Source: Nitrosarchaeum sp. (GTDB taxonomy: Archaea > Thermoproteota > Nitrososphaeria > Nitrososphaerales > Nitrosopumilaceae). Taken from it: DNA of 62,044 nucleotides. The translations under genes were made by a program, and so were the position numbers. Where the stretch lies: assembly GCA_021414365.1 (NCBI GenBank), contig JAIOOR010000014.1:1-62044 (forward strand), given 5' to 3'. Under the pieces are notes generated by a model. The model was not told where the DNA came from. It saw only the letters and a program-made list of their open reading frames with translations, and did no database searches. Below are positions 1 through 62,044 of this stretch, piece after piece. The stretch's first letter is position 1; every line of letters starts with the position of its first letter.

Positions 1-375
1 ATGTTCTTCCACAGGAATATCAGTCTTGTTCTTTTTTTCGCCTAACTTTATGCTGTCTTTGAATTTCTTCCACTTTCCAGATTCCGTAAGAACTGGAAAC
101 ACACCAGTTCCAATGACTATTTCTTTTACGTGGGGATCAGTTGATATTTGATGAATGTTTTTTCGGTAAAAATCAACATTGTATTCTCCCTTAATTTTCC
201 ATATTGGTTCAAAAAATAAATCAATTGAAGAAACAGTGACTTCATCGGGTTTAGGTCTTGTAAATGCAGTACCAAATAAACTAGTTTTTTTATCATCTGC
301 TAAATCTTTAATCTCATCCAAGCTTAAATTGGGTTTTAAGATGATAATGTTTTTTTTGGCAATAATTCTGTCCAT
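1..375 (-). CDS. Conserved-looking hypothetical protein, 3' end cut by window edge
   Basis: An open frame of 125 codons runs from an ATG at 375 leftwards to the window edge without a stop, so the C-terminus is missing. The protein begins MDRIIAKKNIIILKPN and is rich in Lys, Asp and Thr; I recognise no domain, signal peptide or membrane segment. A TATA-like element (TTTATATC on the minus strand, near 400-408) lies about 25-30 bases upstream of the ATG, as expected for a leaderless archaeal transcript, which supports this start. The function is unknown. Confidence 0.65.
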   Translation of the reverse strand, partial: MDRIIAKKNIIILKPNLSLDEIKDLADDKKTSLFGTAFTRPKPDEVTVSSIDLFFEPIWKIKGEYNVDFYRKNIHQISTDPHVKEIVIGTGVFPVLTESGKWKKFKDSIKLGEKKNKTDIPVEEH

Positions 376-426
376 GTAGGTTATGGTTTTTTACATTTGT
401 GATATAAAAGTCATGCAAATTTCTAA

Positions 427-1275
427 TCATATTGCAGTTTCAGAGTCATCAATTTTTTTTGATTTTTCTTTTTTATGAATGAATTGGATTCTAATTAAAT
501 ACAGCACACTGAGAACTATTTCAACTAACATTGCCACAACGATAAATGATGCAATTTGGACGATAAAAGAAGGGATTTCTTTTAGCCTGTTTGCAATATC
601 TTCAAATGAAAAAAATTGTGGGTTGTAAAGAAAAATACCAAGCAATGCGAAGGGGAGTAATTTTGCAAGATCCCTTGAAAGATCCTCACTGTAATATGCA
701 GATATTCTTACTGCGACAATCAAAGCACTAGAAACAAGAAAGATTGTGGCAGTAGGTAATTGGTGTACAAGAAGAAACATTATTGATGAATAACCCAAAA
801 ACCACAGAAACGCTACAAACGGAAAAATAAAGAAATTCATTGCAATAAACGCTGCAACTCGGGGAGCAGCAGATACTGCTTCTCCACTAGATCTGAATTT
901 TTTGTAAGATAAGCGCTGGTCTAAATTAATAGAAAACATATCACGTTTTGAAAGGAATCTGTAAAAATGATAAACAAATATCCCATAAACCACCATTCCA
1001 ATAGAAAACCCAATTAAATCATAAATTGAGGACCCAGATGAGATGGCCTTTACAGGATTAATTAGAAAGTCAATCTGCGCGATAACGGAATTTGGAAAAT
1101 CTTGAAAGATATTTCTGACATTATCAGATGACGTGACTTGTTGTGAATTAGATAATTCATTTCCATTTTGTAATAATATAAGTTTAGAATTTTGATCATA
1201 TGTAAATGAAGTTGAGCATAGCAGGAAAACAGATGAAAGTGTAATCATAGAAATAAAGATCAGATTTTTTTTCAA
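427..1275 (-). CDS. Multi-pass membrane protein with signal peptide, next to mscS
   Basis: This 282-residue protein starts with a signal-like segment (MKKNLIFISM followed by a Leu/Ser-rich core). A short extracytoplasmic stretch and about five or six hydrophobic segments follow, roughly at residues 85-105, 140-165, 170-190, 205-220 and 230-260, and the Lys-rich tail is probably cytoplasmic. It lies just downstream of the MscS gene on the same strand, with about 100 bases between them. The arrangement recalls accessory transmembrane proteins of small mechanosensitive channels, but that is inference from position. No catalytic motif is visible. Confidence 0.7.
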   Translation of the reverse strand: MKKNLIFISMITLSSVFLLCSTSFTYDQNSKLILLQNGNELSNSQQVTSSDNVRNIFQDFPNSVIAQIDFLINPVKAISSGSSIYDLIGFSIGMVVYGIFVYHFYRFLSKRDMFSINLDQRLSYKKFRSSGEAVSAAPRVAAFIAMNFFIFPFVAFLWFLGYSSIMFLLVHQLPTATIFLVSSALIVAVRISAYYSEDLSRDLAKLLPFALLGIFLYNPQFFSFEDIANRLKEIPSFIVQIASFIVVAMLVEIVLSVLYLIRIQFIHKKEKSKKIDDSETAI

Positions 1276-1381
1276 TCTAGGTTAACGGTGTTTGATTTGG
1301 TATTAAAACTAAAACGTTTGTAAAAAAGAGCATTTACCACGTCAAAATGATTTTAATATCAAGAGTCACTGCCCTCACCTT

Positions 1382-3013
1382 TTAGCAGATCTCCAATACC
1401 ATATTTTTCAATGAGTTCTTTACGCTCGGAATCAAGCTTGTCAATTTCTTGAGTCTCTTTTTTTTCATCTCCTTGATAGACGGAGTAAAATCAAGAGAAG
1501 AGTCATTGAATTTATCAAATCGTACAGTTGGTTGCTCTAGTTCCAAGACAAACTGTTTATCACAGCCACAGCTAGGTTTGTTTTCATCAAGGTTGGGACA
1601 TTTTGATTGAATAGCAAGATGTCTTCCTTTGGCATCCTTTACTTCACGTAATGCGCGAAGTCCTACTTTCATCAAAGCCGCTGCCACTTGTTTTGGATCA
1701 TTTAGATAAGAAACTCCAACTTGAACAGATGCCGGTACAAGAGCAAATTCTTTGGTATAATTAATTATCTCACTTGTGACAAGTTGTCTTGTGGGAACAA
1801 TTGCGACAGACTCATTTAATGGATGTTTGACATATGTCACACGAGAAGTGATTTTGTAGACTATTCCTTTGTATCCACTCGTTAAAGCAATTCTGTCACC
1901 TTCAACAAAGATTTTGTCTTTTCTTATCATAAGATAAGCAAAGTAGTTCTCAAATGTTTCTTTTAATGCGAAACCAACTCCAAGGGCAATACCTCCACTT
2001 GCTGTTGCTAAAACAAAGAGATCAATACCCCACCAAGCAATTATTCCTATAATAGCCCCAAGAAAAAATCCTAGAGGAATAAAATTTCTAAAAGGTTTTG
2101 GTAGACCTTCTCTTTTCTTTTCTGCATAACCTGGAGGTTTTGAACCTGGTATAACTGGCTCAAAATTTGCAACTCGTTTTTCTTCTGCCCAAATGTCAAT
2201 TTCATAAATCTCATCAGGCACTCTACCAGGAAGTAAAGGCCTACCCAATTCATTTTCTCCAGTGATGCAATCATTGTAATATTTTTCATATTTTTTTTGT
2301 TCTGATTTTTTCCATTCTGAGAATGGATCTTTTACTAGTTTGTGATAGCTGCCTATTCGTGAACCTCCAGAAGTGATGAATTTTTCAAGGTGTTCCCTAC
2401 CTTCTTTTGTTTTTAATAATTCCTGAAATTCTTGTTCACTAATGTCCTCAGGTGGACGTTTAGGTGCAATCCATTGGTAACACTTGTGAAACAAATCATC
2501 TTCATCATCTTTGAAACCATTTAATTCTAGCCAAGATTGAAAGTCTTGTTTTTCATACTTGAGTTTTTCTCCTTTCTCAAGCAGAATAGTTATGATGTGG
2601 CCAATGGTAAATACAATTACTAGTACATTCATAGAGTTTAGAAGTTTTGCAAAAGTTTCTCCGGCAGTTAGTTCAATGTTTTTTTGTTCTTGTAGAATCT
2701 CATTTGGATCATCAAATATTTCAAAAGTTTGAATGTAGATGTTAATTGTTGAGATTAGAGCTAGTGCGAGTATAGGCAGGACAGCCCTTCGAATTATCTC
2801 TGCAAGTATAGGATTACTGTAACTAAATTTTTTTCTTAGTGTCCATTGTCTGAATTGATTATAAGTTAATCCAAGTACTACTAGTCCAACTACTAAAATT
2901 GCAAATGCAATCTGTAGTGAAACTGAAGAGGTCAATAAATCTACCAAAGTTTCAATCTGTCCAGCAGATACTTGTGTTGCTTGTTCTTCTGCAGCTAGTA
3001 TTTCTCCTGCCAT
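1382..3013 (-). CDS. mscS: MscS-family small-conductance mechanosensitive channel (C-terminus probably frameshifted)
   Basis: The 543-residue product is an MscS-type channel that would release solutes on hypo-osmotic shock. An N-terminal membrane segment lies near residues 35-55, others near 75-95 and 125-145, and the pore helix with Gly/Ala packing (GGIALGVGFALKETFENY) near 340. The MscS beta domain follows (FVEGDRIAL, GIVYKI, VPTRQLVTSEIINYT). A hydrophilic insert of about 150 residues lies between the early helices and the pore. The last 30 or so residues look wrong for the family. One extra A in the run of eight A's (near 1468-1475) would give a better tail containing DSERKELIEKYGIGDLL and a stop at 1359-1361. 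I therefore suspect a one-base indel. Confidence 0.88.
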   Translation of the reverse strand: MAGEILAAEEQATQVSAGQIETLVDLLTSSVSLQIAFAILVVGLVVLGLTYNQFRQWTLRKKFSYSNPILAEIIRRAVLPILALALISTINIYIQTFEIFDDPNEILQEQKNIELTAGETFAKLLNSMNVLVIVFTIGHIITILLEKGEKLKYEKQDFQSWLELNGFKDDEDDLFHKCYQWIAPKRPPEDISEQEFQELLKTKEGREHLEKFITSGGSRIGSYHKLVKDPFSEWKKSEQKKYEKYYNDCITGENELGRPLLPGRVPDEIYEIDIWAEEKRVANFEPVIPGSKPPGYAEKKREGLPKPFRNFIPLGFFLGAIIGIIAWWGIDLFVLATASGGIALGVGFALKETFENYFAYLMIRKDKIFVEGDRIALTSGYKGIVYKITSRVTYVKHPLNESVAIVPTRQLVTSEIINYTKEFALVPASVQVGVSYLNDPKQVAAALMKVGLRALREVKDAKGRHLAIQSKCPNLDENKPSCGCDKQFVLELEQPTVRFDKFNDSSLDFTPSIKEMKKKRLKKLTSLIPSVKNSLKNMVLEIC

Positions 3014-3154
3014 TTACAATACACCGTGTCCTTTGAAGACGCTCACAGTAAAATATTGATTCTTATCATTTTTAAATCATTCAATTTAATTTTTAAAAAT
3101 AAAAAATTTTTGATTAAGGTTAACATTTAACAATGATGAAAAACAAGAATATAT

Positions 3155-4522
3155 GTGCAAAAACAAGATTCTGTGTGGAAAATTAATGAATCACCACGCA
3201 TCAAAAGTTATACTCTAGCAAATTTTCGAGAATTGCCTCAAATTCAAAAAATGGGTGTAGGAAAACAGTTTGAAATGGAAGTGGTTGGAAATGTTCTTCC
3301 ATTTAAGACAAATAATTATGTAGTGGAGCAATTAATTGATTGGAGCAACATTCCAGATGATCCAATGTTTGTTTTGACATTTCCACAAAAAGGGATGTTA
3401 ATTCCTGAACATTATGCAAAAATGGAATCGGCACTTAAAAGTGGGGATAAAAAACAAATTCAAAATACTGCAAATGAAATCAGACTCCAATTAAACCCCC
3501 ATCCAGCAGGACAGATGGAACTAAACGTTCCAACGCTAAAAGATGGAACAAAACTGTACGGGATGCAGCACAAATACAACGAAACATGTCTCTTCTTCCC
3601 AAGTCAAAGCCAGACATGTCATGCATACTGTAGTTTTTGTTTTAGATGGCCACAGTTTGTTGGAATGGATGAACTCAAGTTTGCAATGCGAGAAGGAGAA
3701 CAACTAGTTCAGTATCTAAAAGAGCATCCAGAAATTTCAGACGTTCTCTTTACTGGAGGAGATCCGATGATCATGAAGGCAAGAGTGTTTTCAACATACA
3801 TCAATCCATTACTTGAAGCAAATCTTTCAAATCTCAAAACAATACGAATAGGGACTAAAGCATTGGCATACTGGCCGTACAAATTCCTAACAGATGACGA
3901 TGCAGAAGAAATGCTCGACATATTTAGAAGAGTTGTAGACAAAGGAATTCACCTGGCATTTATGGGACATTTTAATCACATAGTAGAATTAAAGACAGAT
4001 GCGGTAAGAGAAGCAATAAAAAAAGTGCGCCTTACAGGTGCTCAAATTAGAACCCAGTCACCACTACTCCGTCACATCAATGATGACTCTTACATGTGGG
4101 CTGAAATGTGGAAGGCTCAGGTTCAACTTGGTTGTATTCCATACTACATGTTTGTTGTACGAGATACGGGAGCTCAGCATTATTTTGGCATACCTTTGGT
4201 TGAGGCACAGAAAATATTTCGAGATGCATACAAAAAAGTTACAGGTCTTGCAAGAACAGTAAGAGGTCCAAGCATGTCTGCAACTCCTGGAAAAATTCAG
4301 ATTCTTGGAATAACTGAATTAGATAATCAGAAAGTCATGGTGTTGAGATTCTTGCAAGGAAGAAATCCGGATTGGGTACAAATCCCATTTTTAGCAAAGT
4401 ATGATGAAAAAGCAATATGGCTTGATGATCTCAAACCAGTTACAGGGGACAAATTCTTTTTTGAAGAGGAATTAAAAGAAAAAATGAAGACATTGAAAAA
4501 TGAAGATTATCCGGAATCTTGA
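3155..4522 (+). CDS. KamA-family radical SAM/PLP 2,3-aminomutase, possibly acting on glutamate
   Basis: This 455-residue protein has the radical-SAM signature C155-x3-C159-x2-C162, the GGDP motif at 201-204 and a PLP lysine candidate at K380 in a degenerate PGK motif. These mark the lysine 2,3-aminomutase (KamA/AblA) family, which moves an alpha-amino group to the beta carbon. The two aspartates that hold the lysine side chain in clostridial lysine aminomutase appear replaced, by R336 and about S373 in my hand alignment. As I recall, glutamate 2,3-aminomutase also replaces them, by Lys and Asn. A beta-glutamate role is thus possible. The gene starts with GTG, because an in-frame stop lies at 3137. 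It is followed 79 bases later by glnA. Confidence 0.85.
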   Translation: MQKQDSVWKINESPRIKSYTLANFRELPQIQKMGVGKQFEMEVVGNVLPFKTNNYVVEQLIDWSNIPDDPMFVLTFPQKGMLIPEHYAKMESALKSGDKKQIQNTANEIRLQLNPHPAGQMELNVPTLKDGTKLYGMQHKYNETCLFFPSQSQTCHAYCSFCFRWPQFVGMDELKFAMREGEQLVQYLKEHPEISDVLFTGGDPMIMKARVFSTYINPLLEANLSNLKTIRIGTKALAYWPYKFLTDDDAEEMLDIFRRVVDKGIHLAFMGHFNHIVELKTDAVREAIKKVRLTGAQIRTQSPLLRHINDDSYMWAEMWKAQVQLGCIPYYMFVVRDTGAQHYFGIPLVEAQKIFRDAYKKVTGLARTVRGPSMSATPGKIQILGITELDNQKVMVLRFLQGRNPDWVQIPFLAKYDEKAIWLDDLKPVTGDKFFFEEELKEKMKTLKNEDYPES

Positions 4523-4601
4523 AGGTATGAATTTACAATATAGCTCAAAGAATATCACAAGATCACATTAGTAAGATGAGGAGAGAAATAAAAACGGAGT
4601 A

Positions 4602-6044
4602 ATGAATTCAAAGCAAATTTTAGAAAAAATTCACAAAGAAAACATTTCATTTATTGATTTTTGGTTTGTAGATATTTTTGGAGAACTACATTGTATGGGA
4701 ATGCCAAGTTACGCTTTATCAGAAAATGATTTTGATAATGGACTTGAAAAGCTTGATGCAAGCTCCATTGTGGGTTTTAGTTCAGTGAATAAATCAGATA
4801 TGATGCTAAAGCCAGACCCTTCTACATTTCATATCTTACCACCTGATTATGATTCTAATAGAAAAAATGCAAGAATGTTTTGTGATATTTTTGAGGGAAA
4901 TGTAGTAGAAGAAACTCGATTTAACAGAGATTCGCGAGGAATAGTGTCAAAAGCAAAAAGAAAGCTTGAGGAATTTGGATTGACACATACAATGTGGGGT
5001 CCAGAGATTGAATTTTTTGTTTTTGATGCAATCAATATTTATCCTTCTCCATATGGTGCGACTCATTCTTACGGTGGTTCGGGGTATTCCATTGAATCAA
5101 AAGAATCACCATGGGCAAAGGGAAATGCCAGTACTGCAATAGATCTCAAAGAAGGGTACTATCCATCACAGCCTAAAGATACACTTGGAAGTTTGAGAAA
5201 AGACATTTGTGATGATTTGTATCGTTATTTTGGCATCAAAGTTGAAGCAGAACACCATGAAGTTGCAACTTCAGGACAAAGTGAAATCAATTTCAAATAC
5301 GGTGAAATGAGTGAGATTGCCGATGCAGTGGTTACAATAAAAAATGTAATAAAAGTAAAAGCCAAAAAAAGAAATAAAGTTGCGACTTTTATGTCAAAAC
5401 CAATTTTCGGAGATAATGCTTCTGCAATGCACACTCACCAAAGTTTGTGGTGTGATGAGACAAACAGAATGTATGATCCAAACGATAAAGTTGCACAAAT
5501 TTCACAGGAAGGGCGGTACTACATAGGAGGACTATTGGAACATGCATCAGCATTATGTGCAATAACAAACCCCACAACAAATTCCTACAAGAGACTAGTA
5601 CCAAATTTTGAAGCGCCTGTGAATGTGTGTTGGGGATTAGGCAATCGTTCTGCTGCTATTCGTGTGCCAATGTATTCAAGAGATAATGAAAAAAGTAAAC
5701 GAATAGAGTATCGTGTGCCAGATCCTACAGCAAATATCTATTTACTTGAATCAGCACTTTTACTTGCAGGACTAGATGGAATCAAAAACAAGATAGACCC
5801 AGGGGATCATGTGGAAGAAAACGTCTACAAACTCAGTACAGAAAAGAAAAGAGAGCTCAACATAGGTTCCTTGCCTGCTTCGCTTAAAGAAGCACTAGAT
5901 TCGTTTCAAAGCGATATGAAATTTCTAGAGGATGTGTTTACTAAAGATTTTCTTGATGTATATGTAGAATTAAAATACAAAGAATATAGTTCATTTGCAC
6001 AAACTCCAACTGCCTGGGAAGTATCAATGTATACTGATGCATAA
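4602..6044 (+). CDS. glnA: Glutamine synthetase type I
   Basis: The 480-residue protein is a complete GS-I enzyme that makes glutamine from glutamate, ammonia and ATP in the cytoplasm, central to ammonia assimilation. Visible family motifs are GPEIEFF (metal ligand Glu), HHEVATSGQSEI, MHTHQSLW, NPTTNSYKRLVP (ATP and glutamate binding), NRSAAIRVP and EYRVPDPTANIY. I do not see the classic adenylylation loop tyrosine motif. The gene follows the KamA-type aminomutase on the same strand. If that enzyme makes beta-glutamate, this synthetase might also make the osmolyte beta-glutamine, which some archaeal synthetases do; this is inference only. Confidence 0.95.
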   Translation: MNSKQILEKIHKENISFIDFWFVDIFGELHCMGMPSYALSENDFDNGLEKLDASSIVGFSSVNKSDMMLKPDPSTFHILPPDYDSNRKNARMFCDIFEGNVVEETRFNRDSRGIVSKAKRKLEEFGLTHTMWGPEIEFFVFDAINIYPSPYGATHSYGGSGYSIESKESPWAKGNASTAIDLKEGYYPSQPKDTLGSLRKDICDDLYRYFGIKVEAEHHEVATSGQSEINFKYGEMSEIADAVVTIKNVIKVKAKKRNKVATFMSKPIFGDNASAMHTHQSLWCDETNRMYDPNDKVAQISQEGRYYIGGLLEHASALCAITNPTTNSYKRLVPNFEAPVNVCWGLGNRSAAIRVPMYSRDNEKSKRIEYRVPDPTANIYLLESALLLAGLDGIKNKIDPGDHVEENVYKLSTEKKRELNIGSLPASLKEALDSFQSDMKFLEDVFTKDFLDVYVELKYKEYSSFAQTPTAWEVSMYTDA

Positions 6045-6153
6045 TCAAATACCAGATATAGAAAATACCATGAGATTGGAGTAAAAATAGTACATATAGG
6101 TTGTTTGGAAAAAACATGCATGGTTTTAACTTATTATATGCATGTAAGCAATT

Positions 6154-6552
6154 ATGAGTAATCTTGCCTTGAAAATTCTAATTGTAGAGGATTCCAAGGC
6201 TACTGCGATGACATATAGAGAGATTTTAGAAGCAAATGGGCACAAAGTCTTTGTCACTCACGACGGAAAATCTGAACTTGAAACTTTTGAAAAAGAGTTA
6301 AACAAAGACCTGACTAAAAAAACTCCTTTTGACCTGATTATCAGCGATAATTCAATGCCTGAGATGAACGGTGTAGATGCAGGAAAGATTATTCACAGTT
6401 TTTTTCCAGATCAGAAATTCTTTTTTATCACATCAGAAAAAAGACTTGTTTTAGATGCATTTGATGTGGATGGAAAAAATATCGACGTGGAACAAAAACC
6501 AATTTCTACTGAATTATTCATCAAAAAAGTAGCAGAGATCACTCAACAATAA
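6154..6552 (+). CDS. Stand-alone CheY-like response regulator receiver
   Basis: A single receiver domain fills the 132 residues. ILIVEDS supplies the acidic pocket, DLIISDNSMPEMNG carries the probable phosphorylated aspartate (first D of SDN), FITSE carries the conserved Thr/Ser, and EQKPIS carries the conserved lysine. There is no output domain, so it probably acts by protein contact. No histidine kinase is next to it. A TATA-like stretch (TTATTATATG) lies just upstream of the ATG, suggesting a very short leader. Confidence 0.88.
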   Translation: MSNLALKILIVEDSKATAMTYREILEANGHKVFVTHDGKSELETFEKELNKDLTKKTPFDLIISDNSMPEMNGVDAGKIIHSFFPDQKFFFITSEKRLVLDAFDVDGKNIDVEQKPISTELFIKKVAEITQQ

Positions 6553-6634
6553 CATTTCACCAGAATCCAAGTTTAAAATATTAAGAGAATTTTGCAGACA
6601 AAGAAAATTTCTAATCAAAATTTGAAAATTAATT

Positions 6635-8236
6635 TTACTTGGATTCCACTAATAGATTCATTATACTGTGATTGGTCACAATTCCAACTAGATTTTCATT
6701 CTTAGGATCAATGACAGGAATTATATCAAATGAATGTGAGTTCATCTTTTGAATTACTGAATAAAGATATTCATCAGGGGATGCAGAGTTAAATTTTTTA
6801 TTCATTGCATTTCCAACTGTTGTAACGTCATAAGTTTTCTTGTCGAATTTTTCTATTTCATGTTTTGAGATTATTCCCACAGCCTTGTTTTGTCCATCCA
6901 TTACTAGAAAAGATCTTTTTCCAAGATCATTTTTAGCAAGAAATTCTTTGATAGTCAAGTTTTGTGTCGTTTTTGGAAAATCTGTAACTATAACTGCTAT
7001 TGCAGGTACGTCAGAAACTACTTGTCTAAAATATGCAGGGATGAGCCCCAGCTCTAAAGTACCTACTTTGACATGAATGATTTTCTTTAACTTGCGTTGA
7101 AGTTCAACGCTGGAAATAATCATAACTATCAGAGTCCCAAGCACAAGCAATGAGAATAACTCATTGCTCAGAATTGCCACTTGTAACAAAGATAGCATCA
7201 AGGCCAAGTCTACAGCGCCCTTTGCCATTACCCCATAGGCAACAGTTGTTGCAGGACGCATCTTTGCAATTTTTACAGCAATGTAAGAGCCAAGAAACTT
7301 GACGCCAATCATTATTCCAAGAAAGCCAGTTATTACCCACAGTTCTAAATTAAGAAAACTAAAGCTAAAGTGAAGACCGATGCCTGCAAAAAATATCGGA
7401 ATAAAAATTCCATGACCAATAACATTGATGTTTTTGGAAATTTCAGAATACTCTATCTTGTTCATTCTAGATACTGCAATTCCTAAAAGAAGCGCACCTA
7501 TCGCACCATGAATTCCACTAACCTCTGCAAAATACGCTACAAGTAAAATTACTCCAATTACTATTGCAAAGTAGATTTGCTCAGCATAGAGATGTTTTCT
7601 TATTATTCGGAAGATCTTTGGCAAAACAAAAACAGAGAGTAGTCCTGCCACTGCAAAAAAGATGATCATTTTTACAAACAACCACAAAAAGTCTGAAACC
7701 TCTGGACTTGAACTTGAATTAACCTGAATTAGCACGCTTGTAATAATAATCGCTACAAATTCTACAATTGCGGTGACAGTAAAAATTTCAAGACCTATTG
7801 CAGATTTTAGCTTTCCAAGATCACTGAGTACCTTTGCAGTAACTCCAAGACTTGAAGATGCAATCACACTGGCAATAGCAAATGATTTTACAAAATCAAG
7901 ATCAAGTAATAAACCAAAAAAGCCCGCAACTGAAAAAGGGATCAGAAATGCAGCAATAGAACCTGCAAATATTCTTCCCCGCATTACACGGAACAGCCCA
8001 GCTAAATCAATTTCTTCAAGACCAATTAGGAAAAATAAGAAAAACACTCCAATAGAGGTAAAAATTTCTATCTCGTCAATTGGTGTGACAAGAGCAAAAA
8101 GAGCAGGACCAACTACAACTCCAGCAAGAACATTTCCTATAATTGTAGGCTGATGAATCCTATGCATTAATTCGCCAAATAGTTTTGCGGCAATAATCAA
8201 TACTGCAAGGTATAGAATTGCCTCAAAGACCATCAA
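6635..8236 (-). CDS. CPA2-type cation/proton antiporter with C-terminal CBS pair
   Basis: The 533-residue protein has about 12 hydrophobic segments in residues 1-385, in the pattern of Kef/NapA antiporters. It includes the N-terminal AKLFGELMHRIHQPTIIGNVLAG signature and a long Ala/Ile-rich core. It exchanges Na+ or K+ for protons across the membrane. The soluble C-terminus (about 395-533) holds two CBS motifs, FLVMDGQNKAVGIIS and IIPVIDPKNENLVGIVT, which in this family bind adenosine nucleotides and gate transport. A four-CBS protein lies immediately upstream on the same strand, so the two may be co-expressed. The transported ion cannot be told from sequence. Confidence 0.9.
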   Translation of the reverse strand: MMVFEAILYLAVLIIAAKLFGELMHRIHQPTIIGNVLAGVVVGPALFALVTPIDEIEIFTSIGVFFLFFLIGLEEIDLAGLFRVMRGRIFAGSIAAFLIPFSVAGFFGLLLDLDFVKSFAIASVIASSSLGVTAKVLSDLGKLKSAIGLEIFTVTAIVEFVAIIITSVLIQVNSSSSPEVSDFLWLFVKMIIFFAVAGLLSVFVLPKIFRIIRKHLYAEQIYFAIVIGVILLVAYFAEVSGIHGAIGALLLGIAVSRMNKIEYSEISKNINVIGHGIFIPIFFAGIGLHFSFSFLNLELWVITGFLGIMIGVKFLGSYIAVKIAKMRPATTVAYGVMAKGAVDLALMLSLLQVAILSNELFSLLVLGTLIVMIISSVELQRKLKKIIHVKVGTLELGLIPAYFRQVVSDVPAIAVIVTDFPKTTQNLTIKEFLAKNDLGKRSFLVMDGQNKAVGIISKHEIEKFDKKTYDVTTVGNAMNKKFNSASPDEYLYSVIQKMNSHSFDIIPVIDPKNENLVGIVTNHSIMNLLVESK

Positions 8237-8293
8237 TTAAACTTCAAATCATAAGCTCATATCAGTTTCGAAATTAGGATAATAAGATTTTAT

Positions 8294-9106
8294 TTAGCCG
8301 GAAATATATTCACTGAGATCATTCAAGTATGGGTTGGTAACAGTGTAAACACTCTGATATGCATCAACTATATCTCTAGCAGTTACAACATGAACCAACA
8401 AGCCATCTTTTACAAGACCCAACCTTTTGATGTCTTTTGATGCCATTATGCTTGCTGCATCATGCACATTGATTCCCTCATTTGCAACAACCAATGGCGA
8501 TGAGGAGTGTTGACCAACTGAGTCATGAAGATTAGATGAAGAAGCAAGATGTATCAAGAGATCACGCTCGGTAAAAATCCCATAGCCTTTCATATCACCT
8601 ACGATTATGCTGCCAATTCTTTTTTCATGTAATTTTTTTACTACCTCATAAATCGAATCTGAAGACTTGCATTTTTCAACGGTAGAGCCAACAACGTCAT
8701 CTAAAGATAAATCACTTTTTGTCTTTCTAAATGCCCGCATCAAATCGGTAACCGTGACAATTCCTACAAGTTTGTCTCCATCAAAAACCAACAATCTGGA
8801 TTTTTTTCTTATCATTTGATGTGCAGCATCCAAAACGGTATGCCCCAAGGACAATCTAACATATGGCTGCCATCCTGCATCTTGGACTGTTAATTTATTG
8901 ACATCTTTTGAATCTGCAATTACCTTTAAAATTTCTCGTTCTGTTAGAATGCCTTTTGGAATTGTTCCGTCACTGACAATTAAATTCCCAAATCCCTTAT
9001 CCACCATGAAATTGATTGCTTTTATTAGTGGCACTTTTGGTTCAACGGATATTGGATATGCAGTCATATAGTTAGAAATTGGAAGATTTGTAATTTTTAA
9101 CCCCAT
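8294..9106 (-). CDS. Four-CBS-domain protein
   Basis: Four CBS motifs follow each other (NLIVSDGTIPKGILTEREIL, LLVFDGDKLVGIVTVTDLM, SIIVGDMKGYGIFTERDLL and LGLVKDGLLVHVVTARDIV), forming two Bateman modules with no other domain. Such proteins sense adenine nucleotides or SAM and regulate a partner; the antiporter gene 58 bases downstream is an obvious candidate. An upstream in-frame ATG at 9148 would add a 14-residue hydrophobic leader that does not belong to the fold, so I prefer the ATG at 9106 (MGLKITNLPISNYM). Confidence 0.85.
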   Translation of the reverse strand: MGLKITNLPISNYMTAYPISVEPKVPLIKAINFMVDKGFGNLIVSDGTIPKGILTEREILKVIADSKDVNKLTVQDAGWQPYVRLSLGHTVLDAAHQMIRKKSRLLVFDGDKLVGIVTVTDLMRAFRKTKSDLSLDDVVGSTVEKCKSSDSIYEVVKKLHEKRIGSIIVGDMKGYGIFTERDLLIHLASSSNLHDSVGQHSSSPLVVANEGINVHDAASIMASKDIKRLGLVKDGLLVHVVTARDIVDAYQSVYTVTNPYLNDLSEYISG

Positions 9107-9327
9107 AAATAAGAAAAGTAGAAAACAGTATTTGATGAGTTGTGTCAAATATCAAATATGATAATTCATCCATTTTTCAAATAAATCAACTGTAAAATCC
9201 AAACTCTGATAAAAGTGAATTAAGAAATTTGATTGGTATAACAGTGATTCAAAAACCACTTCTAAGAAAGAAGTTTAGTGGTTAAATATTACAAGCGCCA
9301 ATAACTATCGAAATTCATAAGGTCCAA

Positions 9328-9432
9328 GTGTGTGGAAGCTGTGGCATCTTATGGTCACGCGAAAAAAGAGTGAGAGCGGATCGTCTATGCCCGAATTGCG
9401 GATATGAAATTTCAGATACTGCAGAAACCTAA
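9328..9432 (+). CDS. Tiny zinc-ribbon protein, start uncertain
   Basis: The frame encodes CGSCGILWSREKRVRADRLC followed by PNC, two CxxC knuckles spaced like a rubredoxin-type zinc ribbon, and ends with TAA at 9430. The protein-like frame continues upstream as APITIEIHKVQV to a stop at about 9280 but contains no ATG, GTG or TTG there. The only ordinary start is the GTG at 9328, which gives 34 residues and begins one residue before the first cysteine. A mutated or non-standard start further upstream (position equivalent to MPITIEIH) would be more natural. Role unknown; possibly nucleic-acid binding. Confidence 0.6.
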   Translation: MCGSCGILWSREKRVRADRLCPNCGYEISDTAET

Positions 9433-9473
9433 AAAGAATAATTGTTATAGGAGATAGTCAAATTAAGTTTAAA

Positions 9474-9761
9474 ATGGAAAAAATAGACTATGAAGGAATT
9501 GTTTGGGCAATTAATCACAATAATCCAGAACCACTAGTAGAGCATGCCCTGCATACATTGGAGATGCACGGAGTAAAAAAAGAGGATATTCAATTGACGG
9601 ATGCTCCAGATAATGTCAAAGTAGGGGCAATCGTAGTGGAGATTTGGCCATATCACCTAGATGTTGCCAGAGTGAGAACTATACGTAATGAATCATTTAT
9701 CAGCGGTACTGTTATGACAATTGAGTTAAAGTTAGACGGCGAAGGTAACTATACAGATTAG
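9474..9761 (+). CDS. Small acidic hypothetical protein
   Basis: This 95-residue soluble protein has an alternating beta/alpha pattern, with strands such as NVKVGAIVVEIWPY and TVMTIELKL. There is no cysteine, signal peptide or membrane helix. I do not recognise the family. It lies two bases upstream of the next gene on the same strand, so the two are probably co-transcribed. Confidence 0.7.
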   Translation: MEKIDYEGIVWAINHNNPEPLVEHALHTLEMHGVKKEDIQLTDAPDNVKVGAIVVEIWPYHLDVARVRTIRNESFISGTVMTIELKLDGEGNYTD

Positions 9762-9763
9762 TT

Positions 9764-10255
9764 TTGAAAAAAGCAAAGAAGCAAAACATCATCATTGCAT
9801 CCATTGCCATCATCATTGTAGTGACAATAGTTGCTTACAATTATTCATACGATCAAACAAGACAAAAAGGGTTCAAGTTTGGCAACGACCTTCAGCAAAT
9901 TCAAGAGGAAGTAAAGCAGTTACAAGTGGAATTTAATTCAAAAATCACACAGTGGAAAGAAGGAGACTTGAGTCAGCAAGAATTAGAAGCGTTTTCAAAA
10001 GAGCATGTTGAAAAAATGCAGAATGTGATTTTAAAATATGATGAACTAATTGCGCCAAAGTCGTTTGCTCCATCAGTTGAATTATTCAAGCTTTCAACTC
10101 AAGCACAACTAGACAGCGACAAGGAGTTTATGGAATGGATAAATACAAACGACGAATCACACAGCGTCAGATCAGACTCGTTGTTACAAGAATCATTTGA
10201 CTATGAAATGACGGCATTGGCAGAATTTAACGCTGCAAAGGCAGGATTGCGATAA
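9764..10255 (+). CDS. Membrane-anchored helical protein of unknown function
   Basis: The product has 163 residues and one N-terminal membrane anchor (residues 8-25, IIIASIAIIIVVTIVAY). A mostly helical extracytoplasmic domain rich in Gln, Glu and Lys follows. The start is TTG, two bases after the stop of the upstream gene, which points to translational coupling. Its overall look is like a periplasmic four-helix sensor or cargo domain, but no motif is recognised. Confidence 0.7.
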   Translation: MKKAKKQNIIIASIAIIIVVTIVAYNYSYDQTRQKGFKFGNDLQQIQEEVKQLQVEFNSKITQWKEGDLSQQELEAFSKEHVEKMQNVILKYDELIAPKSFAPSVELFKLSTQAQLDSDKEFMEWINTNDESHSVRSDSLLQESFDYEMTALAEFNAAKAGLR

Positions 10256-10293
10256 TAAATAATTTTTAAAATATTCTAAAAATCCCGATGTAA

Positions 10294-10749
10294 TTATAAC
10301 AGATTTAGTTTTTGCAGCAAGTCCAATGTGGGGGAGATTTCTTTTATAATTTCACTTTTGTCCAATGGAGTAGGTTCAGAAAAAGTAATTGGAAAGGTGA
10401 TTGTAAGCATGTCAGGATCAGTGTGAGATACCCTAATGGAATGAACAGTGTTGTTTGTTTTTGAAATGAAATCTTTCCATTTTTTCAAGTGCTCTTGTAC
10501 ACGAATCACATGACTCTCTAATTCATCAATATCAATATCCAGTTCAGTATCAAATAATCCGAATTTCACAAGTGGAATCATGACAAGGCCGCCTGTTATT
10601 TTATCATGATTTTTTAACATTTGGGAGATAATTTCTGCTGAATGTTCTTTTGGAAATATATCCCCATAATCAGGATCAAAGTATCCAGCTATGAGTTTTT
10701 TAGAATCAAATATTCGAAAATATTCATCGTCTAAATCTAATTTCCACAT
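10294..10749 (-). CDS. Hypothetical protein, 151 aa
   Basis: This soluble protein begins MWKLDLDDEYFRIFDS. It contains an acidic hinge (DTELDIDIDELESH), a long amphipathic helix near 85-100 and a beta-rich C-terminal half (IRVSHTDPDMLTITFPITF). No known domain is recognised. It is convergent with the upstream membrane-anchored gene (38 bases apart) and divergent from the next gene. Confidence 0.65.
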   Translation of the reverse strand: MWKLDLDDEYFRIFDSKKLIAGYFDPDYGDIFPKEHSAEIISQMLKNHDKITGGLVMIPLVKFGLFDTELDIDIDELESHVIRVQEHLKKWKDFISKTNNTVHSIRVSHTDPDMLTITFPITFSEPTPLDKSEIIKEISPTLDLLQKLNLL

Positions 10750-10822
10750 TAACTAGGCAACATTGCATAAATAAATAAATGATTTACCAGAGTTAAATAA
10801 ACAAGGAGTAAAAGAAAAGAAA

Positions 10823-11113
10823 ATGGCAATTTCCAAAGAAAACAAAGACTTCATTGACAGTTTAATTGATTATTACATTAGTGAATCAGAATCATACAGG
10901 CAAATTGCAGAAAACTTTGTTCCCGAAGTGGAATCTGTGGCAGATACTGCATTTGGCATCATCACAGGTTGTGTTTATTCTGGATTTTTACAAGCTTATC
11001 AGAATCAGCAGCAATCCCCAGGATTGGAAGACATCAGAGAGTTTAATCGAATCATAAAAAGGCGGGCTCCATTAATTAAAAAAGCCGTTCTCAAACCGGT
11101 CAATAGCAACTAG
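10823..11113 (+). CDS. Small hypothetical protein, 96 aa
   Basis: The protein is soluble and helical. It starts MAISKENKDFIDSLIDYYIS, has a central hydrophobic segment (ADTAFGIITGCVYSGFLQAY) too polar for a clear membrane span, and ends in a basic helix (RIIKRRAPLIKKAVLKP). An AG-rich stretch (AAGGAGTAAAAG) precedes the ATG by about 10 bases and may serve as a ribosome-binding site. The function is not recognised. Confidence 0.65.
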   Translation: MAISKENKDFIDSLIDYYISESESYRQIAENFVPEVESVADTAFGIITGCVYSGFLQAYQNQQQSPGLEDIREFNRIIKRRAPLIKKAVLKPVNSN

Positions 11114-11176
11114 ACGAGTTACCAAATAATCAGACAACAAATCAAAGTTTAATTTGATTTCATAGTTACAAAAATC

Positions 11177-11269
11177 ATGAAGATAGACGGCAGCAAACTC
11201 ATCTTTATTTTAGGAGTTGCATCTGCAGTGGCAACTGCAATAGTGGCACTGTATTTTTCAATACGTTGA
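11177..11269 (+). CDS. Single-span membrane micro-protein, 30 aa
   Basis: A 30-codon frame encodes MKIDGSKLIF followed by a hydrophobic Ala/Val/Leu segment (about residues 8-27) and a terminal Arg. Its TGA overlaps the TTG start of the next gene (TTGA), a typical coupling arrangement, which argues that both are translated. Small one-span proteins like this are common in the group; the function is unknown. Confidence 0.55.
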   Translation: MKIDGSKLIFILGVASAVATAIVALYFSIR

Positions 11270-11616
11270 TAAATCAACAAATGATACAAACGTCATTGTC
11301 AGCTACAGATGAATTCAGAGTTACGCAAATAGTGGACAATGGCCAAATAGTCCAACTGGCATTAATTGAAAATGTGTCAACTGAGCCAATATCACAAAAA
11401 CAGATGATTATAGATAATGTCTCAAAAAGACTGGATGCTGAAACAAAAGAGCAGGTAATGCCGCTACTAGAGGCGATTTTACAATCTCAGCCAACAGTCA
11501 ACATCAATAGCTATCAGCAGACTCAAATCACAATCGTGATGCCAAGATCAAGATACGAGGGCATGGGCAGACCCCAAGTTGGAAGCGTTGTTGGGATAAA
11601 TCTAAAAAAACTCTAA
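11266..11616 (+). CDS. Hypothetical soluble protein, 116 aa
   Basis: The frame begins at a TTG overlapping the preceding micro-gene's stop; an in-frame ATG at 11281 is an alternative. The sequence is rich in Gln, Ile and Val with a repeated beta pattern ([36 protein letters not shown]) and has no cysteine or membrane span. It overlaps the 3' end of the YyaL-like gene by four bases, tail to tail. No family is recognised. Confidence 0.65.
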
Positions 11617-13640
11617 AGATGCAAGTCTATTTCTGCAATGGACTTCAAAGGTAGTGAGCAGGCAAAATCCTTACAAACAAAAACAGATGTCTTTTCATCG
11701 AAAGTTTTGCCTGCAAAAAATGGGAATTTTGCAAGATTTTCTAATTGTGTTTTATGATGTATCATTACCAAAATTGATTCTGGTAGGAATTTACCATTAA
11801 GAAACTTGCAAATCTCAGAGTGTTCAGAGTTGATAATTGTAATTTCAGTTGGTTTTTGCAAGTATGTGTAAATTGTATTTAGCAGATAGCCAAACCCAAA
11901 CGGATTTTCTGCTGCAATTTGTGCCTGGGATTCCATGATTTTGGTTGCGATTTTTAAGAATTTTTCTTCCTGGGTCAGATGGAATAATCTAAGCATTACA
12001 AAACAAGAGACAGAATTGCCTGAGGGAAGTGACAGATCATAGTTGCTCTTTGGTCTGATGATTAATTTTTCATGATTGTCAGATGTCATAAAGAAGCTGT
12101 TGGTTTCAGAATCCCAAAAGTGATCAACTAGGTAATGCCCTAATTTTTGCGCCAATTCTAGATATTTTGATTCTGGCTCTACCTCAAATACATCAAGCAA
12201 AGAATTTGCAAAATAAGAATAATCCTCCAAATATCCATCAATTTTTGCAGTATTGTTTTTGTACGTTCTAAGGAGTTTGTCACCATGAAGCAGATTTGAT
12301 TCAATAAATGAAATACATTTTTTTGCAGCATCCAAATATTTTGTATCATCAGTTACACGATACCCTTTTGCAAATGCGGTTATCATCAGAGAGTTCCAAG
12401 ATGTCAGAATTTTATCATCCAGTCCAGGTGAAATTCGTTTAGAGCGAACTTTCAATAATTTTTCAGAATATGTAGCAAGAATTTCTTTAATTTTGTCTTC
12501 GGGCATTCCAAAATGAAAAGAGACAGCAGAGAGTTGGATATTATTGCACAAGATGTTGTTGCCTTCCCAATTTCCTCCATCAGTCACATCATAGTATAAA
12601 CAAAATATGTCGGCATCATCACCTAGAATCTCTTTGATTTCACTTTTCTTCCACACATAGAATTTTCCTTCTATACCTTCTGAATCAGCATCATATGCTG
12701 AAAAAAATCCACCATTAGTTGCAGTCATTTCTCTTAACACGTAACCCAAAGTTTTGTTTAAAACTTCAAGATAGAACGGGTCTTTGGTAATCTGGTATGC
12801 CTCTGCATAATTTACAGGAATCAGCGCGTTGTCATAAAGCATCTTTTCAAAGTGTGGGACAAGCCATCTGGCATCTGTTGAATACCTGTGAAATCCGCCA
12901 CCGATCTGGTCAAATATGCCGCCTTTGGCCATTTTATTTAGGGTTTTAAGCGCAAATTCATTGAATTTTGCAAGTCCTGTAAGTTTTGCATATCGAAACA
13001 AAAATGAAATGTTTGCAGCATTTGGAAATTTTGGAGCAGAGCCAAATCCACCATATGATGAATCGCCCAGTTGAAACAAGTTCATGGCTGCTTCATCGAG
13101 AATTACTTTTTCTAGTTTGGATGGAATTTGTACAGTTTCTGTTTTTTGCAGTGTTCCAAGAAAGTTTGCGGCAGACTTTTCAATGTCTTTAGGTTTTTCT
13201 TTCCAAGCTTGTGCCAGTTGTCTTGTGATACTTCCAAATCCAGGGCGACCATAAGAATCAAAAACTGGAAAATAAGTTCCAACATAAAACGGCTTTTGAT
13301 CAGGAGTCAAAAAGACACTTAGTGGCCAACCACCTTGTCCGGTTGCAATCTGGCAAACTTTTTGATAAATGTCATCAATGTCTGGTCGCTCTTCCCTGTC
13401 AACCTTAATGTTAACAAAATTTTCATTCATGAATTCTGCGACATCTTCATTTTCAAATGACTCGTGTGCCATTACATGGCACCAGTGACAAGCACTGTAC
13501 CCTACACTTAGAAATATTGGCTTGTTTTCATCTTTTGCTTTTTTTATAGATTCATCATTCCAGGCATACCATTTTACTGGATTATGTGCATGTTGAAGTA
13601 AGTACGGGCTGGTTTCATTTATCAGACTATTTTCTGTCAC
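11613..13640 (-). CDS. YyaL/SSP411-type thioredoxin-domain protein
   Basis: This 675-residue protein matches the DUF255 family from end to end. An N-terminal thioredoxin-like domain opens with [20 protein letters not shown], with the redox-like motif C51-H-W-C54 and the DREERPDID signature. A long (alpha/alpha)6-barrel region follows that resembles N-acylglucosamine 2-epimerase folds ([32 protein letters not shown]-like). The length is normal for the family. The biochemical role is not firmly known; the fold suggests sugar or thiol chemistry in the cytoplasm. Confidence 0.93.
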
Positions 13641-13684
13641 AATAAATCGTATTCCTTTTGCTATTTGTATCTAATTGGTATAAG

Positions 13685-13921
13685 CTAGTAAAAGATCCCT
13701 TTGCCTTCTTCTAACTCGTAAATTCTGGTATTGATTTTATTTAATAGTTTAACTTTTGATTTATGGGCTTTTTTGTCATGGCTGTAGTCTTTTTTTTCTA
13801 CCAACTCTTGTAATCGTTTTAGTTGTACTACTGTAAGTTTTTTGAATTCGCTTTTTGAGCTAGAGACAAGTTGAAGTAGTTTTATTCGCTCACGATCTTC
13901 AGAAGAGATATCCTTTGACAT
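13685..13921 (-). CDS. Small charged coiled-coil protein
   Basis: The 78 residues are highly charged and helical (SSEDRERIKLLQLVSSSKSE onwards), with heptad-like Leu spacing and many Lys residues. No domain is recognised. A nucleic-acid or protein-binding helix is possible. Confidence 0.6.
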   Translation of the reverse strand: MSKDISSEDRERIKLLQLVSSSKSEFKKLTVVQLKRLQELVEKKDYSHDKKAHKSKVKLLNKINTRIYELEEGKGIFY

Positions 13922-14000
13922 AGAATATCATAGGAAGGGGTTCTTTATTTTTCTAATGAATGAAAATGGCTACGGCAGTATGTCTGGAAATAATTCAGAA

Positions 14001-14648
14001 TCAATTATTGGTTTTGGAAACTAGTTCAAGTGGGATTTGTGCACTTCCAAAGGGTTCGTCTATTTTCAGAAAATACTCTTTTGAAGGATCATATTTGAAG
14101 TCAACATAGTTTCCATACCCTTGTGCTGGTCCAAACAAAATATTGATAAATCTTGCCTGGCCAGGATTTAGACCTACATTGCCTGAAGTAAAGTCATGTG
14201 AAGAGTGTATGTATGTGGTTTTACCGTCCCAGATGTGATAGTTACATGATGCTGCCCCTCCACAATGAAGCAGTACAGCATCAGAAGAGCCAGTGTTTTC
14301 TGCCAGCATTCTCAAATTGAAAACTACTATTTCTTGTTCAGAAATATCCACTTCTCCACCTGCATAATAATATGTGATTGGGCCAACAACAAATGCTTGC
14401 GATTTTTGTTTGAATTCCAATGTTTTAATTTCGCTTTTAATTGGATACTCACACTCTGCAACTAGTCCAGGATTTCTCTGATCTTTACATGATATCAAAT
14501 CAGTATTAAGAACATCCAATCTTTTTTCAAGATCTGTTGGAATATTTTGTTGCTCAATCATGTCATAACTGCGAGGAATGTAGCTGTTCACAAATACTAT
14601 GACAGCAAATGACACAAATATTATAAAAAAGATATAGATTTTTTTCAT
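14001..14648 (-). CDS. Secreted or membrane-anchored protein, end of a zinc-ribbon operon
   Basis: This 215-residue protein starts MKKIYIFFIIFVSFAVIVFV, a signal anchor. A beta-rich extracytoplasmic domain follows, with four cysteines (SCKDQRNPGLVAEC and LLHCGGAASC). The ATG overlaps the stop of the upstream zinc-ribbon gene (TAATG), so it is the last gene of an overlapping run. The domain has the look of a jelly-roll or Ig-like fold, but I recognise no family. Confidence 0.7.
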   Translation of the reverse strand: MKKIYIFFIIFVSFAVIVFVNSYIPRSYDMIEQQNIPTDLEKRLDVLNTDLISCKDQRNPGLVAECEYPIKSEIKTLEFKQKSQAFVVGPITYYYAGGEVDISEQEIVVFNLRMLAENTGSSDAVLLHCGGAASCNYHIWDGKTTYIHSSHDFTSGNVGLNPGQARFINILFGPAQGYGNYVDFKYDPSKEYFLKIDEPFGSAQIPLELVSKTNN

Positions 14649-14826
14649 TATCTTTTATTTCGAGACTTTGTTCTCAAAACAGCTCCACAGCAAGGACATC
14701 TAGCATTTGGAGTGTTTAGAAAAAGTCCACACATTGAGCATCTCTTTTGGCCATACTCGTAACGTGAGCCATTTGGAGCACTTTCTGCTTTAAAATCAAC
14801 ACAGAATCCTTTACAAAAAAACCCAT
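14648..14826 (-). CDS. Small Nitrososphaeria-type zinc-ribbon protein, frame broken in a T run
   Basis: From the ATG at 14826 the frame gives MGFF and then derails. One extra T in the run of seven T's (plus strand 14815-14821) yields a coherent 59-residue protein with FFCKGFC, RYEYGQKRCSMC and ARCPCCG, ending TAA at 14648. This matches a small zinc-ribbon type (CKGxC...GQKRC...CPCCG) I associate with many thaumarchaeal micro-proteins. It begins two bases after the preceding ribbon's stop and overlaps the next start. Either the assembly lacks a base or the gene is frameshifted. Confidence 0.65.
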
Positions 14827-14828
14827 CT

Positions 14829-15002
14829 TTATTTCCCCCTTACGAATGGATCATGGCAGCATGGACATCGAGAATATTTTGAGATCATGTACAGATTACA
14901 AGTAGAACAGTATTTTTTAAAAATTTCATGTGTCTCTTGTCGAAACTTTGATTCTGCGTCATAATATTGACATATACTTCTACAAGGCTCAGACATGTAC
15001 AT
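14829..15002 (-). CDS. Small zinc-ribbon protein, 57 aa
   Basis: The protein has the cysteine pattern EPCRSIC, KKYCSTC and RCPCC, the same order and similar spacing as the ribbon encoded just downstream. The two look like a diverged tandem duplication. It overlaps the upstream ribbon gene by 14 bases. A second ATG two codons in (14996) is an alternative start. It would bind one or two zinc ions; the target is unknown. Confidence 0.75.
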   Translation of the reverse strand: MYMSEPCRSICQYYDAESKFRQETHEIFKKYCSTCNLYMISKYSRCPCCHDPFVRGK

Positions 15003-15162
15003 TGCCTCTTTTTTTAAAAATTACTTTAAATTTTGAATTACAATTTTTACACAATACCACATCCCCGTTTCTATTAACACTCACACTACCACATTCAATA
15101 CAAATTCGAACCATTTCATTGATTGTCTTTATTTCAGATTCTATTTGTAATTGAGATAGCAT
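14989..15162 (-). CDS. Small zinc-ribbon protein with strong ribosome-binding site, 57 aa
   Basis: The product has an N-terminal amphipathic helix (MLSQLQIESEIKTINEMV) and then a ribbon with CIEC and CKNC. A GGAGGG Shine-Dalgarno sequence lies about ten bases upstream of the ATG on the minus strand. That is stronger than for most genes here and marks this as the first gene of the overlapping run 15162-14001. Function unknown; regulation or RNA binding is a guess. Confidence 0.75.
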   Translation of the reverse strand: MLSQLQIESEIKTINEMVRICIECGSVSVNRNGDVVLCKNCNSKFKVIFKKRGNVHV

Positions 15163-15217
15163 CAATTTGAAGCCCTCCTAAAAAATATGGATAAAGGAGT
15201 GAAATGGTTCATTTCAA

Positions 15218-15691
15218 TTACTCCAATACAGAGCGTAGCATCCAAGATGTCTTTTCATGTTTTTCCATCAGACCTGTTAGAAAGTCCTGAGTGCCAACAT
15301 CGTTATATTTTCCACAACCATCAATATCTAGACGAATGCTTTGAATTATTTTTTCATGGTCTGAAACCAAGTTTTGTATCATTGATTTTGCTTCTGGATA
15401 CTTTCCAGGATGTTCTTCAAGCCTAGAATTTTTTGCAAATTCCTCAAGAGTTGCACTTGTCTTACTTCCTAGAGAACGAATTCTTTCTGCAATTTCATCA
15501 ATGTCAGCAGAAAGCCCGTCATATTGTCCTTCAAACATCTTGTGGTAATCACTGAAGTGTTCTCCTACCACATTCCAGTGATAGTTTCTGGTTTTTGTGT
15601 AAAGTACATACTCGTCTGCTAAAAGTTTAGCAAGGATGTCTACAACTCCTTTACGATCTTGATCTGATATTCCAATGTTTATGTTAGTCAT
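15218..15691 (-). CDS. dps: Dps-type ferritin
   Basis: The 157-residue protein has the Dps signature helix RNYHWNVVGEHFSDYHKMFEGQY with D-x-x-A-E-R (DIDEIAERIRSLG), which forms the inter-subunit ferroxidase site (His, Asp, Glu). Dps oxidises Fe(II) with peroxide, stores iron and protects DNA as a 12-mer. It is transcribed divergently from a Fur-family regulator, and two palindromes lie between them. Regulation by that repressor in response to iron or peroxide is therefore likely. Confidence 0.93.
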   Translation of the reverse strand: MTNINIGISDQDRKGVVDILAKLLADEYVLYTKTRNYHWNVVGEHFSDYHKMFEGQYDGLSADIDEIAERIRSLGSKTSATLEEFAKNSRLEEHPGKYPEAKSMIQNLVSDHEKIIQSIRLDIDGCGKYNDVGTQDFLTGLMEKHEKTSWMLRSVLE

Positions 15692-15701
15692 TACATACTA
15701 T

Positions 15702-15716
15702 TAGGAATACTTCCTA
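15702..15716. promoter_or_regulatory. Palindromic operator candidate, dps side
   Basis: TAGGAA-TAC-TTCCTA is a perfect 6+6 inverted repeat 11-25 bases upstream of the dps ATG. It lies in the promoter of the minus-strand gene and faces a Fur-family gene. It is AT-rich like PerR/Fur boxes but not a consensus match. Binding is inferred. Confidence 0.55.
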
Positions 15717-15741
15717 TTTAGGTATTGTTATTGATTAGAAA

Positions 15742-15754
15742 TTATTCCTAATAA
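15742..15754. promoter_or_regulatory. Palindromic operator candidate, Fur-family gene side
   Basis: TTATT-CCT-AATAA is a perfect 5+5 inverted repeat located 35-47 bases upstream of the regulator's ATG. It shares the TTCCTA core with the dps-side palindrome 26 bases away. Autoregulation is likely. Confidence 0.5.
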
Positions 15755-15788
15755 GAAATATTAAATAGGATAGATCGACAAATACAAT

Positions 15789-16217
15789 ATGCTTCAAATA
15801 GAAGAATTGGCAAATTCGCTGAGAACTGATGGATTCAGAATTACTCCTCAGCGCATTGCCATTGTAGAGTATTTGCTAAAAACAGATGATCACCCCAGTG
15901 CAGAGCGTATACACAGAGTGATCCAAAAAAAATATCCCATGGTTAGTCTATCTACAGTATACAAAACCCTGGATCTACTAAAAGAAAAGAAACTAGTCAA
16001 TGAGATCGAAGTTGACGGGGAGGCAAGATTTGATGCCCATACTGATGAGCACATTAATTTGGTATGTGTCAATTGTGGAAAAATAGAAGATATTGATGAG
16101 GATTCACTCAGAGAGATTCAAACAAGAGCTGCTAGAAAATCAAAATACATGATTTTGAAAAGCAATTTTGAATTGTTTGGATATTGCAGTAGTTGCAAAT
16201 CAAAATTTACAGTTTAA
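15789..16217 (+). CDS. Fur-family metalloregulator, PerR-like
   Basis: The 142 residues show the full Fur layout. A winged-helix domain (residues 1-80) contains FRITPQRIAIVEYL and PMVSLSTVYKTLDLLKEK. A dimerisation domain follows with two CxxC knuckles for structural zinc (CVNC and CSSC) and the metal-site residues DAHTDEHIN. It would repress iron or peroxide genes. The divergent dps gene and the two palindromes between them point to dps and itself as targets. The exact metal (Fe, Mn or Zn) cannot be read from sequence. Confidence 0.92.
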   Translation: MLQIEELANSLRTDGFRITPQRIAIVEYLLKTDDHPSAERIHRVIQKKYPMVSLSTVYKTLDLLKEKKLVNEIEVDGEARFDAHTDEHINLVCVNCGKIEDIDEDSLREIQTRAARKSKYMILKSNFELFGYCSSCKSKFTV

Positions 16218-16232
16218 TAAAAAAGATAGAGT

Positions 16233-16556
16233 CTATGGCTGGACAGTTGCTAGTTTGTCTTGGACTCTATCATAGTAGCCATTTAGTTCCATTGCTGGAA
16301 CATAAAATGATGCTGAAACAGTGTCTCCGACTTTGGCACTACATTGAGGCACGACTACGCTTATTCCATACTGAGATTCCCCAACACAGCCATGCTCGGT
16401 AACTGCGATTACTTTTACGTTTTCAGTTACTTGTACAGGAATGTAATTCCATGGTGCAATTGTAAGAATCAGTATCACTGCAAGCCCACCTGCAATCAAT
16501 GCAATGAACTTTAGTCTCGGACTTTTCTCATCTTGTATTTGGTTCATATTTTTCAC
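16233..16556 (-). CDS. Single-span membrane-anchored protein, 107 aa
   Basis: A short cytoplasmic lead (MKNMNQIQDEKSPRLK) is followed by one membrane span (FIALIAGGLAVILILTIAPW). A small outer beta domain then carries two cysteines (HGCVGESQYGISVVVPQC) that could form a disulfide. No family is recognised. It is convergent with the Fur-family gene. Confidence 0.65.
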   Translation of the reverse strand: MKNMNQIQDEKSPRLKFIALIAGGLAVILILTIAPWNYIPVQVTENVKVIAVTEHGCVGESQYGISVVVPQCSAKVGDTVSASFYVPAMELNGYYDRVQDKLATVQP

Positions 16557-16653
16557 CTATCATTAATGGCTGGATTTAAGATAAAAACAACATGGATACA
16601 ACGCACTCATTTGCAGGTAAACTGATAAGATACGACATGTGTTGTGAAAATAC

Positions 16654-17181
16654 TTGTGTGCAAAAAAATCTGACAGTGTTACTTTTCGAATAGATGAAAA
16701 ATATGATAAAGTATTGCGAAAGATGGCAGATGAGCAAAAAATTAGTCTGAACACTCTTGTCAATCATATTTTTGGCAATTATGTCGAAACTGAGGTGTAC
16801 TTGCAAAAATTTGGCACATTAAAACTAAGCACGGATTCTTTTAGGCGTATTTTAGCAGAGCTTGATGATAAAACAATAGTCGATATTGCCATCAGGGCAG
16901 GAAGTCTTGAAGGAAGAGAGTTTATTTTATTCAAATGGAAGGAACTAAACTTGCAAACAGTGACTAGTTTTATTAAATTATTTTTTGATGTTTGTGGATT
17001 TGGCAGATGTGATCTTGTTGCAGATTCGTCAAAAGTTGCACTTAGTGCACATCATGATCTAAAAGAAAAGGGGTCATTATACATCAAACATTTCTTAGAG
17101 TCATTGATTAGAACGTCATTGGATAAATCATGTGAAACAACTATCACTGAAGATTCTGTAACTGTTGAATTTCAACCATGA
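16654..17181 (+). CDS. RHH-type regulator, paralogue 1 of 3 (start probably disrupted)
   Basis: The 175-residue protein has an N-terminal ribbon-helix-helix region (SDSVTFRIDEKYDKVLRKMA then SLNTLVNHIF). A C-terminal domain carries AHHDLKEKGSLYIKHFLES, equivalent to HHEMGEQWSLFF and QHELGMTWSLFT in paralogues at 44569 and 55161. It probably binds DNA as a dimer, with the C-terminal part sensing something. The visible frame opens with TTG. An ATG at 16637 in another frame would join it if the A-run at 16661-16667 had one more A, giving MCCENTCVQKKSDS as the N-terminus. Confidence 0.75.
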   Translation: MCAKKSDSVTFRIDEKYDKVLRKMADEQKISLNTLVNHIFGNYVETEVYLQKFGTLKLSTDSFRRILAELDDKTIVDIAIRAGSLEGREFILFKWKELNLQTVTSFIKLFFDVCGFGRCDLVADSSKVALSAHHDLKEKGSLYIKHFLESLIRTSLDKSCETTITEDSVTVEFQP

Positions 17182-17226
17182 TAATTGAATAATTGGTTTA
17201 AATTTATTTTCAGGGTCATTTCTGCA

Positions 17227-17748
17227 ATGAATAAAAATGCAATATGGGGTATTTTTGCAGGAATTACAACAGCCGTGATCATCACCTTGATCTCATCAAA
17301 TAGTCTAGCTCAGATGGCAGGTCATGATATGGACAGTATGGGTGGTTCTACGATGGAAGGTTCAACAAGCGGTTCCATGATGAGTGGTTCTGTTGGCAAT
17401 TACCCAGGTGTAGTTCAGCAAATGTGTCATCCTGAAGGAAATATGCCCCCACATTATTGTGAGCCATCATACATGGTAATGAGTTCTGTAAGAGGACTAA
17501 GCATATCGACTGTTGATGCAGTGTCAGATAATGAAGTAATGCTAACCGTCAAGCAGATTGGTTCATCTGCAGGAACTGTTTCTCAGAAACTAGTTGTAGT
17601 TGGAGGGTCTGGAAATCTAGCAGGTGCGACAGTCATTGATGGGGACTGGACAAAATCTACAATGGTACATCTAAAGTTTGATGGATTTGGAACAATATAT
17701 GATCAAGGACAAATGCATATTCACCTATTCCCATATACTGGGCAATAG
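17227..17748 (+). CDS. Secreted Met/Gly/Ser-rich protein
   Basis: I chose the ATG at 17227 because it begins a standard signal peptide (MNKNAIWGIFAGITTAVIIT, cleavage near SLAQMA); the longer TTG frame from 17185 adds residues before it. The mature part opens with a Met-, Gly- and Ser-rich linker (HDMDSMGGSTMEGSTSGSMM). A beta-rich domain follows with two cysteines (QMCHPEGNMPPHYC) and a C-terminal HIH. Met/His content suggests copper contact in the pseudoperiplasm, which is inference. Confidence 0.7.
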   Translation: MNKNAIWGIFAGITTAVIITLISSNSLAQMAGHDMDSMGGSTMEGSTSGSMMSGSVGNYPGVVQQMCHPEGNMPPHYCEPSYMVMSSVRGLSISTVDAVSDNEVMLTVKQIGSSAGTVSQKLVVVGGSGNLAGATVIDGDWTKSTMVHLKFDGFGTIYDQGQMHIHLFPYTGQ

Positions 17749-17876
17749 ACTTTTTTTCTTTTTAGAACACTTGTAATGCATTGAAAAATCAGGTTATACA
17801 TCTTGAGACATAAGGCAACAAGTATAATTTCTGAGACATAGAATTAAAAAGAATATATTTTATAGAAATACAAGAT

Positions 17877-18380
17877 ATGTCATTTTTTAAGACGATAGAA
17901 AAAAGACGATCAATAAGATCATTTTCAAAAAAACCTGTGGATAAATCAAAAATACAGAAAATTCTAAAGACAGTTTGGCAAGCTCCTTCAGCAAAAGGAT
18001 TACAGAATTATCGAGTGTATGTTGTTAAAGATATAAAGAAAAAAGAGAATCTGGTTAAAGCAACATACAATCAAGAATATGTAAATTCAGATCTAGTGCT
18101 AGTATTTTGTGCAGACCCAAAGAGAATAAAATTCATGGGTGCACGGGGTGAAAAACTTCTTGCGGTTCAGGATGCCACTATTGCGGCAGCGTATGCACAG
18201 TTATCTGCAACTGCATTAGGGCTATCAAGTGTGTGGGTTGGGCATTTCAAAGAAAAAGAAGTTGCATTAGTTCTCAAAACCAAACTTCGGCCAGTGGCAA
18301 TTATTCCGATTGGGTATGGAAATGAAAAGCCACAACCAAAGAAAAACCAGAAAATGAATAATCTGTTCAAAATAGTTTAG
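17877..18380 (+). CDS. Nitroreductase-family FMN oxidoreductase
   Basis: This 167-residue protein has the family start EKRRSIRSFSKKPVDKSKIQ with the FMN phosphate-binding RRSxR motif. It continues with APSAKGLQNYRVYVV, a helix with AAYAQLSATALGLSSVWVG, and a C-terminal IIPIGYG, the usual FMN-binding end. It would use NAD(P)H to reduce an unknown substrate. Length is typical of short nitroreductases. It stands alone, with convergent genes downstream. Confidence 0.9.
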   Translation: MSFFKTIEKRRSIRSFSKKPVDKSKIQKILKTVWQAPSAKGLQNYRVYVVKDIKKKENLVKATYNQEYVNSDLVLVFCADPKRIKFMGARGEKLLAVQDATIAAAYAQLSATALGLSSVWVGHFKEKEVALVLKTKLRPVAIIPIGYGNEKPQPKKNQKMNNLFKIV

Positions 18381-18383
18381 TTT

Positions 18384-18596
18384 TCATGAGTAATCATTCA
18401 TTACTTTTACTACCTTTTCTTCTTCTTCAATCATGACTTTTTCAAATTCTAATCTTAGATTATCACATTTGATTTGTTTTTCACCTTCATTCATTTTAGA
18501 AAATCGGATATTTCTAATTTCATTTACAATAGCTGAGATCTTTTCATTTGTCTCATACATTATCTCGTCAATCTTTTTCTGTGTTTCAGGATTCAT
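18384..18596 (-). CDS. Small helical hypothetical protein
   Basis: The 70-residue protein is highly charged and helical, with a central NRxRFSKMNEGEKQ-like stretch and a Glu-rich end (EKVMIEEEEKVVKVMNDYS). It probably forms a coiled coil. It lies 13 bases downstream of the DUF302 gene on the same strand and is likely co-transcribed. Confidence 0.55.
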   Translation of the reverse strand: MNPETQKKIDEIMYETNEKISAIVNEIRNIRFSKMNEGEKQIKCDNLRLEFEKVMIEEEEKVVKVMNDYS

Positions 18597-18609
18597 GATT
18601 AATTTTAAA

Positions 18610-18996
18610 TCATTTTACTTTATCAATTATCCCAATTAACTTTGTTTCGATCTCTCTTCCAAGTTCTGAAAGTTTTGTATCTGAAATTATAGAAAGAAGG
18701 GCAGTAGGCTTTGCTAGACTAATGTAAGTTTCATTATTTTTTCTATAAACGGCGATAGTGCAAGGAAGAAGAAGGCCCAAGTCAAGATCAGAGTCCAAAA
18801 CATGTTTTGCGGCAATAGGATTGCAAATTTCTAATAGTTTATACTCGTTTTCAAACTCAATCCCTTTTTTTTCAAATATGTTCTTAAAGTCTAATGTTCC
18901 TAAAACTCCAAATTGAATTTCTGAAAGAGATAATGTAAGATCTTGTACGGTTTGTTCAACACTTTTTTGTGTTTTGATTGTATAATTAAAACTCAA
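18610..18996 (-). CDS. DUF302-family protein, copy 1
   Basis: The 128 residues match DUF302: FNYTIKTQKSVEQTV, LGTLDFKNIFEKKGIEFE, LEICNPIAAKHVLDSD, LGLLLPCTIAVYRK. The fold binds an unknown ligand, and a conserved Cys lies in CNP. It is very close to a second copy at 43430-43816 beside the copper genes, sharing most motif residues. Outside that, its neighbours give no clear function. Confidence 0.85.
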   Translation of the reverse strand: MSFNYTIKTQKSVEQTVQDLTLSLSEIQFGVLGTLDFKNIFEKKGIEFENEYKLLEICNPIAAKHVLDSDLDLGLLLPCTIAVYRKNNETYISLAKPTALLSIISDTKLSELGREIETKLIGIIDKVK

Positions 18997-19146
18997 TTCA
19001 TGTCAGCCCAGATTTATGGATTTATGTGCTAACATCTTATAATTAGACTTGTCTTTCCAGTTATTTTTTCAATATCTTAATCCTTGGAAATCTCCTCAAC
19101 TTTATTCATGTCCATGTTGGTTGACATGCTGACTGACTAAAATTTT

Positions 19147-19863
19147 TTATTGATATATGGTATCTTTTACAGCATGTAACTCATTTTGTGTTTGCTTAAT
19201 CATCTTTTCAACTTTGACTGTCTCGCCTTCAATGAGTTTCAAATTGCATGGGAGATTTGGAATCAACATCCCCATTGTTAGACATAGTTTTGCGCCATAC
19301 TCCAAGTCAGTGTTAGTGTTGCTTTTCTCAGAGAATAACAAAACTATCACATCTTGATTAGAGAATCTTCCTTTAACTAACAATATTCCTGGAATTCCAG
19401 GCATTGTTGCATTTAAAATAATATTCATTCCAAGTTTTCTTATTGTATCTCTGGCATTATCTGTACTACCTACTGCGCTGATTTCTTTTGAAATTTCTAC
19501 TCCAGTTATCTTCATGCTGCTGATAATTTGCTTACATTGATGTTTTTTTGCATATTCTAAAATGACTATGGCAATTTCTTTTGAAAACGATTCAGGCAAA
19601 TGAAGATGTGATAAAAATACTGCAACTTTGAGTTTTTCATTGACAAATATGTTGACAGGGTAATTTGGTATTCCCTCCCGTATGATACTTACAGGTGGAA
19701 AAGATTCTGAATCCATAAAGCCTGCAAATTCAAAGTCCGAAGTTCTAATCATGGACTCTGCAGCAATACTTCCAGCATACCCATCATATGGAAATCCATC
19801 TACTATGTAACCGCCTTTCAAATCGAAATCTTTGAGTTCTGTGATCTTGATGTCTCCGGTCAT
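19147..19863 (-). CDS. PAC2-family (proteasome-assembly-chaperone-like) protein
   Basis: The 238-residue protein has PAC2 features: GGYIVDGFPYDGYAGSIAAE near the N-terminus, a middle strand (LKVAVFLSHLHLPESFSKEIA) and IPGILLVKGRFSNQDVIVLL. Archaeal members are thought to help proteasome assembly or act as related cytoplasmic chaperones. The specific role of this copy is unknown. It stands alone with about 120-150 bases of AT-rich spacer on each side. Confidence 0.85.
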   Translation of the reverse strand: MTGDIKITELKDFDLKGGYIVDGFPYDGYAGSIAAESMIRTSDFEFAGFMDSESFPPVSIIREGIPNYPVNIFVNEKLKVAVFLSHLHLPESFSKEIAIVILEYAKKHQCKQIISSMKITGVEISKEISAVGSTDNARDTIRKLGMNIILNATMPGIPGILLVKGRFSNQDVIVLLFSEKSNTNTDLEYGAKLCLTMGMLIPNLPCNLKLIEGETVKVEKMIKQTQNELHAVKDTIYQ

Positions 19864-19981
19864 GACAAAAATATATTTAATTTGTATAAAAGATGTTGCT
19901 TAATTTTCATCTTTTTTATTCTAAGCAGTAAAGAACTTGTATTTTCTCTAAAAAAAGAAGTTTAAAAAAAGAAAAAAGAGA

Positions 19982-21103
19982 TCAGATTCTTGGAAGTAGT
20001 GTTAATTGCTTATTTTTTGACACTAGAATCATCGTGCTAATTATTCCAACAACTAGAATCAGTACAGCAATTGTGCCAAATTCTGGAACTACTTTTGCTA
20101 CCACGTCCATTTTTGTAAGTATGTCATCTACTTGTTGATTTATCTCAGACATTGGAGCATCATTTTTTATCATGTCTCGCAGTTCTATTCTCATCATGGT
20201 TTCCATGTCATTTACTAATTCTTTCTGACCAGATTCTTTTAGTGGAGATTCCAAATACTCAAAGTTATCAAGATACGCCTTTGTTGCAAGGCTCATTGCT
20301 GTATCTTTATCACCTTCAGCATATTTTTCTTTAACTTGATTCAACAAATCACGAATGTTTTCAACATATGTCAAAAAGTCTGTTTCTTTAGTCTCCTCAC
20401 CTATTGCCACTCCGAGCTTGTTGATTATGCTGTGGGCAAATGTTGCAATTTCTTCAGGAGATGATCTTTTGTCATATGCATTCCACAAATCAGAGTAAAA
20501 TTCCTCAATCTCTTTTGATTCATCTTCTGGTAGATCAGATTTTATTTCATCAAAAATTTGCTGTGATCTCCAAACAAATGCAGAGCCATCTTGAAATTCT
20601 GCCATCAATTCAATTTGACCGTTTTGTACCCCTTCCGCGTATTCTCCAATTGATGTCTTTAGCAGACCTTGCATTAGTTTTACTTTGAATGTAGTATCTT
20701 GACTTAGTTCTTCTCCTACAACCAAAATTCTCGCCTCTTGAATTATCTCCTTTGCTTCATCTATTGCTGTTTGTGCATCTTGTCTTGTTACATCAGAGCC
20801 CGTTTTTTTGCCCAATTCCATGAGTGTCTTTTGTACTTTTGCATCAAATTCTGGATTTGCTGTTTTCAATTCTGGTTTCATGGAACTATACAGTTCTGCA
20901 ATAGGATGAGATGCATGGACTAGTGCAAGCTTTGCATTATTATCATCAAGATTTTGCTCAACTGCCCAAAAATGCCCCAGTGTCTCTTCAAGATATCCTG
21001 CAAATGACAGTTTATCATCGTAATCGGATTCTGCAAGAACATATTGAGATGACAGCGATACAAGTAATATCATTGCCAAAATCATAGCTGTGTATTTTAT
21101 CAT
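19982..21103 (-). CDS. PEFG-CTERM surface protein with FTR1-type outer helical domain
   Basis: The 373-residue protein has a signal peptide (MIKYTAMILAMILLVSLSSQ), a long helical domain, then P340-E-F-G343 followed by a membrane span and a basic tail. That is the PEFG-CTERM sorting signal known from Thaumarchaeota. The helical part has the segment AYLDNFEYLESPLKE (277-291), nearly identical to AYLDNFEYLES (258-268) in the nearby FTR1 permease. It is therefore likely a surface-anchored partner in iron capture. It lies downstream of the HyuA-like and FTR1 genes on the same strand. Confidence 0.88.
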   Translation of the reverse strand: MIKYTAMILAMILLVSLSSQYVLAESDYDDKLSFAGYLEETLGHFWAVEQNLDDNNAKLALVHASHPIAELYSSMKPELKTANPEFDAKVQKTLMELGKKTGSDVTRQDAQTAIDEAKEIIQEARILVVGEELSQDTTFKVKLMQGLLKTSIGEYAEGVQNGQIELMAEFQDGSAFVWRSQQIFDEIKSDLPEDESKEIEEFYSDLWNAYDKRSSPEEIATFAHSIINKLGVAIGEETKETDFLTYVENIRDLLNQVKEKYAEGDKDTAMSLATKAYLDNFEYLESPLKESGQKELVNDMETMMRIELRDMIKNDAPMSEINQQVDDILTKMDVVAKVVPEFGTIAVLILVVGIISTMILVSKNKQLTLLPRI

Positions 21104-21260
21104 TAATGATACAAGAAATAAAGTGAATATAACATGTGCAAAGATTCTATAGCATTATTCTAAATTACTAGAATACATGTAGATAACATAAAAAACATGA
21201 TTGCATATTTTAAAATCACAACATATGGGATTCAACTAATGCCATAGGACGTGAAGATAG

Positions 21261-23381
21261 TTAGAATTCAATTAACACTGCAGCTTTTTCAGAGATAGTA
21301 AGTTCTTCTCTAACCGCATCTACAATATCAGATGAATTAATCAAACTGGAATAATCTACCAGTTTCAAATCATTTAGAAGATACACTTTGGGCGCAATAT
21401 CTGAATGTCTGGATTCTAAAAACTCATCTAGTTCTTCCAGTATCGTGATTTTACCACCTTGAAAGATTTTGCCATTTTTTATTGAGAGTTTTGATTTTCC
21501 ATACCTGTCTAAAACTAAAATATGGTGTTGATTCTTTTTGCTAAATAATTTTTTTATTTCTATATGACCAGTAAATACAAAATAATGGTCTGTTTCATAA
21601 CTCAGATCGATTAATTCTTCTGGTATTTCAATAATTTCACTTGTTCTTTTTCGTGCATCATCTAGAGTGAAAATGTTTTTTGAGGTTTCTGCACTATCTA
21701 ATTCAACATTGCCTATTGCAGTTACACGAAGAAGCGCTCTATCTGAAACATATTCGCTATTTATCATAACGGATTCAGGAATTGCACCCTTGTCAACTAA
21801 CATTGCATGAATTTTTTTGTGTACCTGATTGATTTTTTCAGGGGTTGGTTCCACCATTGTTTGTTCTATTTCTTCTTGAAGCATAGAAGATGCCACACCA
21901 ATTGAGGATATTACTTCGGCATATTCTGCTTTTTCATATTTAATCCCTAATTGTTTTGCAACAAATGGGACAAGAACTGATGCTCCTCCCCCTCCACCAA
22001 TCACGGCAGTGTTAGACGGGCTCATTTTGAATTCTTTTAATATTTTGCTGATGGTTTTTGTTATCTCAAATGATGCAGTCTGAATAATAGACATTGCAAT
22101 CTCATGGTATGAGACTCCGACAAATTCGGCAAGAGATTTCAGGGCAATTTTTGCAGATTCTTGGTTTGCAAAAGCATAATCGTCTTTTTCTATCATGCCT
22201 AATGCATTAGCAGCACACGTATTGGTAATTGCATATGTCTCTTTATCACATTTTATTGCCACATATTCTGATTTATCATTGGACATTGGTTTTATCAAAA
22301 TTATTTTTCCAGTCTTAAGATCATCAGGATCTGCAAAACAAGAATATTTGAGACCAGCAATATGGGCGCTACGTGGGCCTACGCTAGACACTCTGTTTTG
22401 ATCCAATCCAATCATACTTCCTCCTGCAACTCCTAAAATTCTAACATCCATTGATCGAATACATGTAGGATGATCTTTTACTGTCACATAACGAATTTCA
22501 GGTTTGCCGTTTTTTATTATGCAAATATTGGTGCTGGTACCACCCACTTCTACAAATATCCCATTAGTCACCTTAAGATGTAATAACGCACCAGCTACAC
22601 TAGCTGCAGGACCTGAAAGAATTGTAAGAATTGGTTTTGTCCTAAAAGTATCCATGCTAGTAACACCACCATCTCCTTTCATTATCATTAGCGGTGCAGT
22701 AATCCCAGTCTTACGAATTGCATCCTCTACATAATTTGCAACTTGAAATGTTTTTGGTAAAACACTGGCGTTCACAGCTGCAGTAAGAGTTCGTATCTCC
22801 AATCCATAAATTCCAGAAATCTCATGAGACGCAGTAGAAGGAATGTTTTGCTTTGATGCAACATTCATAACAAATAATTCATTTGACGGATCATCTACTC
22901 CAAATGCCTCAGTTGCAATAATTACTTCAGCGCCTTTTTCTTTTAGTCGATTTATCACATTGGTGACTTCGTTTTCTGAAATTAAGTGAGATGTGTCTAA
23001 AAACTCGTGAATCGTTTTGATATCCTGATTGGTGTTAATTGATGCATCCTGCAGATTTGTTCTTTTGATGACATCTTTTTTTGTAGGTTCCACACCCATT
23101 GCAATTATTCCAACCTTTGATGTATCAGATTCCAATAATGCATTAATTGCCTGAGTAGTGCTATGGGAGATTAACTCAATGTCGTCAACTCCGATGCCTG
23201 TTTGTTCTATGATTTTTGTTAATACACTTACAATGCCTTCAGAGACACCTTTCTCAGCACTATGTGTTGTTGGAACAGTGGATTTTGCCAAAAGTGCGCC
23301 TGTTTTTACATCTATTGCAACAGCTTTTGTAAAAGTTCCACCAACATCAATTCCTACTCTGATTCGTCTTTTGTTATTCAT
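21261..23381 (-). CDS. HyuA/hydantoinase-oxoprolinase-like protein
   Basis: The 706-residue protein starts IRVGIDVGGTFTKAVAID, the acetate-kinase/actin-fold phosphate loop of HyuA-type hydantoinases and oxoprolinases. Further motifs are ELISHSTTQAINALLE, GDGGVTS, LTILSGPAASVAGAL and NTAVIGGGGGASVLVP. Family members hydrolyse cyclic amides with ATP. No HyuB partner gene is visible. It overlaps the end of the FTR1 gene by eight bases, so it is translationally coupled to an iron permease, an odd pairing. The substrate is unknown. Confidence 0.88.
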   Translation of the reverse strand: MNNKRRIRVGIDVGGTFTKAVAIDVKTGALLAKSTVPTTHSAEKGVSEGIVSVLTKIIEQTGIGVDDIELISHSTTQAINALLESDTSKVGIIAMGVEPTKKDVIKRTNLQDASINTNQDIKTIHEFLDTSHLISENEVTNVINRLKEKGAEVIIATEAFGVDDPSNELFVMNVASKQNIPSTASHEISGIYGLEIRTLTAAVNASVLPKTFQVANYVEDAIRKTGITAPLMIMKGDGGVTSMDTFRTKPILTILSGPAASVAGALLHLKVTNGIFVEVGGTSTNICIIKNGKPEIRYVTVKDHPTCIRSMDVRILGVAGGSMIGLDQNRVSSVGPRSAHIAGLKYSCFADPDDLKTGKIILIKPMSNDKSEYVAIKCDKETYAITNTCAANALGMIEKDDYAFANQESAKIALKSLAEFVGVSYHEIAMSIIQTASFEITKTISKILKEFKMSPSNTAVIGGGGGASVLVPFVAKQLGIKYEKAEYAEVISSIGVASSMLQEEIEQTMVEPTPEKINQVHKKIHAMLVDKGAIPESVMINSEYVSDRALLRVTAIGNVELDSAETSKNIFTLDDARKRTSEIIEIPEELIDLSYETDHYFVFTGHIEIKKLFSKKNQHHILVLDRYGKSKLSIKNGKIFQGGKITILEELDEFLESRHSDIAPKVYLLNDLKLVDYSSLINSSDIVDAVREELTISEKAAVLIEF

Positions 23382-25581
23382 TTTGAGTCTTCCTTGATTT
23401 TCTCATAGCTACAAGTTTTTGCTCTTTACGTGGTTTGGATATTAAAACATACGAAGCTGCAAACATGTAGACTCCTAACAAGATCAGCTGTCCAATTAAT
23501 GTTTCAAGTGTAGGATAAATGCCAGTCATTGATGCCATGTTGATATCTAATCTTGGAATTATGCCAAGCATACTAGTGTATGGAATTATGTCAAGAATCT
23601 GCAATTCCCTTATGGCATTTCCTAAAAATGCAACAGAAAGATATGCACCTATTCCCATAGTCAATCCAAACAAAACACGTAATGGTAATTTTCTACCTAG
23701 TTTTCTCATGATAAAAAACACTCCTACAAGAGACACAATGCCAATAATAAATCCAAGACCTACAAACAATTCCATATATTTTGCAAATCCAAACATTGCT
23801 TGATAGAACAAGACGGTTTCAAATCCTTCACGGTAAACAGTAAAAAATGAAAGCATGACAAAAACCATAAATCCACCAGTAGCACCAGCTTGCCACACCT
23901 TTGCTTTGACAAACTCCATCCATTTTTTGTGTTCAATCTTATTTAGAATCCAGAAACTCACATAGAACAAAACAGCAGTTGCAGATAATGCAGCTATTGC
24001 CTCTACAAGTTCTCGGCTAGCACCAGAAATATCTACAATATATGATGCGACAAGCCAAGTTACTATGGTTGCAACAACTGCAATAATAATACCATAGTAG
24101 ACATATGGCTTGAATTTCGTATTTCTAGATGCTTCAAGGTATGTTAGCACAGCACCAAGTATCAACACCGACTCCAACCCTTCTCTAAAAATCACAGCAA
24201 ATGAAGAAGTAAATGCAATGGCAGGGGCAATCTCGCCAGTTCCGGTAACAATTCTTTCAGACTCGTCTAGATTTCTTCTAATGTCAATTATGATATCTTG
24301 AATCTCTTTTTGTGGAGCTTCTTCTTTAATCAAGTTACGCAGTGTTGCAAACTGATATTCAACCTCAAGGGTAAAATCAGGATCAATGGCTCTGAGAGGT
24401 ATCTCCACAAACTCGTAACTGTCAAGGTATGCAGAGCGTGCAGAAGTATGAGCTGATTGTAAATCACCATGGTTGTAATACTGTAATGTATCCTCCAATC
24501 GTTCACGGATAATATCAATTTTATTTTTCACACCAGACTTTTGATCTTCAGATGCATCACCAATAGGTTTTAGATCTTTTTGAGGTACTGTAGGATCTGT
24601 TGTTGGAGATAATTTGCTAGTTAGGGATTCAGCTTTTGCCAAATCGGGCAGAATGGAAGTTTCAACAAATGCAATGATTGAATCAGGATCCTCTTTTTGT
24701 ACAATCATATTTCGAATGTTTTCGCGCATATTGAGTTCTAATGAATAAAGTAGTTTCTCGTCAACTTTTTCAATATCTGATTCTAAATACTCAAAATTAT
24801 CAAGATATGCCTCAATTCCAAGTTCTTCAGCAGTGGAATAATCCCCAGATTTTACGGCAGTGAATAATTTAGAATATAAATTTCGGATTTCATCGTATGT
24901 GTTTGTTTTATCATTTGTAACTGTCTTGGCTTGTATCAAATCACGCTGTATTGCAGTAATTAAGGTTCCAACAACAACAAAGTCATCTTTATTTGAAATG
25001 GATTTGTCTAAATCATTAAAAAATGAATTCATCTCTTCATTCTGACGATCGTTGGATGTGGGATTTTGTTTTAAAATAATTTTTGAGTGCTCTATTAATG
25101 ATAAAGTTAGAAAGTAAGATTCAGAATTTTCATGTTGTATAGCTGTTTGATATTGCTCATCAGCTTCGGACAGTATGGATGACACGATGATACGAGAATT
25201 ACCATCTAAAGGAATTTGAGAAAATGCTTCTTGAAGTTTGTTAATTTGATCAATTAGATCTTTAGAGTTTGATTTTGATAAAATACTAGAGTGTAAATCA
25301 AGTAATTCAAGATGAGTCTCATCTGAAAAAGCAGAGTCATATGATCTTAAGAATTGGATATTCTTCCCATAGAAGTTATTTGTCAGGGTAGAATATTTTT
25401 CTGCAGAATCATAGTTATCAGTTAGCAGTGACTGTTTTGTTAATTCTAGACCAATTCCAGTAATTGTAATTACTGATGAATAATTTTCTTCCTCATTTTG
25501 AGCATATCCAATATTAGTAAATGAGAAAATACCAAACGCAAAAATAACAATACCAAAATAGAAATAAAATTTTGATTTCAT
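23374..25581 (-). CDS. FTR1-family iron permease with large N-terminal outer domain
   Basis: This 735-residue protein has a signal peptide (cleavage near residue 27) and about 420 residues of extracytoplasmic helices containing AYLDNFEYLE (258-267) and AYLDSYEFVE (384-393). A seven-helix FTR1 permease follows with both REGxE iron motifs, R466-E-G-L-E470 and R584-E-G-F-E588. FTR1 proteins import iron, often after oxidation to Fe(III). The N-terminal part appears to be two or more copies of one helical repeat that also occurs in the PEFG-CTERM protein 2.3 kb downstream. Confidence 0.92.
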   Translation of the reverse strand: MKSKFYFYFGIVIFAFGIFSFTNIGYAQNEEENYSSVITITGIGLELTKQSLLTDNYDSAEKYSTLTNNFYGKNIQFLRSYDSAFSDETHLELLDLHSSILSKSNSKDLIDQINKLQEAFSQIPLDGNSRIIVSSILSEADEQYQTAIQHENSESYFLTLSLIEHSKIILKQNPTSNDRQNEEMNSFFNDLDKSISNKDDFVVVGTLITAIQRDLIQAKTVTNDKTNTYDEIRNLYSKLFTAVKSGDYSTAEELGIEAYLDNFEYLESDIEKVDEKLLYSLELNMRENIRNMIVQKEDPDSIIAFVETSILPDLAKAESLTSKLSPTTDPTVPQKDLKPIGDASEDQKSGVKNKIDIIRERLEDTLQYYNHGDLQSAHTSARSAYLDSYEFVEIPLRAIDPDFTLEVEYQFATLRNLIKEEAPQKEIQDIIIDIRRNLDESERIVTGTGEIAPAIAFTSSFAVIFREGLESVLILGAVLTYLEASRNTKFKPYVYYGIIIAVVATIVTWLVASYIVDISGASRELVEAIAALSATAVLFYVSFWILNKIEHKKWMEFVKAKVWQAGATGGFMVFVMLSFFTVYREGFETVLFYQAMFGFAKYMELFVGLGFIIGIVSLVGVFFIMRKLGRKLPLRVLFGLTMGIGAYLSVAFLGNAIRELQILDIIPYTSMLGIIPRLDINMASMTGIYPTLETLIGQLILLGVYMFAASYVLISKPRKEQKLVAMRKSRKTQNE

Positions 25582-25697
25582 GAATTGGTGATTAGGTCTA
25601 GCTAACGATATTTAAACAAAAGAGTAGTTCTACAAACTTGGAATAAGAAACTAGAATATGGCACGGCTTTAAAAAAGTAAAAAAGGATGAAAAACTA

Positions 25698-26339
25698 TCA
25701 GTTTTTCTTTTTGCTATCGTAATTACTGTGATCATCACCATGATTGTTGTAATTATCACCATGATCATTGTGATCATTACTGTGATCGTCTCCATGATAA
25801 TCGTCTTGAGAATCATCATCACGAGGATCTACAAATGAATAGGTAACATCGATTATTCCAGTATCGATTTTGTTGCATTCAATGAAAACGCCATTGATGT
25901 CATTGAATTTTGCAAGTGTTACAATATCGCATTCAGGATACTCAAATAGGTCTGCGATTCCATCTGCTGTAGAACCTAATGGGAAGTTATTTTGTTCATT
26001 GACATTGACTGTAACCAATGTTCGTGTATTCAAAAGTGCAGGATCTGCAATAAACACTTCATTTAGATCATCTGAACCAAGAGGATTCATTAGAACACAT
26101 GGGGCAGCATGAGCATCACAACTATCAAGACCAGTCATGTTTCCAAAGTCAAATGACAGTGAATTTGCATACAAGTTGGCATTGGAGCTGCTTTGTCCGC
26201 TTTGATTGCTATGTCCCTCCTTGTCATAAGTTGCAAAAACACTGGAACTGACTGCTATGGAGCCAATTAGAATTCCGGCAATTGCAAATATTGACATGAG
26301 ATGCATTGTTTTAATCATTGAAAAAATTGATTTTTTCAC
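25698..26339 (-). CDS. Secreted protein with His/Asp-rich C-terminal tail
   Basis: The 213-residue protein has a signal peptide (LMSIFAIAGILIGSIAVSSS, after a basic lead). A beta-rich domain with cysteines (SCDAHAAPC, ECDIV, IECN) follows, and the last 40 residues are dominated by His, Asp and Asn (DDYHGDDHSNDHNDHGDN). That tail should bind divalent metal. It lies upstream of the FTR1 permease on the same strand, so iron (or zinc/copper) scavenging is a reasonable inference. The DNA of the tail is a degenerate tandem of GATCAT-like units. Confidence 0.75.
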   Translation of the reverse strand: MKKSIFSMIKTMHLMSIFAIAGILIGSIAVSSSVFATYDKEGHSNQSGQSSSNANLYANSLSFDFGNMTGLDSCDAHAAPCVLMNPLGSDDLNEVFIADPALLNTRTLVTVNVNEQNNFPLGSTADGIADLFEYPECDIVTLAKFNDINGVFIECNKIDTGIIDVTYSFVDPRDDDSQDDYHGDDHSNDHNDHGDNYNNHGDDHSNYDSKKKN

Positions 26340-26458
26340 AACATTATAGAATTATTGTGTTCAAATAAACAGCAATTATTTTAATAATGTTGAAAAATAA
26401 TAATCGGTTTTAAGAAAAAATTATCAATTCATGAGTTTTTGGAAATCATCAACTAAGA

Positions 26459-26782
26459 TCATACTAATGAATTATCTGTTTGTCCACTTAAGATTTCAGA
26501 AGGCATGATTTTGTTTTTAATAGGAATGATTAATTTTCCTAAATCTTCCATAGCATTATCTATTTTCTTTTTTTGATTTACACTAAGTTTAGAACCGACT
26601 CTTTGCTCATATTCTGAAATTTCAATGAAAAGTTTTTGGCATTTAGATATTAGTTCATGTGCATCTTTGATAGGATTTGGATTATCATCCCAATTCCAAT
26701 TAAGTCTTGCAATTGCTTCTGACAACTCAAAAGATTTGATGACTTTGAGTAGACCTTCCTCATCGAAGTACTCTGAATTCAT
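26459..26782 (-). CDS. Hypothetical helical protein, 107 aa
   Basis: This soluble, helical protein begins MNSEYFDEEGLLKVIKSFEL. It is rich in Lys, Ser and Asn, with one conserved-looking WNWDDNPNP turn. No domain or cysteine is present. About 200 bases without a gene separate it from the divergent alcohol dehydrogenase. Function not recognised. Confidence 0.6.
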   Translation of the reverse strand: MNSEYFDEEGLLKVIKSFELSEAIARLNWNWDDNPNPIKDAHELISKCQKLFIEISEYEQRVGSKLSVNQKKKIDNAMEDLGKLIIPIKNKIMPSEILSGQTDNSLV

Positions 26783-26988
26783 ATGTACTAAAATTCCACT
26801 AACATATTAAAAAATGATCTGCATGTGTCATTTGAAATTTACAATACTTAGACTCATAATGTGATAACTCTAGGTTTAGTTTTAATGCGATAAGTTAATG
26901 AATCAAAAATTATGGGTCATTTTTGGGCAAAAGGACTAGGCAACTTTTAATGAATAAATATTAAAATTTCATCCAGAAATAGAACGGT

Positions 26989-28020
26989 ATGCAAAAAATG
27001 CGAGTTATGATGTTATCTGAATGTGCTCCAATTGAGACCAATCCATTAAAATTAACTGAAATCGACAGACATGAAATCAAAAAACCAGATGAGATTTTAT
27101 TAAAAATAGAGGCTTGTGGAGTTTGTCATTCACAACTGCATGGAATTGAAGGGGATTGGAAAGATATTGGAATTCCACCTAGTTTGCCCACTGTTCCAGG
27201 TCATGAATTAGTAGGCAAAGTAATTGAAATTGGCAAAAGGGTAACCAAATTCAAAATAGGAGATAGGGCCGGAATTACTCCCTTACTTGAGGCATGTAGA
27301 AAATGCCAGTATTGCAAAGAAGGTAAAGAGCAACTTTGTGAATCATCAATAATTACAGGTGAATCACTCAGAGGAGGATACGCCGAATACATAACAGTGT
27401 CAGAGGAGTTTGCAACAAAAATTCCAGAAAGCATGAAGTCTGAATATGCTGCACCCTTGTTTTGTGCAGGGATAACGGCATACAAAGCTGTAAAAGCTGC
27501 AGAGCCAAAATCGCACAAAAAGATTGGAATATTTGGAATTGGAGGAGTTGGTCACATGGCAGTGCAATTTGCCAAAGTAGAGGGATGTCAAGTCATTGCA
27601 TTTTCTAGAAGTAAGGAACATCTCAATATTGCAAAAAAATTGGGTGCAACAGATGCCATGACATTTAGCGAAGATCAAGAGTTTCTTGATGAGATAAAAA
27701 AAAGACATGGAATGTTAGATGCTGCGATTGTTTTTGCACCAGCTGACGTTGTAACAGATGTTGCAATCAAGGCAGTAAAGAGAGGCGGGTTGATAGTAAT
27801 TGCAACGGTTGGCAAAAATCCAACATTTTTTGCATTTGATGAAAAAACAATTCGTGGTACTGTGATTGGTTCAACACAAGACATGGAGCAAGTAATCAAA
27901 ATATGTGATGAAAACAAACTTGCAGTAATTACAGAAACTTATCCATTGGAAAAGGCAAACGAGGTTCTAAAAAAACTAAAAAATTCTCAAATTCATGCAA
28001 GAGCTGTACTGATACCATAA
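26989..28020 (+). CDS. Zinc-dependent alcohol dehydrogenase (MDR family)
   Basis: The 343-residue protein has the full zinc MDR layout. The catalytic zinc site is in CGVCHSQLHGIEGD and GHE; the structural zinc site has four cysteines (C-x2-C-x2-C-x7-C in CRKCQYCKEGKEQLC). The Rossmann motif is GIFGIGGVGHMAVQFAK. It oxidises alcohols or reduces aldehydes with NAD(P). The ATG at 26989 is used; an ATG three codons later (MRVMML) is an alternative. An AAATATTAAAAT element about 30 bases upstream may be the TATA box. Confidence 0.93.
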   Translation: MQKMRVMMLSECAPIETNPLKLTEIDRHEIKKPDEILLKIEACGVCHSQLHGIEGDWKDIGIPPSLPTVPGHELVGKVIEIGKRVTKFKIGDRAGITPLLEACRKCQYCKEGKEQLCESSIITGESLRGGYAEYITVSEEFATKIPESMKSEYAAPLFCAGITAYKAVKAAEPKSHKKIGIFGIGGVGHMAVQFAKVEGCQVIAFSRSKEHLNIAKKLGATDAMTFSEDQEFLDEIKKRHGMLDAAIVFAPADVVTDVAIKAVKRGGLIVIATVGKNPTFFAFDEKTIRGTVIGSTQDMEQVIKICDENKLAVITETYPLEKANEVLKKLKNSQIHARAVLIP

Positions 28021-28185
28021 TTTATTGAATTTAGTAAAATACGTAAAACATAGATTTATGAAATAAATGTTACAAAACATAGATTATGAGTGGATTTAAG
28101 TCAATCTATATAGATTAGGGTCATACTATAGAAATACAACAAAACATTACGATTTGATTATACATCAATTCTTCCAACACAATGC

Positions 28186-28272
28186 ATGAAAAATACACCA
28201 TTCCTAGACATGGAAGACTCTATTGAAGGAGAACTAGAATACGACGATGATGGACTCTATTACGGCGAATAG
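28186..28272 (+). CDS. Candidate acidic micro-protein, 28 aa
   Basis: A short frame (MKNTPFLDMEDSIEGELEYD, ending YYGE) lies in an otherwise empty 358-base gap. It is strongly acidic, and the gene-like codon use and position after a promoter-like AT-rich stretch make it plausible. No homology is recognised. The rest of the gap holds nothing else I can support. Confidence 0.35.
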   Translation: MKNTPFLDMEDSIEGELEYDDDGLYYGE

Positions 28273-28378
28273 ATTTCACAGTCAATGTTTTAGAAAATCA
28301 TTTTTTGATAGGATAAATTAATTTTAGAAAATCTTTGCAGATATAATAAAAATCAGAGATTCAAATCTATTTGAAAAC

Positions 28379-28879
28379 TCAAGAAGATATTCTCTCTATT
28401 CCATCAAATCCTTCATCAAGTGCAGGGATATCAAATGAATTGATTTGCTCCAAGATCACCTCTTTTGGGATGGATTTTCCAGTTTTTTGCTCCCTTTTTT
28501 TTAGTCTCTCAAATATCGTGGCTTTTGGCAATTCAAAACTCACTGCAATCAGCTCCAGATTCTTTCCATGCTCTTTGGCAAATGACTTTAATTCGTTAAT
28601 TAGGGAAATTCGAATATTTCGTTTAAGATGTGTTCTATCTATTACAAAATCATTCTCATTTAAGATACAGTCATGAATTTTTTCAAAAAACTTTGCTGTA
28701 ATGTAATCAAATTTTTTCTTATTTTGAATATACTCAAATGCCTCAGTGTAAGAAATTCCCATCAGTTCTGCCAATTGCTCAATTACTGAATCAGTTGAGC
28801 ATGCAACGTATTGCTTATGAGAATTTACCCAGGTGGTTTTGCCAGAACCTGAGACCCCAATCATGAATATTCCTTTCAC
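28379..28879 (-). CDS. P-loop kinase (polynucleotide/adenylylsulfate-kinase-like AAA_33)
   Basis: The 166-residue protein begins MKGIFMIGVSGSGKTTWVNS with a Walker A motif and continues with CSTDSVIEQLAEL. FVIDRTHLKRNIRISLINEL is the lid and substrate pattern (DxTHL/NxR) of small polynucleotide-kinase-like enzymes, and VSFELPKATIFERLKKREQKTGK follows. It probably phosphorylates a nucleic acid end or small molecule. It is a single gene without informative neighbours. Confidence 0.82.
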   Translation of the reverse strand: MKGIFMIGVSGSGKTTWVNSHKQYVACSTDSVIEQLAELMGISYTEAFEYIQNKKKFDYITAKFFEKIHDCILNENDFVIDRTHLKRNIRISLINELKSFAKEHGKNLELIAVSFELPKATIFERLKKREQKTGKSIPKEVILEQINSFDIPALDEGFDGIERISS

Positions 28880-29021
28880 AGATTATCATGATTTTAGACA
28901 ATTATTTGAGTCTAAACCAATGCTGTAAAATACAAAACTAAAGCCAAATTAATAGAAATTTGGACTAGGCACATTTACAATGGTTTAATTAAGACACAAA
29001 ATAACCGGATTTTAGAAAGAT

Positions 29022-29405
29022 ATGCCATTCGATAGAGACGGGCCGAGAGAAATGTTTACTGCAACCTGTGGTGACTGTGGAAATGAATGTCAAATACCAT
29101 TCAAACCAAAAGACGACAGACCTGTATATTGCAGAGAATGTTTCCAAAAGCATAAACCCCAAGAACGTACTGGTGGTTCTAGATTTGGCGGTAGATCAAG
29201 TGATAGAGGATCAAGTTATGGCAGAGGATCCGATAGAGGATCAAGTTATGGCAGAGGATCAAGATTCAATAGAGATGATAGACCAAGAGAAATGTTTACT
29301 GCAACCTGTGGTGACTGTGGAAATGAATGTCAAATACCATTCAAACCAAAAGACGACAGACCTGTATATTGCAGAGAATGTTTCCAAAATCATAGACAAA
29401 ACTAG
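29022..29405 (+). CDS. Duplicated CxxC zinc-domain protein with RG-rich linker
   Basis: The 127-residue protein has two nearly identical 39-residue zinc modules, each with the pattern C-G-D-C-x3-C and C-x2-C (TCGDCGNEC, VYCRECF). An Arg/Gly/Ser linker (GGSRFGGRSSDRGSSYGRGS) joins them. This is the CxxC-x-CxxC small-domain type seen in many archaea and bacteria. RG-rich linkers often bind RNA, so an RNA-binding or cold-shock role is possible. The module-coding DNA is identical over 104 bases, which means recent duplication or gene conversion. Confidence 0.85.
   Translation: MPFDRDGPREMFTATCGDCGNECQIPFKPKDDRPVYCRECFQKHKPQERTGGSRFGGRSSDRGSSYGRGSDRGSSYGRGSRFNRDDRPREMFTATCGDCGNECQIPFKPKDDRPVYCRECFQNHRQN
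29046..29149 (+). repeat. Perfect 104-bp direct repeat, unit 1
   Basis: This stretch is identical to 29286-29389, including third codon positions, and the two lie exactly 240 bases apart in the same reading frame. Each unit encodes one zinc module. Confidence 0.95.
29286..29389 (+). repeat. Perfect 104-bp direct repeat, unit 2
   Basis: Second copy of the 29046-29149 repeat. Flanking bases diverge at once on both sides, so the repeat is confined to the module. Confidence 0.95.
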
Positions 29406-29482
29406 ATAATTGTTTTGAGTAACTCTCAAAACTTCGCTATTTTATAAAAACACTTACAATCTATGATCTGTATCATATCTCA

Positions 29483-29677
29483 TTGAATCAAATTCCATCA
29501 AGGGATAAAATAAAAATCGGCACAACAGTGCAGATAGTTCAAAAACAAGATCAGCGTTCAGGAAATCTGACTCAAGGAATGGTCAAGAGAATTCTCACTT
29601 CAAGTAATTCTCATCCACATGGAATCAAAGTTGAATTAGACGACGGGAAGATAGGAAGAGTTCAGAACATAGTATAA
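29483..29677 (+). CDS. YwbE-family (DUF2196) small protein
   Basis: The 64-residue protein matches YwbE from start to end: IPSRDKIKIGTTVQIVQKQD, RSGNLTQGMVKRILTSSNSH, PHGIKVELDDGKIGRVQNIV. It is a compact SH3/KOW-like beta barrel. The function is unknown in all lineages; a translation- or RNA-related role is usual for such folds. The start is TTG. Confidence 0.88.
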   Translation: MNQIPSRDKIKIGTTVQIVQKQDQRSGNLTQGMVKRILTSSNSHPHGIKVELDDGKIGRVQNIV

Positions 29678-29746
29678 GAGAAAAGCATTATTTTTGAAAT
29701 TGTGTGTTATTTGCTGGCTTAAATAACGGAGTGGTAAAATTTTCAT

Positions 29747-29899
29747 GTGAACTGCAAACGATGTCACCACACTGACGAAGCACATATTCCATCAAATCAA
29801 AGCGAATCATTGATGAGGGTGGGCAAATGCAATATTCCAAATTGCACATGCAGGCAATATCTTGATCCAATTCAAAGGATAGACGAAGAGTTAATGTAA
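29747..29899 (+). CDS. Small cysteine-rich zinc protein, 50 aa
   Basis: The frame from GTG encodes NCKRCHHTDEAHIPSNQSES and then GKCNIPNCTCRQYLDPI, ending in an acidic tail. The Cys/His order (CxxCHH ... C-x4-C-x-C) suggests one zinc site. It begins downstream of ywbE on the same strand. Function unknown; it belongs to the many tiny zinc proteins in this window. Confidence 0.7.
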   Translation: MNCKRCHHTDEAHIPSNQSESLMRVGKCNIPNCTCRQYLDPIQRIDEELM

Positions 29900-29935
29900 C
29901 TATAATTCATATATCAAATTCAATTAAGACATTTC

Positions 29936-30169
29936 ATGAACAAACATGCACCAGCTGACGAAATGAAAAAAGAGCTAGACAACCTTTTGTCAAAACTAAA
30001 CGCGATGGAGATTATTGCATCTGATGATTTTCAAAAAAGCTCAGTCAAAGTACAAAGAGCGCTAGTGGAAGGACAAATTCATTCAATTAATGAGTTTGAG
30101 CATTTGAAAAAAGCAATAGACTTACTGACATTGGAATTATTCAAAGTTCAAAGTAAGATCAAGAGTTAA
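29936..30169 (+). CDS. Small helical hypothetical protein, 77 aa
   Basis: The protein is all-helical (DEMKKELDNLLSKLNAMEII, HLKKAIDLLTLELFKVQSK) and probably forms a coiled coil. It overlaps the convergent gene at 30159 by 11 bases. No family is recognised. Confidence 0.6.
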   Translation: MNKHAPADEMKKELDNLLSKLNAMEIIASDDFQKSSVKVQRALVEGQIHSINEFEHLKKAIDLLTLELFKVQSKIKS

Positions 30170-30653
30170 GCCTAGTGTCACTCATCCCACATTGAATGCA
30201 ACGGATAACAGTGGTATTTTCAAGGATTTTTTCAACTTCCATATTAGAACCACAGCAAGGACAAGAAACTATGGATGTTTTTTTCAAGTCCTGTTTAGGA
30301 CGTATTTTATAATCAGGTTTTGATTCAGGCTTTATCTCCAAATTACAGACAGGGCGATAACGTTCAATTATTTTATCTAAAACTTTTTTTCTTTCATCAT
30401 TTCCGGATTCAAACATGGGGAAAATTGCAAGATATAGAGAATCCTCAGAGTTTGAGGCAGTCCAGCATTTAAAACTGGAATGACCTGTAAAAAAATCCCC
30501 TTCAAAAGTCTGTTCACAGTCACCGGCATAAATTATGTTAAAAGAGTCTTTTTGACGAGACATGATAAGATATACTACTTTTTCCATCGGAGGTCCCCAT
30601 TCTTGGAGTTTGATTGGACCTAGAAACTCATACTGGAGAATCTGAATACTCAA
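30159..30653 (-). CDS. Hypothetical protein with C-terminal zinc ribbon, 164 aa
   Basis: An N-terminal domain of about 110 residues (LQYEFLGPIKLQEWGPPMEK, NIIYAGDCEQTFEGDFFTGH) resembles a small nuclease- or GIY-YIG-like sandwich but shows no clear catalytic set. The C-terminus has a ribbon with SCPCCGS and RCIQCG. It may act on nucleic acid, which is inference from the ribbon only. Confidence 0.65.
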   Translation of the reverse strand: MSIQILQYEFLGPIKLQEWGPPMEKVVYLIMSRQKDSFNIIYAGDCEQTFEGDFFTGHSSFKCWTASNSEDSLYLAIFPMFESGNDERKKVLDKIIERYRPVCNLEIKPESKPDYKIRPKQDLKKTSIVSCPCCGSNMEVEKILENTTVIRCIQCGMSDTRLNS

Positions 30654-30773
30654 TAGATACTGATGTTATTGCTTTCTTTTGTTTTTTACTGACATTATAC
30701 TAATAGTATCAAAATTTGATCGTTGATCTGCTTCTTGAAAAGAATAAATTCAAGTGGGATTGATTTTTGTTAA

Positions 30774-31022
30774 ATGAAAGAGCCACATAATTATGCCCAT
30801 GTAGGTTATGGCATGATTGCAGTTGCAGCAAGTCTCACAGTAATTGCTCTTGTTGCATTGGTGATTGGTTCAAACGTTCTTTATGGAGATCATCTTCAAA
30901 GAGAGAAAACTGCAGAATTTAAAGAATGCAAAGCAAATGATTTCAAAACGCCTGGATGTGAAAAATATTGGGACAAAATCAATACAGATGTTTCTGGAAT
31001 TCATGTAGATTTAGGCAAATAG
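30774..31022 (+). CDS. Single-span membrane protein, 82 aa
   Basis: One membrane span (GYGMIAVAASLTVIALVALV) is followed by an outer segment with two cysteines (FKECKANDFKTPGC) that could form a disulfide. The gene ends five bases before a convergent membrane-protein gene. Function unknown. Confidence 0.65.
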   Translation: MKEPHNYAHVGYGMIAVAASLTVIALVALVIGSNVLYGDHLQREKTAEFKECKANDFKTPGCEKYWDKINTDVSGIHVDLGK

Positions 31023-31026
31023 AAAC

Positions 31027-31713
31027 CTAGTATCCGTTTGCAAAATCTTCTACCATGTTTAGATTTTTTGTCAATTTATTCATGGCATAAAATGCACCAC
31101 CGACGATTCCTGCGTGATAAAATGTATACAAAAATACAGCCGAAGATGTATGATCAGATTTTGTAAAGCTGAGAATCAACATTGTAAAGAAGATAAAAGT
31201 ACTAACACATGTCAATAGTTTATCGAGAATACCTGCGCCCATACCGACAATTCTTTTTGTTGCACCTGCCATCAAAGCAATACTAGTAAGTATCAAAAAT
31301 GTCGCACCGCCGTTTGTAGTGACGTATTCATTTAGCCAAGGTATCAGGCCATCTTTCAAAATATCAGATGTTGGCATTGTACTTCCGCCATTTAGTGCAA
31401 AGTTAACAGCACTAAACATGCTACCTATTACAAAAAAGAACAGGAGAGTTTTGACAATAGACCTTTTCAAAGGACTGCGTATTTCACTAGGCTTTACTGC
31501 TCGTTCGGTAATTCTCACACCATAAAGAAATCCTATTGCTGCAGCTGGGAGAAACATGAGGTTGATTAGAATTGGGGATTCTTGATTAATTTGATCAATT
31601 TGGGGATAAAACACCAAAAACAAAAGCACAGATACGGATGCAGATACTGCAAACAAAATCAAATTCACATACGCACGGTTACCTGATTCAGCACCAGTTT
31701 CCCAATTGTACAT
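31027..31713 (-). CDS. Multi-pass membrane protein, 228 aa
   Basis: About six hydrophobic segments can be seen (near residues 15-35, 48-68, 88-108, 138-155, 165-185 and 195-212), with short charged loops. No transporter or enzyme motif is recognised. It is convergent with the 82-residue membrane protein and divergent from the next small membrane gene. Confidence 0.7.
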   Translation of the reverse strand: MYNWETGAESGNRAYVNLILFAVSASVSVLLFLVFYPQIDQINQESPILINLMFLPAAAIGFLYGVRITERAVKPSEIRSPLKRSIVKTLLFFFVIGSMFSAVNFALNGGSTMPTSDILKDGLIPWLNEYVTTNGGATFLILTSIALMAGATKRIVGMGAGILDKLLTCVSTFIFFTMLILSFTKSDHTSSAVFLYTFYHAGIVGGAFYAMNKLTKNLNMVEDFANGY

Positions 31714-31818
31714 TTCTAAGAATCAGGGCAAAATCATTAAAGACCGACTCGGAAAATCATTTGGTCAATTTATCAATTCTCTTTACCCTTTTTACTATCA
31801 ATCACCCATGAGTATTAG

Positions 31819-32025
31819 ATGAAAGGCAAATCAGTCATAATCACAGGCACTGTTATTTTGATTATGGGTTTGATTTTTCATCTTCAAGGAAAGTCCATTG
31901 TTGGACCGGAATCATCTTTTATGTATTCAAATCCGCAATGGGTCACATATGGAATTGAGATATCAGTTTTGGGAGGGATTATTTTGGCAATAGGGACAAG
32001 TCTGAATTTTTTCAGAAAAAACTAG
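31819..32025 (+). CDS. Two-span small membrane protein, 68 aa
   Basis: Two hydrophobic segments (SVIITGTVILIMGLIFHL and GIEISVLGGIILAIGTSLNF) flank a short loop. It overlaps the convergent Lrp-type RAM gene by four bases. No function recognised. Confidence 0.6.
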   Translation: MKGKSVIITGTVILIMGLIFHLQGKSIVGPESSFMYSNPQWVTYGIEISVLGGIILAIGTSLNFFRKN

Positions 32026-32252
32026 TCAGTTACACGAAGTGTTATGGTGCTACGAATTTTTTCTAATCTCCTAATTTTTGATGAAATGACTGCATTCATT
32101 TCTTCCAAAGTGTTAGTTTCAAATTCTGCAACAATATCATAACTACCATAAGTAATAATGCAGTCTTTAATTTCTGGAATTTCTTTTAGCTTGGAATAAA
32201 CTGAATGTTCTTCTCCCACGTCACAGCTGATCAACATGTATGCTTTTTCCAT
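32022..32252 (-). CDS. Stand-alone Lrp/AsnC ligand-binding (RAM) domain, copy 1 of 3
   Basis: The start at 32252 gives MEKAYMLISCDVGEEHSVYS, exactly the beginning of the AsnC/Lrp effector domain; the frame from 32276 adds eight unneeded residues. Motifs are IKDCIITYGSYDIVAEFE and RRLEKIRSTITLRV. There is no HTH, so it may bind an amino acid and modulate full-length Lrp proteins. Paralogues lie at 37127 and 44086. Confidence 0.82.
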   Translation of the reverse strand: MEKAYMLISCDVGEEHSVYSKLKEIPEIKDCIITYGSYDIVAEFETNTLEEMNAVISSKIRRLEKIRSTITLRVTD

Positions 32253-32311
32253 GATGTTTGAGATTTCTAAAATCACCTGTAACTTAAAGACATCTTAAAA
32301 TATTTTAGATC

Positions 32312-33508
32312 TTAAAAACCTGCAAGAATAGGATCTTCGGGTTTCATTATTTCACGTAACAGTATTGTAGCAAACGATCCTCTAGAAAGAGAAAAGTCCA
32401 CAACAGAGTCTTTTGCAGAATAATTGGTGCATTGTATTGCAGCTTGTCTGAATCCACCTTCGCTGCTAATTTCCTGCATTTCTTTAATGAAAAAATCTTT
32501 TGGTGAGATCTCTTCTGTTTCTAAAATTTTAGATATTTGAAAATCAAAACGAGTTTTTTTGTAATACGAGTATCCTACAAATGGCAATGCAAGATGCTGG
32601 TCTAGACCTTTGATGTATTTTCCTAGTATCCCATGAAGATCATAACATACGTCTCCATCTTGTGCAGCAAAGAGGTTTTCCCCATCTGCAAATGCCGCAC
32701 TTAGTGTCTGATTGAAAATAAAAGACTGGTACGCCTGGACATAAAATCTTCTAAGGGATAGAGGTACTGCATGTATTGCTTTTTGCGCATCATCGTGTTC
32801 AATCATTTCCTGAAGCACGATTCTTTCAATATCCATTTGCGGTGGAACTTGATCAAAGTATTTTTTGTAATTTGACTTGTCAACTAGTTTTTCTCGAATC
32901 TCCGTGTTTTCTTTAGAGTCATAAGGCGAGGTAAAAGAGACGATTAATTCGACTGCTTTTTTAAAATTGCGCTGCAAAAGCGCCTTACCAATTAGATGGG
33001 TGACAGGTCTTTTAGAGCCGAATCTTTGATAGCCGTAAAAATTGAGAATCTTTTCATAATCTGTAAAGTCGGATAAATTATCAGAGCAATCAGAAATTTT
33101 TATGTTAAAATGATTGGCAATCATGTCTTTTTTAGACAGCGGTTTTTTTGAAAAGCCGATTTTTTCAAGAGAGTATTTTTCAGTAGCAAAATTTTCTATG
33201 GATTTTCCTTTATTATCTGAGCAAACAAATTGCTCAGTTACTGCAAAAGCATCCTTTAGTCCAAGTGCTTTGAGTCTAATTCCTTTTTTTCTAAAAATAT
33301 CAGAGAGGGCATGATTTGTGTCGATTTTTTTCTTTTTTAATTTGTAAACAGCATAACCATCTTGCGGGGTAATTGACTTTAGTGATTTATCAGATATGAC
33401 TTCAGATACTCGAAAATCTTCAGCTTCGGCTCTTATTCGTCCACCAATTCCATTAAAGGTTGTACTAAAAACAGAGATGCCTATTTGAGAATCTATTTTA
33501 GGTATCAC
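32312..33508 (-). CDS. truD: tRNA pseudouridine(13) synthase TruD
   Basis: The 398-residue protein has TruD features: FRVSEVISDKSL at the N-terminus, the catalytic motif LGLKDAFAVTEQ (Asp in GLKD), YGYQRFGSKRPVTHLIGKAL and LRRFYVQAYQSFIFNQTLS. It makes pseudouridine at tRNA position 13. The length is normal for archaeal TruD with its insertion domain. Its start overlaps the end of the beta-propeller gene by four bases, so the two are coupled. Confidence 0.93.
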   Translation of the reverse strand: MIPKIDSQIGISVFSTTFNGIGGRIRAEAEDFRVSEVISDKSLKSITPQDGYAVYKLKKKKIDTNHALSDIFRKKGIRLKALGLKDAFAVTEQFVCSDNKGKSIENFATEKYSLEKIGFSKKPLSKKDMIANHFNIKISDCSDNLSDFTDYEKILNFYGYQRFGSKRPVTHLIGKALLQRNFKKAVELIVSFTSPYDSKENTEIREKLVDKSNYKKYFDQVPPQMDIERIVLQEMIEHDDAQKAIHAVPLSLRRFYVQAYQSFIFNQTLSAAFADGENLFAAQDGDVCYDLHGILGKYIKGLDQHLALPFVGYSYYKKTRFDFQISKILETEEISPKDFFIKEMQEISSEGGFRQAAIQCTNYSAKDSVVDFSLSRGSFATILLREIMKPEDPILAGF

Positions 33509-35082
33509 GGTAATATTGTCACAGTAACAAATTTACTGATTGAAACATCTTCAATCTGAGCTCCTAGTAACACTTTGTATGTTCCCGGAACTGCATCAGA
33601 AGATGCAGAGATTACCACATCTACGGATTTAGAAGTGGAATCCAAGTTGAAAGGAGTTGAAACACCTGTAGTCTCATTTAGAAAGTCGTTAGGATCAGAC
33701 AAAATCAAAGATATTCCAGATACGTCTTTTTGTGAAGTGATCATAAAAGATGTGTTCTTTGACTCTCCTGGCTTGAGTGAAATGTCTTTTGATTCAAGAT
33801 CAATTGTAAATGGAAGTGGGACTGATGTGTCAACTACGCCAATATTATTTTCCACCCATTCAGTAAACCAAATTTTGTCTTTAATTATTGCAAAATCAAA
33901 GATTTGAGCAACGCCGCAATCAGAGTTTGGCTCACAGTCGCCCCACGCCGGATTTTTTGATGGAATCAGATATTCTACAAGGGATTCAGATTTTGGGTCT
34001 AATACTGCAATATTGTTTGCAGTTTGTTCATTGAAAACTAGTTGTCCGTCTGGGGCAATTTTTATCCAGTAAGGTCTAGAGATTGGTGATTTTATCACTC
34101 CAGTGGCGTTTCCATATGTAGATAATTTAGGATCAGATGTGACATATGGAGTGTATTTTTCAGTGGTGGGATCAAAGCTAAAGATTGCAGACCTTGATGT
34201 ATCTGCCAACCAAACCATTCCGTCACTAGAAACTGCTACTCCGTTTGGAGTGAGCAACTCGGTAGGCAATGCAAACACTTTGAAGAAATCAAGTTTTGGC
34301 ATAGATTCATCTTTTGCATTGGCTATAGAACTGCGATATCCTTCTTGATCAAATTTTATCAAGACACCGCCATGTTGGAAGAGCCAATTAGTATACCAGA
34401 CATTTTTAGCATTATCAATAGCAAAAGCACCTGTAACAGAACCGTTAACGGGTGAGGGGAGATTCAAATATTTCATGCCGTCAGATGATTGAGTAGGATC
34501 TAAAAAGGTAATTTTGTTTCCAGTAAAATCATTTATTACAATTTGTGAACCATCAACTTTCAATTTTTGTGGCAATGTATCCCCATCAGCTGGGAATGCT
34601 AATCTATGATATTTTTGATCTTCTGTTGTGAATTGCCATATGGAATCATATGATTCATCAGTATACCACAGTGAACCATCAGGGGAATAATCAATTCCCC
34701 ACATCATAGAGCGGCCATTTTTTGGCCATAAAGAATTATCAAATTCTGAAAAAGTTTCAGTGCTAGGATCAAATTTTCCTAGTTTGCCAGTGTTGGTTTG
34801 TGCAAACCACAGATTTCCGGTATAGTCTGCAACTATTGCCAAAGGATTTGTACAGACAGTTGGAATTGCAAATTCTTTTACAAATGTTGATGATTTTGGA
34901 TTGTCTGAACCACAGAATTGTGCACGTTGAGCATCAGGGAAATGATCAGCGGGAGTTCCAGTAGTGGTAACTTCAGGTTTAGCGGTTTGTGGCGGAGTTT
35001 GGTTTAACATTACACCTGCTGCCAAAGATGTCAGCATAATGAATCCAAAAAAGCCTGCTAAAATTACTCCTTTCTTCTTCAC
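33505..35082 (-). CDS. Secreted Vgb/NHL-type beta-propeller protein
   Basis: The 525-residue protein has a signal anchor (LAGFFGFIMLTSLAAGVML). About six repeats of the virginiamycin-B-lyase/NHL propeller follow (NPLAIVADYTGNLWFAQTNT, PDGSLWYTDESYDSIWQFT, SSDGMVWLADTSRSAIFSFD, KDKIWFTEWVENNIGVVD), and the C-terminal domain is Ig-like. Despite the fold it is probably a binding or sensing protein on the outer face, not an antibiotic lyase. It shares an operon with truD. Confidence 0.85.
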   Translation of the reverse strand: MKKKGVILAGFFGFIMLTSLAAGVMLNQTPPQTAKPEVTTTGTPADHFPDAQRAQFCGSDNPKSSTFVKEFAIPTVCTNPLAIVADYTGNLWFAQTNTGKLGKFDPSTETFSEFDNSLWPKNGRSMMWGIDYSPDGSLWYTDESYDSIWQFTTEDQKYHRLAFPADGDTLPQKLKVDGSQIVINDFTGNKITFLDPTQSSDGMKYLNLPSPVNGSVTGAFAIDNAKNVWYTNWLFQHGGVLIKFDQEGYRSSIANAKDESMPKLDFFKVFALPTELLTPNGVAVSSDGMVWLADTSRSAIFSFDPTTEKYTPYVTSDPKLSTYGNATGVIKSPISRPYWIKIAPDGQLVFNEQTANNIAVLDPKSESLVEYLIPSKNPAWGDCEPNSDCGVAQIFDFAIIKDKIWFTEWVENNIGVVDTSVPLPFTIDLESKDISLKPGESKNTSFMITSQKDVSGISLILSDPNDFLNETTGVSTPFNLDSTSKSVDVVISASSDAVPGTYKVLLGAQIEDVSISKFVTVTILP

Positions 35083-35137
35083 AATTTGAAAAATATCTAC
35101 CCAAGTTATATCTTATTCCAAGTGAAAAGATGAAAAT

Positions 35138-35491
35138 CTAAAGCAGTTTCAAGTTTCCAGTTATTTTGTCTATTAGATTTTCAGGAGCTGGACCAATAGA
35201 AATGCAAGTCACGGTACCAGGAGCAATTTGAGTATGTCCTGCATCTGTGACTTCTGACCATGGAAGATTCAAATCAATTGCGTGTCTTTTTACTTCTTGT
35301 AATTCTTTAATGCCTGAAACTTTGAGTACAACTTTTTCTTGACCGCCCCACCATTTTTCAAACCACTCTGGATGAGATTTTCTAACATGTTCAGCACCTA
35401 GAACACAGGCATGGCCTACCTGTGCAGCGATTTTGCCTTTTCCCATTTCAAGATCAGTTCTAATCACAATTACTTGTTTGATGTCTCCCAT
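35138..35491 (-). CDS. pth2: Peptidyl-tRNA hydrolase type 2
   Basis: The protein has the archaeal Pth2 pattern: KQVIVIRTDLEMGKGKIAAQ, VGHACVLG, EKVVLKVSGIKELQEV, LPWSEVTDAGHTQIAPGTVT and CISIGPAPENLIDKITGNLK. The catalytic Lys, Asp and Thr of the family appear present. It releases tRNA from stalled peptidyl-tRNA. The ATG at 35491 (MGDIKQVI) is preferred over 35509, which adds six hydrophobic residues. Confidence 0.94.
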   Translation of the reverse strand: MGDIKQVIVIRTDLEMGKGKIAAQVGHACVLGAEHVRKSHPEWFEKWWGGQEKVVLKVSGIKELQEVKRHAIDLNLPWSEVTDAGHTQIAPGTVTCISIGPAPENLIDKITGNLKLL

Positions 35492-35691
35492 AAGGATATC
35501 AAAAAACACACCTAATGAAAAACTTTTGAATTAAATAGTTAGGGTTTCCGAGCTTATTTATTTCGCGATCTTGATCAAAACAACAAATTCAGAGATTTGA
35601 ACGTCAGGTTTGAATAATATTTTGCAGATAAGACTAGAAAATTATAGAATAAATTAATTATCAATATTTTGAAATGTTAGTTTCAATAGTT

Positions 35692-36867
35692 TTAAACTAG
35701 ACCAAAGTTTCCAGTGGCATCAAGACTCCACTGCTTTGCAATCTTGCTTCTAGCTGAATCAATTGTAAATGATACAGGTTGGCTCAAGTCACTAGTAATT
35801 GGAGTTGCAGTGTTTAATGTCAATCTAACTGTGCTGACATTTCCCTGATCATCCATTATCTGACCAAGTACAATCACAGAGGTAGTTCCATCAGATGATG
35901 CTAATCTTGCTTTTCCAAAAACAAAGTCATAAAATGTATCGCCAATCAAAATGTCACCACCAGTTACACGCAGTTTAAAAGAATCTGAACCAGTTGTTAT
36001 TGATTCCAAGTAGATATTGCCATCCACATCAGATACTATAGAAGCATCATCAAGCGAGGTTGCAGTACCAGTAAAGGATGCAGCATAAGAATTTGGTGTA
36101 GAGTCTGCATTAGTTACAGTGCCAAAGTATTTTCCAGATTCAAATTTGTTTAGCAAGTCTTGCAGTCTTTGTTCTAGCTGATCAATTTTTTGCTGCAATT
36201 GCAGTACGGTGTTATCGGCTGTTTTTTTAGCATCATTTTCATGTTTTGTAGTGTTCTCACGGGCTATGTCATTTTTACCAGATGGTTCTTTGGAGTGATC
36301 TTCAGTATGAAAATTCCAGTCTGCTCTAATTTGTTCTTCAGTTAATCCTGTTTTGTCCATAATTGTAGCAATAATTGCAGATTCAGATGTATCATTGACT
36401 ATGAATCTGTATTGGTCACCATTGAGATATATCTTGACTATCGCTTTGTCACTTTTGACTTCTACTTCAATCTCAGTTTCATTTGAGTTGTTTTTAGTTT
36501 CGTCTTTAGTGTTGTCATCTGTGTTGTCTTTATTTTTGTCATCTGTACTGTCTTCGTTTTCATTATTGGTGTTATCACTTGTGTTGTAGTTGTTCTTATC
36601 ATCTATTTTGTCTTCAGTTTCATGATTGGTTTTGTCTTTATTCTTGTCATCTATGTTGTCTTTAGTGTCACTGTTTGTTTTATCAGATGTTTTATCTTCA
36701 GAACCATCATCTGAGTTGTCTTCACTATCTTCAGCAAATGCCGAAATTAGATAACTAGAAATTTTTACGTCAGATACTGTTTTATCTCCAAAATTCATTG
36801 ATGGATAACTAATCATTCCAAGTAATAGCACTGAAAATATAAAAATTGTATTAAAAGATAGGCGCAA
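35692..36867 (-). CDS. Secreted Asp/Asn/Lys-rich low-complexity protein
   Basis: The 391-residue protein has a signal peptide (LSFNTIFIFSVLLLGMISYP). About 80 residues of Asp/Asn/Lys/Thr repeats (DDKNKDNTDD-like units) follow, then a beta segment, a short coiled coil (VLQLQQKIDQLEQRLQDLLN) and a beta-rich C-terminal domain. The disordered acidic stretch may bind cations or act as a surface spacer. No family is recognised. The repeat DNA makes replication slippage likely. Confidence 0.7.
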   Translation of the reverse strand: MRLSFNTIFIFSVLLLGMISYPSMNFGDKTVSDVKISSYLISAFAEDSEDNSDDGSEDKTSDKTNSDTKDNIDDKNKDKTNHETEDKIDDKNNYNTSDNTNNENEDSTDDKNKDNTDDNTKDETKNNSNETEIEVEVKSDKAIVKIYLNGDQYRFIVNDTSESAIIATIMDKTGLTEEQIRADWNFHTEDHSKEPSGKNDIARENTTKHENDAKKTADNTVLQLQQKIDQLEQRLQDLLNKFESGKYFGTVTNADSTPNSYAASFTGTATSLDDASIVSDVDGNIYLESITTGSDSFKLRVTGGDILIGDTFYDFVFGKARLASSDGTTSVIVLGQIMDDQGNVSTVRLTLNTATPITSDLSQPVSFTIDSARSKIAKQWSLDATGNFGLV

Positions 36868-37126
36868 TAAGTATCGAATTTTATGATCGTATTTAGCAAT
36901 TACTTATCATTGATACTACAAAACAAATGTGTTTTTTTTTGTAAATATCGATCAAGAATTTTTAGTAAATAATTACAATTTTGATTATAATGTTAGTATG
37001 TAGTCAAATCTAGACTTCTTATCCATACTCCTCAACAAAAATGCTGGGGATGTAGTCATCATGATCAATGTAGATATCAAGATGTGATATTATCACTCTA
37101 TGTTTTTTTATTTCATTTTATCATGT

Positions 37127-37357
37127 ATGATTTTTAGTTCGATAAATTGTGATATGGGAAAAGAAAAAGAAATAATTGAAAATCTAAAGCAAATAGATGA
37201 CATTAAGAATGTTTATGGTACTTTTGGGGCATATGATATTTTGGTCAAAATTGAATCAGATGATGTTAAAAAAATCAGAGGAATCATCACACAGAAGATA
37301 AGAAAAATTGAAAAAATCAGATCAACACTAACCCTTACGGTTATAGAAGACCAATAA
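37127..37357 (+). CDS. Stand-alone Lrp/AsnC RAM domain, copy 2 of 3
   Basis: Starting at 37127 the protein reads MIFSSINCDMGKEKEIIENL and contains NVYGTFGAYDILVKIE and RKIEKIRSTLTLTV, the RAM effector fold without an HTH. The frame opens earlier (ATG 37100), but those nine residues fall outside the fold. It most resembles the copy at 44086 (INCDLGKEDEVIENLK). Confidence 0.8.
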   Translation: MIFSSINCDMGKEKEIIENLKQIDDIKNVYGTFGAYDILVKIESDDVKKIRGIITQKIRKIEKIRSTLTLTVIEDQ

Positions 37358-37520
37358 CAATCATATTTTTTGTTGCCATGATGTTACATTTTTTTGATTT
37401 TGTGCTTGATTTGTATCGAGGTCATAATTACAAAATGAACCAGTGCGAAATCTCTTCATGCCTTGTACATTAGACATAACTGAAAATTGTTTTAATACAT
37501 AACAAGTCATACATACACTA

Positions 37521-38282
37521 ATGATTGTAAAATGTGCAGAATGCCAATGCGTGCCTCAATACTGTACAAAAGTAACTGATGTTTCATCGTGTAATGCATG
37601 CACAAAAGAAATTTGCTGCTGCGTTGAAATTCATACCACTTTTACATCCATGAAATTAGCGATGATGCCAACTCTAGATGACTGCTGTTCTACAGATACA
37701 TGCAAAACGGATATGGTAAACAACACAAAATCACATTCTAGAATATCTCAATTCCTTAGAAACGCCAAAAAACTTTATGCTGCTGCACTTGGAATAGAAA
37801 TTCTTTGCATTACTGCAGCTGAGATTGGCGAAAATATGGGTCTTTACATTTTTGGATTAAATCCAGTTGGAATCGCTATTGCCTTTGTAATGGGTTATTC
37901 CTTTGCAGGATTTACTACATTTACAGCAATACTTGGAAGATACAACAATAATGAAAAAATTGACAGTTGTTGCTCTGTTTTGGAACACAATTCACAAAAA
38001 GGATTTCTTGTTAATCTTGTATCTACCTTCAAAGACTTTGCAATAGGAATAAAGAGAATTCCAAAACTATACAGAGTGCAAAACCGAAATCAGATTCTAA
38101 AATCAACTGCCTATATCTTGGTGACTGCAGAGAGTGCATGCATATTGACTGCCGAAGTAGTTGATCTTGTATTGTACAAGCATTCTTTTTTGCTTGGAGT
38201 GGCATTGGCATTAGTTGCAGGCGCATTTGCAGTAGTTGCACCACAAGCATACAAAATGACCCATCGTCAAACACATGGATAG
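37521..38282 (+). CDS. Cys-rich membrane protein at the start of the metal island
   Basis: The 253-residue protein has an N-terminal cytoplasmic region with about a dozen cysteines in the first 65 residues (AECQC, CNAC, EICCC, DDCCSTDTC). Four or five membrane segments follow. They appear as two related halves (AEIGENMGLYIFGLNPVGIA and AEVVDLVLYKHSFLLGVALA), with another CC in the loop between them. Two-half membrane proteins with acidic motifs recall Gdt1/UPF0016-type cation transporters, but the match is weak. A metal-handling role is inferred from the cysteines and from the copper genes that follow. Confidence 0.7.
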   Translation: MIVKCAECQCVPQYCTKVTDVSSCNACTKEICCCVEIHTTFTSMKLAMMPTLDDCCSTDTCKTDMVNNTKSHSRISQFLRNAKKLYAAALGIEILCITAAEIGENMGLYIFGLNPVGIAIAFVMGYSFAGFTTFTAILGRYNNNEKIDSCCSVLEHNSQKGFLVNLVSTFKDFAIGIKRIPKLYRVQNRNQILKSTAYILVTAESACILTAEVVDLVLYKHSFLLGVALALVAGAFAVVAPQAYKMTHRQTHG

Positions 38283-38309
38283 TTTGATTCTGTCCTTGTA
38301 ATGTAAAAC

Positions 38310-39215
38310 CTATGCGGGACTAATTACTGTCTCTTTTCTGCTCACCAAATAAACTCCAAAAATCATAATTCCAGCTGCAATAATCTGATATTCACTAATT
38401 TTTTCTGCTAAGAATATCCCAGCTGCTACAAGACCGAATACAGATGACATTGAAAAGATCGTAATAGTTCTAACTGTTCCTATTCTCTTTAACCCCTGTA
38501 AGAAAAAGAACAGAGACGCTGCAAACCCAACAGAGCCTAGTACTAAAATTGGAATTATCTGCGATGCTTCTAAATTAATATCAACTCTGAATACAAACAA
38601 TGCAATTACAAGTAACATCACTCCACCTATTGCAGATTTTATCTGTACAATATTTGCAACATCCATTTTTTGTGCTAGATATCTGCTAAGATTGTTATCA
38701 AGTGCCCAAAACAACATGGATAAAATCAGCAACATGTCTTTGTAGTGTATTTGCTGCAAGGTAAAGTCCGCAAAATTAAGATTTGTTGTTATGATTACCA
38801 TTCCAGCTAAAACCAAAAGAATTGCTATCCATCCCACAACTCTTAGTTTTTCCCTGAAAAACATAACTGCAAGTAAAACTGAGAAAAATACCTCACCATT
38901 TGCAATCAAAGCTGCATCTGATGCACTTGCATGTGTCAATCCTACAAAATACAAGCTAGGTGCAATGACTGCACCACATACTGCTATTGATAAAATCAAC
39001 AAAAGATCTCTTTTTGTAAGATGTCTCTTTTTCTTTTGTGCAAAAGGACTCAGAGTGATCGCAGATATGATGTAAACTAGAGATGCAAGCAAAATGGGAT
39101 CAACTGAAGATACAAGCGGTTTTGCCAATACCGATACAGAACCAAACATCACTGCTGCAAGAATTGCACAAAAATAACCGATTCTTTCTTGCTTGTCTGA
39201 AATGGTAAATGACAT
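38310..39215 (-). CDS. EamA/DMT-family transporter
   Basis: The 301-residue protein has ten hydrophobic segments in two EamA halves (first half with AAVMFGSVSVLAKPLV and LTHASASDAALIANGEVFFS; second with LFWALDNNLSRYLAQ and GTVRTITIFSMSSVFGLVAA). DMT proteins export or import small metabolites. The substrate cannot be predicted. It separates the Cys-rich protein from the cupredoxin-like gene. Confidence 0.88.
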   Translation of the reverse strand: MSFTISDKQERIGYFCAILAAVMFGSVSVLAKPLVSSVDPILLASLVYIISAITLSPFAQKKKRHLTKRDLLLILSIAVCGAVIAPSLYFVGLTHASASDAALIANGEVFFSVLLAVMFFREKLRVVGWIAILLVLAGMVIITTNLNFADFTLQQIHYKDMLLILSMLFWALDNNLSRYLAQKMDVANIVQIKSAIGGVMLLVIALFVFRVDINLEASQIIPILVLGSVGFAASLFFFLQGLKRIGTVRTITIFSMSSVFGLVAAGIFLAEKISEYQIIAAGIMIFGVYLVSRKETVISPA

Positions 39216-39336
39216 TAAATTCTCTGTGTCCCTTGCTTTGTTGAATCAAGTATAAATTGTCACATGGTATTTTGGGGTAATTTTCCAAATTGAGATTTTT
39301 ACGTAAAATTAAAAAGGTGAAAATTAAAGAAATGCA

Positions 39337-39777
39337 ATGAATTTCAAAATAATAATTTTAGCCGTTTTGGTCATCATTGGATTCGCGGTGTTTTTTGGTT
39401 TTAGTGGTCAAAGTAGCGTGAAATCTGCTCAGGTTTATCCATCAGAAAGAATACAATCTACAATTTCTTTTCAAAACATAGACAATAAAACTGCAATCAT
39501 AGGCATAAGTGGAATAAGCGGAATTAACCCTACACTAATTAGCCGAACAGACTATAACTATTTTCTAACCATTTACAACAATGATACACTCCCTCACATG
39601 TTCTTCATTGATGGTTTGAATGTAAATTCAAAAGTCATTCAACCCGGCGAAAATGTTACAATGACCATCTATTCACTAAAAGAGGGGGATTACAAATATT
39701 ATGATCGATTTGAAGCAGGAAAAAAACTAGGTGATTTTAAAATAGTTAAAGTTGGACTGTTAAATCAATACCCATAA
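39337..39777 (+). CDS. Membrane-anchored cupredoxin-like protein lacking copper ligands
   Basis: The 146-residue protein has an N-terminal anchor (IIILAVLVIIGFAVFFGF) and a beta sandwich with the cupredoxin pattern (YNYFLTIYNNDTLPHMFFID, VIQPGENVTMTIYSLKEGDY). The His of the LPH motif is present, but the usual Cys and C-terminal His/Met are missing, so a type 1 copper site is unlikely. The 12-bp palindrome TTTTACGTAAAA lies about 30 bases upstream. Its position beside copA suggests a metal-linked role. Confidence 0.65.
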   Translation: MNFKIIILAVLVIIGFAVFFGFSGQSSVKSAQVYPSERIQSTISFQNIDNKTAIIGISGISGINPTLISRTDYNYFLTIYNNDTLPHMFFIDGLNVNSKVIQPGENVTMTIYSLKEGDYKYYDRFEAGKKLGDFKIVKVGLLNQYP

Positions 39778-39816
39778 ATCAATTCATAAATTTAACATGT
39801 TTTCATGCATATATTG

Positions 39817-41973
39817 TCAGATTTGAGGGTTTTGTCTTTGAGCTTTGTAAATTTTCATTAATTTTTCTTCACCGTTGGTAATGTTGTAACGCTTTAGCAT
39901 GGCAGAATTGGCAATGACTGAGATTGAGCTTAGTGCCATGGCAGCTGCTGCAATGATTGGACTGAGTAACCCTATTGCAGCCAAAGGGATTGCTCCAGAA
40001 TTATACGCAAATGCCCAAAACAAATTCTGTTTGATTTTTTTCATAGTTGCCTGGCTTAGTCTAATTGCACGAGAGACATCCATTATGTCATCTCTGATTA
40101 GAACAATTCCACCTGTTTCTTTTGCAATATCAGAACCACTACCTATTGCAATTCCAATATCTGCTTGTGCCAATGCGGGTGCGTCATTAATGCCATCACC
40201 TACCATTGCAACAATCTTTCCTTGAGATTGCAGCTTCTTTATCTCCGATGCCTTCTCAGATGGAAGAACATTTGCAATCACTTTTTCAATTCCAACTTCT
40301 TTTGCTATTGCACTTGCAGTTTTTTCATTATCCCCTGTAATCATTATACATTCTATTCCAAGATCTTTTAATGCAGTAATTGCCATTGGTGACGATTCTT
40401 TTAGAGAGTCAGCTACTGCGATTATTCCCTCAATTTTGTTATCTACTGCAACCATTATTGCGGTCTTTCCTTGAGACTCTAGTTCTTTTAATTTGTGCTC
40501 TACATTTTCAGTTGACATGCCATATTTTTTCATCATTTTTCTATTTCCGTCATAGATTTGTTGTCCATGAATAACAGCTTGAACCCCAAGACCGTTTATG
40601 GATTCAAAGTCATTTAGAGTCAAAAGCATGCCAATTTCTTTTGTTTTTTTAACAATGGCTTTGGCAATAGGATGCTCAGAGCCAGACTCTACGGAACCTC
40701 CTAATTCCATTATCTCTTGTTCTGAAAACTTTCCTAATGATACAATATCTGTTACTTCTGGCTCGCCTTTGGTAAGTGTCCCAGTTTTGTCAAATACAAT
40801 AGTGGTGATTTTTTGTGAACGTTCCAAATATTCTGCGCCACGAATCAATATTCCAGATTCTGCGCCTTTTCCTACCCCTACCATAAGTGCAGCTGGAGTT
40901 GCAACTCCTAATGCACATGGACATGCAATGATTAACACTGCAACAAAGGCTAATAATCCTGAAATAAAATCATGCATGACAAAATGCCAAATCAAGAAAG
41001 TGACAACTGATGCAGATACTACAGCTGGTACAAATTTTGCTGCAATAGAATCGGCTAACCTCTGAGCCTTTGCAGTAGATGCCTGTGCTTGCTCTACCAC
41101 ATGAATAATCTGCGATAATGCAGTCTCTTGTCCTACTTTGGTTGCCTTTACTTTGAGTAGTCCTTGCTTGTTTAGAGTTGCGCCAATCACTTCATCTCCG
41201 GGTTGTTTTCCAACTGGAAGACTCTCACCAGTGATCATCTTCTCATCAACTGATGATTTTCCATCAATTACTATTCCATCTGTTGGAATTTTTTCTCCAG
41301 GCTTTACTATCATTACATCGCCCTGAATTACTTGGTTTGATGGAATATCAATTTCGGAACCAGCACGTATGATACAAGCCATTGCTGGCTTTAGATCCAA
41401 TAATTTTCTTACAGCAGCTGAACTCTTCTTTTTTATTGCCTCTTCCATGTATTTGCCTAACAAAACAAACGCAATGATTACGGCAGAAACTTCAAAGTAG
41501 ACATATTTTTCTTCTCCTGGAATTACATCTGGGAAAAACAACACAACAGTACTGTAAATGTATGCAGTTAGAGTAGCAACTGCAATTAAAAGATCCATGT
41601 TTGCTGTTCTGTGTTTTATGGAATGGTATGCTCCAACATAGAAAGACCATCCACCAATAAATTGAACAGGAGTTACTATGATAAACAACAACATGCCGTA
41701 TGAAAGAAATGGAATTTCAGGGAATGGTACCCATGATACTACCATTGCACCAGCTGCGACACTAATGTAAAGTGCAGCTCGCATTACTGCCAAGACAAGA
41801 GCCCCAGATGCTGCAACATACATTCTCTTTTTCATTTTTGCAAGTTCTTTTTCGGGTTGAATGAAAGTCTGCTTGCACATTGGACTGCAAAAATAAAACA
41901 GTCTTCCACCCACTTCGGAGCTCATGCCTGTTTCTTCATTTACAATCATTCCACAGACAGGATCCTTTGCCAT
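39817..41973 (-). CDS. copA: Copper-exporting P1B ATPase with N-terminal YHS domain
   Basis: The 718-residue protein begins with a YHS metal domain (DPVCGM, C7; C29 and C33 in FYFCSPMC) instead of the usual HMA domain. The P1B core is complete: TGES 248-251, the intramembrane C351-P-C353, the phosphorylated D395 in DKTGT, HP 434-435, TGDN and [17 protein letters not shown] plus the HP locus indicate Cu(I) export. It is transcribed away from the TRASH regulator at 42061, and a shared palindrome lies between them. Confidence 0.95.
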
Positions 41974-42010
41974 GATTATACATACCAGAAGCAGATGTTT
42001 AACATGTCTG

Positions 42011-42026
42011 CTTTACATTTGTAAAG
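42011..42026. promoter_or_regulatory. Copper-operator candidate between copA and its regulator
   Basis: CTTTACA-TT-TGTAAAG is a perfect 7+7 inverted repeat. It sits just upstream of a TATA-like CTAAATAC (about 42032-42039), which is about 25 bases before the regulator's ATG. On the other side it lies about 40-50 bases before the copA ATG. The same core recurs at 42483-42496. Confidence 0.7.
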
Positions 42027-42060
42027 AGAACTCTAAATACAAAAAGATGGAATCTATTTT

Positions 42061-42477
42061 ATGGTGTATGAACTCGATAAAATTGATACAGATATAATCA
42101 ATTCTCTTATGGAAGATGGCAGAAAGTCATTTAGACAGATTTCACGTGAGATTGATGTCAGCACGCCTACAGTAAAGGATAGATTTCAGAAACTGGTGAA
42201 CATGGGACTAATAAAATCAGTAGCACCTGTATTAGATACATCCAAACTAAATAATTCTGGAATAAAACTCCAATCAAACAAGAAGATAAAAAATGGAATG
42301 GCTGTCAAGCTTGATTGCGATTACTGTGGTGGTTCAATTAATGGTACACCAAAAATATTGAGATTTGCAAACATTGAAAGATTTCTTTGTTGTAATGGAT
42401 GCAAAACACACTACAAGGAAAAATATAAAGGCAGAATAGAATCCTTAACGGAGCAATACAATAACTCTAAGAAATAA
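42061..42477 (+). CDS. Lrp-type HTH regulator with TRASH metal-sensing domain
   Basis: The 138-residue protein has an AsnC/Lrp helix-turn-helix (residues 1-55, YELDKIDTDIINSLMEDGRK, VSTPTVKDRFQKLVNMGL). A TRASH zinc-finger-like domain follows with C86-x2-C89, C110/C111 and C114. This is the layout of the archaeal copper-responsive CopT/CopR type that flanks copA in Sulfolobus. It probably senses Cu(I) and controls copA, itself and the cupredoxin gene downstream through the TTTACA/TGTAAA palindromes. Confidence 0.88.
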   Translation: MVYELDKIDTDIINSLMEDGRKSFRQISREIDVSTPTVKDRFQKLVNMGLIKSVAPVLDTSKLNNSGIKLQSNKKIKNGMAVKLDCDYCGGSINGTPKILRFANIERFLCCNGCKTHYKEKYKGRIESLTEQYNNSKK

Positions 42478-42481
42478 TCTG

Positions 42482-42497
42482 TTTTACAAATGTAAAG
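42482..42497. promoter_or_regulatory. Second copper-operator candidate, before the Met-rich cupredoxin
   Basis: TTTACA-AA-TGTAAA (42483-42496) is a perfect inverted repeat with the same arms and 2-base spacer as the copA-side palindrome. It lies 22 bases before the ATG at 42518, between the regulator's stop and the cupredoxin gene. Confidence 0.7.
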
Positions 42498-42517
42498 TAT
42501 GTGTTTTAATATGTGCC

Positions 42518-43423
42518 ATGATGTTTCAGAATATGGTTAATCAATCAATTTGGATTGGCATTACAATAGGAGTTTTCATTGCAGGTCTTGGTATCGGCTT
42601 TGCAGTATTTTCAAATTCAAATCAATCAATGAACGCATTTCATAATCAAAATATGTTTAATCAAATGATGGGACAAAATCCACAAACAATGACTTGGATG
42701 ATGAGTGATCCTCAGGTGAGACAACAAATGTTTCAACAAATGATGCAAGATCCAGAACAAATGATGGGATGGATGGCAAATGATCCAAAACATGTAGAAC
42801 AGATGTCTCAGATAATGAAAGAAGATCATGTGTTTATGTCAAAAATGATGTCCACTATGATGAATGATCCTGATTTAAGATTACAGATGGTAGGGCATAT
42901 GTCAGAAAATCCAGAAGCACTAAAACAAATGATGACGATGTGGGGTTCTGGGAATGTGACAAATAACATGTCAGGCATGATGGGAAATAACATGATAGGT
43001 TCTGGCATGATGGGTCAAATGCAAGGACAAAGTGACGATATACAAACGGACACAATGTCCTACGTCAAGATGGTAGATGGTATTCAAATAGTAACAGTAC
43101 ATGCAAAGGATTTCAAATTCATTCCTTCTGAAATACACGTCAGTGCAGGAAAGACCAAATTTGTTATGATAAATGATGGAATGGCTGAACATGAATTTGT
43201 TGTTTATGATGCTTCTAAAAAAGAGATAGTCGACAAAGCAGAGATTGCAGAAGATGAGGAAACAATCCAGGCAAACATTCTCTTTGAAATAGATCATACT
43301 CCTGGCAGTCAATCAGCTGAAAGCAATGTCATAGATCTCAAAGTTGGTTCATACATTATAGGATGTCACGTAGCAGGACATTATGAAGTAGGAATGAAGG
43401 GAACCCTTTACGTAGAGGAATAA
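42518..43423 (+). CDS. Met-rich, membrane-anchored type 1 copper protein
   Basis: The 301-residue protein has an N-terminal signal anchor (IWIGITIGVFIAGLGIGFAV). About 120 residues rich in Met follow in repeated ND/DP-spaced units (MSDPQVRQQMFQQMMQDPEQ and similar), then a cupredoxin domain. The four type 1 ligands are visible: H225 (AEHEF), C283, H288 and M293 in CHVAGHYEVGM. The Met stretch should bind Cu(I) and the cupredoxin may shuttle electrons or store copper. It has its own operator candidate. A codon later (42521) is an alternative ATG. Confidence 0.9.
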   Translation: MMFQNMVNQSIWIGITIGVFIAGLGIGFAVFSNSNQSMNAFHNQNMFNQMMGQNPQTMTWMMSDPQVRQQMFQQMMQDPEQMMGWMANDPKHVEQMSQIMKEDHVFMSKMMSTMMNDPDLRLQMVGHMSENPEALKQMMTMWGSGNVTNNMSGMMGNNMIGSGMMGQMQGQSDDIQTDTMSYVKMVDGIQIVTVHAKDFKFIPSEIHVSAGKTKFVMINDGMAEHEFVVYDASKKEIVDKAEIAEDEETIQANILFEIDHTPGSQSAESNVIDLKVGSYIIGCHVAGHYEVGMKGTLYVEE

Positions 43424-43429
43424 TCTAAA

Positions 43430-43816
43430 ATGACCTTTAACTATACTGTAAAAACCAAAAAAAACATTGATGATATAATTGAGCAAATCACATCAAGTCT
43501 TTCAGAAATAAAATTTGGGGTTCTTGGGACTTTGGACTTTAAAGCAATTTTTTCAAAAAAAGGAATTGATTATCCACATGAATACAAATTATTGGAGATT
43601 TGTAACCCTCAAGCTGCAAAACAATCTTTGGATTCCGATCCAAACATCGGATTATTACTTCCATGTACGCTGGCAGTTTATGAGAAAGATGGTGAGAATT
43701 ATATCAGCTTGGCAAAACCTACAACATTACTTGCTGTTGCATCAAACACAGAGTTAGAATCCATGGGAAAAGAGATTGAAGCAAAACTGATTGAAGTAAT
43801 AGAAAATATAAAATAA
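43430..43816 (+). CDS. DUF302-family protein, copy 2
   Basis: The 128-residue protein closely matches the DUF302 copy at 18610 (FNYTVKTKKNIDDIIEQI, LGTLDFKAIFSKKGIDYP, EICNPQAAKQSLDSD, LLLPCTLAVYEKDG). It starts six bases after the stop of the copper protein and so is probably in the same copper-controlled transcript. That gives a rare context clue for this uncharacterised family: copper or redox stress. Confidence 0.85.
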   Translation: MTFNYTVKTKKNIDDIIEQITSSLSEIKFGVLGTLDFKAIFSKKGIDYPHEYKLLEICNPQAAKQSLDSDPNIGLLLPCTLAVYEKDGENYISLAKPTTLLAVASNTELESMGKEIEAKLIEVIENIK

Positions 43817-43865
43817 TTATTTTAAGATTCACGCCTATCTGCGTCCATTTTTATCCCCAATTTGG

Positions 43866-43941
43866 TAGGTGAATCCCTGTGATGTGGAATCAAAATAATT
43901 TCTTTATCTAAAAACGGTTCAAGCCCTTTAAGATTCACCTA
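43866..43941. repeat. Spaced inverted repeat in intergenic region
   Basis: TAGGTGAATC (43866-43875) and GATTCACCTA (43932-43941) are perfect complements 56 bases apart. A partial third copy (AGATTCACGCCTAT) starts near 43825. They lie in the 269-base gap after the DUF302 gene. They could be a hairpin or paired binding sites. Nothing else is seen in the gap. Confidence 0.4.
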
Positions 43942-44085
43942 TGCATACAGAATAAAATTAGACATTAATTTCATCAGTATTGTTTGATTTCAAGCAGTTA
44001 GATTTAACTCAACAAGGTTGTAATCAAAAGAGATTCATAGATTTACAATTAATATTGGATAATTATCTACTGTAATGATAGTATT

Positions 44086-44325
44086 ATGGAAACAGCATAT
44101 GTTTTGATAAATTGTGACTTGGGAAAAGAAGATGAAGTAATTGAAAATCTAAAACACATAGATTCTATCAAAGAAATACATGGTACATATGGTGAATATG
44201 ATATTATAGTAAAAGTTGAACATGTTGAAAAAATGAAACTACAAGAAATCATTGTTTGGAATATTAGAAAAATAGACCATGTTAGATCTACGCTTACTCT
44301 TTTGGGAATACCAGGACAAAACTAG
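44086..44325 (+). CDS. Stand-alone Lrp/AsnC RAM domain, copy 3 of 3
   Basis: The 79-residue protein (METAYVLINCDLGKEDEVIE; IHGTYGEYDIIVKVEHVEKM; IDHVRSTLTLLGI) is a RAM effector domain without an HTH. It is close to the copies at 32022 and 37127. A possible role is amino-acid sensing through hetero-oligomers with full Lrp proteins. Confidence 0.82.
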   Translation: METAYVLINCDLGKEDEVIENLKHIDSIKEIHGTYGEYDIIVKVEHVEKMKLQEIIVWNIRKIDHVRSTLTLLGIPGQN

Positions 44326-44418
44326 AGTATGTCAAATAACAATAAATTTACTCCTAGTTGGAAACACCTTGAAATTCATCACAGGAATTCATAAGATTAT
44401 TGTAATTAATAATTAATA

Positions 44419-44550
44419 ATGAAAATGACGAGATTTTTTGTAGGAACTGCCGAGGCAGAGCATGTTGAAATGTATCTAAAGGCAATTTGGCATATCAAAG
44501 AAAGAGAAGCTGTGAAAACAGATAACAACATAATGAATAATATTTCATAA
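44419..44550 (+). pseudogene. Truncated DtxR/MntR-type regulator fragment
   Basis: A 43-codon frame encodes MTRFFVGTAEAEHVEMYLKA followed by IWHIKERE, which looks like the first helices of a DtxR-family metalloregulator (E-x-Y-L-K-A-I). After that it runs into an unrelated Asn-rich end and a stop, without the winged helix or metal sites. It is most likely a remnant, though a short expressed peptide cannot be excluded. Confidence 0.5.
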
Positions 44551-44568
44551 TTAACCTGATTTGACGTT

Positions 44569-45120
44569 CTACTTTTTTTCTAATCTATTGACATCATCAA
44601 GTTCTATCAAAATTGAATTTTCTGTAAACTCTGTTTTTATTTTGGAACCCAACTCAAAAAACACTGTCTCATAATATGTTTTAAAAAATAAAGACCACTG
44701 TTCACCCATTTCATGATGCATCACCAATTTTGTATTATTGTTTTCGTTATACTCTTTAATTGAAAATCCTGATGATTTAGCACGTTCTTTTAAAATTGAA
44801 ATCCATTCATCAACACCGTATTTCCCTCTCATGGATAATGCAATTTCCTTTGCACCGCTTTCGGCCGAATCTTTAGCTATTTTGATTATTGTTTCATTAT
44901 CTACATGCTTTATCAATTCCACTGATGCAGATTTTAACATGACAATCCATCCTATCTCAGAAGCATTGACATCCCAGTTTACATGAGAGTCAAAAATTTG
45001 GTTGACATACGTGTTGAGGCTTAATTTCTGATCTTTAGAAATTTTTTTCAAATTATCTAGAGTATTTGTGTTTATTCGAAAACTGGCATGTTCTGTAGGT
45101 GCTCTTTTTTTCTGAATCAT
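44569..45120 (-). CDS. RHH-type regulator, paralogue 2 of 3
   Basis: The 183-residue protein has an N-terminal ribbon-helix-helix (EHASFRINTNTLDNLKKISK, SLNTYVNQIF). A C-terminal domain of about 120 residues includes KLVMHHEMGEQWSLFFKTYY. The architecture and the HH-x2-G-x2-WSLF motif match the proteins at 16654 and 55161. It is probably a dimeric DNA-binding regulator with a sensor domain; the signal is unknown. Confidence 0.8.
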   Translation of the reverse strand: MIQKKRAPTEHASFRINTNTLDNLKKISKDQKLSLNTYVNQIFDSHVNWDVNASEIGWIVMLKSASVELIKHVDNETIIKIAKDSAESGAKEIALSMRGKYGVDEWISILKERAKSSGFSIKEYNENNNTKLVMHHEMGEQWSLFFKTYYETVFFELGSKIKTEFTENSILIELDDVNRLEKK

Positions 45121-45291
45121 TATTGGGTTGCCTTGATGATGTAGCCATTTTAATTTAATTAAAAAATAATGATGTTTTGTGTATCATCTTGCTTCCTTTC
45201 TATGGCGTTATAAGCACTATTCATGATTTTGTGCTACACTGTGCTACACTGTATACTTAGAAATTATATCGACATAGAGCTTGTAAGCCTC

Positions 45292-45564
45292 ATGTACAAA
45301 GTAATCTGCAAAGATCTTGGCTTTGACTGCAATTTTACTATAAAAAATAACGATAGGGAAACACTAGCAACTAATTTCGGAAACCATTTACAAGTTGACC
45401 ACAAGCAATCTTATCCAGAAAAAGAAATTTTTGATTTTATTGATAATCAAAATAGCAAACAAAGTAATTCAAAATATGTGAAAATTGAAAAATCAACATG
45501 TGTTGATAGTTGTGAGTCATTTAGATTAGAAAAATGGCAAATAGGTCGTAGAAATTTTCCATAA
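45292..45564 (+). CDS. DUF1059-family small protein
   Basis: From the ATG at 45292 the protein reads MYKVICKDLGFDCNFTIKNN, the DUF1059 start, with the conserved GxDCxF and a later HLQVDHKQ. The longer frame from 45223 adds a segment that includes a tandem TGTGCTACAC repeat and does not fit the family. A C-terminal extension with CVDSC is unusual. Function unknown. Confidence 0.75.
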   Translation: MYKVICKDLGFDCNFTIKNNDRETLATNFGNHLQVDHKQSYPEKEIFDFIDNQNSKQSNSKYVKIEKSTCVDSCESFRLEKWQIGRRNFP

Positions 45565-45642
45565 ATAAATTTAGGAGAAAGTCAAAAATTGCCCCATAGT
45601 AATTATCTAGACACAAATGTCTTTGAAGTGTTTTGATTGAAA

Positions 45643-46566
45643 ATGACTTCTAATTTGTATTTTTCAAACGATATGTTACGATGTGGTAGATGCGGTAAAG
45701 AATCAATAATTCATGACAGAAGCTTGGGAGAAATATTTTGTAAGTCATGTGGATTTGTTATTGTTGAGAAAATTAATGATTTGAATCATGATTCAATTAA
45801 TTTTGATAATGATAAAGACAATAGGAGAACTGGAGCAAAAATGTCCATGTCTGTACATGATTTTGGATTGTCAACTATGATTGGCGGTATTAACAAAGAT
45901 GCAAAAGGCAATACAATATCTGCATCAACAAATGCCACACTGAAAAGAATACGAATACTGGATCAAAGGAGTCAATTACACAAACATAGTGACATTAACT
46001 ATAGAATTGCATTTGATATATTACAAAGAATTCAGGATAAAATCGGTGTTTCTAATCATGTAAAAGAACTTGCTGCATACATTTACCGAAAAGCAGTGGA
46101 GAGAAAAATCACACAGGGACGGTCAATTAATGCAGTAATTGCAGCTTCAATGTATGCTGCATGCAGAAATACTCAGACACTTCGAACACTACGGGATATA
46201 TCTGAAGTCACTGACATCAAGCCAAAAAAAATTGCCCAGAGTTACAGAGCGATTGTAAAACAACTTGATTTGAAAATTCCAGTAGTAAATCAAGTGAATT
46301 GCCTTTCAAAGATTTCAAATAATCTTGGCGCATCTGAAAAAACAAAATATCTGGCTATGGAAATACTGCAAAAGGCAGCAGATTTGGGAATTTTGGCCGG
46401 AAGAGATCCCGTGGGAATATCTGCAGCTGCCTTGTATTATGCATGCTTGATAAAAAAAGAATCATTCACACAAACTCAGGTTGCAGAGGCATCAAGGGTC
46501 ACAGTGGTTACTGTTAGAAATAGATTTCATGAGATTAAAAAAATAATTCCATTTAGTTTGAATTAA
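45643..46566 (+). CDS. tfb: Transcription initiation factor TFB (TFIIB homologue)
   Basis: The protein has an N-terminal zinc ribbon (CGRCGKE, CKSCGF), a B-finger/linker region and two cyclin folds (NHVKELAAYIYRKAVERKIT; KTKYLAMEILQKAADLGILA). It recruits RNA polymerase to TATA/BRE promoters. These archaea often carry several TFBs with specialised roles. This one sits 90 bases upstream of the Ehr-like operon on the same strand. The ATG at 45643 is preferred over the TTG at 45637. Confidence 0.93.
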   Translation: MTSNLYFSNDMLRCGRCGKESIIHDRSLGEIFCKSCGFVIVEKINDLNHDSINFDNDKDNRRTGAKMSMSVHDFGLSTMIGGINKDAKGNTISASTNATLKRIRILDQRSQLHKHSDINYRIAFDILQRIQDKIGVSNHVKELAAYIYRKAVERKITQGRSINAVIAASMYAACRNTQTLRTLRDISEVTDIKPKKIAQSYRAIVKQLDLKIPVVNQVNCLSKISNNLGASEKTKYLAMEILQKAADLGILAGRDPVGISAAALYYACLIKKESFTQTQVAEASRVTVVTVRNRFHEIKKIIPFSLN

Positions 46567-46656
46567 TGACAAATGAGTAAACCATGAAATATAAAATTCT
46601 TCTAAAAATTGCCAGGATCGAATATACGAAATTCGAATTGATGGAAGAGATCTAAG

Positions 46657-48702
46657 TTGGTAGAAAATTTGTTTCTAATATGTGCAATTTTTGCATTTTT
46701 TTCTTTAGGTGCTACTTTAGGATTACTTACTAGAGGTCACAAATATCATTCATATTTTACTTATATTCCATCTTCTTTTGCATCATTTTTAACAATCACT
46801 TTATCACTGATTATAATTTTTTCTGAATCCACACATCTGACTTTTTTTAACATACAACATCTTTTTGATTTTGAAATTTTCATAGATGGTGTTTCCGCAT
46901 TTTTTCTTCTAATAATTGGTTTGATCTCATTTGCAGTTTCAATTTACTCACTTTCTTATTCTAAAAAATTTGATGATAAGAAAAATAACTCTGCACTTGG
47001 AATGCTGTTTAATGTTTTTATTATTTCGATGGTTCTAGTAGTAATTAGTAATAATGTATTCTTTTTTCTAATCTTTTGGGAGTTGATGTCCCTCACATCA
47101 TTCTTTTTAGTTATTTATGAACATGAAAATAAAAACAATCTCAAATCTGGTCTGACCTATCTTGTAATGACTCATTTGGGAACTGGATTCATTTTTGCAT
47201 CTTTTATCCTCATGTACACTCAAACTGGAAGTTTCAGCTTTGATTCTTTTAGAGATATTACAATAATTCCGCAACATGTAAAAGATATTGCATTTGTTTT
47301 GGCTTTTGTAGGATTTGGAACAAAAGCAGGAATGGTACCTTTACACATTTGGCTGCCAAAAGCACACCCATCAGCACCAAGTAATGTGTCTGCCTTAATG
47401 TCTGCAGTAATGCTAAAAATTGCAATTTATGGCATTGTTCGATGTATTTTTGATTTTAATGCAGTTGACGGCTCTACTGACTATGTATGGCTAGGCATGG
47501 GAATGATCATAATTGGATCAATTTCTGCACTGGTGGGTATTCTTTACGCATTGGTTGAAAATGACATTAAACGAGCACTTGCTTTTTCTAGTATTGAAAA
47601 TGTCGGAATAATCTTCATCGGATTGGGCCTATCAATAGTGTTTGCCGCATTTCATTTACAGGCTTTATCTGTTTTAGCTTTTATTGCAAGCATGTTTCAT
47701 GTTTTGAATCATTCAATTTTCAAAGGACTGTTGTTTATGACAGCGGGTTCTATTCATTATAGCACACACACAAAGAACATCGAAGAGTTAGGAGGATTGA
47801 TTAAAAAAATGCCTTGGACTGCCATGATGTTTCTTATTGGTTCTATTGCAATAATTGGATTGCCGCCACTTAATGGTTTCATAAGTGAATGGTTGACATT
47901 ACAATCACTTCTTGCAGTATTTCAAATTCCTTCAAATATTTTACAGGTGTCTCTTGCATTTGCCATATTGGCATTTGCACTTACCATTGGTCTGGCAGGT
48001 GCAACATTTGTAAGATTGTTTGGAATAACTTTTTTGTCAAAAGGTAGAAGTACAAAAGCAGTAAATGCAATAGAAGTTCCAAAATTCATGTTAATAGGAA
48101 AAGCAATTCTTGCATCCTCGTGTATTTTATTGGGAATTTTACCTTTTATTGGAATGAATTTGATTGTATCTGCTTTTAACTTGCCGTATATGTCATCGAG
48201 TCCATTTGAAACAATTTCAATAACAAATACCACTGATAGTAATTTTGCAAGTCTCATGATGCCTGGTGTACTGGTTATTTTAGCATCTGTATTTGTTGGA
48301 GTTTTTGTAGTAGTTAGAATCATTGGTGGTAAAACAAAGACAATAAAATATGGCACATGGGATTGTGGGTTTGGAAATTTATCTGAAAAAACTCAATATA
48401 CTGCAACATCATTGGCAGATCCAATACGCAGAATTTTTGGGGTTTTTTATAAACCTCACAATGATATTGATGTTGATTTTTATACAAAAGAAAATTCTTA
48501 TTTTAAAAAATCAATTCATGTAATTTCTACAACCAAAAATGTTTTTGATGAAAAGATGTATGGAAAAACAATCTCTGGTAGTCTGTTTGTATTAAATAAA
48601 ATACGAAAAATACAGTCAGGAAAAGTTAATGCGTATATTTTGTACATTATGATTACTCTAATTGCTCTTCTCTTATTCGTAGGATTTGGTGCACATGAGT
48701 GA
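46657..48702 (+). CDS. HyfB-like antiporter-type membrane subunit of an Ehr/group 4 complex
   Basis: The 681-residue protein has about 16 membrane segments and a Proton_antipo_M core. The key charged residues of the proton path appear intact: Glu in FWELMSLTSFF, Lys in GFGTKAGMVPLHIWLPKAHP, and Lys/His in HVLNHSIFKGLLFMTAGS. The C-terminal soluble part (KYGTWDCGFG, TSLADPIRRIFGVFY) is typical of HyfB. The start is TTG; an in-frame stop lies at 46639. A TATA-like ATATAAAATT near 46583 and the palindrome AATTCGAATT near 46630 precede it. First gene of the six-gene operon. Confidence 0.9.
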   Translation: MVENLFLICAIFAFFSLGATLGLLTRGHKYHSYFTYIPSSFASFLTITLSLIIIFSESTHLTFFNIQHLFDFEIFIDGVSAFFLLIIGLISFAVSIYSLSYSKKFDDKKNNSALGMLFNVFIISMVLVVISNNVFFFLIFWELMSLTSFFLVIYEHENKNNLKSGLTYLVMTHLGTGFIFASFILMYTQTGSFSFDSFRDITIIPQHVKDIAFVLAFVGFGTKAGMVPLHIWLPKAHPSAPSNVSALMSAVMLKIAIYGIVRCIFDFNAVDGSTDYVWLGMGMIIIGSISALVGILYALVENDIKRALAFSSIENVGIIFIGLGLSIVFAAFHLQALSVLAFIASMFHVLNHSIFKGLLFMTAGSIHYSTHTKNIEELGGLIKKMPWTAMMFLIGSIAIIGLPPLNGFISEWLTLQSLLAVFQIPSNILQVSLAFAILAFALTIGLAGATFVRLFGITFLSKGRSTKAVNAIEVPKFMLIGKAILASSCILLGILPFIGMNLIVSAFNLPYMSSSPFETISITNTTDSNFASLMMPGVLVILASVFVGVFVVVRIIGGKTKTIKYGTWDCGFGNLSEKTQYTATSLADPIRRIFGVFYKPHNDIDVDFYTKENSYFKKSIHVISTTKNVFDEKMYGKTISGSLFVLNKIRKIQSGKVNAYILYIMITLIALLLFVGFGAHE

Positions 48703-49642
48703 TTTTTCCATGTTAGAGTATGGTTTAGGCACACTTCAGGCTCTTTTGATCATAGTTTTGTCTCCATTAATTGTTGGAGTAATGAGAAAAATCAAGGCTA
48801 AATCACAAAAACGAACAGGCTCTGGAATTTTTCAGCCATATTATGATATTATAAAATTGCTAAGAAAAGATGAGATAGTATCTGATCAAAGTTCTTGGAT
48901 ATTTCGTTATACTCCTTGGATAAATTTTGTTAGCACTGCATCTGCAGCATTTTTCATTCCTGTGTTTCTCGTCTACTCTCCTTTTGGTGTTGTGGGCGAT
49001 ATTTTGCTTGTTGTTGGCTTGTTTGCACTTGGACGATTCTTTACAATGCTTGCAGGACTAGATGTAGCAAGCTCCTTTGGGGGTTTGGGAAGTAGTAGAG
49101 AAATGATGGTATCTGCACTTTTAGAACCTGCATTATTTATGACAATTTTTGTTATTGCGTTGTTCTATGGTGGGACAAACATCAGTACAATTGTTTCATC
49201 TGCAAATGACATGTCAATCTTAATTGTGCCAGGAGTTCTATTTGCACTAATTGCATTTTTTATTATTATGATGGCCGAAACTGGAAAACTTCCATTTGAT
49301 AATCCCTCTACTCATCTAGAGTTGACAATGATTCATGAGTCTATGATACTAGAATATTCTGGAAAAAATTTAGCACTAATGGAGTGGTCCCATGCAATAA
49401 AACAAATGATTTTGTTTACATTATTTGTAGACATATTTTTCACATGGAATTTTGTAGAACAAATTTCATTAGTTGGAATTAGTATTGGAATACTTTTTTT
49501 CATTGCCAAAGTATCGGCATTGGCAAGTTTCACCGCATTTATTGAAACACGAGTGGCAAAGTGGAGATTATTCAGAGTCTCAGATCTAATTGCAATGGCA
49601 ATATCTAGTTCTATGATAGGAGTGATTTTCTTTTTCTTGTAG
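48695..49642 (+). CDS. HyfC/NuoH-like membrane anchor subunit
   Basis: The protein has eight membrane segments and the NuoH/HyfC signatures TGSGIFQPYYDIIKLLRKDE, AETGKLPFDNPSTHLELTMI and HESMILEYSGKNLALMEWSH, including the acidic residues on the cytoplasmic loops. In complex I and group 4 hydrogenases this subunit joins the catalytic arm to the ion pump. The ATG at 48695 overlaps the HyfB stop; the frame itself opens at a TTG at 48686. Confidence 0.92.
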   Translation: MSDFSMLEYGLGTLQALLIIVLSPLIVGVMRKIKAKSQKRTGSGIFQPYYDIIKLLRKDEIVSDQSSWIFRYTPWINFVSTASAAFFIPVFLVYSPFGVVGDILLVVGLFALGRFFTMLAGLDVASSFGGLGSSREMMVSALLEPALFMTIFVIALFYGGTNISTIVSSANDMSILIVPGVLFALIAFFIIMMAETGKLPFDNPSTHLELTMIHESMILEYSGKNLALMEWSHAIKQMILFTLFVDIFFTWNFVEQISLVGISIGILFFIAKVSALASFTAFIETRVAKWRLFRVSDLIAMAISSSMIGVIFFFL

Positions 49643-49644
49643 AT

Positions 49645-50322
49645 ATGTCTGATTTGATCTTACCCACACAAATTGATTTGTTACATGTATCTGCAGTAAT
49701 TTTACTAGTTGCTACTTTTGGAATTGTTGTAAGAAGAGGTTTTTCAGATTGGTTGCATGCATATAGATATCAGACAATCATTCTTGCAGGAGTTGTTGCC
49801 CTAATCGCATTTGTGACTGGAATTTGGGAGCTTTATATCGTATCTGCCCTTACCTTGGGAATCAAGGCAATAGTCATTCCAAAAGTTTTGTTTTATGTAA
49901 CAAAAAAACTGGATTCTCCTATCAAACTGGAAATTAACCCGTATGTTAGCCTCAGAATCTCTGTAATTGTCTCAGCATTATTAGTTACAATGTCTTATTT
50001 TATGGCCTTACAATTACCCATATCATCAGATAAAACTATTGCCGTATTTCTGCCAGTATCTTTTTCATTATTTTTTATTGGTTTGTTTATCATAATCAGC
50101 AGAAGAAAAGCACTCAACCAAATAGTAGGTTTGCTAACTATTGAAAACGGGTTATTCTTGTTTGCCGTAGTAGTTACACATGGATTCTCATTAGTTATTG
50201 AGATAGGACTCATGGCAGATATTTTAGTAGGTGTGGTAATATCTAGCATTTTATTATTCAGAATGAGTCGCACCTTTGATAGTATAGATATTAAAAATCT
50301 AGAAAGTTTGAGGGATGACTAA
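49645..50322 (+). CDS. HyfE-like subunit containing a NuoK domain
   Basis: The 225-residue protein has about seven membrane segments. The NuoK-type core lies in the second half (IIISRRKALNQIVGLLTIEN, LFLFAVVVTHGFSLVIEIGL), with the conserved Glu in ENG and EIG. The layout is that of HyfE. It starts two bases after hyfC and shares one base with the next gene (TAATG). Confidence 0.88.
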   Translation: MSDLILPTQIDLLHVSAVILLVATFGIVVRRGFSDWLHAYRYQTIILAGVVALIAFVTGIWELYIVSALTLGIKAIVIPKVLFYVTKKLDSPIKLEINPYVSLRISVIVSALLVTMSYFMALQLPISSDKTIAVFLPVSFSLFFIGLFIIISRRKALNQIVGLLTIENGLFLFAVVVTHGFSLVIEIGLMADILVGVVISSILLFRMSRTFDSIDIKNLESLRDD

Positions 50323-51839
50323 TGTTTGATACGGCATTTTCATCTATTGAATCAGTACTTGTAGTTTCGCTTCTTTTAACTCCCGTCATCAGTGGATTAC
50401 TAGTCACATTATTAAAAAGAAAACGAATCATTGAAACTACTACAGTAATCTCTTCATTGTTGATATTAATTCAAGGATTATTCCTATTGTCTAGTATCTT
50501 AGAAAAAAAATCTATCTTAATTTTTGATGGCATATTTTATCTTGATTCACTAAGTGCAATTATGATAATTACAATTTCTCTCGTAGGCTTTCTCTCATCA
50601 CTTTATTCTGTAAATTACATGGGCAGACAATATGAAAAATTAATTGTGGACAGACAAAAACTTGTCAGATATTATCAGGGATTTAACATGTTCTTATTTA
50701 CAATGTTGCTTGTGCCAATTTCTAATAATCTTGGTATAATGTGGATTGCAATTGAAGCTACCACGCTTGTTTCTGTCTTGCTGATTATGCTTTATACAAA
50801 ACAGGGTTCTATTGAAGCATCATGGAAATATTTGCTAATAGCTACTGTGGGTTTATCACTTGCCCTTTTTGGAATAATTTTATTTTACTATGCAAATTCG
50901 GTTTATGATAATTCCTTTAACTCCATTCACGGGATGGATTGGACAAACATGGTTGAAAATGCTCCTCAGTTTGATCCTAACCTTGTCAAATTTGCCTTTA
51001 TTTTCATACTTGTAGGATTTGGAACAAAAGCAGGCCTTGCACCAATGCATACGTGGCTACCTGACGCTCATAGTGAGGCTCCATCCCCGATTAGTGCTCT
51101 TTTATCAGGTGTTTTACTAAACTGTGCATTTTATGGCCTTTTACGATTTCATATAATTTCTAGTCATTCCATTGGTTCTGGCTTTTCAAATACCCTGCTG
51201 ATTATTCTTGGAATAATATCGCTTGGCATTGCTGCAGCATCGATATATTTTCAGAAAGACATCAAACGCATGTTGGCCTTTTCGAGTGTTGAACATATGG
51301 GAATAATTTCTGTGTCTATGGGCTTTGGAGTTTTTCTAGGAATTTATGGTGCATTACTACATGTGATTAATCATGCTGTTGTAAAATCTCTGTTGTTTTT
51401 TTCAAGCGGTTCAATTTCCCAAAAATATCAAACAAAATCTATCGCAGATACAAGTGGAATAATTAAGACAATGCCAATAACCGGCTTTATGTTTTTGATA
51501 GGAGGATTAGCAATAATTGGAATGCCGCCGTTCAATATTTTTATGAGTGAATTTTTAATGCTGAGTTCTGGATTTAGTTCTGAAAACTTTCTTGCTAGTG
51601 CACTTGTGATTTTGTTTCTGGTGGTAATCTTTGCAAGTTTTGGAAAACATTTACTACACATGATATTTGGAAATCCAAAATCTGTAATGGAAAAAGGGGA
51701 TCTTGGAAAACTTTCGATTTTGCCCATGGTTATTTTAGTTTCAATAGTTTTCATAATGGGAATTTATGTTCCAGAACCTTTACAAACATTGATTGAAGAT
51801 GCATCAAAAATTATACTAGTGGGCGGTGCCAACTCTTGA
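50322..51839 (+). CDS. HyfF-like second antiporter-type subunit
   Basis: The 505-residue protein is the second Proton_antipo_M subunit, with the conserved Glu (MWIAIEATTLVSVLLIML), Lys (GFGTKAGLAPMHTWLPDAHS), a HVINHAVVKSLLFFSSGS helix and GMPPFNIFMSEF. Two antiporter-like subunits allow the complex to move more than one ion per cycle. It overlaps the next gene by 14 bases. Confidence 0.92.
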   Translation: MFDTAFSSIESVLVVSLLLTPVISGLLVTLLKRKRIIETTTVISSLLILIQGLFLLSSILEKKSILIFDGIFYLDSLSAIMIITISLVGFLSSLYSVNYMGRQYEKLIVDRQKLVRYYQGFNMFLFTMLLVPISNNLGIMWIAIEATTLVSVLLIMLYTKQGSIEASWKYLLIATVGLSLALFGIILFYYANSVYDNSFNSIHGMDWTNMVENAPQFDPNLVKFAFIFILVGFGTKAGLAPMHTWLPDAHSEAPSPISALLSGVLLNCAFYGLLRFHIISSHSIGSGFSNTLLIILGIISLGIAAASIYFQKDIKRMLAFSSVEHMGIISVSMGFGVFLGIYGALLHVINHAVVKSLLFFSSGSISQKYQTKSIADTSGIIKTMPITGFMFLIGGLAIIGMPPFNIFMSEFLMLSSGFSSENFLASALVILFLVVIFASFGKHLLHMIFGNPKSVMEKGDLGKLSILPMVILVSIVFIMGIYVPEPLQTLIEDASKIILVGGANS

Positions 51840-53499
51840 TGAGTTCAAATATACATCATACTTCAGAGGTAAAAATTTGAATCATAAAGAAACTACTAAA
51901 AAATATTATTTGGAATTGGAAAAATTTGACTCTGATCTCAAAAAACTCGAAAGCAATAATGAATTACATCTCTCTCTAAATGATCCATACCAATTACATG
52001 ATCTTTGTGAATTTTTGAAAAAGAATTTTGAACTTAGATTATTGTCAATAATCTGCTCTGATGAACAAAAATTAAATGGCAAATTCAAAATTAGGCACAT
52101 TTTTGGCTCTGATGTTGATGATTTTTTCTTATTTGTAATCTCATCGATAGATTCAAGTCATATTTATTTTCCTAGCATCTACGATGTATTCCCTTCTTCA
52201 ATTTTGTATGAGAGGGAAATTAATGACATGTTTGGATTAATTGCTAAAGAAAACCCAAACATTAAACCATTGATCCTGCATGATTTTCCAAATGATGTTT
52301 TTCCACTACGAAAGAACTTTAAATTAAATAATATTGTACAGGGAAATTTAAAACAGTTTGAATTTACTCCAATCACTGGAGAGGGAGTATGTGAAATTCC
52401 TGTGGGTCCAATACATGCAGGAATAATTGAACCGGGTCATTTTAGATTCAGCGTTGTAGGTGAAACTATAATCAACTTGGAAACTCGTTTAGGTTATACT
52501 CACAAAGGAATAGAAAAACTTGCGGAAAGCATGCCAATTAATGACGTGGTATTTTTATCAGAAAGAATTTCTGGAGATGAATCTGTGGCAAACTCTGTGG
52601 CATTTTGTCAGGCAGTAGAGAAAATTGCACAGTTAACAATTCCTAAAAAAGCACAACAAATCAGATTGTTATTTGCCGAGCTAGAAAGAATCTATAATCA
52701 TTTTGGAACTATGGGCGGCATTCTTGCAGACATAGGATTTCCATATGGTGCATCCCGATTAAATATTTTAAAAGAACAAATGATGCAATTAAACGAAAAA
52801 TTATCTGGAAGTAGAATACTGTTTGGTATTAATCAAATCGGTGGAGTAAAAGCTAACATTACTGATGAAATGCTAACATGCATTCACTATGTTTTAGATG
52901 ATGCTTTTCAAACTTTTGAAAAAACATTTGATCTTTTAAAATCAAATTCATCTGTAATGGACAGACTACGAAATACGGGCATAATTGAGAAACAAACGGC
53001 AAGGGATTTTGGGTTGGTTGGAATATCTTCTAGATGCATTGGCATTGAAACAGACGCTAGACATACTCATCCATATGGATATTATCCATCAATAAACTTG
53101 AAACAAAAGACACCTAGAGAAACAATGGAGCATCAGGTGGAATTACAAAAACAAATTGGTGATGTTTTATCTAGATTTATGAATCGTGTTAATGACTTGA
53201 GACAATCAAAAAACATCATAGACTCTATTACTACTATGGAAAACGATGAATTATCAATACAGATGAATGGCGAATTAACTCCGTACTCATCAGGTTTAGG
53301 TTACACTGAATCTCATAGAGGTGAGACATTACACTGGGTTATGATTGGGGAACACAATTCAATTTTTAGATATAAGATCAGAACTGCTTCATTTTCTAAC
53401 TGGCCTATCATTGAGCACGCTGTATTGAATAACATTGTTGCTGACTTTCCAGTAATTAACAAAAGTTTTGATTTTTCTTATTCGGGGAACGACTTATGA
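51826..53499 (+). CDS. HyfG-like fused NuoC-NuoD large subunit lacking the Ni-Fe ligands
   Basis: The 557-residue protein has an N-terminal NuoC-like part (YEREINDMFGLI) and a large-subunit domain (PVGPIHAGIIEPGHFRFSVV, GYTHKGIEKLAE). The N-terminal motif, normally R-x-C-G-x-C, reads R247-I-S249-G-D-E252. The C-terminal motif, normally D-P-C-x2-C, reads D549-F-S551-Y-S-G554. All four cysteines that hold nickel and iron are gone, so it cannot be a [NiFe] hydrogenase. GTG start. This fits the Ehr (hydrogenase-related) class. Confidence 0.92.
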   Translation: MPTLDEFKYTSYFRGKNLNHKETTKKYYLELEKFDSDLKKLESNNELHLSLNDPYQLHDLCEFLKKNFELRLLSIICSDEQKLNGKFKIRHIFGSDVDDFFLFVISSIDSSHIYFPSIYDVFPSSILYEREINDMFGLIAKENPNIKPLILHDFPNDVFPLRKNFKLNNIVQGNLKQFEFTPITGEGVCEIPVGPIHAGIIEPGHFRFSVVGETIINLETRLGYTHKGIEKLAESMPINDVVFLSERISGDESVANSVAFCQAVEKIAQLTIPKKAQQIRLLFAELERIYNHFGTMGGILADIGFPYGASRLNILKEQMMQLNEKLSGSRILFGINQIGGVKANITDEMLTCIHYVLDDAFQTFEKTFDLLKSNSSVMDRLRNTGIIEKQTARDFGLVGISSRCIGIETDARHTHPYGYYPSINLKQKTPRETMEHQVELQKQIGDVLSRFMNRVNDLRQSKNIIDSITTMENDELSIQMNGELTPYSSGLGYTESHRGETLHWVMIGEHNSIFRYKIRTASFSNWPIIEHAVLNNIVADFPVINKSFDFSYSGNDL

Positions 53500-54317
53500 A
53501 AAAAAATACTGGTAAAAAAGATCACTTCATTGATATGTCATTTGAGCCCACTACGATAAAAAATCCATTGAAAATGGATGACAGTATTGCAGCAAATTAT
53601 AGAGGATATGTTACATTAGATCCTAACAAAGATTTTATCTTAAATGACAAAATCGGAAAGATACTAGAAAACTCATGTCCTACACATGCCATTACATATC
53701 AAAAAGATGATTTAAAAATTAATCTTGATAATGGAAAGTGCATTTTATGTGGAAATTGTCAAGTAAAATCTCCTGAACTAATTAAAATTACAAATAAATT
53801 TGATTTGGCAAAAAAAAGAAGAGACGATCTCATTGAAACATTTTCCATGTCGGTTCCATTTGGAAAAACATACGATGAATTAGGAAAAGAATTAAAAAAT
53901 AAAATCGACAAAATTTTTGGAAGATCTTTAGCTATAAGAGAAATCGATGCGGGGTCTTGTAATGGATGTGAGATTGAGATCAACGCATTGAATAATCCAA
54001 TTTATGACATTGAGCGATATGGTATTACATTTGTGGCATCCCCACGTCATGCTGATATATTATTGGTAACAGGTCCTCCATCCAAAAACATGGAAAGAGC
54101 ACTAAAGATAGCATACGACTCCACTCCAAATCCTAAACTCGTTATTGCTGTAGGTGCATGTGCTTGTAGCGGTGGAATATTTGGTAATAATTATGCAACC
54201 ACAGGAGGCATAGACAACATTGTACCTGTGAATGTCTACATTCCAGGATGTCCTCCCAGACCACAAGCTTTGCTTTATGGCATACTTATGGCAATAAACA
54301 AAAGTGGATTTGCATGA
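53496..54317 (+). CDS. HyfI-like small subunit fused to a half-ferredoxin domain
   Basis: The 273-residue protein has two parts. The N-terminal part has C61-P62 and then C82-x2-C85-x2-C88, exactly the four ligands that make one [4Fe-4S] cluster of an 8Fe ferredoxin; the ligands of the other cluster are missing. The C-terminal part is NuoB/HyfI-like with C155-x2-C158, C222 or C224, and C252-P-P, the N2-type cluster. It overlaps the large-subunit stop (ATGA). No hydrogenase maturation gene is seen in the window. Confidence 0.9.
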   Translation: MKKNTGKKDHFIDMSFEPTTIKNPLKMDDSIAANYRGYVTLDPNKDFILNDKIGKILENSCPTHAITYQKDDLKINLDNGKCILCGNCQVKSPELIKITNKFDLAKKRRDDLIETFSMSVPFGKTYDELGKELKNKIDKIFGRSLAIREIDAGSCNGCEIEINALNNPIYDIERYGITFVASPRHADILLVTGPPSKNMERALKIAYDSTPNPKLVIAVGACACSGGIFGNNYATTGGIDNIVPVNVYIPGCPPRPQALLYGILMAINKSGFA

Positions 54318-54455
54318 TTTTAAAAAATAATGGGTTTTAGAAATTTGCATGATTTGGATTGGAATAATTTTCAGATATTGTAATGATTTGATTGTTTAGA
54401 TCGATGATCGCATCTAAAAACAAATTTAAATTCATATTTTTTAGACAATTGGTAA

Positions 54456-54614
54456 TTGAGCATTAAAGAAATCATACAAGCTGCTAGCCAGTTGGGGCTT
54501 AGAATCAACAACCTAGAAGATTTGGATGAGAAAACTCTGAAAGAAATGCGACAAGCAATAATAGAATATGAAAAAAACAGGAATAACAATCACATAATTG
54601 ATTACATGTGGTAA
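54456..54614 (+). CDS. Small hypothetical protein, 52 aa
   Basis: The frame encodes MSIKEIIQAASQLGLRINNL and a charged helix (DEKTLKEMRQAIIEYEKNRN). It starts with TTG. The pattern is protein-like and coherent, but no family is recognised. It follows the Ehr operon after 138 bases of AT-rich DNA. Confidence 0.5.
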   Translation: MSIKEIIQAASQLGLRINNLEDLDEKTLKEMRQAIIEYEKNRNNNHIIDYMW

Positions 54615-54718
54615 GATCAATTTCAGATTTTCTTGTATCATACAAAAATTTTATTAGATTCAACGACCATAAATGTACGGAAGCTGGATGGTTCATAGAT
54701 CTCGATATTAGCAGGTGA
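54608..54718 (+). CDS. Possible micro-protein, 36 aa, low confidence
   Basis: A GTG-started frame overlaps the previous gene's stop and encodes SDFLVSYKNFIRFNDHKCTE and AGWFIDLDISR. The composition is protein-like, but the region also holds the inverted repeats at 54679-54772, so it could be chance. Confidence 0.25.
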   Translation: MVRSISDFLVSYKNFIRFNDHKCTEAGWFIDLDISR

Positions 54719-54772
54719 TTATTCTCTTACCAAGATATCCTATTCCACCGGAGAATAATCTATCTGGCTTCC
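54679..54772. other. Nested inverted repeat, possible structured RNA
   Basis: An outer pair GGAAGC (54679-54684) / GCTTCC (54767-54772) encloses a perfect 10-bp pair GATTATTCTC (54717-54726) / GAGAATAATC (54751-54760) with a 24-base loop. It does not fit a tRNA. It could be a terminator, an RNA element or a binding site. Confidence 0.4.
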
Positions 54773-54878
54773 AAAAATAGTACAAATGCAACAGATATAA
54801 TTTGAAATTAAAATTTAATTTTTTATCTGCTTAATGATAATCTGAATGTGCATTTCAAAGAAATATTTTTTGTTTTAA

Positions 54879-55043
54879 TCATTTCCAAGGATCTGTCTTT
54901 TCATCCCATGACTCTGCCCCTTTGAGTTCCTCTACAGAACTACTGTTTTTTATGTCTGCAAAAATGCATTCATCAGAACAGTGGCTAAGTAATGGATTTT
55001 TCATTATCTTTCCACATTTCTTGCAGAAATCACCCATACTCAT
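54879..55043 (-). CDS. Small zinc-binding protein, 54 aa
   Basis: The protein begins MSMGDFCKKCGKIMKNPLLS and continues HCSDECIFADIKNS, a four-cysteine knuckle like DUF-type Zn-binding micro-proteins, then an acidic Trp-containing tail (SWDEKTDPWK). A second ATG two codons later is an alternative start. Function unknown. Confidence 0.65.
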   Translation of the reverse strand: MSMGDFCKKCGKIMKNPLLSHCSDECIFADIKNSSSVEELKGAESWDEKTDPWK

Positions 55044-55160
55044 AAAATGACTTGAAGTTATAAACCCAATTCGCTGATTCTCATGAATGAGATCAAATAT
55101 TCGTATAGGGCATGGAGATCAGACTTAATACGATCCAATAGTAAAATATTATGTTAATAC

Positions 55161-55748
55161 ATGGATATTTCCACAGTAACAAGAAAGGCACATGTCCCAA
55201 AAAAGGAAAAAACGAGGACAGTGACGTTTAGGTTTCCTGAAAAAATTATTCAGGAAATTGAAACTGAAGCGATGCAGCGTGGAATATCACAAAACGTCTT
55301 GGTAAGACAAATTCTTGAAAAATTTGTCCAGTGGGACAGATTCGGAGACAAGATAGGCATGATACCGGTTCCAAAAGGAATATTGAAATCACTTGGGGTA
55401 AATCTGGAAGGAAGTGACATCAACATGATAGTAGAAATTTTAAAACCTGTCATAAAAGACAATGTCTTGTTTATGAAAGGCAAGTATGATCTGAAAAGAT
55501 GCATAGAGACATTAGAAGATTACATGCGTGCATCTGGAATGAAATCAGACCACAGAACAGAGGGTTCTTTGCATCACTTTATTGTACAGCATGAGCTTGG
55601 AATGACTTGGTCGTTGTTTACCGAGCAACTACTAAAGGAGATATTTCACGAGTTTTTGCCAGAAAAAAATGTAAAGACCCAGACAACAGAATCCACAGTC
55701 ATTACAACCATTGGCTTGGGGGCTGACTTTAATGAACATGATTATTAA
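55161..55748 (+). CDS. RHH-type regulator, paralogue 3 of 3
   Basis: The 195-residue protein has an N-terminal ribbon-helix-helix (RTVTFRFPEKIIQEIETEAM, SQNVLVRQILEKFV). Its C-terminal domain contains HHFIVQHELGMTWSLFTEQL, matching the paralogues at 16654 and 44569. It is convergent with a wHTH regulator gene eight bases away. It probably represses an unknown target in response to a signal sensed by the C-terminal domain. Confidence 0.82.
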   Translation: MDISTVTRKAHVPKKEKTRTVTFRFPEKIIQEIETEAMQRGISQNVLVRQILEKFVQWDRFGDKIGMIPVPKGILKSLGVNLEGSDINMIVEILKPVIKDNVLFMKGKYDLKRCIETLEDYMRASGMKSDHRTEGSLHHFIVQHELGMTWSLFTEQLLKEIFHEFLPEKNVKTQTTESTVITTIGLGADFNEHDY

Positions 55749-55756
55749 AAAAAGAA

Positions 55757-56086
55757 CTAGTTGTTGAGAATTAGCTCAACTTCTATTTGTCCATCATTGA
55801 ATGTGCTTTGAATTCCTCTGATCTTGCTTTTGTACAAAAAGAACTTTTTTCCTTCAACACTGATGTTGCCAGAGGTTGAAAGCAATTTGTTGTCATGAAG
55901 GGTCTGAATTCTTCTATACACTGTACTTATAGGAATTCCAGTCTCAGCAGTAATCTCTATTGCTGACTTTGGTTTGTGTATGGTGGATTCCAGAATGGAT
56001 CTACAGTATTTGTCAGATAGTACTTCAAGCAGACCGTCTTTTCTTTCAATTTCTTGGATTTTTAAGGCAGGTTGTAATACTTGCAT
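55757..56086 (-). CDS. Winged-helix regulator, paralogue of the one at 61648
   Basis: The 109-residue protein is an ArsR-like winged helix: VLSDKYCRSILESTIHKPKS, AIEITAETGIPISTVYRRIQ and a wing (EGKKFFLYKSKIRGIQ). The protein at 61648-61980 has the same layout and many identical residues (CRTIIASTIDRAKSAIEI). No metal-binding cysteine set is visible. The ligand and targets are unknown. Confidence 0.85.
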   Translation of the reverse strand: MQVLQPALKIQEIERKDGLLEVLSDKYCRSILESTIHKPKSAIEITAETGIPISTVYRRIQTLHDNKLLSTSGNISVEGKKFFLYKSKIRGIQSTFNDGQIEVELILNN

Positions 56087-56352
56087 AAACTGTATTGTTT
56101 GGCTTTTGATATAATGAGTAGGTACACGTTGTATTGCAATGCAAACAGAATAGTAAGATATAGATAAGATTTCACCGGTTATTGAAAAAACACTTGAAAC
56201 TGAACCTAATTTTCAGATTTATCTTAATGCCTTAGAAAAAAGACCATCAAATGAGCATGTGCAAATGAAAATAATATCTACCAACGCCACATATCATCTC
56301 AATTCATTAAAATTAGATATTTACAAGCCTGCAAAAACTAAATCGGAATAAT

Positions 56353-56425
56353 CATGTCCCGACCTTTGACAGAGTAAATATGTTCAATACATTTGACAGA
56401 ACCAAAATTAAACACATTATATTTT
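56353..56425 (+). repeat. Diverged intergenic repeat with TATA-like end, copy A
   Basis: The block begins CATGTCCCGACCTTTGACAG, runs through ATGTTCAAT and GAACCAAA and ends in ATTATATTTTC. It is about 70% alike by eye to 56795-56859. In copy B the ending lies 20-30 bases before a small zinc-ribbon gene, so it may be a promoter. Downstream of copy A no such gene is left. Confidence 0.5.
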
Positions 56426-56474
56426 CTTAAATGTAAAAAAGCATTGAAACCTTGATGGTTATTGATTATTTGAT

Positions 56475-56612
56475 TTAATTTGTTTGAAAAGCAATCATAT
56501 CACAGTCATCACAAACAGGTATTTTCTTTGAAGTTAATCCCATTTTAATCAGGTATTCCACACTTTGTGACAATTCAAAATATTCATTACAATTAGAACA
56601 AAGCAGATTCAT
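56475..56612 (-). CDS. Small zinc-ribbon protein, 45 aa
   Basis: The frame encodes MNLLCSNCNEYFELSQSVEY and then PVCDDCDMIAFQTN, two CxxC knuckles for one zinc. It lies in a 1-kb region that otherwise holds only repeats and micro-genes. Function unknown. Confidence 0.6.
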   Translation of the reverse strand: MNLLCSNCNEYFELSQSVEYLIKMGLTSKKIPVCDDCDMIAFQTN

Positions 56613-56794
56613 CAAATAATAATTTCACAAATATATCTTAAAGAACATGTGGTATTTTTTTGAACATACAAACCCCCCAGAGGGGAATACATCAAAAGAG
56701 ATGCGACATCTTCTGGAATCATCTATGATGTATAGTATTATCATTTTTCGTTAATGGATTGTTGTGTGAGTGAATAATTCACTCTGTTTAAAAT

Positions 56795-56859
56795 CATGCA
56801 CGACCCTTGACAGAAATAAGATGTTCAATCAACTTGATCGAACCAAACATTATATTTTC
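56795..56859 (+). repeat. Diverged intergenic repeat, copy B, likely promoter of the next gene
   Basis: The block begins CATGCACGACCCTTGACAGA and ends with ATTATATTTTC about 20-30 bases before the ATG at 56878, the right distance for the TATA box of a leaderless gene. A shorter third relative (CATGTCCCGACTCCGAACAC) starts at 56986. Confidence 0.5.
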
Positions 56860-56877
56860 ACCATTCTTCTAACATAC

Positions 56878-56970
56878 ATGGTTCGTTGTTCAAAATGTGG
56901 TAAAATAAACATCAAGTTTGTAGATAGATGTTCCAACTGTAATGCAAAAATTGATAAAAACAAAAAATAG
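56878..56970 (+). CDS. Tiny zinc-ribbon protein, 30 aa
   Basis: The ATG at 56878 begins MVRCSKCGKINIKFVDRCSN followed by CNAKIDKNKK, a complete CxxC...CxxC ribbon. The frame is open further upstream, but the added sequence overlaps the repeat/promoter block and lacks protein character. A TATA-like ATTATATTTTC is well placed. Confidence 0.65.
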   Translation: MVRCSKCGKINIKFVDRCSNCNAKIDKNKK

Positions 56971-57108
56971 ACTTTATGCTAACTTCATGTCCCGACTCCG
57001 AACACAGAGAAAATGCCCCATGAATCAAACATCACCTAGAATTTAGCGTCTATATCTCTGGCGTGAACTAAATAATTGAATTAAATAATTGACAAAGAAA
57101 CGAAATAT

Positions 57109-58245
57109 GTGTACTTTGATGCAGTGATTGCCGGTGGAAGTGTTGCAGGATTAATCTGTGCAAGAGAGATTGCCAGCAATAAGCACAGCGTGCTAGTAAT
57201 TGAAGAAGATTATGAGATTGGAACACCGGAGCATTGTGGAGGACTAGTAAGCACTGCAGGATTGGAAGATCTTGGAATAGTTCCATTTAGAAAAACTTTT
57301 GATCATATGATAGAATCTGCCAAAGTTCATGCACCAAATGGAAATAGTTTTTCAATAAATTCAAAAAAACAAAAGGTTGCAGAAATCAGCAGAAGAGAGT
57401 TAGACAAACAAATAGCACATCAAGCTCAAAAAAATGGCGCGGTAATCAAAGTAAGAACAAGTTTTCAAGAACTAACAGATGATGGAGTAAGAACAAGCGA
57501 AGGGGAAATAAAATACAAAATTTTTGTTGATGCAAGAGGAGTGTCATCGCTTATTCACAAAGACAGAACAGGAATTTTATCATCTGCCCAATACGAGATT
57601 TATGCGGATTGGATAAAGAAAGGAAAGGTGGAAGTGTTTTTTGATCAGGAAAAATATCCTGGATTTTTTGCATGGGTGATACCATCTGATGAAGGAAAAG
57701 GAAAGGTCGGAGTTGCAGGAAAAGGAATCAATGTCGTAGAAGCGATAGAAAAGTTTCTTGATGGGATTGGAAATTATTCAACAATTAGAAAAATTTATGC
57801 ACCGATTTGGATCAAAGGACCAATAGAGAAATTCATCGACGGAAAAACAGTGATTGTCGGAGATGCTGCAGGACAAGCAAAGCCAACTACTGCAGGCGGA
57901 ATTTATTCTAGTGGAATGGGCGGATTGTATGCAGGTCAAGCAATCTCAAAATTTTTAGAATCAAAAGACATTGCAGATCTTGAGGAGTATCAAAAAAGAT
58001 GGACAGAGAAATTTGGAAAGGAATTTGAAAAGCAGTTATTTGCAAGAAAAATTTTAGAAAGATTGGACAATAGCACAATCAACAAATTATTTGAATCAGT
58101 AACACCGGAAATCACAAAAGAGATTTCAGAAAAAGATGATTTTGACTTTCACACAGGATCCATAGTAAAATTACTTGGGATCAAAGGTTCAATCAAAACT
58201 GCCCAAGCCATAATTGGCGGAGAATTTAAAAAACTACTAAGTTGA
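57109..58245 (+). CDS. Geranylgeranyl reductase family FAD enzyme
   Basis: The 378-residue protein has an N-terminal FAD-binding fold (FDAVIAGGSVAGLICAREIA), the family's cysteine motif EHCGGLVS near residue 45 and a second flavin motif VIVGDAAGQAKPTTAGGIYS. It saturates the isoprenoid chains of archaeal lipids or quinones. The start is GTG. The preceding 138 bases hold a repeat relative and AT-rich promoter sequence. Confidence 0.9.
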   Translation: MYFDAVIAGGSVAGLICAREIASNKHSVLVIEEDYEIGTPEHCGGLVSTAGLEDLGIVPFRKTFDHMIESAKVHAPNGNSFSINSKKQKVAEISRRELDKQIAHQAQKNGAVIKVRTSFQELTDDGVRTSEGEIKYKIFVDARGVSSLIHKDRTGILSSAQYEIYADWIKKGKVEVFFDQEKYPGFFAWVIPSDEGKGKVGVAGKGINVVEAIEKFLDGIGNYSTIRKIYAPIWIKGPIEKFIDGKTVIVGDAAGQAKPTTAGGIYSSGMGGLYAGQAISKFLESKDIADLEEYQKRWTEKFGKEFEKQLFARKILERLDNSTINKLFESVTPEITKEISEKDDFDFHTGSIVKLLGIKGSIKTAQAIIGGEFKKLLS

Positions 58246-58271
58246 GTGTATAAATTCAAAGCAAGCTATAA

Positions 58272-58475
58272 ATGATGTTTGAAGAAAATTGTTGCATGTC
58301 ATCTACCATTTCATTACCAAAATGTAGTTGTTGTCACAGACATATTATGCCTAATGATAAATGTGTAAAATTCAATTGTCCAAATTGTGGCGAAATTCTA
58401 GTATGGAGATGTGAAAGTTGCAGAGAAGCCGCAAGAACATACACTTGTAGTTCATGTAATTTTCAGGGACCTTAG
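58272..58475 (+). CDS. Archaeal zinc-finger protein next to aEF-1beta
   Basis: The 67-residue protein has four knuckles (KCSCCHRH, NCPNCGE, RCESCRE, TCSSCNF), the layout of the small archaeal zinc-ribbon RNA-binding protein commonly encoded just before elongation factor 1-beta. It ends three bases before that gene. The start may be the ATG at 58272 or the later one at 58296 (MSSTISLPKC). Confidence 0.85.
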   Translation: MMFEENCCMSSTISLPKCSCCHRHIMPNDKCVKFNCPNCGEILVWRCESCREAARTYTCSSCNFQGP

Positions 58476-58478
58476 AAA

Positions 58479-58760
58479 TTGACTCAGTTACTATTAGTTA
58501 CTAAAATTCTCCCAACTGGAATGGATGTAGATCTCGATAAACTATCTGAAACAATCAAAAGTGCACTAAAAGAAGGAATACAAATGAAAAGACATGCAAA
58601 AGAACCATTGGCATTTGGGTTAGAATTTCTAAAGGCAGAATTTGTCCTTGAAGACAAAGAAGGTCAAATGGACTCGCTAGAAGATGCAGTAAAATCTGTA
58701 GAGGGCGTAAGTGAATTCGAAGTACTCAACATGAGTAGAATGTCAGTGGACATGAAATAG
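58479..58760 (+). CDS. ef1b: Elongation factor 1-beta (aEF-1beta)
   Basis: The 93-residue protein is the archaeal EF-1A nucleotide exchange factor: [40 protein letters not shown] and a C-terminal [11 protein letters not shown]. It recharges EF-1A with GTP during translation. The start is TTG. The order zinc finger, aEF-1beta, Cdc48 is a known archaeal arrangement. Confidence 0.93.
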
Positions 58761-58768
58761 GTGATTTT

Positions 58769-60937
58769 TTGACACGCAAAGACGAACCTTTGCAAATGCG
58801 AGTTGGAGAAGCTAAACAAAGAGACGTTGGCAAAAAACGTGCAAGGATTGGACCAGAAGCTATGGATTTTCTCAAAGTGACACCGGGCGACATCATTGAA
58901 GTTATGGGTTCAAGAACTAGTTGCGCAGTTGTATGGCCAGCAGATGAAGATGAAAAAACTCCAGACATAGTTAGAATCGATGGACAGACAAGAAAAAATG
59001 TCGGCGCATCATTAAATGACATTGTAAAGATAAGAAAAGCAACATCAAAGGTTGCAAAATCAGTTATGCTAATACCAGTCAATGATTCTGTAACAGTTGA
59101 CAAAGAATTTACAGATTTTGTAAAAAACAGATTGAAAGGATTACCAATTACTCATGGAGATGAAATTTCTGTGATGATTTTGGGAAACTCTATGGACTTT
59201 AAGATCAGCAAGACATCTCCAAAAAACATTGTCAAAATAGACAGAGCGACAGTTCTTACAATTTCAGTAGGAGAATCAACAGATAGAAAAGCCAGAGTAA
59301 CTTATGAGGAGGTCGGTGGGCTTGGACATGAAATAAAATCAATGCGAGAAATTGTAGAATTGCCATTAAAACACCCAGAATTATTTGTAAGATTGGGAGT
59401 AGAGCCACATAGTGGAATCTTACTGTATGGTCCTCCGGGTTGTGGTAAGACACTGATTGCCAAAGTTCTTGCAAGTGAATCAGAGGCAAACATGTTTTCA
59501 ATTAACGGTCCGGAAATTATGAACAAGTATTACGGAGAGACAGAAGCAAAACTAAGGGACATCTTCAAAGAAGCAAAAGACAATTCTCCAAGCATAATAT
59601 TTATCGATGAGATTGATGCCATTGCTCCAAAAAGAGAAGAGGCGTACGGCGATGTTGAAAAAAGAGTCGTTGCTCAATTATTGGCTCTGATGGATGGACT
59701 AAATGACAGAGGAAACGTAATTGTTCTTGGAGCAACCAACAGACCAGAAAGTATTGATCCTGCACTAAGAAGACCAGGAAGATTTGACAGAGAGTTTGAG
59801 ATATCAGTTCCAAACGAAGATGGCAGACTAGAGATTCTTATCATTCACACAAGAGGAATGCCAGTAGCAGACGATGTAGATCTTAAAGACTTGGCATCAG
59901 AATTGCACGGATATACTGGTGCTGATATCAAATCACTTTGCAGAGAAGCTGCATTAAAGGCGATTCGACGTTATCTTCCTGAAATAGATCTTGAAACTGA
60001 AAAAATATCATCAGACGTACTAGAGTCAATGGAAATAAAATTAGTCGATTTTTACGATGCAATGCACGATGTCATACCAACTGCAATGAGGGAATTTTAT
60101 GTGGAAAGACCAAAAGTTTGGTGGCATGACGTTGGCGGTTTGGAGAATGTCAAAAAATCATTGACAGATAACCTGATTGTTGCAATGAAAGAGCCAAGCA
60201 AGTTTACTAAAATGGGAATCAGACCTCCAAAGGGGGCATTAATTTATGGACCTCCGGGTTGTGGCAAGACATTGATTGCAAGGGCGCTTGCTACTGAGAC
60301 TGGAGCCAACATGATTTTGGTAAAAGGTCCAGAAATTCTTTCAAAGTGGATTGGAGAATCTGAAAAAGCAGTAAGAGAAATTTTCAGAAAGGCAAAAACA
60401 TCATCACCATGTGTTGTAATTTTTGATGAGCTTGATTCACTTGCACGCTACAAGGTAGGAGAAGGCGGTGTAGGCGAGACGGTTCTCAGCCAACTGCTAA
60501 CAGAGATTGAGGAGGGAACATCGTCAAGAGTGGTAGTAATAGGAATTACAAACAGACCAGATGTACTAGACACATCATTGCTCAGAACAGGAAGATTGGA
60601 TTTAGTGCTATATGTTGCACCTCCAGACGATAAAGGAAGATTAGAGATAATCAAAATTCTAACAAAGAAGATGCCACTTGCAAGTGATGTCAAACTAGAA
60701 GAGATTGCAGTTGCCACTCAAAATTACACAGGAGCTGATTTGGCGGCACTTTGCAGAGAAGCTGCAGTTCAAGCAATGAGAAACAACAATGCAAAAATTT
60801 CCAGTTCAGACTTTGCAAACGGTATGAAACAAGTAAGACCATCAATTACCAAAGAGGTGGATCAATGGTACAACACCATAAGAGAAAGTATATCTAACGT
60901 AGTACCCAAGTCAGGAGATAAATCATTTTACGGATAG
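58769..60937 (+). CDS. cdc48: Cdc48/VCP-type AAA ATPase
   Basis: The 722-residue protein has an N domain (1-170) and two AAA modules with Walker A GPPGCGKT at 221-228 and 494-501, Walker [11 protein letters not shown] and DELDSLARY, and arginine fingers. It unfolds proteins and may feed the 20S proteasome. The last residues, SFYG, end in the hydrophobic-Tyr-X (HbYX) pattern used to dock on the proteasome. The start is TTG, eight bases after aEF-1beta. Confidence 0.95.
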
Positions 60938-60939
60938 AT

Positions 60940-61236
60940 ATGGCAATACCACTAAAAAATTTAATGCATGAAAAAATCAAGGAGATGAATTCCCTTACAG
61001 ATATTGAGCTGTACAAGGCCATGACAAAAGACGGCATGATTATTGCAGAAGACAGATTCAATAAACTGTTATTGGATCTTGAAATTTTGGGATTGATCAA
61101 AGTTGCATGGATAACAAAAGAAGCACGTAGAATTGAGATAGTCACAATAAAAGAAGAGATAGATATAGTTGATGAACAAAATCAAGAGATGATGGAAAAA
61201 GACTATGAAGCCAGCTTTCCTGGTTTTGAAAAATAA
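60940..61236 (+). CDS. Small wHTH-like protein coupled to cdc48
   Basis: The 98-residue protein has a winged-helix pattern (KEMNSLTDIELYKAMTKDGM, FNKLLLDLEILGLIKVAWIT) and an acidic C-terminus. It starts two bases after the cdc48 stop and is surely co-transcribed. Function unknown; DNA binding is inferred. Confidence 0.75.
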   Translation: MAIPLKNLMHEKIKEMNSLTDIELYKAMTKDGMIIAEDRFNKLLLDLEILGLIKVAWITKEARRIEIVTIKEEIDIVDEQNQEMMEKDYEASFPGFEK

Positions 61237-61290
61237 TTAAATTTTTACAAATAAATTTCAGAAATTAAAAAAATAATTCATAGAAGAGAA

Positions 61291-61533
61291 TTATTGGCCA
61301 GCTTGTTCTCGGACTTTTTTTGCAATATCCCCAAACGGATCAGTGTGCCATTTTTCTTTGTTTAGCTGAGCCCCCAAACCTGATGGTGATGCAAAAGAGC
61401 CTTGCTCTGTTGCAGGTGCTGGAACTACGTCCTTTGGAATATGTGCTTGCTGTTGTTGAGTTCCGTAGACTATTGCACCGGCTATTGCTGCTACCCCGAT
61501 TGCAATTCCTACGTATACCATGTAATTTGACAT
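61291..61533 (-). CDS. Single-span membrane protein, 80 aa
   Basis: One N-terminal span (VYVGIAIGVAAIAGAIVYGT) is followed by a Gln/His/Pro-rich tail (QQQQAHIPKDVVPAPATEQG) and a polar end. No family is recognised. It is convergent with the cdc48-linked gene. Confidence 0.65.
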   Translation of the reverse strand: MSNYMVYVGIAIGVAAIAGAIVYGTQQQQAHIPKDVVPAPATEQGSFASPSGLGAQLNKEKWHTDPFGDIAKKVREQAGQ

Positions 61534-61647
61534 TAATCAGTACATATGAAAATTGTATAAATCGAGTTGGTTTGCATTGCACTCACTTTTAAAAAACATT
61601 TGTTTTGTTTAATTTTTTATAGTACAGACATCAAGATATTTTGAAAT

Positions 61648-61980
61648 TTGGAATTCAGAAAAATATATGATGAGAGAAAAGAAAAATTCCTATTTGTTTT
61701 GGCAGATAAAATATGCAGGACGATAATTGCATCTACGATAGATAGAGCCAAATCAGCCATTGAAATTAGCAATGAGAATAACATTTCAGTAGCAACGGTA
61801 TATAGAAAGCTGGAAATTTTATTAAACAACAAAATTATCACCCCATCAGCTATTATTTCAAAAGAGGGCAAGAAGATATTTTTTTACAAAGCCCACATAT
61901 CCCACATACAGACATGCTTTGACATTAATGGAATAGAAGTAAAAATATCAAATTTCCCAAAAATACAAGAAAACAATTAG
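61648..61980 (+). CDS. Winged-helix regulator, paralogue of the one at 55757
   Basis: The 110-residue protein (LADKICRTIIASTIDRAKSA, ISVATVYRKLEILLNNKIIT, EGKKIFFYKAHISHIQ) is an ArsR-like winged helix matching the 55757 gene in layout and many residues. The TTG at 61648 is the only start that fits the frame. Targets unknown. Confidence 0.82.
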   Translation: MEFRKIYDERKEKFLFVLADKICRTIIASTIDRAKSAIEISNENNISVATVYRKLEILLNNKIITPSAIISKEGKKIFFYKAHISHIQTCFDINGIEVKISNFPKIQENN

Positions 61981-62044
61981 ATGCAAATTAAATTCACATA
62001 TCAATAAATTTATTTTAAATTTGTTGGAATTCTTGTATTTGTGG

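Follow-up and report, generated by a model that had tools for sequence, protein, structure and literature searches.

An arginine-type KamA aminomutase linked to a second glutamine synthetase and a mechanosensitive channel is a candidate source of beta-glutamate in ammonia-oxidising archaea

In lysine 2,3-aminomutase (LAM; KamA/AblA), SAM is cleaved at a [4Fe-4S] cluster to give a 5'-deoxyadenosyl radical, which abstracts hydrogen from C3 of the substrate-PLP aldimine; the substrate radical then rearranges via an azacyclopropylcarbinyl intermediate. Lysine is bound by two aspartates, D293 and D330. Glutamate 2,3-aminomutase reportedly has Lys and Asn at these positions, and in the Clostridioides-type enzyme (model TIGR04368) the residue at the D293 position is presumably Lys332. 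In methanogens, the AblA-AblB pair combines a KamA-family aminomutase with an acetyltransferase to yield the beta-amino-acid osmolyte N-epsilon-acetyl-beta-lysine. Formation of beta-glutamine by a glutamine synthetase is known in Methanohalophilus, and labelling showed that methanogens do not derive their beta-glutamate from an aminomutase reaction (reviewed in PMC1224877). The archaeal precedent therefore covers only the second step, that of the glutamine synthetase.

Few kinds of cell in the ocean outnumber the marine ammonia-oxidising archaea. Of the metabolites identified in Nitrosopumilus maritimus SCM1, beta-glutamic acid is the most abundant, reaching 730 mM inside the cell (Heal et al. 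2021, PMC8269262). A 2024 study states that ectoine synthesis is encoded in only a few of these archaea and that alternative osmolytes had not been identified (PMC11428151). The part of the literature that we searched yielded no gene proposed for beta-glutamate synthesis in these archaea, no paper tying an aminomutase to the compound in them and no report of beta-glutamine from them.

We analysed a 62,044-bp stretch of Nitrosarchaeum sp. DNA (contig JAIOOR010000014.1, here called the window) that carries a KamA-type gene followed, after a gap of 79 bp, by a glutamine synthetase gene (GS2). With a probability of roughly 0.7, we propose that the KamA-type protein is a glutamate 2,3-aminomutase of a separate lineage making the osmolyte beta-glutamate, that GS2 amidates part of it to beta-glutamine, and that the adjacent MscS-type channel serves for venting. 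The features of the locus are as follows.

1382-3013, minus strand: MscS-type mechanosensitive channel, divergent neighbour of KamA (PF00924, 30.7 bits against a gathering score of 20.2)
3014-3154, no strand: divergent intergenic region of 141 bp, containing the TAACnTTTAACAA element (alignment of 8 loci)
3155-4522, plus strand: KamA-type radical SAM/PLP aminomutase, 455 aa, proposed glutamate 2,3-aminomutase (profile, alignment and fold evidence)
3617-3640, plus strand: radical-SAM CxxxCxxC motif (C155, C159, C162), invariant in a 35-row alignment
4160-4162, plus strand: codon of R336 (CGA), in the LAM D293 column, invariant in 35 homologs
4271-4273, plus strand: codon of S373 (AGC), in the LAM D330 column, S/V/I in homologs and not conserved
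4292-4294, plus strand: codon of K380, the PLP lysine (LAM K337), invariant in the 35-row alignment
4602-6044, plus strand: GS2, second type I glutamine synthetase, with beta-glutamate as its proposed substrate (TIGR00653, 513.7 bits against a cut-off of 429)
5415-5432, plus strand: N-A-S-A-M-H motif of GS2, N-G-S-G-M-H in Salmonella glutamine synthetase (alignment)

The KamA open reading frame starts with GTG, in place of which close relatives have ATG. The TAACnTTTAACAA element lies 18-40 nt upstream of this start and recurs in most of the relatives aligned (8 loci); it is perhaps the promoter. The only PDB match of the protein by phmmer was LAM (2a5h, E 9e-16). LAM 2a5h was also the best fold match of the AlphaFold model (pLDDT 89.4), with an E value of 8e-17 that placed it far ahead of other solved structures. 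In a MAFFT alignment with annotated LAMs (Bacillus velezensis AblA and Ilyobacter AblA), EpmB and a viomycin-type aminomutase, the protein keeps the C155xxxC159xxC162 cluster motif, the PLP lysine K380 and R164. The last of these corresponds to LAM R134, which we take to be the residue that binds the substrate carboxylate. Cluster motif, PLP lysine and LAM-like fold together identify a KamA-type enzyme. Two additional residues precede the first cysteine relative to LAM, and LAM R116, presumably a ligand of the PLP phosphate, is replaced by threonine.

The protein departs from LAM in the substrate pocket. The two lysine-binding aspartates are both absent, D293 being replaced by R336 and D330 by S373, as a sequence-only reading of this DNA had held; the spacing from S373 to K380 is 7 residues, exactly that between LAM D330 and K337. 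That reading had taken the Arg/Ser pair together as the basis of specificity, and of the two residues the arginine has stood up. R336 is unchanged across 35 homologs with identities down to 35%, so its presence is no accident. Within the clade, position 373 varies between S, V and I, neither invariant nor close to it, so only the arginine half of the pair is diagnostic, and we rejected S373 as part of a specificity signature. An invariant arginine in the side-chain pocket suits a substrate with a terminal side-chain carboxylate and speaks against lysine. That the enzyme is nonetheless a lysine 2,3-aminomutase, making beta-lysine or N-acetyl-beta-lysine as the osmolyte despite these substitutions, is in keeping with LAM being the closest solved structure and with N-acetyl-beta-lysine being a common archaeal osmolyte (PMC1224877). 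We consider this very improbable, given that both aspartates are missing and one has become an invariant arginine that would repel the amine, that the protein scores 92.3 bits on the LAM model TIGR03820 against a cut-off of 525.4, and that the conserved partner is a glutamine synthetase rather than a beta-lysine acetyltransferase. The likeness to AblA-AblB, a KamA-family aminomutase and a second enzyme leading to a beta-amino-acid osmolyte, comes with a different partner and a charge-reversed pocket.

Profile scores place the protein outside the modelled families. It is homologous to the NCBIfam KamA subfamily TIGR00238 but scores 119.9 bits, below the cut-off of 199.2; the arginine 2,3-aminomutase model also matches weakly, far below its curated cut-off. 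On the glutamate 2,3-aminomutase model TIGR04368 its 76.6 bits fall far short of the cut-off (650) and even of the 502 bits that an annotated LAM attains there, which puts the protein in a clade separate from the known glutamate 2,3-aminomutase family. It shares with the TIGR04368 enzyme the proposed substrate and reaction and a basic residue at the D293 position. It differs in having Arg where Lys is expected, and Ser, Val or Ile where Asn is expected. No glutamate 2,3-aminomutase above the TIGR04368 cut-off was found in the host genome, 8 bacterial genomes or 4 plasmid-collection records, or by tblastn of plasmids. In a tree, whose long branches make deep placements uncertain, the archaeal sequences form one group (100/96) whose neighbour is a Gemmatimonadota sequence (90/88); both lie within the bacterial homologs, and LAM and EpmB branch elsewhere. 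At 52-67% identity, homologs are found in Chloroflexota, Bacteroidota, Balneolota, Gemmatimonadota and Pseudomonadota; the phage relatives found were all distant, at 28% identity or less.

The bacterial homologs sit in contexts different from the archaeal one, nonribosomal peptide synthetase (NRPS) and apparently catabolic clusters included, and we found no MscS genes beside them. This counts against our explanation, and the clade may include other substrates, for example 2-aminoadipate. A branch at 35% identity that keeps R336 lies in an operon (L070:7743-13520, L071:2754-8730 and L072:7602-13243) with 3-oxoacid CoA-transferase subunits A and B, a class III aminotransferase and a 3-oxoadipyl-CoA thiolase that scores above its cut-off. 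The operon possibly encodes the breakdown of 2-aminoadipate (or glutamate) via the beta-amino to the beta-keto acid. If the archaeal enzyme were likewise a 2,3-aminomutase acting on a dicarboxylic amino acid other than glutamate, above all one turning 2-aminoadipate into 3-aminoadipate, the arginine would serve a longer side chain, and this operon, which fits catabolism of 2-aminoadipate to 3-oxoadipate, would be its main support. We regard that as improbable: the branch is distant, the archaea lack its operon and have the gene linked to a glutamine synthetase, and the compound reported in SCM1 is beta-glutamate.

Other bacterial contexts are biosynthetic in appearance. On a Rhodococcus plasmid (L117:7992-14798), the homolog accompanies a SidA-type monooxygenase, a cupin and class I tRNA-ligase-like and saccharopine-dehydrogenase-like proteins, a cluster that resembles the N-N bond-forming clusters of pyrazofurin/formycin biosynthesis. 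Homologs also lie beside NRPS genes in Mycetohabitans rhizoxinica (L107:1-13356) and near an adenylation-domain protein and a type III PKS in Streptomyces cellulosae (L108:1-13221). A beta-amino acid building block is a possible product of the last two.

Among the archaeal genomes sampled, the gene falls in one family and travels with its neighbours. The relatives by KamA sequence are Nitrosopumilales (treated here as Nitrosopumilaceae), and all 85 KamA matches in a 200-genome sample of the class fall within Nitrosopumilaceae. KamA is present, always as a single copy, in 97 of 151 genomes of the family. An MscS ortholog occurs in 86 of the 151, 85 of which have KamA, and in 78 it is no more than 600 bp from KamA; PF00924 is above its gathering score also in the MscS orthologs of a 1,645,259-bp genome and of loci L003 and L054. 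GS2 orthologs, defined by at least 55% identity to the window's glutamine synthetase, are found in 62 genomes, every one of them KamA-positive, and 35 of the 97 KamA-positive genomes are without GS2. In 12 of the 62, GS2 is not adjacent to KamA, being a few genes off in some and hundreds of kb away or on another contig in others. Fisher tests of co-occurrence, which ignore kinship, gave 9e-28 and 2e-17. The window's own genus provides cleaner evidence, as six of its genomes have all three genes and 12 have none. The 1,645,259-bp genome, which from its length we take to be that of N. maritimus SCM1, carries the GS2-KamA-MscS block at 77%, 77% and 56% identity, respectively.

KamA is gained and lost jointly with MscS and GS2, which speaks for a metabolite. 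This bears on another reading, in which the enzyme would act on a protein-bound residue like EpmB, another KamA-family member whose model TIGR03821 matches the protein similarly weakly (96.7 bits, cut-off 369.3). EpmB serves EF-P, which archaea are not known to have, and efp, sought as in the E. coli-type EpmB context, was not among the conserved neighbours of kamA. We therefore hold action on a protein-bound residue to be extremely improbable.

In one genus (g17), the usual MscS ortholog is absent, and a different small MscS protein (PF00924, 74 bits) with an adjoining DUF432 gene lies between KamA and GS2 (L163:8889-12204, L166:3082-7761); DUF432 may have a linked role. The presence of two different mechanosensitive channels beside the same aminomutase points to a solute that needs venting on dilution. 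Three single-contig genomes of another genus, g12, have an amino acid permease near the KamA block (L157:3820-5139, L158:6606-7901, L159:1621-2916). It is of the APC type, as Pfam shows for L157, and in all three one gene for a small exported-looking protein separates it from the block; the permease could transport the product. Downstream of GS2 in the window are a response regulator, a Na+/H+ exchanger with a CBS domain and a four-CBS protein. The exchanger and the four-CBS protein (6635-9148, minus strand) add to an ion- and osmo-related neighbourhood. Proteome charge, a crude proxy of halophily taken from a small, non-orthologous sample, showed no difference in the expected direction between genomes with and without KamA.

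GS2 is one of two glutamine synthetases in the 1.88-Mb host assembly, which share 45% identity and accompany a single KamA. Besides scoring above the TIGR00653 cut-off, it retains the usual catalytic residues of a type I glutamine synthetase, bearing out the earlier identification of the gene that follows KamA. The canonical N-G-S-G-M-H loop, which lies at the amino end of bound glutamate, is N-A-S-A-M-H in 38 of 38 GS2 rows, some of which represent the same gene. Such a change would suit an isomer whose amino group is one carbon further along, but falls short of proof. The main glutamine synthetase of the host (L076:1447-2901) has A-G-S-G-M-H, with Ala for the Salmonella Asn, and both archaeal enzymes thus depart from the usual motif; we rejected the motif change by itself as proof of a new substrate because the main enzyme is also non-canonical there. 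A search for GS2-like genes on plasmids, with E up to 1e-100, found none.

These features also bear on whether GS2 takes part in the pathway at all. KamA could make beta-glutamate while GS2 is an ordinary extra ammonium-assimilating glutamine synthetase that merely travels with the block, as might be expected from its full set of catalytic residues, its score above the GlnA cut-off, the 35 KamA-positive genomes that manage without it and the off-canonical A-G-S-G of the main enzyme. The confinement of GS2 to KamA-positive genomes, 12 of which have it away from KamA, and the N-A-S-A change in every GS2 row speak the other way, and we judge the ordinary role unlikely, if a serious contender. Amidation of beta-glutamate by GS2 would resemble the beta-glutamine-forming glutamine synthetase of Methanohalophilus portucalensis (PMC1224877), with the differences that beta-glutamate there is thought not to be of aminomutase origin and that the GS2 activity here is putative.

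In the proposed pathway, KamA would isomerise L-glutamate to beta-glutamate by the LAM radical mechanism, the amino group passing from C2 to C3. Of the two carboxylates of glutamate, the gamma (side-chain) one would bind to R336, the residue in place of LAM Asp293, and the alpha one to R164. Beta-glutamate would build up as a compatible solute, GS2, where present, would amidate part of it to the neutral (zwitterionic) beta-glutamine, and the adjacent MscS-type channel would release solutes on dilution or hypo-osmotic shock. The sequence-only reading had suggested a glutamate-acting KamA that feeds a beta-glutamine route, and its two halves fare differently. The conversion of glutamate to beta-glutamate, which we infer, is well supported by the invariant, charge-reversed arginine, the linkage to two kinds of mechanosensitive channel and the block in the presumed genome of SCM1 with its 730 mM of the compound. 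The beta-glutamine half is plausible but weaker: GS2 keeps company with KamA in 62 of 62 genomes and carries the altered motif, but many KamA-positive genomes do without it and our literature search returned no beta-glutamine from these archaea.

A candidate gene makes the origin of beta-glutamate in these archaea directly testable. If the proposal is right, the gene would serve to mark an abundant, nitrogen-rich solute in genomes, and glutamate 2,3-aminomutases would gain a second lineage. More tentatively, and at somewhat less than even odds in our estimation, an independently evolved arginine-type glutamate 2,3-aminomutase outside TIGR04368 and a beta-glutamate-specific glutamine synthetase may constitute an undescribed osmolyte pathway of ammonia-oxidising archaea that comes and goes as a unit with a mechanosensitive channel, with the bacterial arginine-type enzymes serving an unexplored metabolism of beta-amino dicarboxylates.
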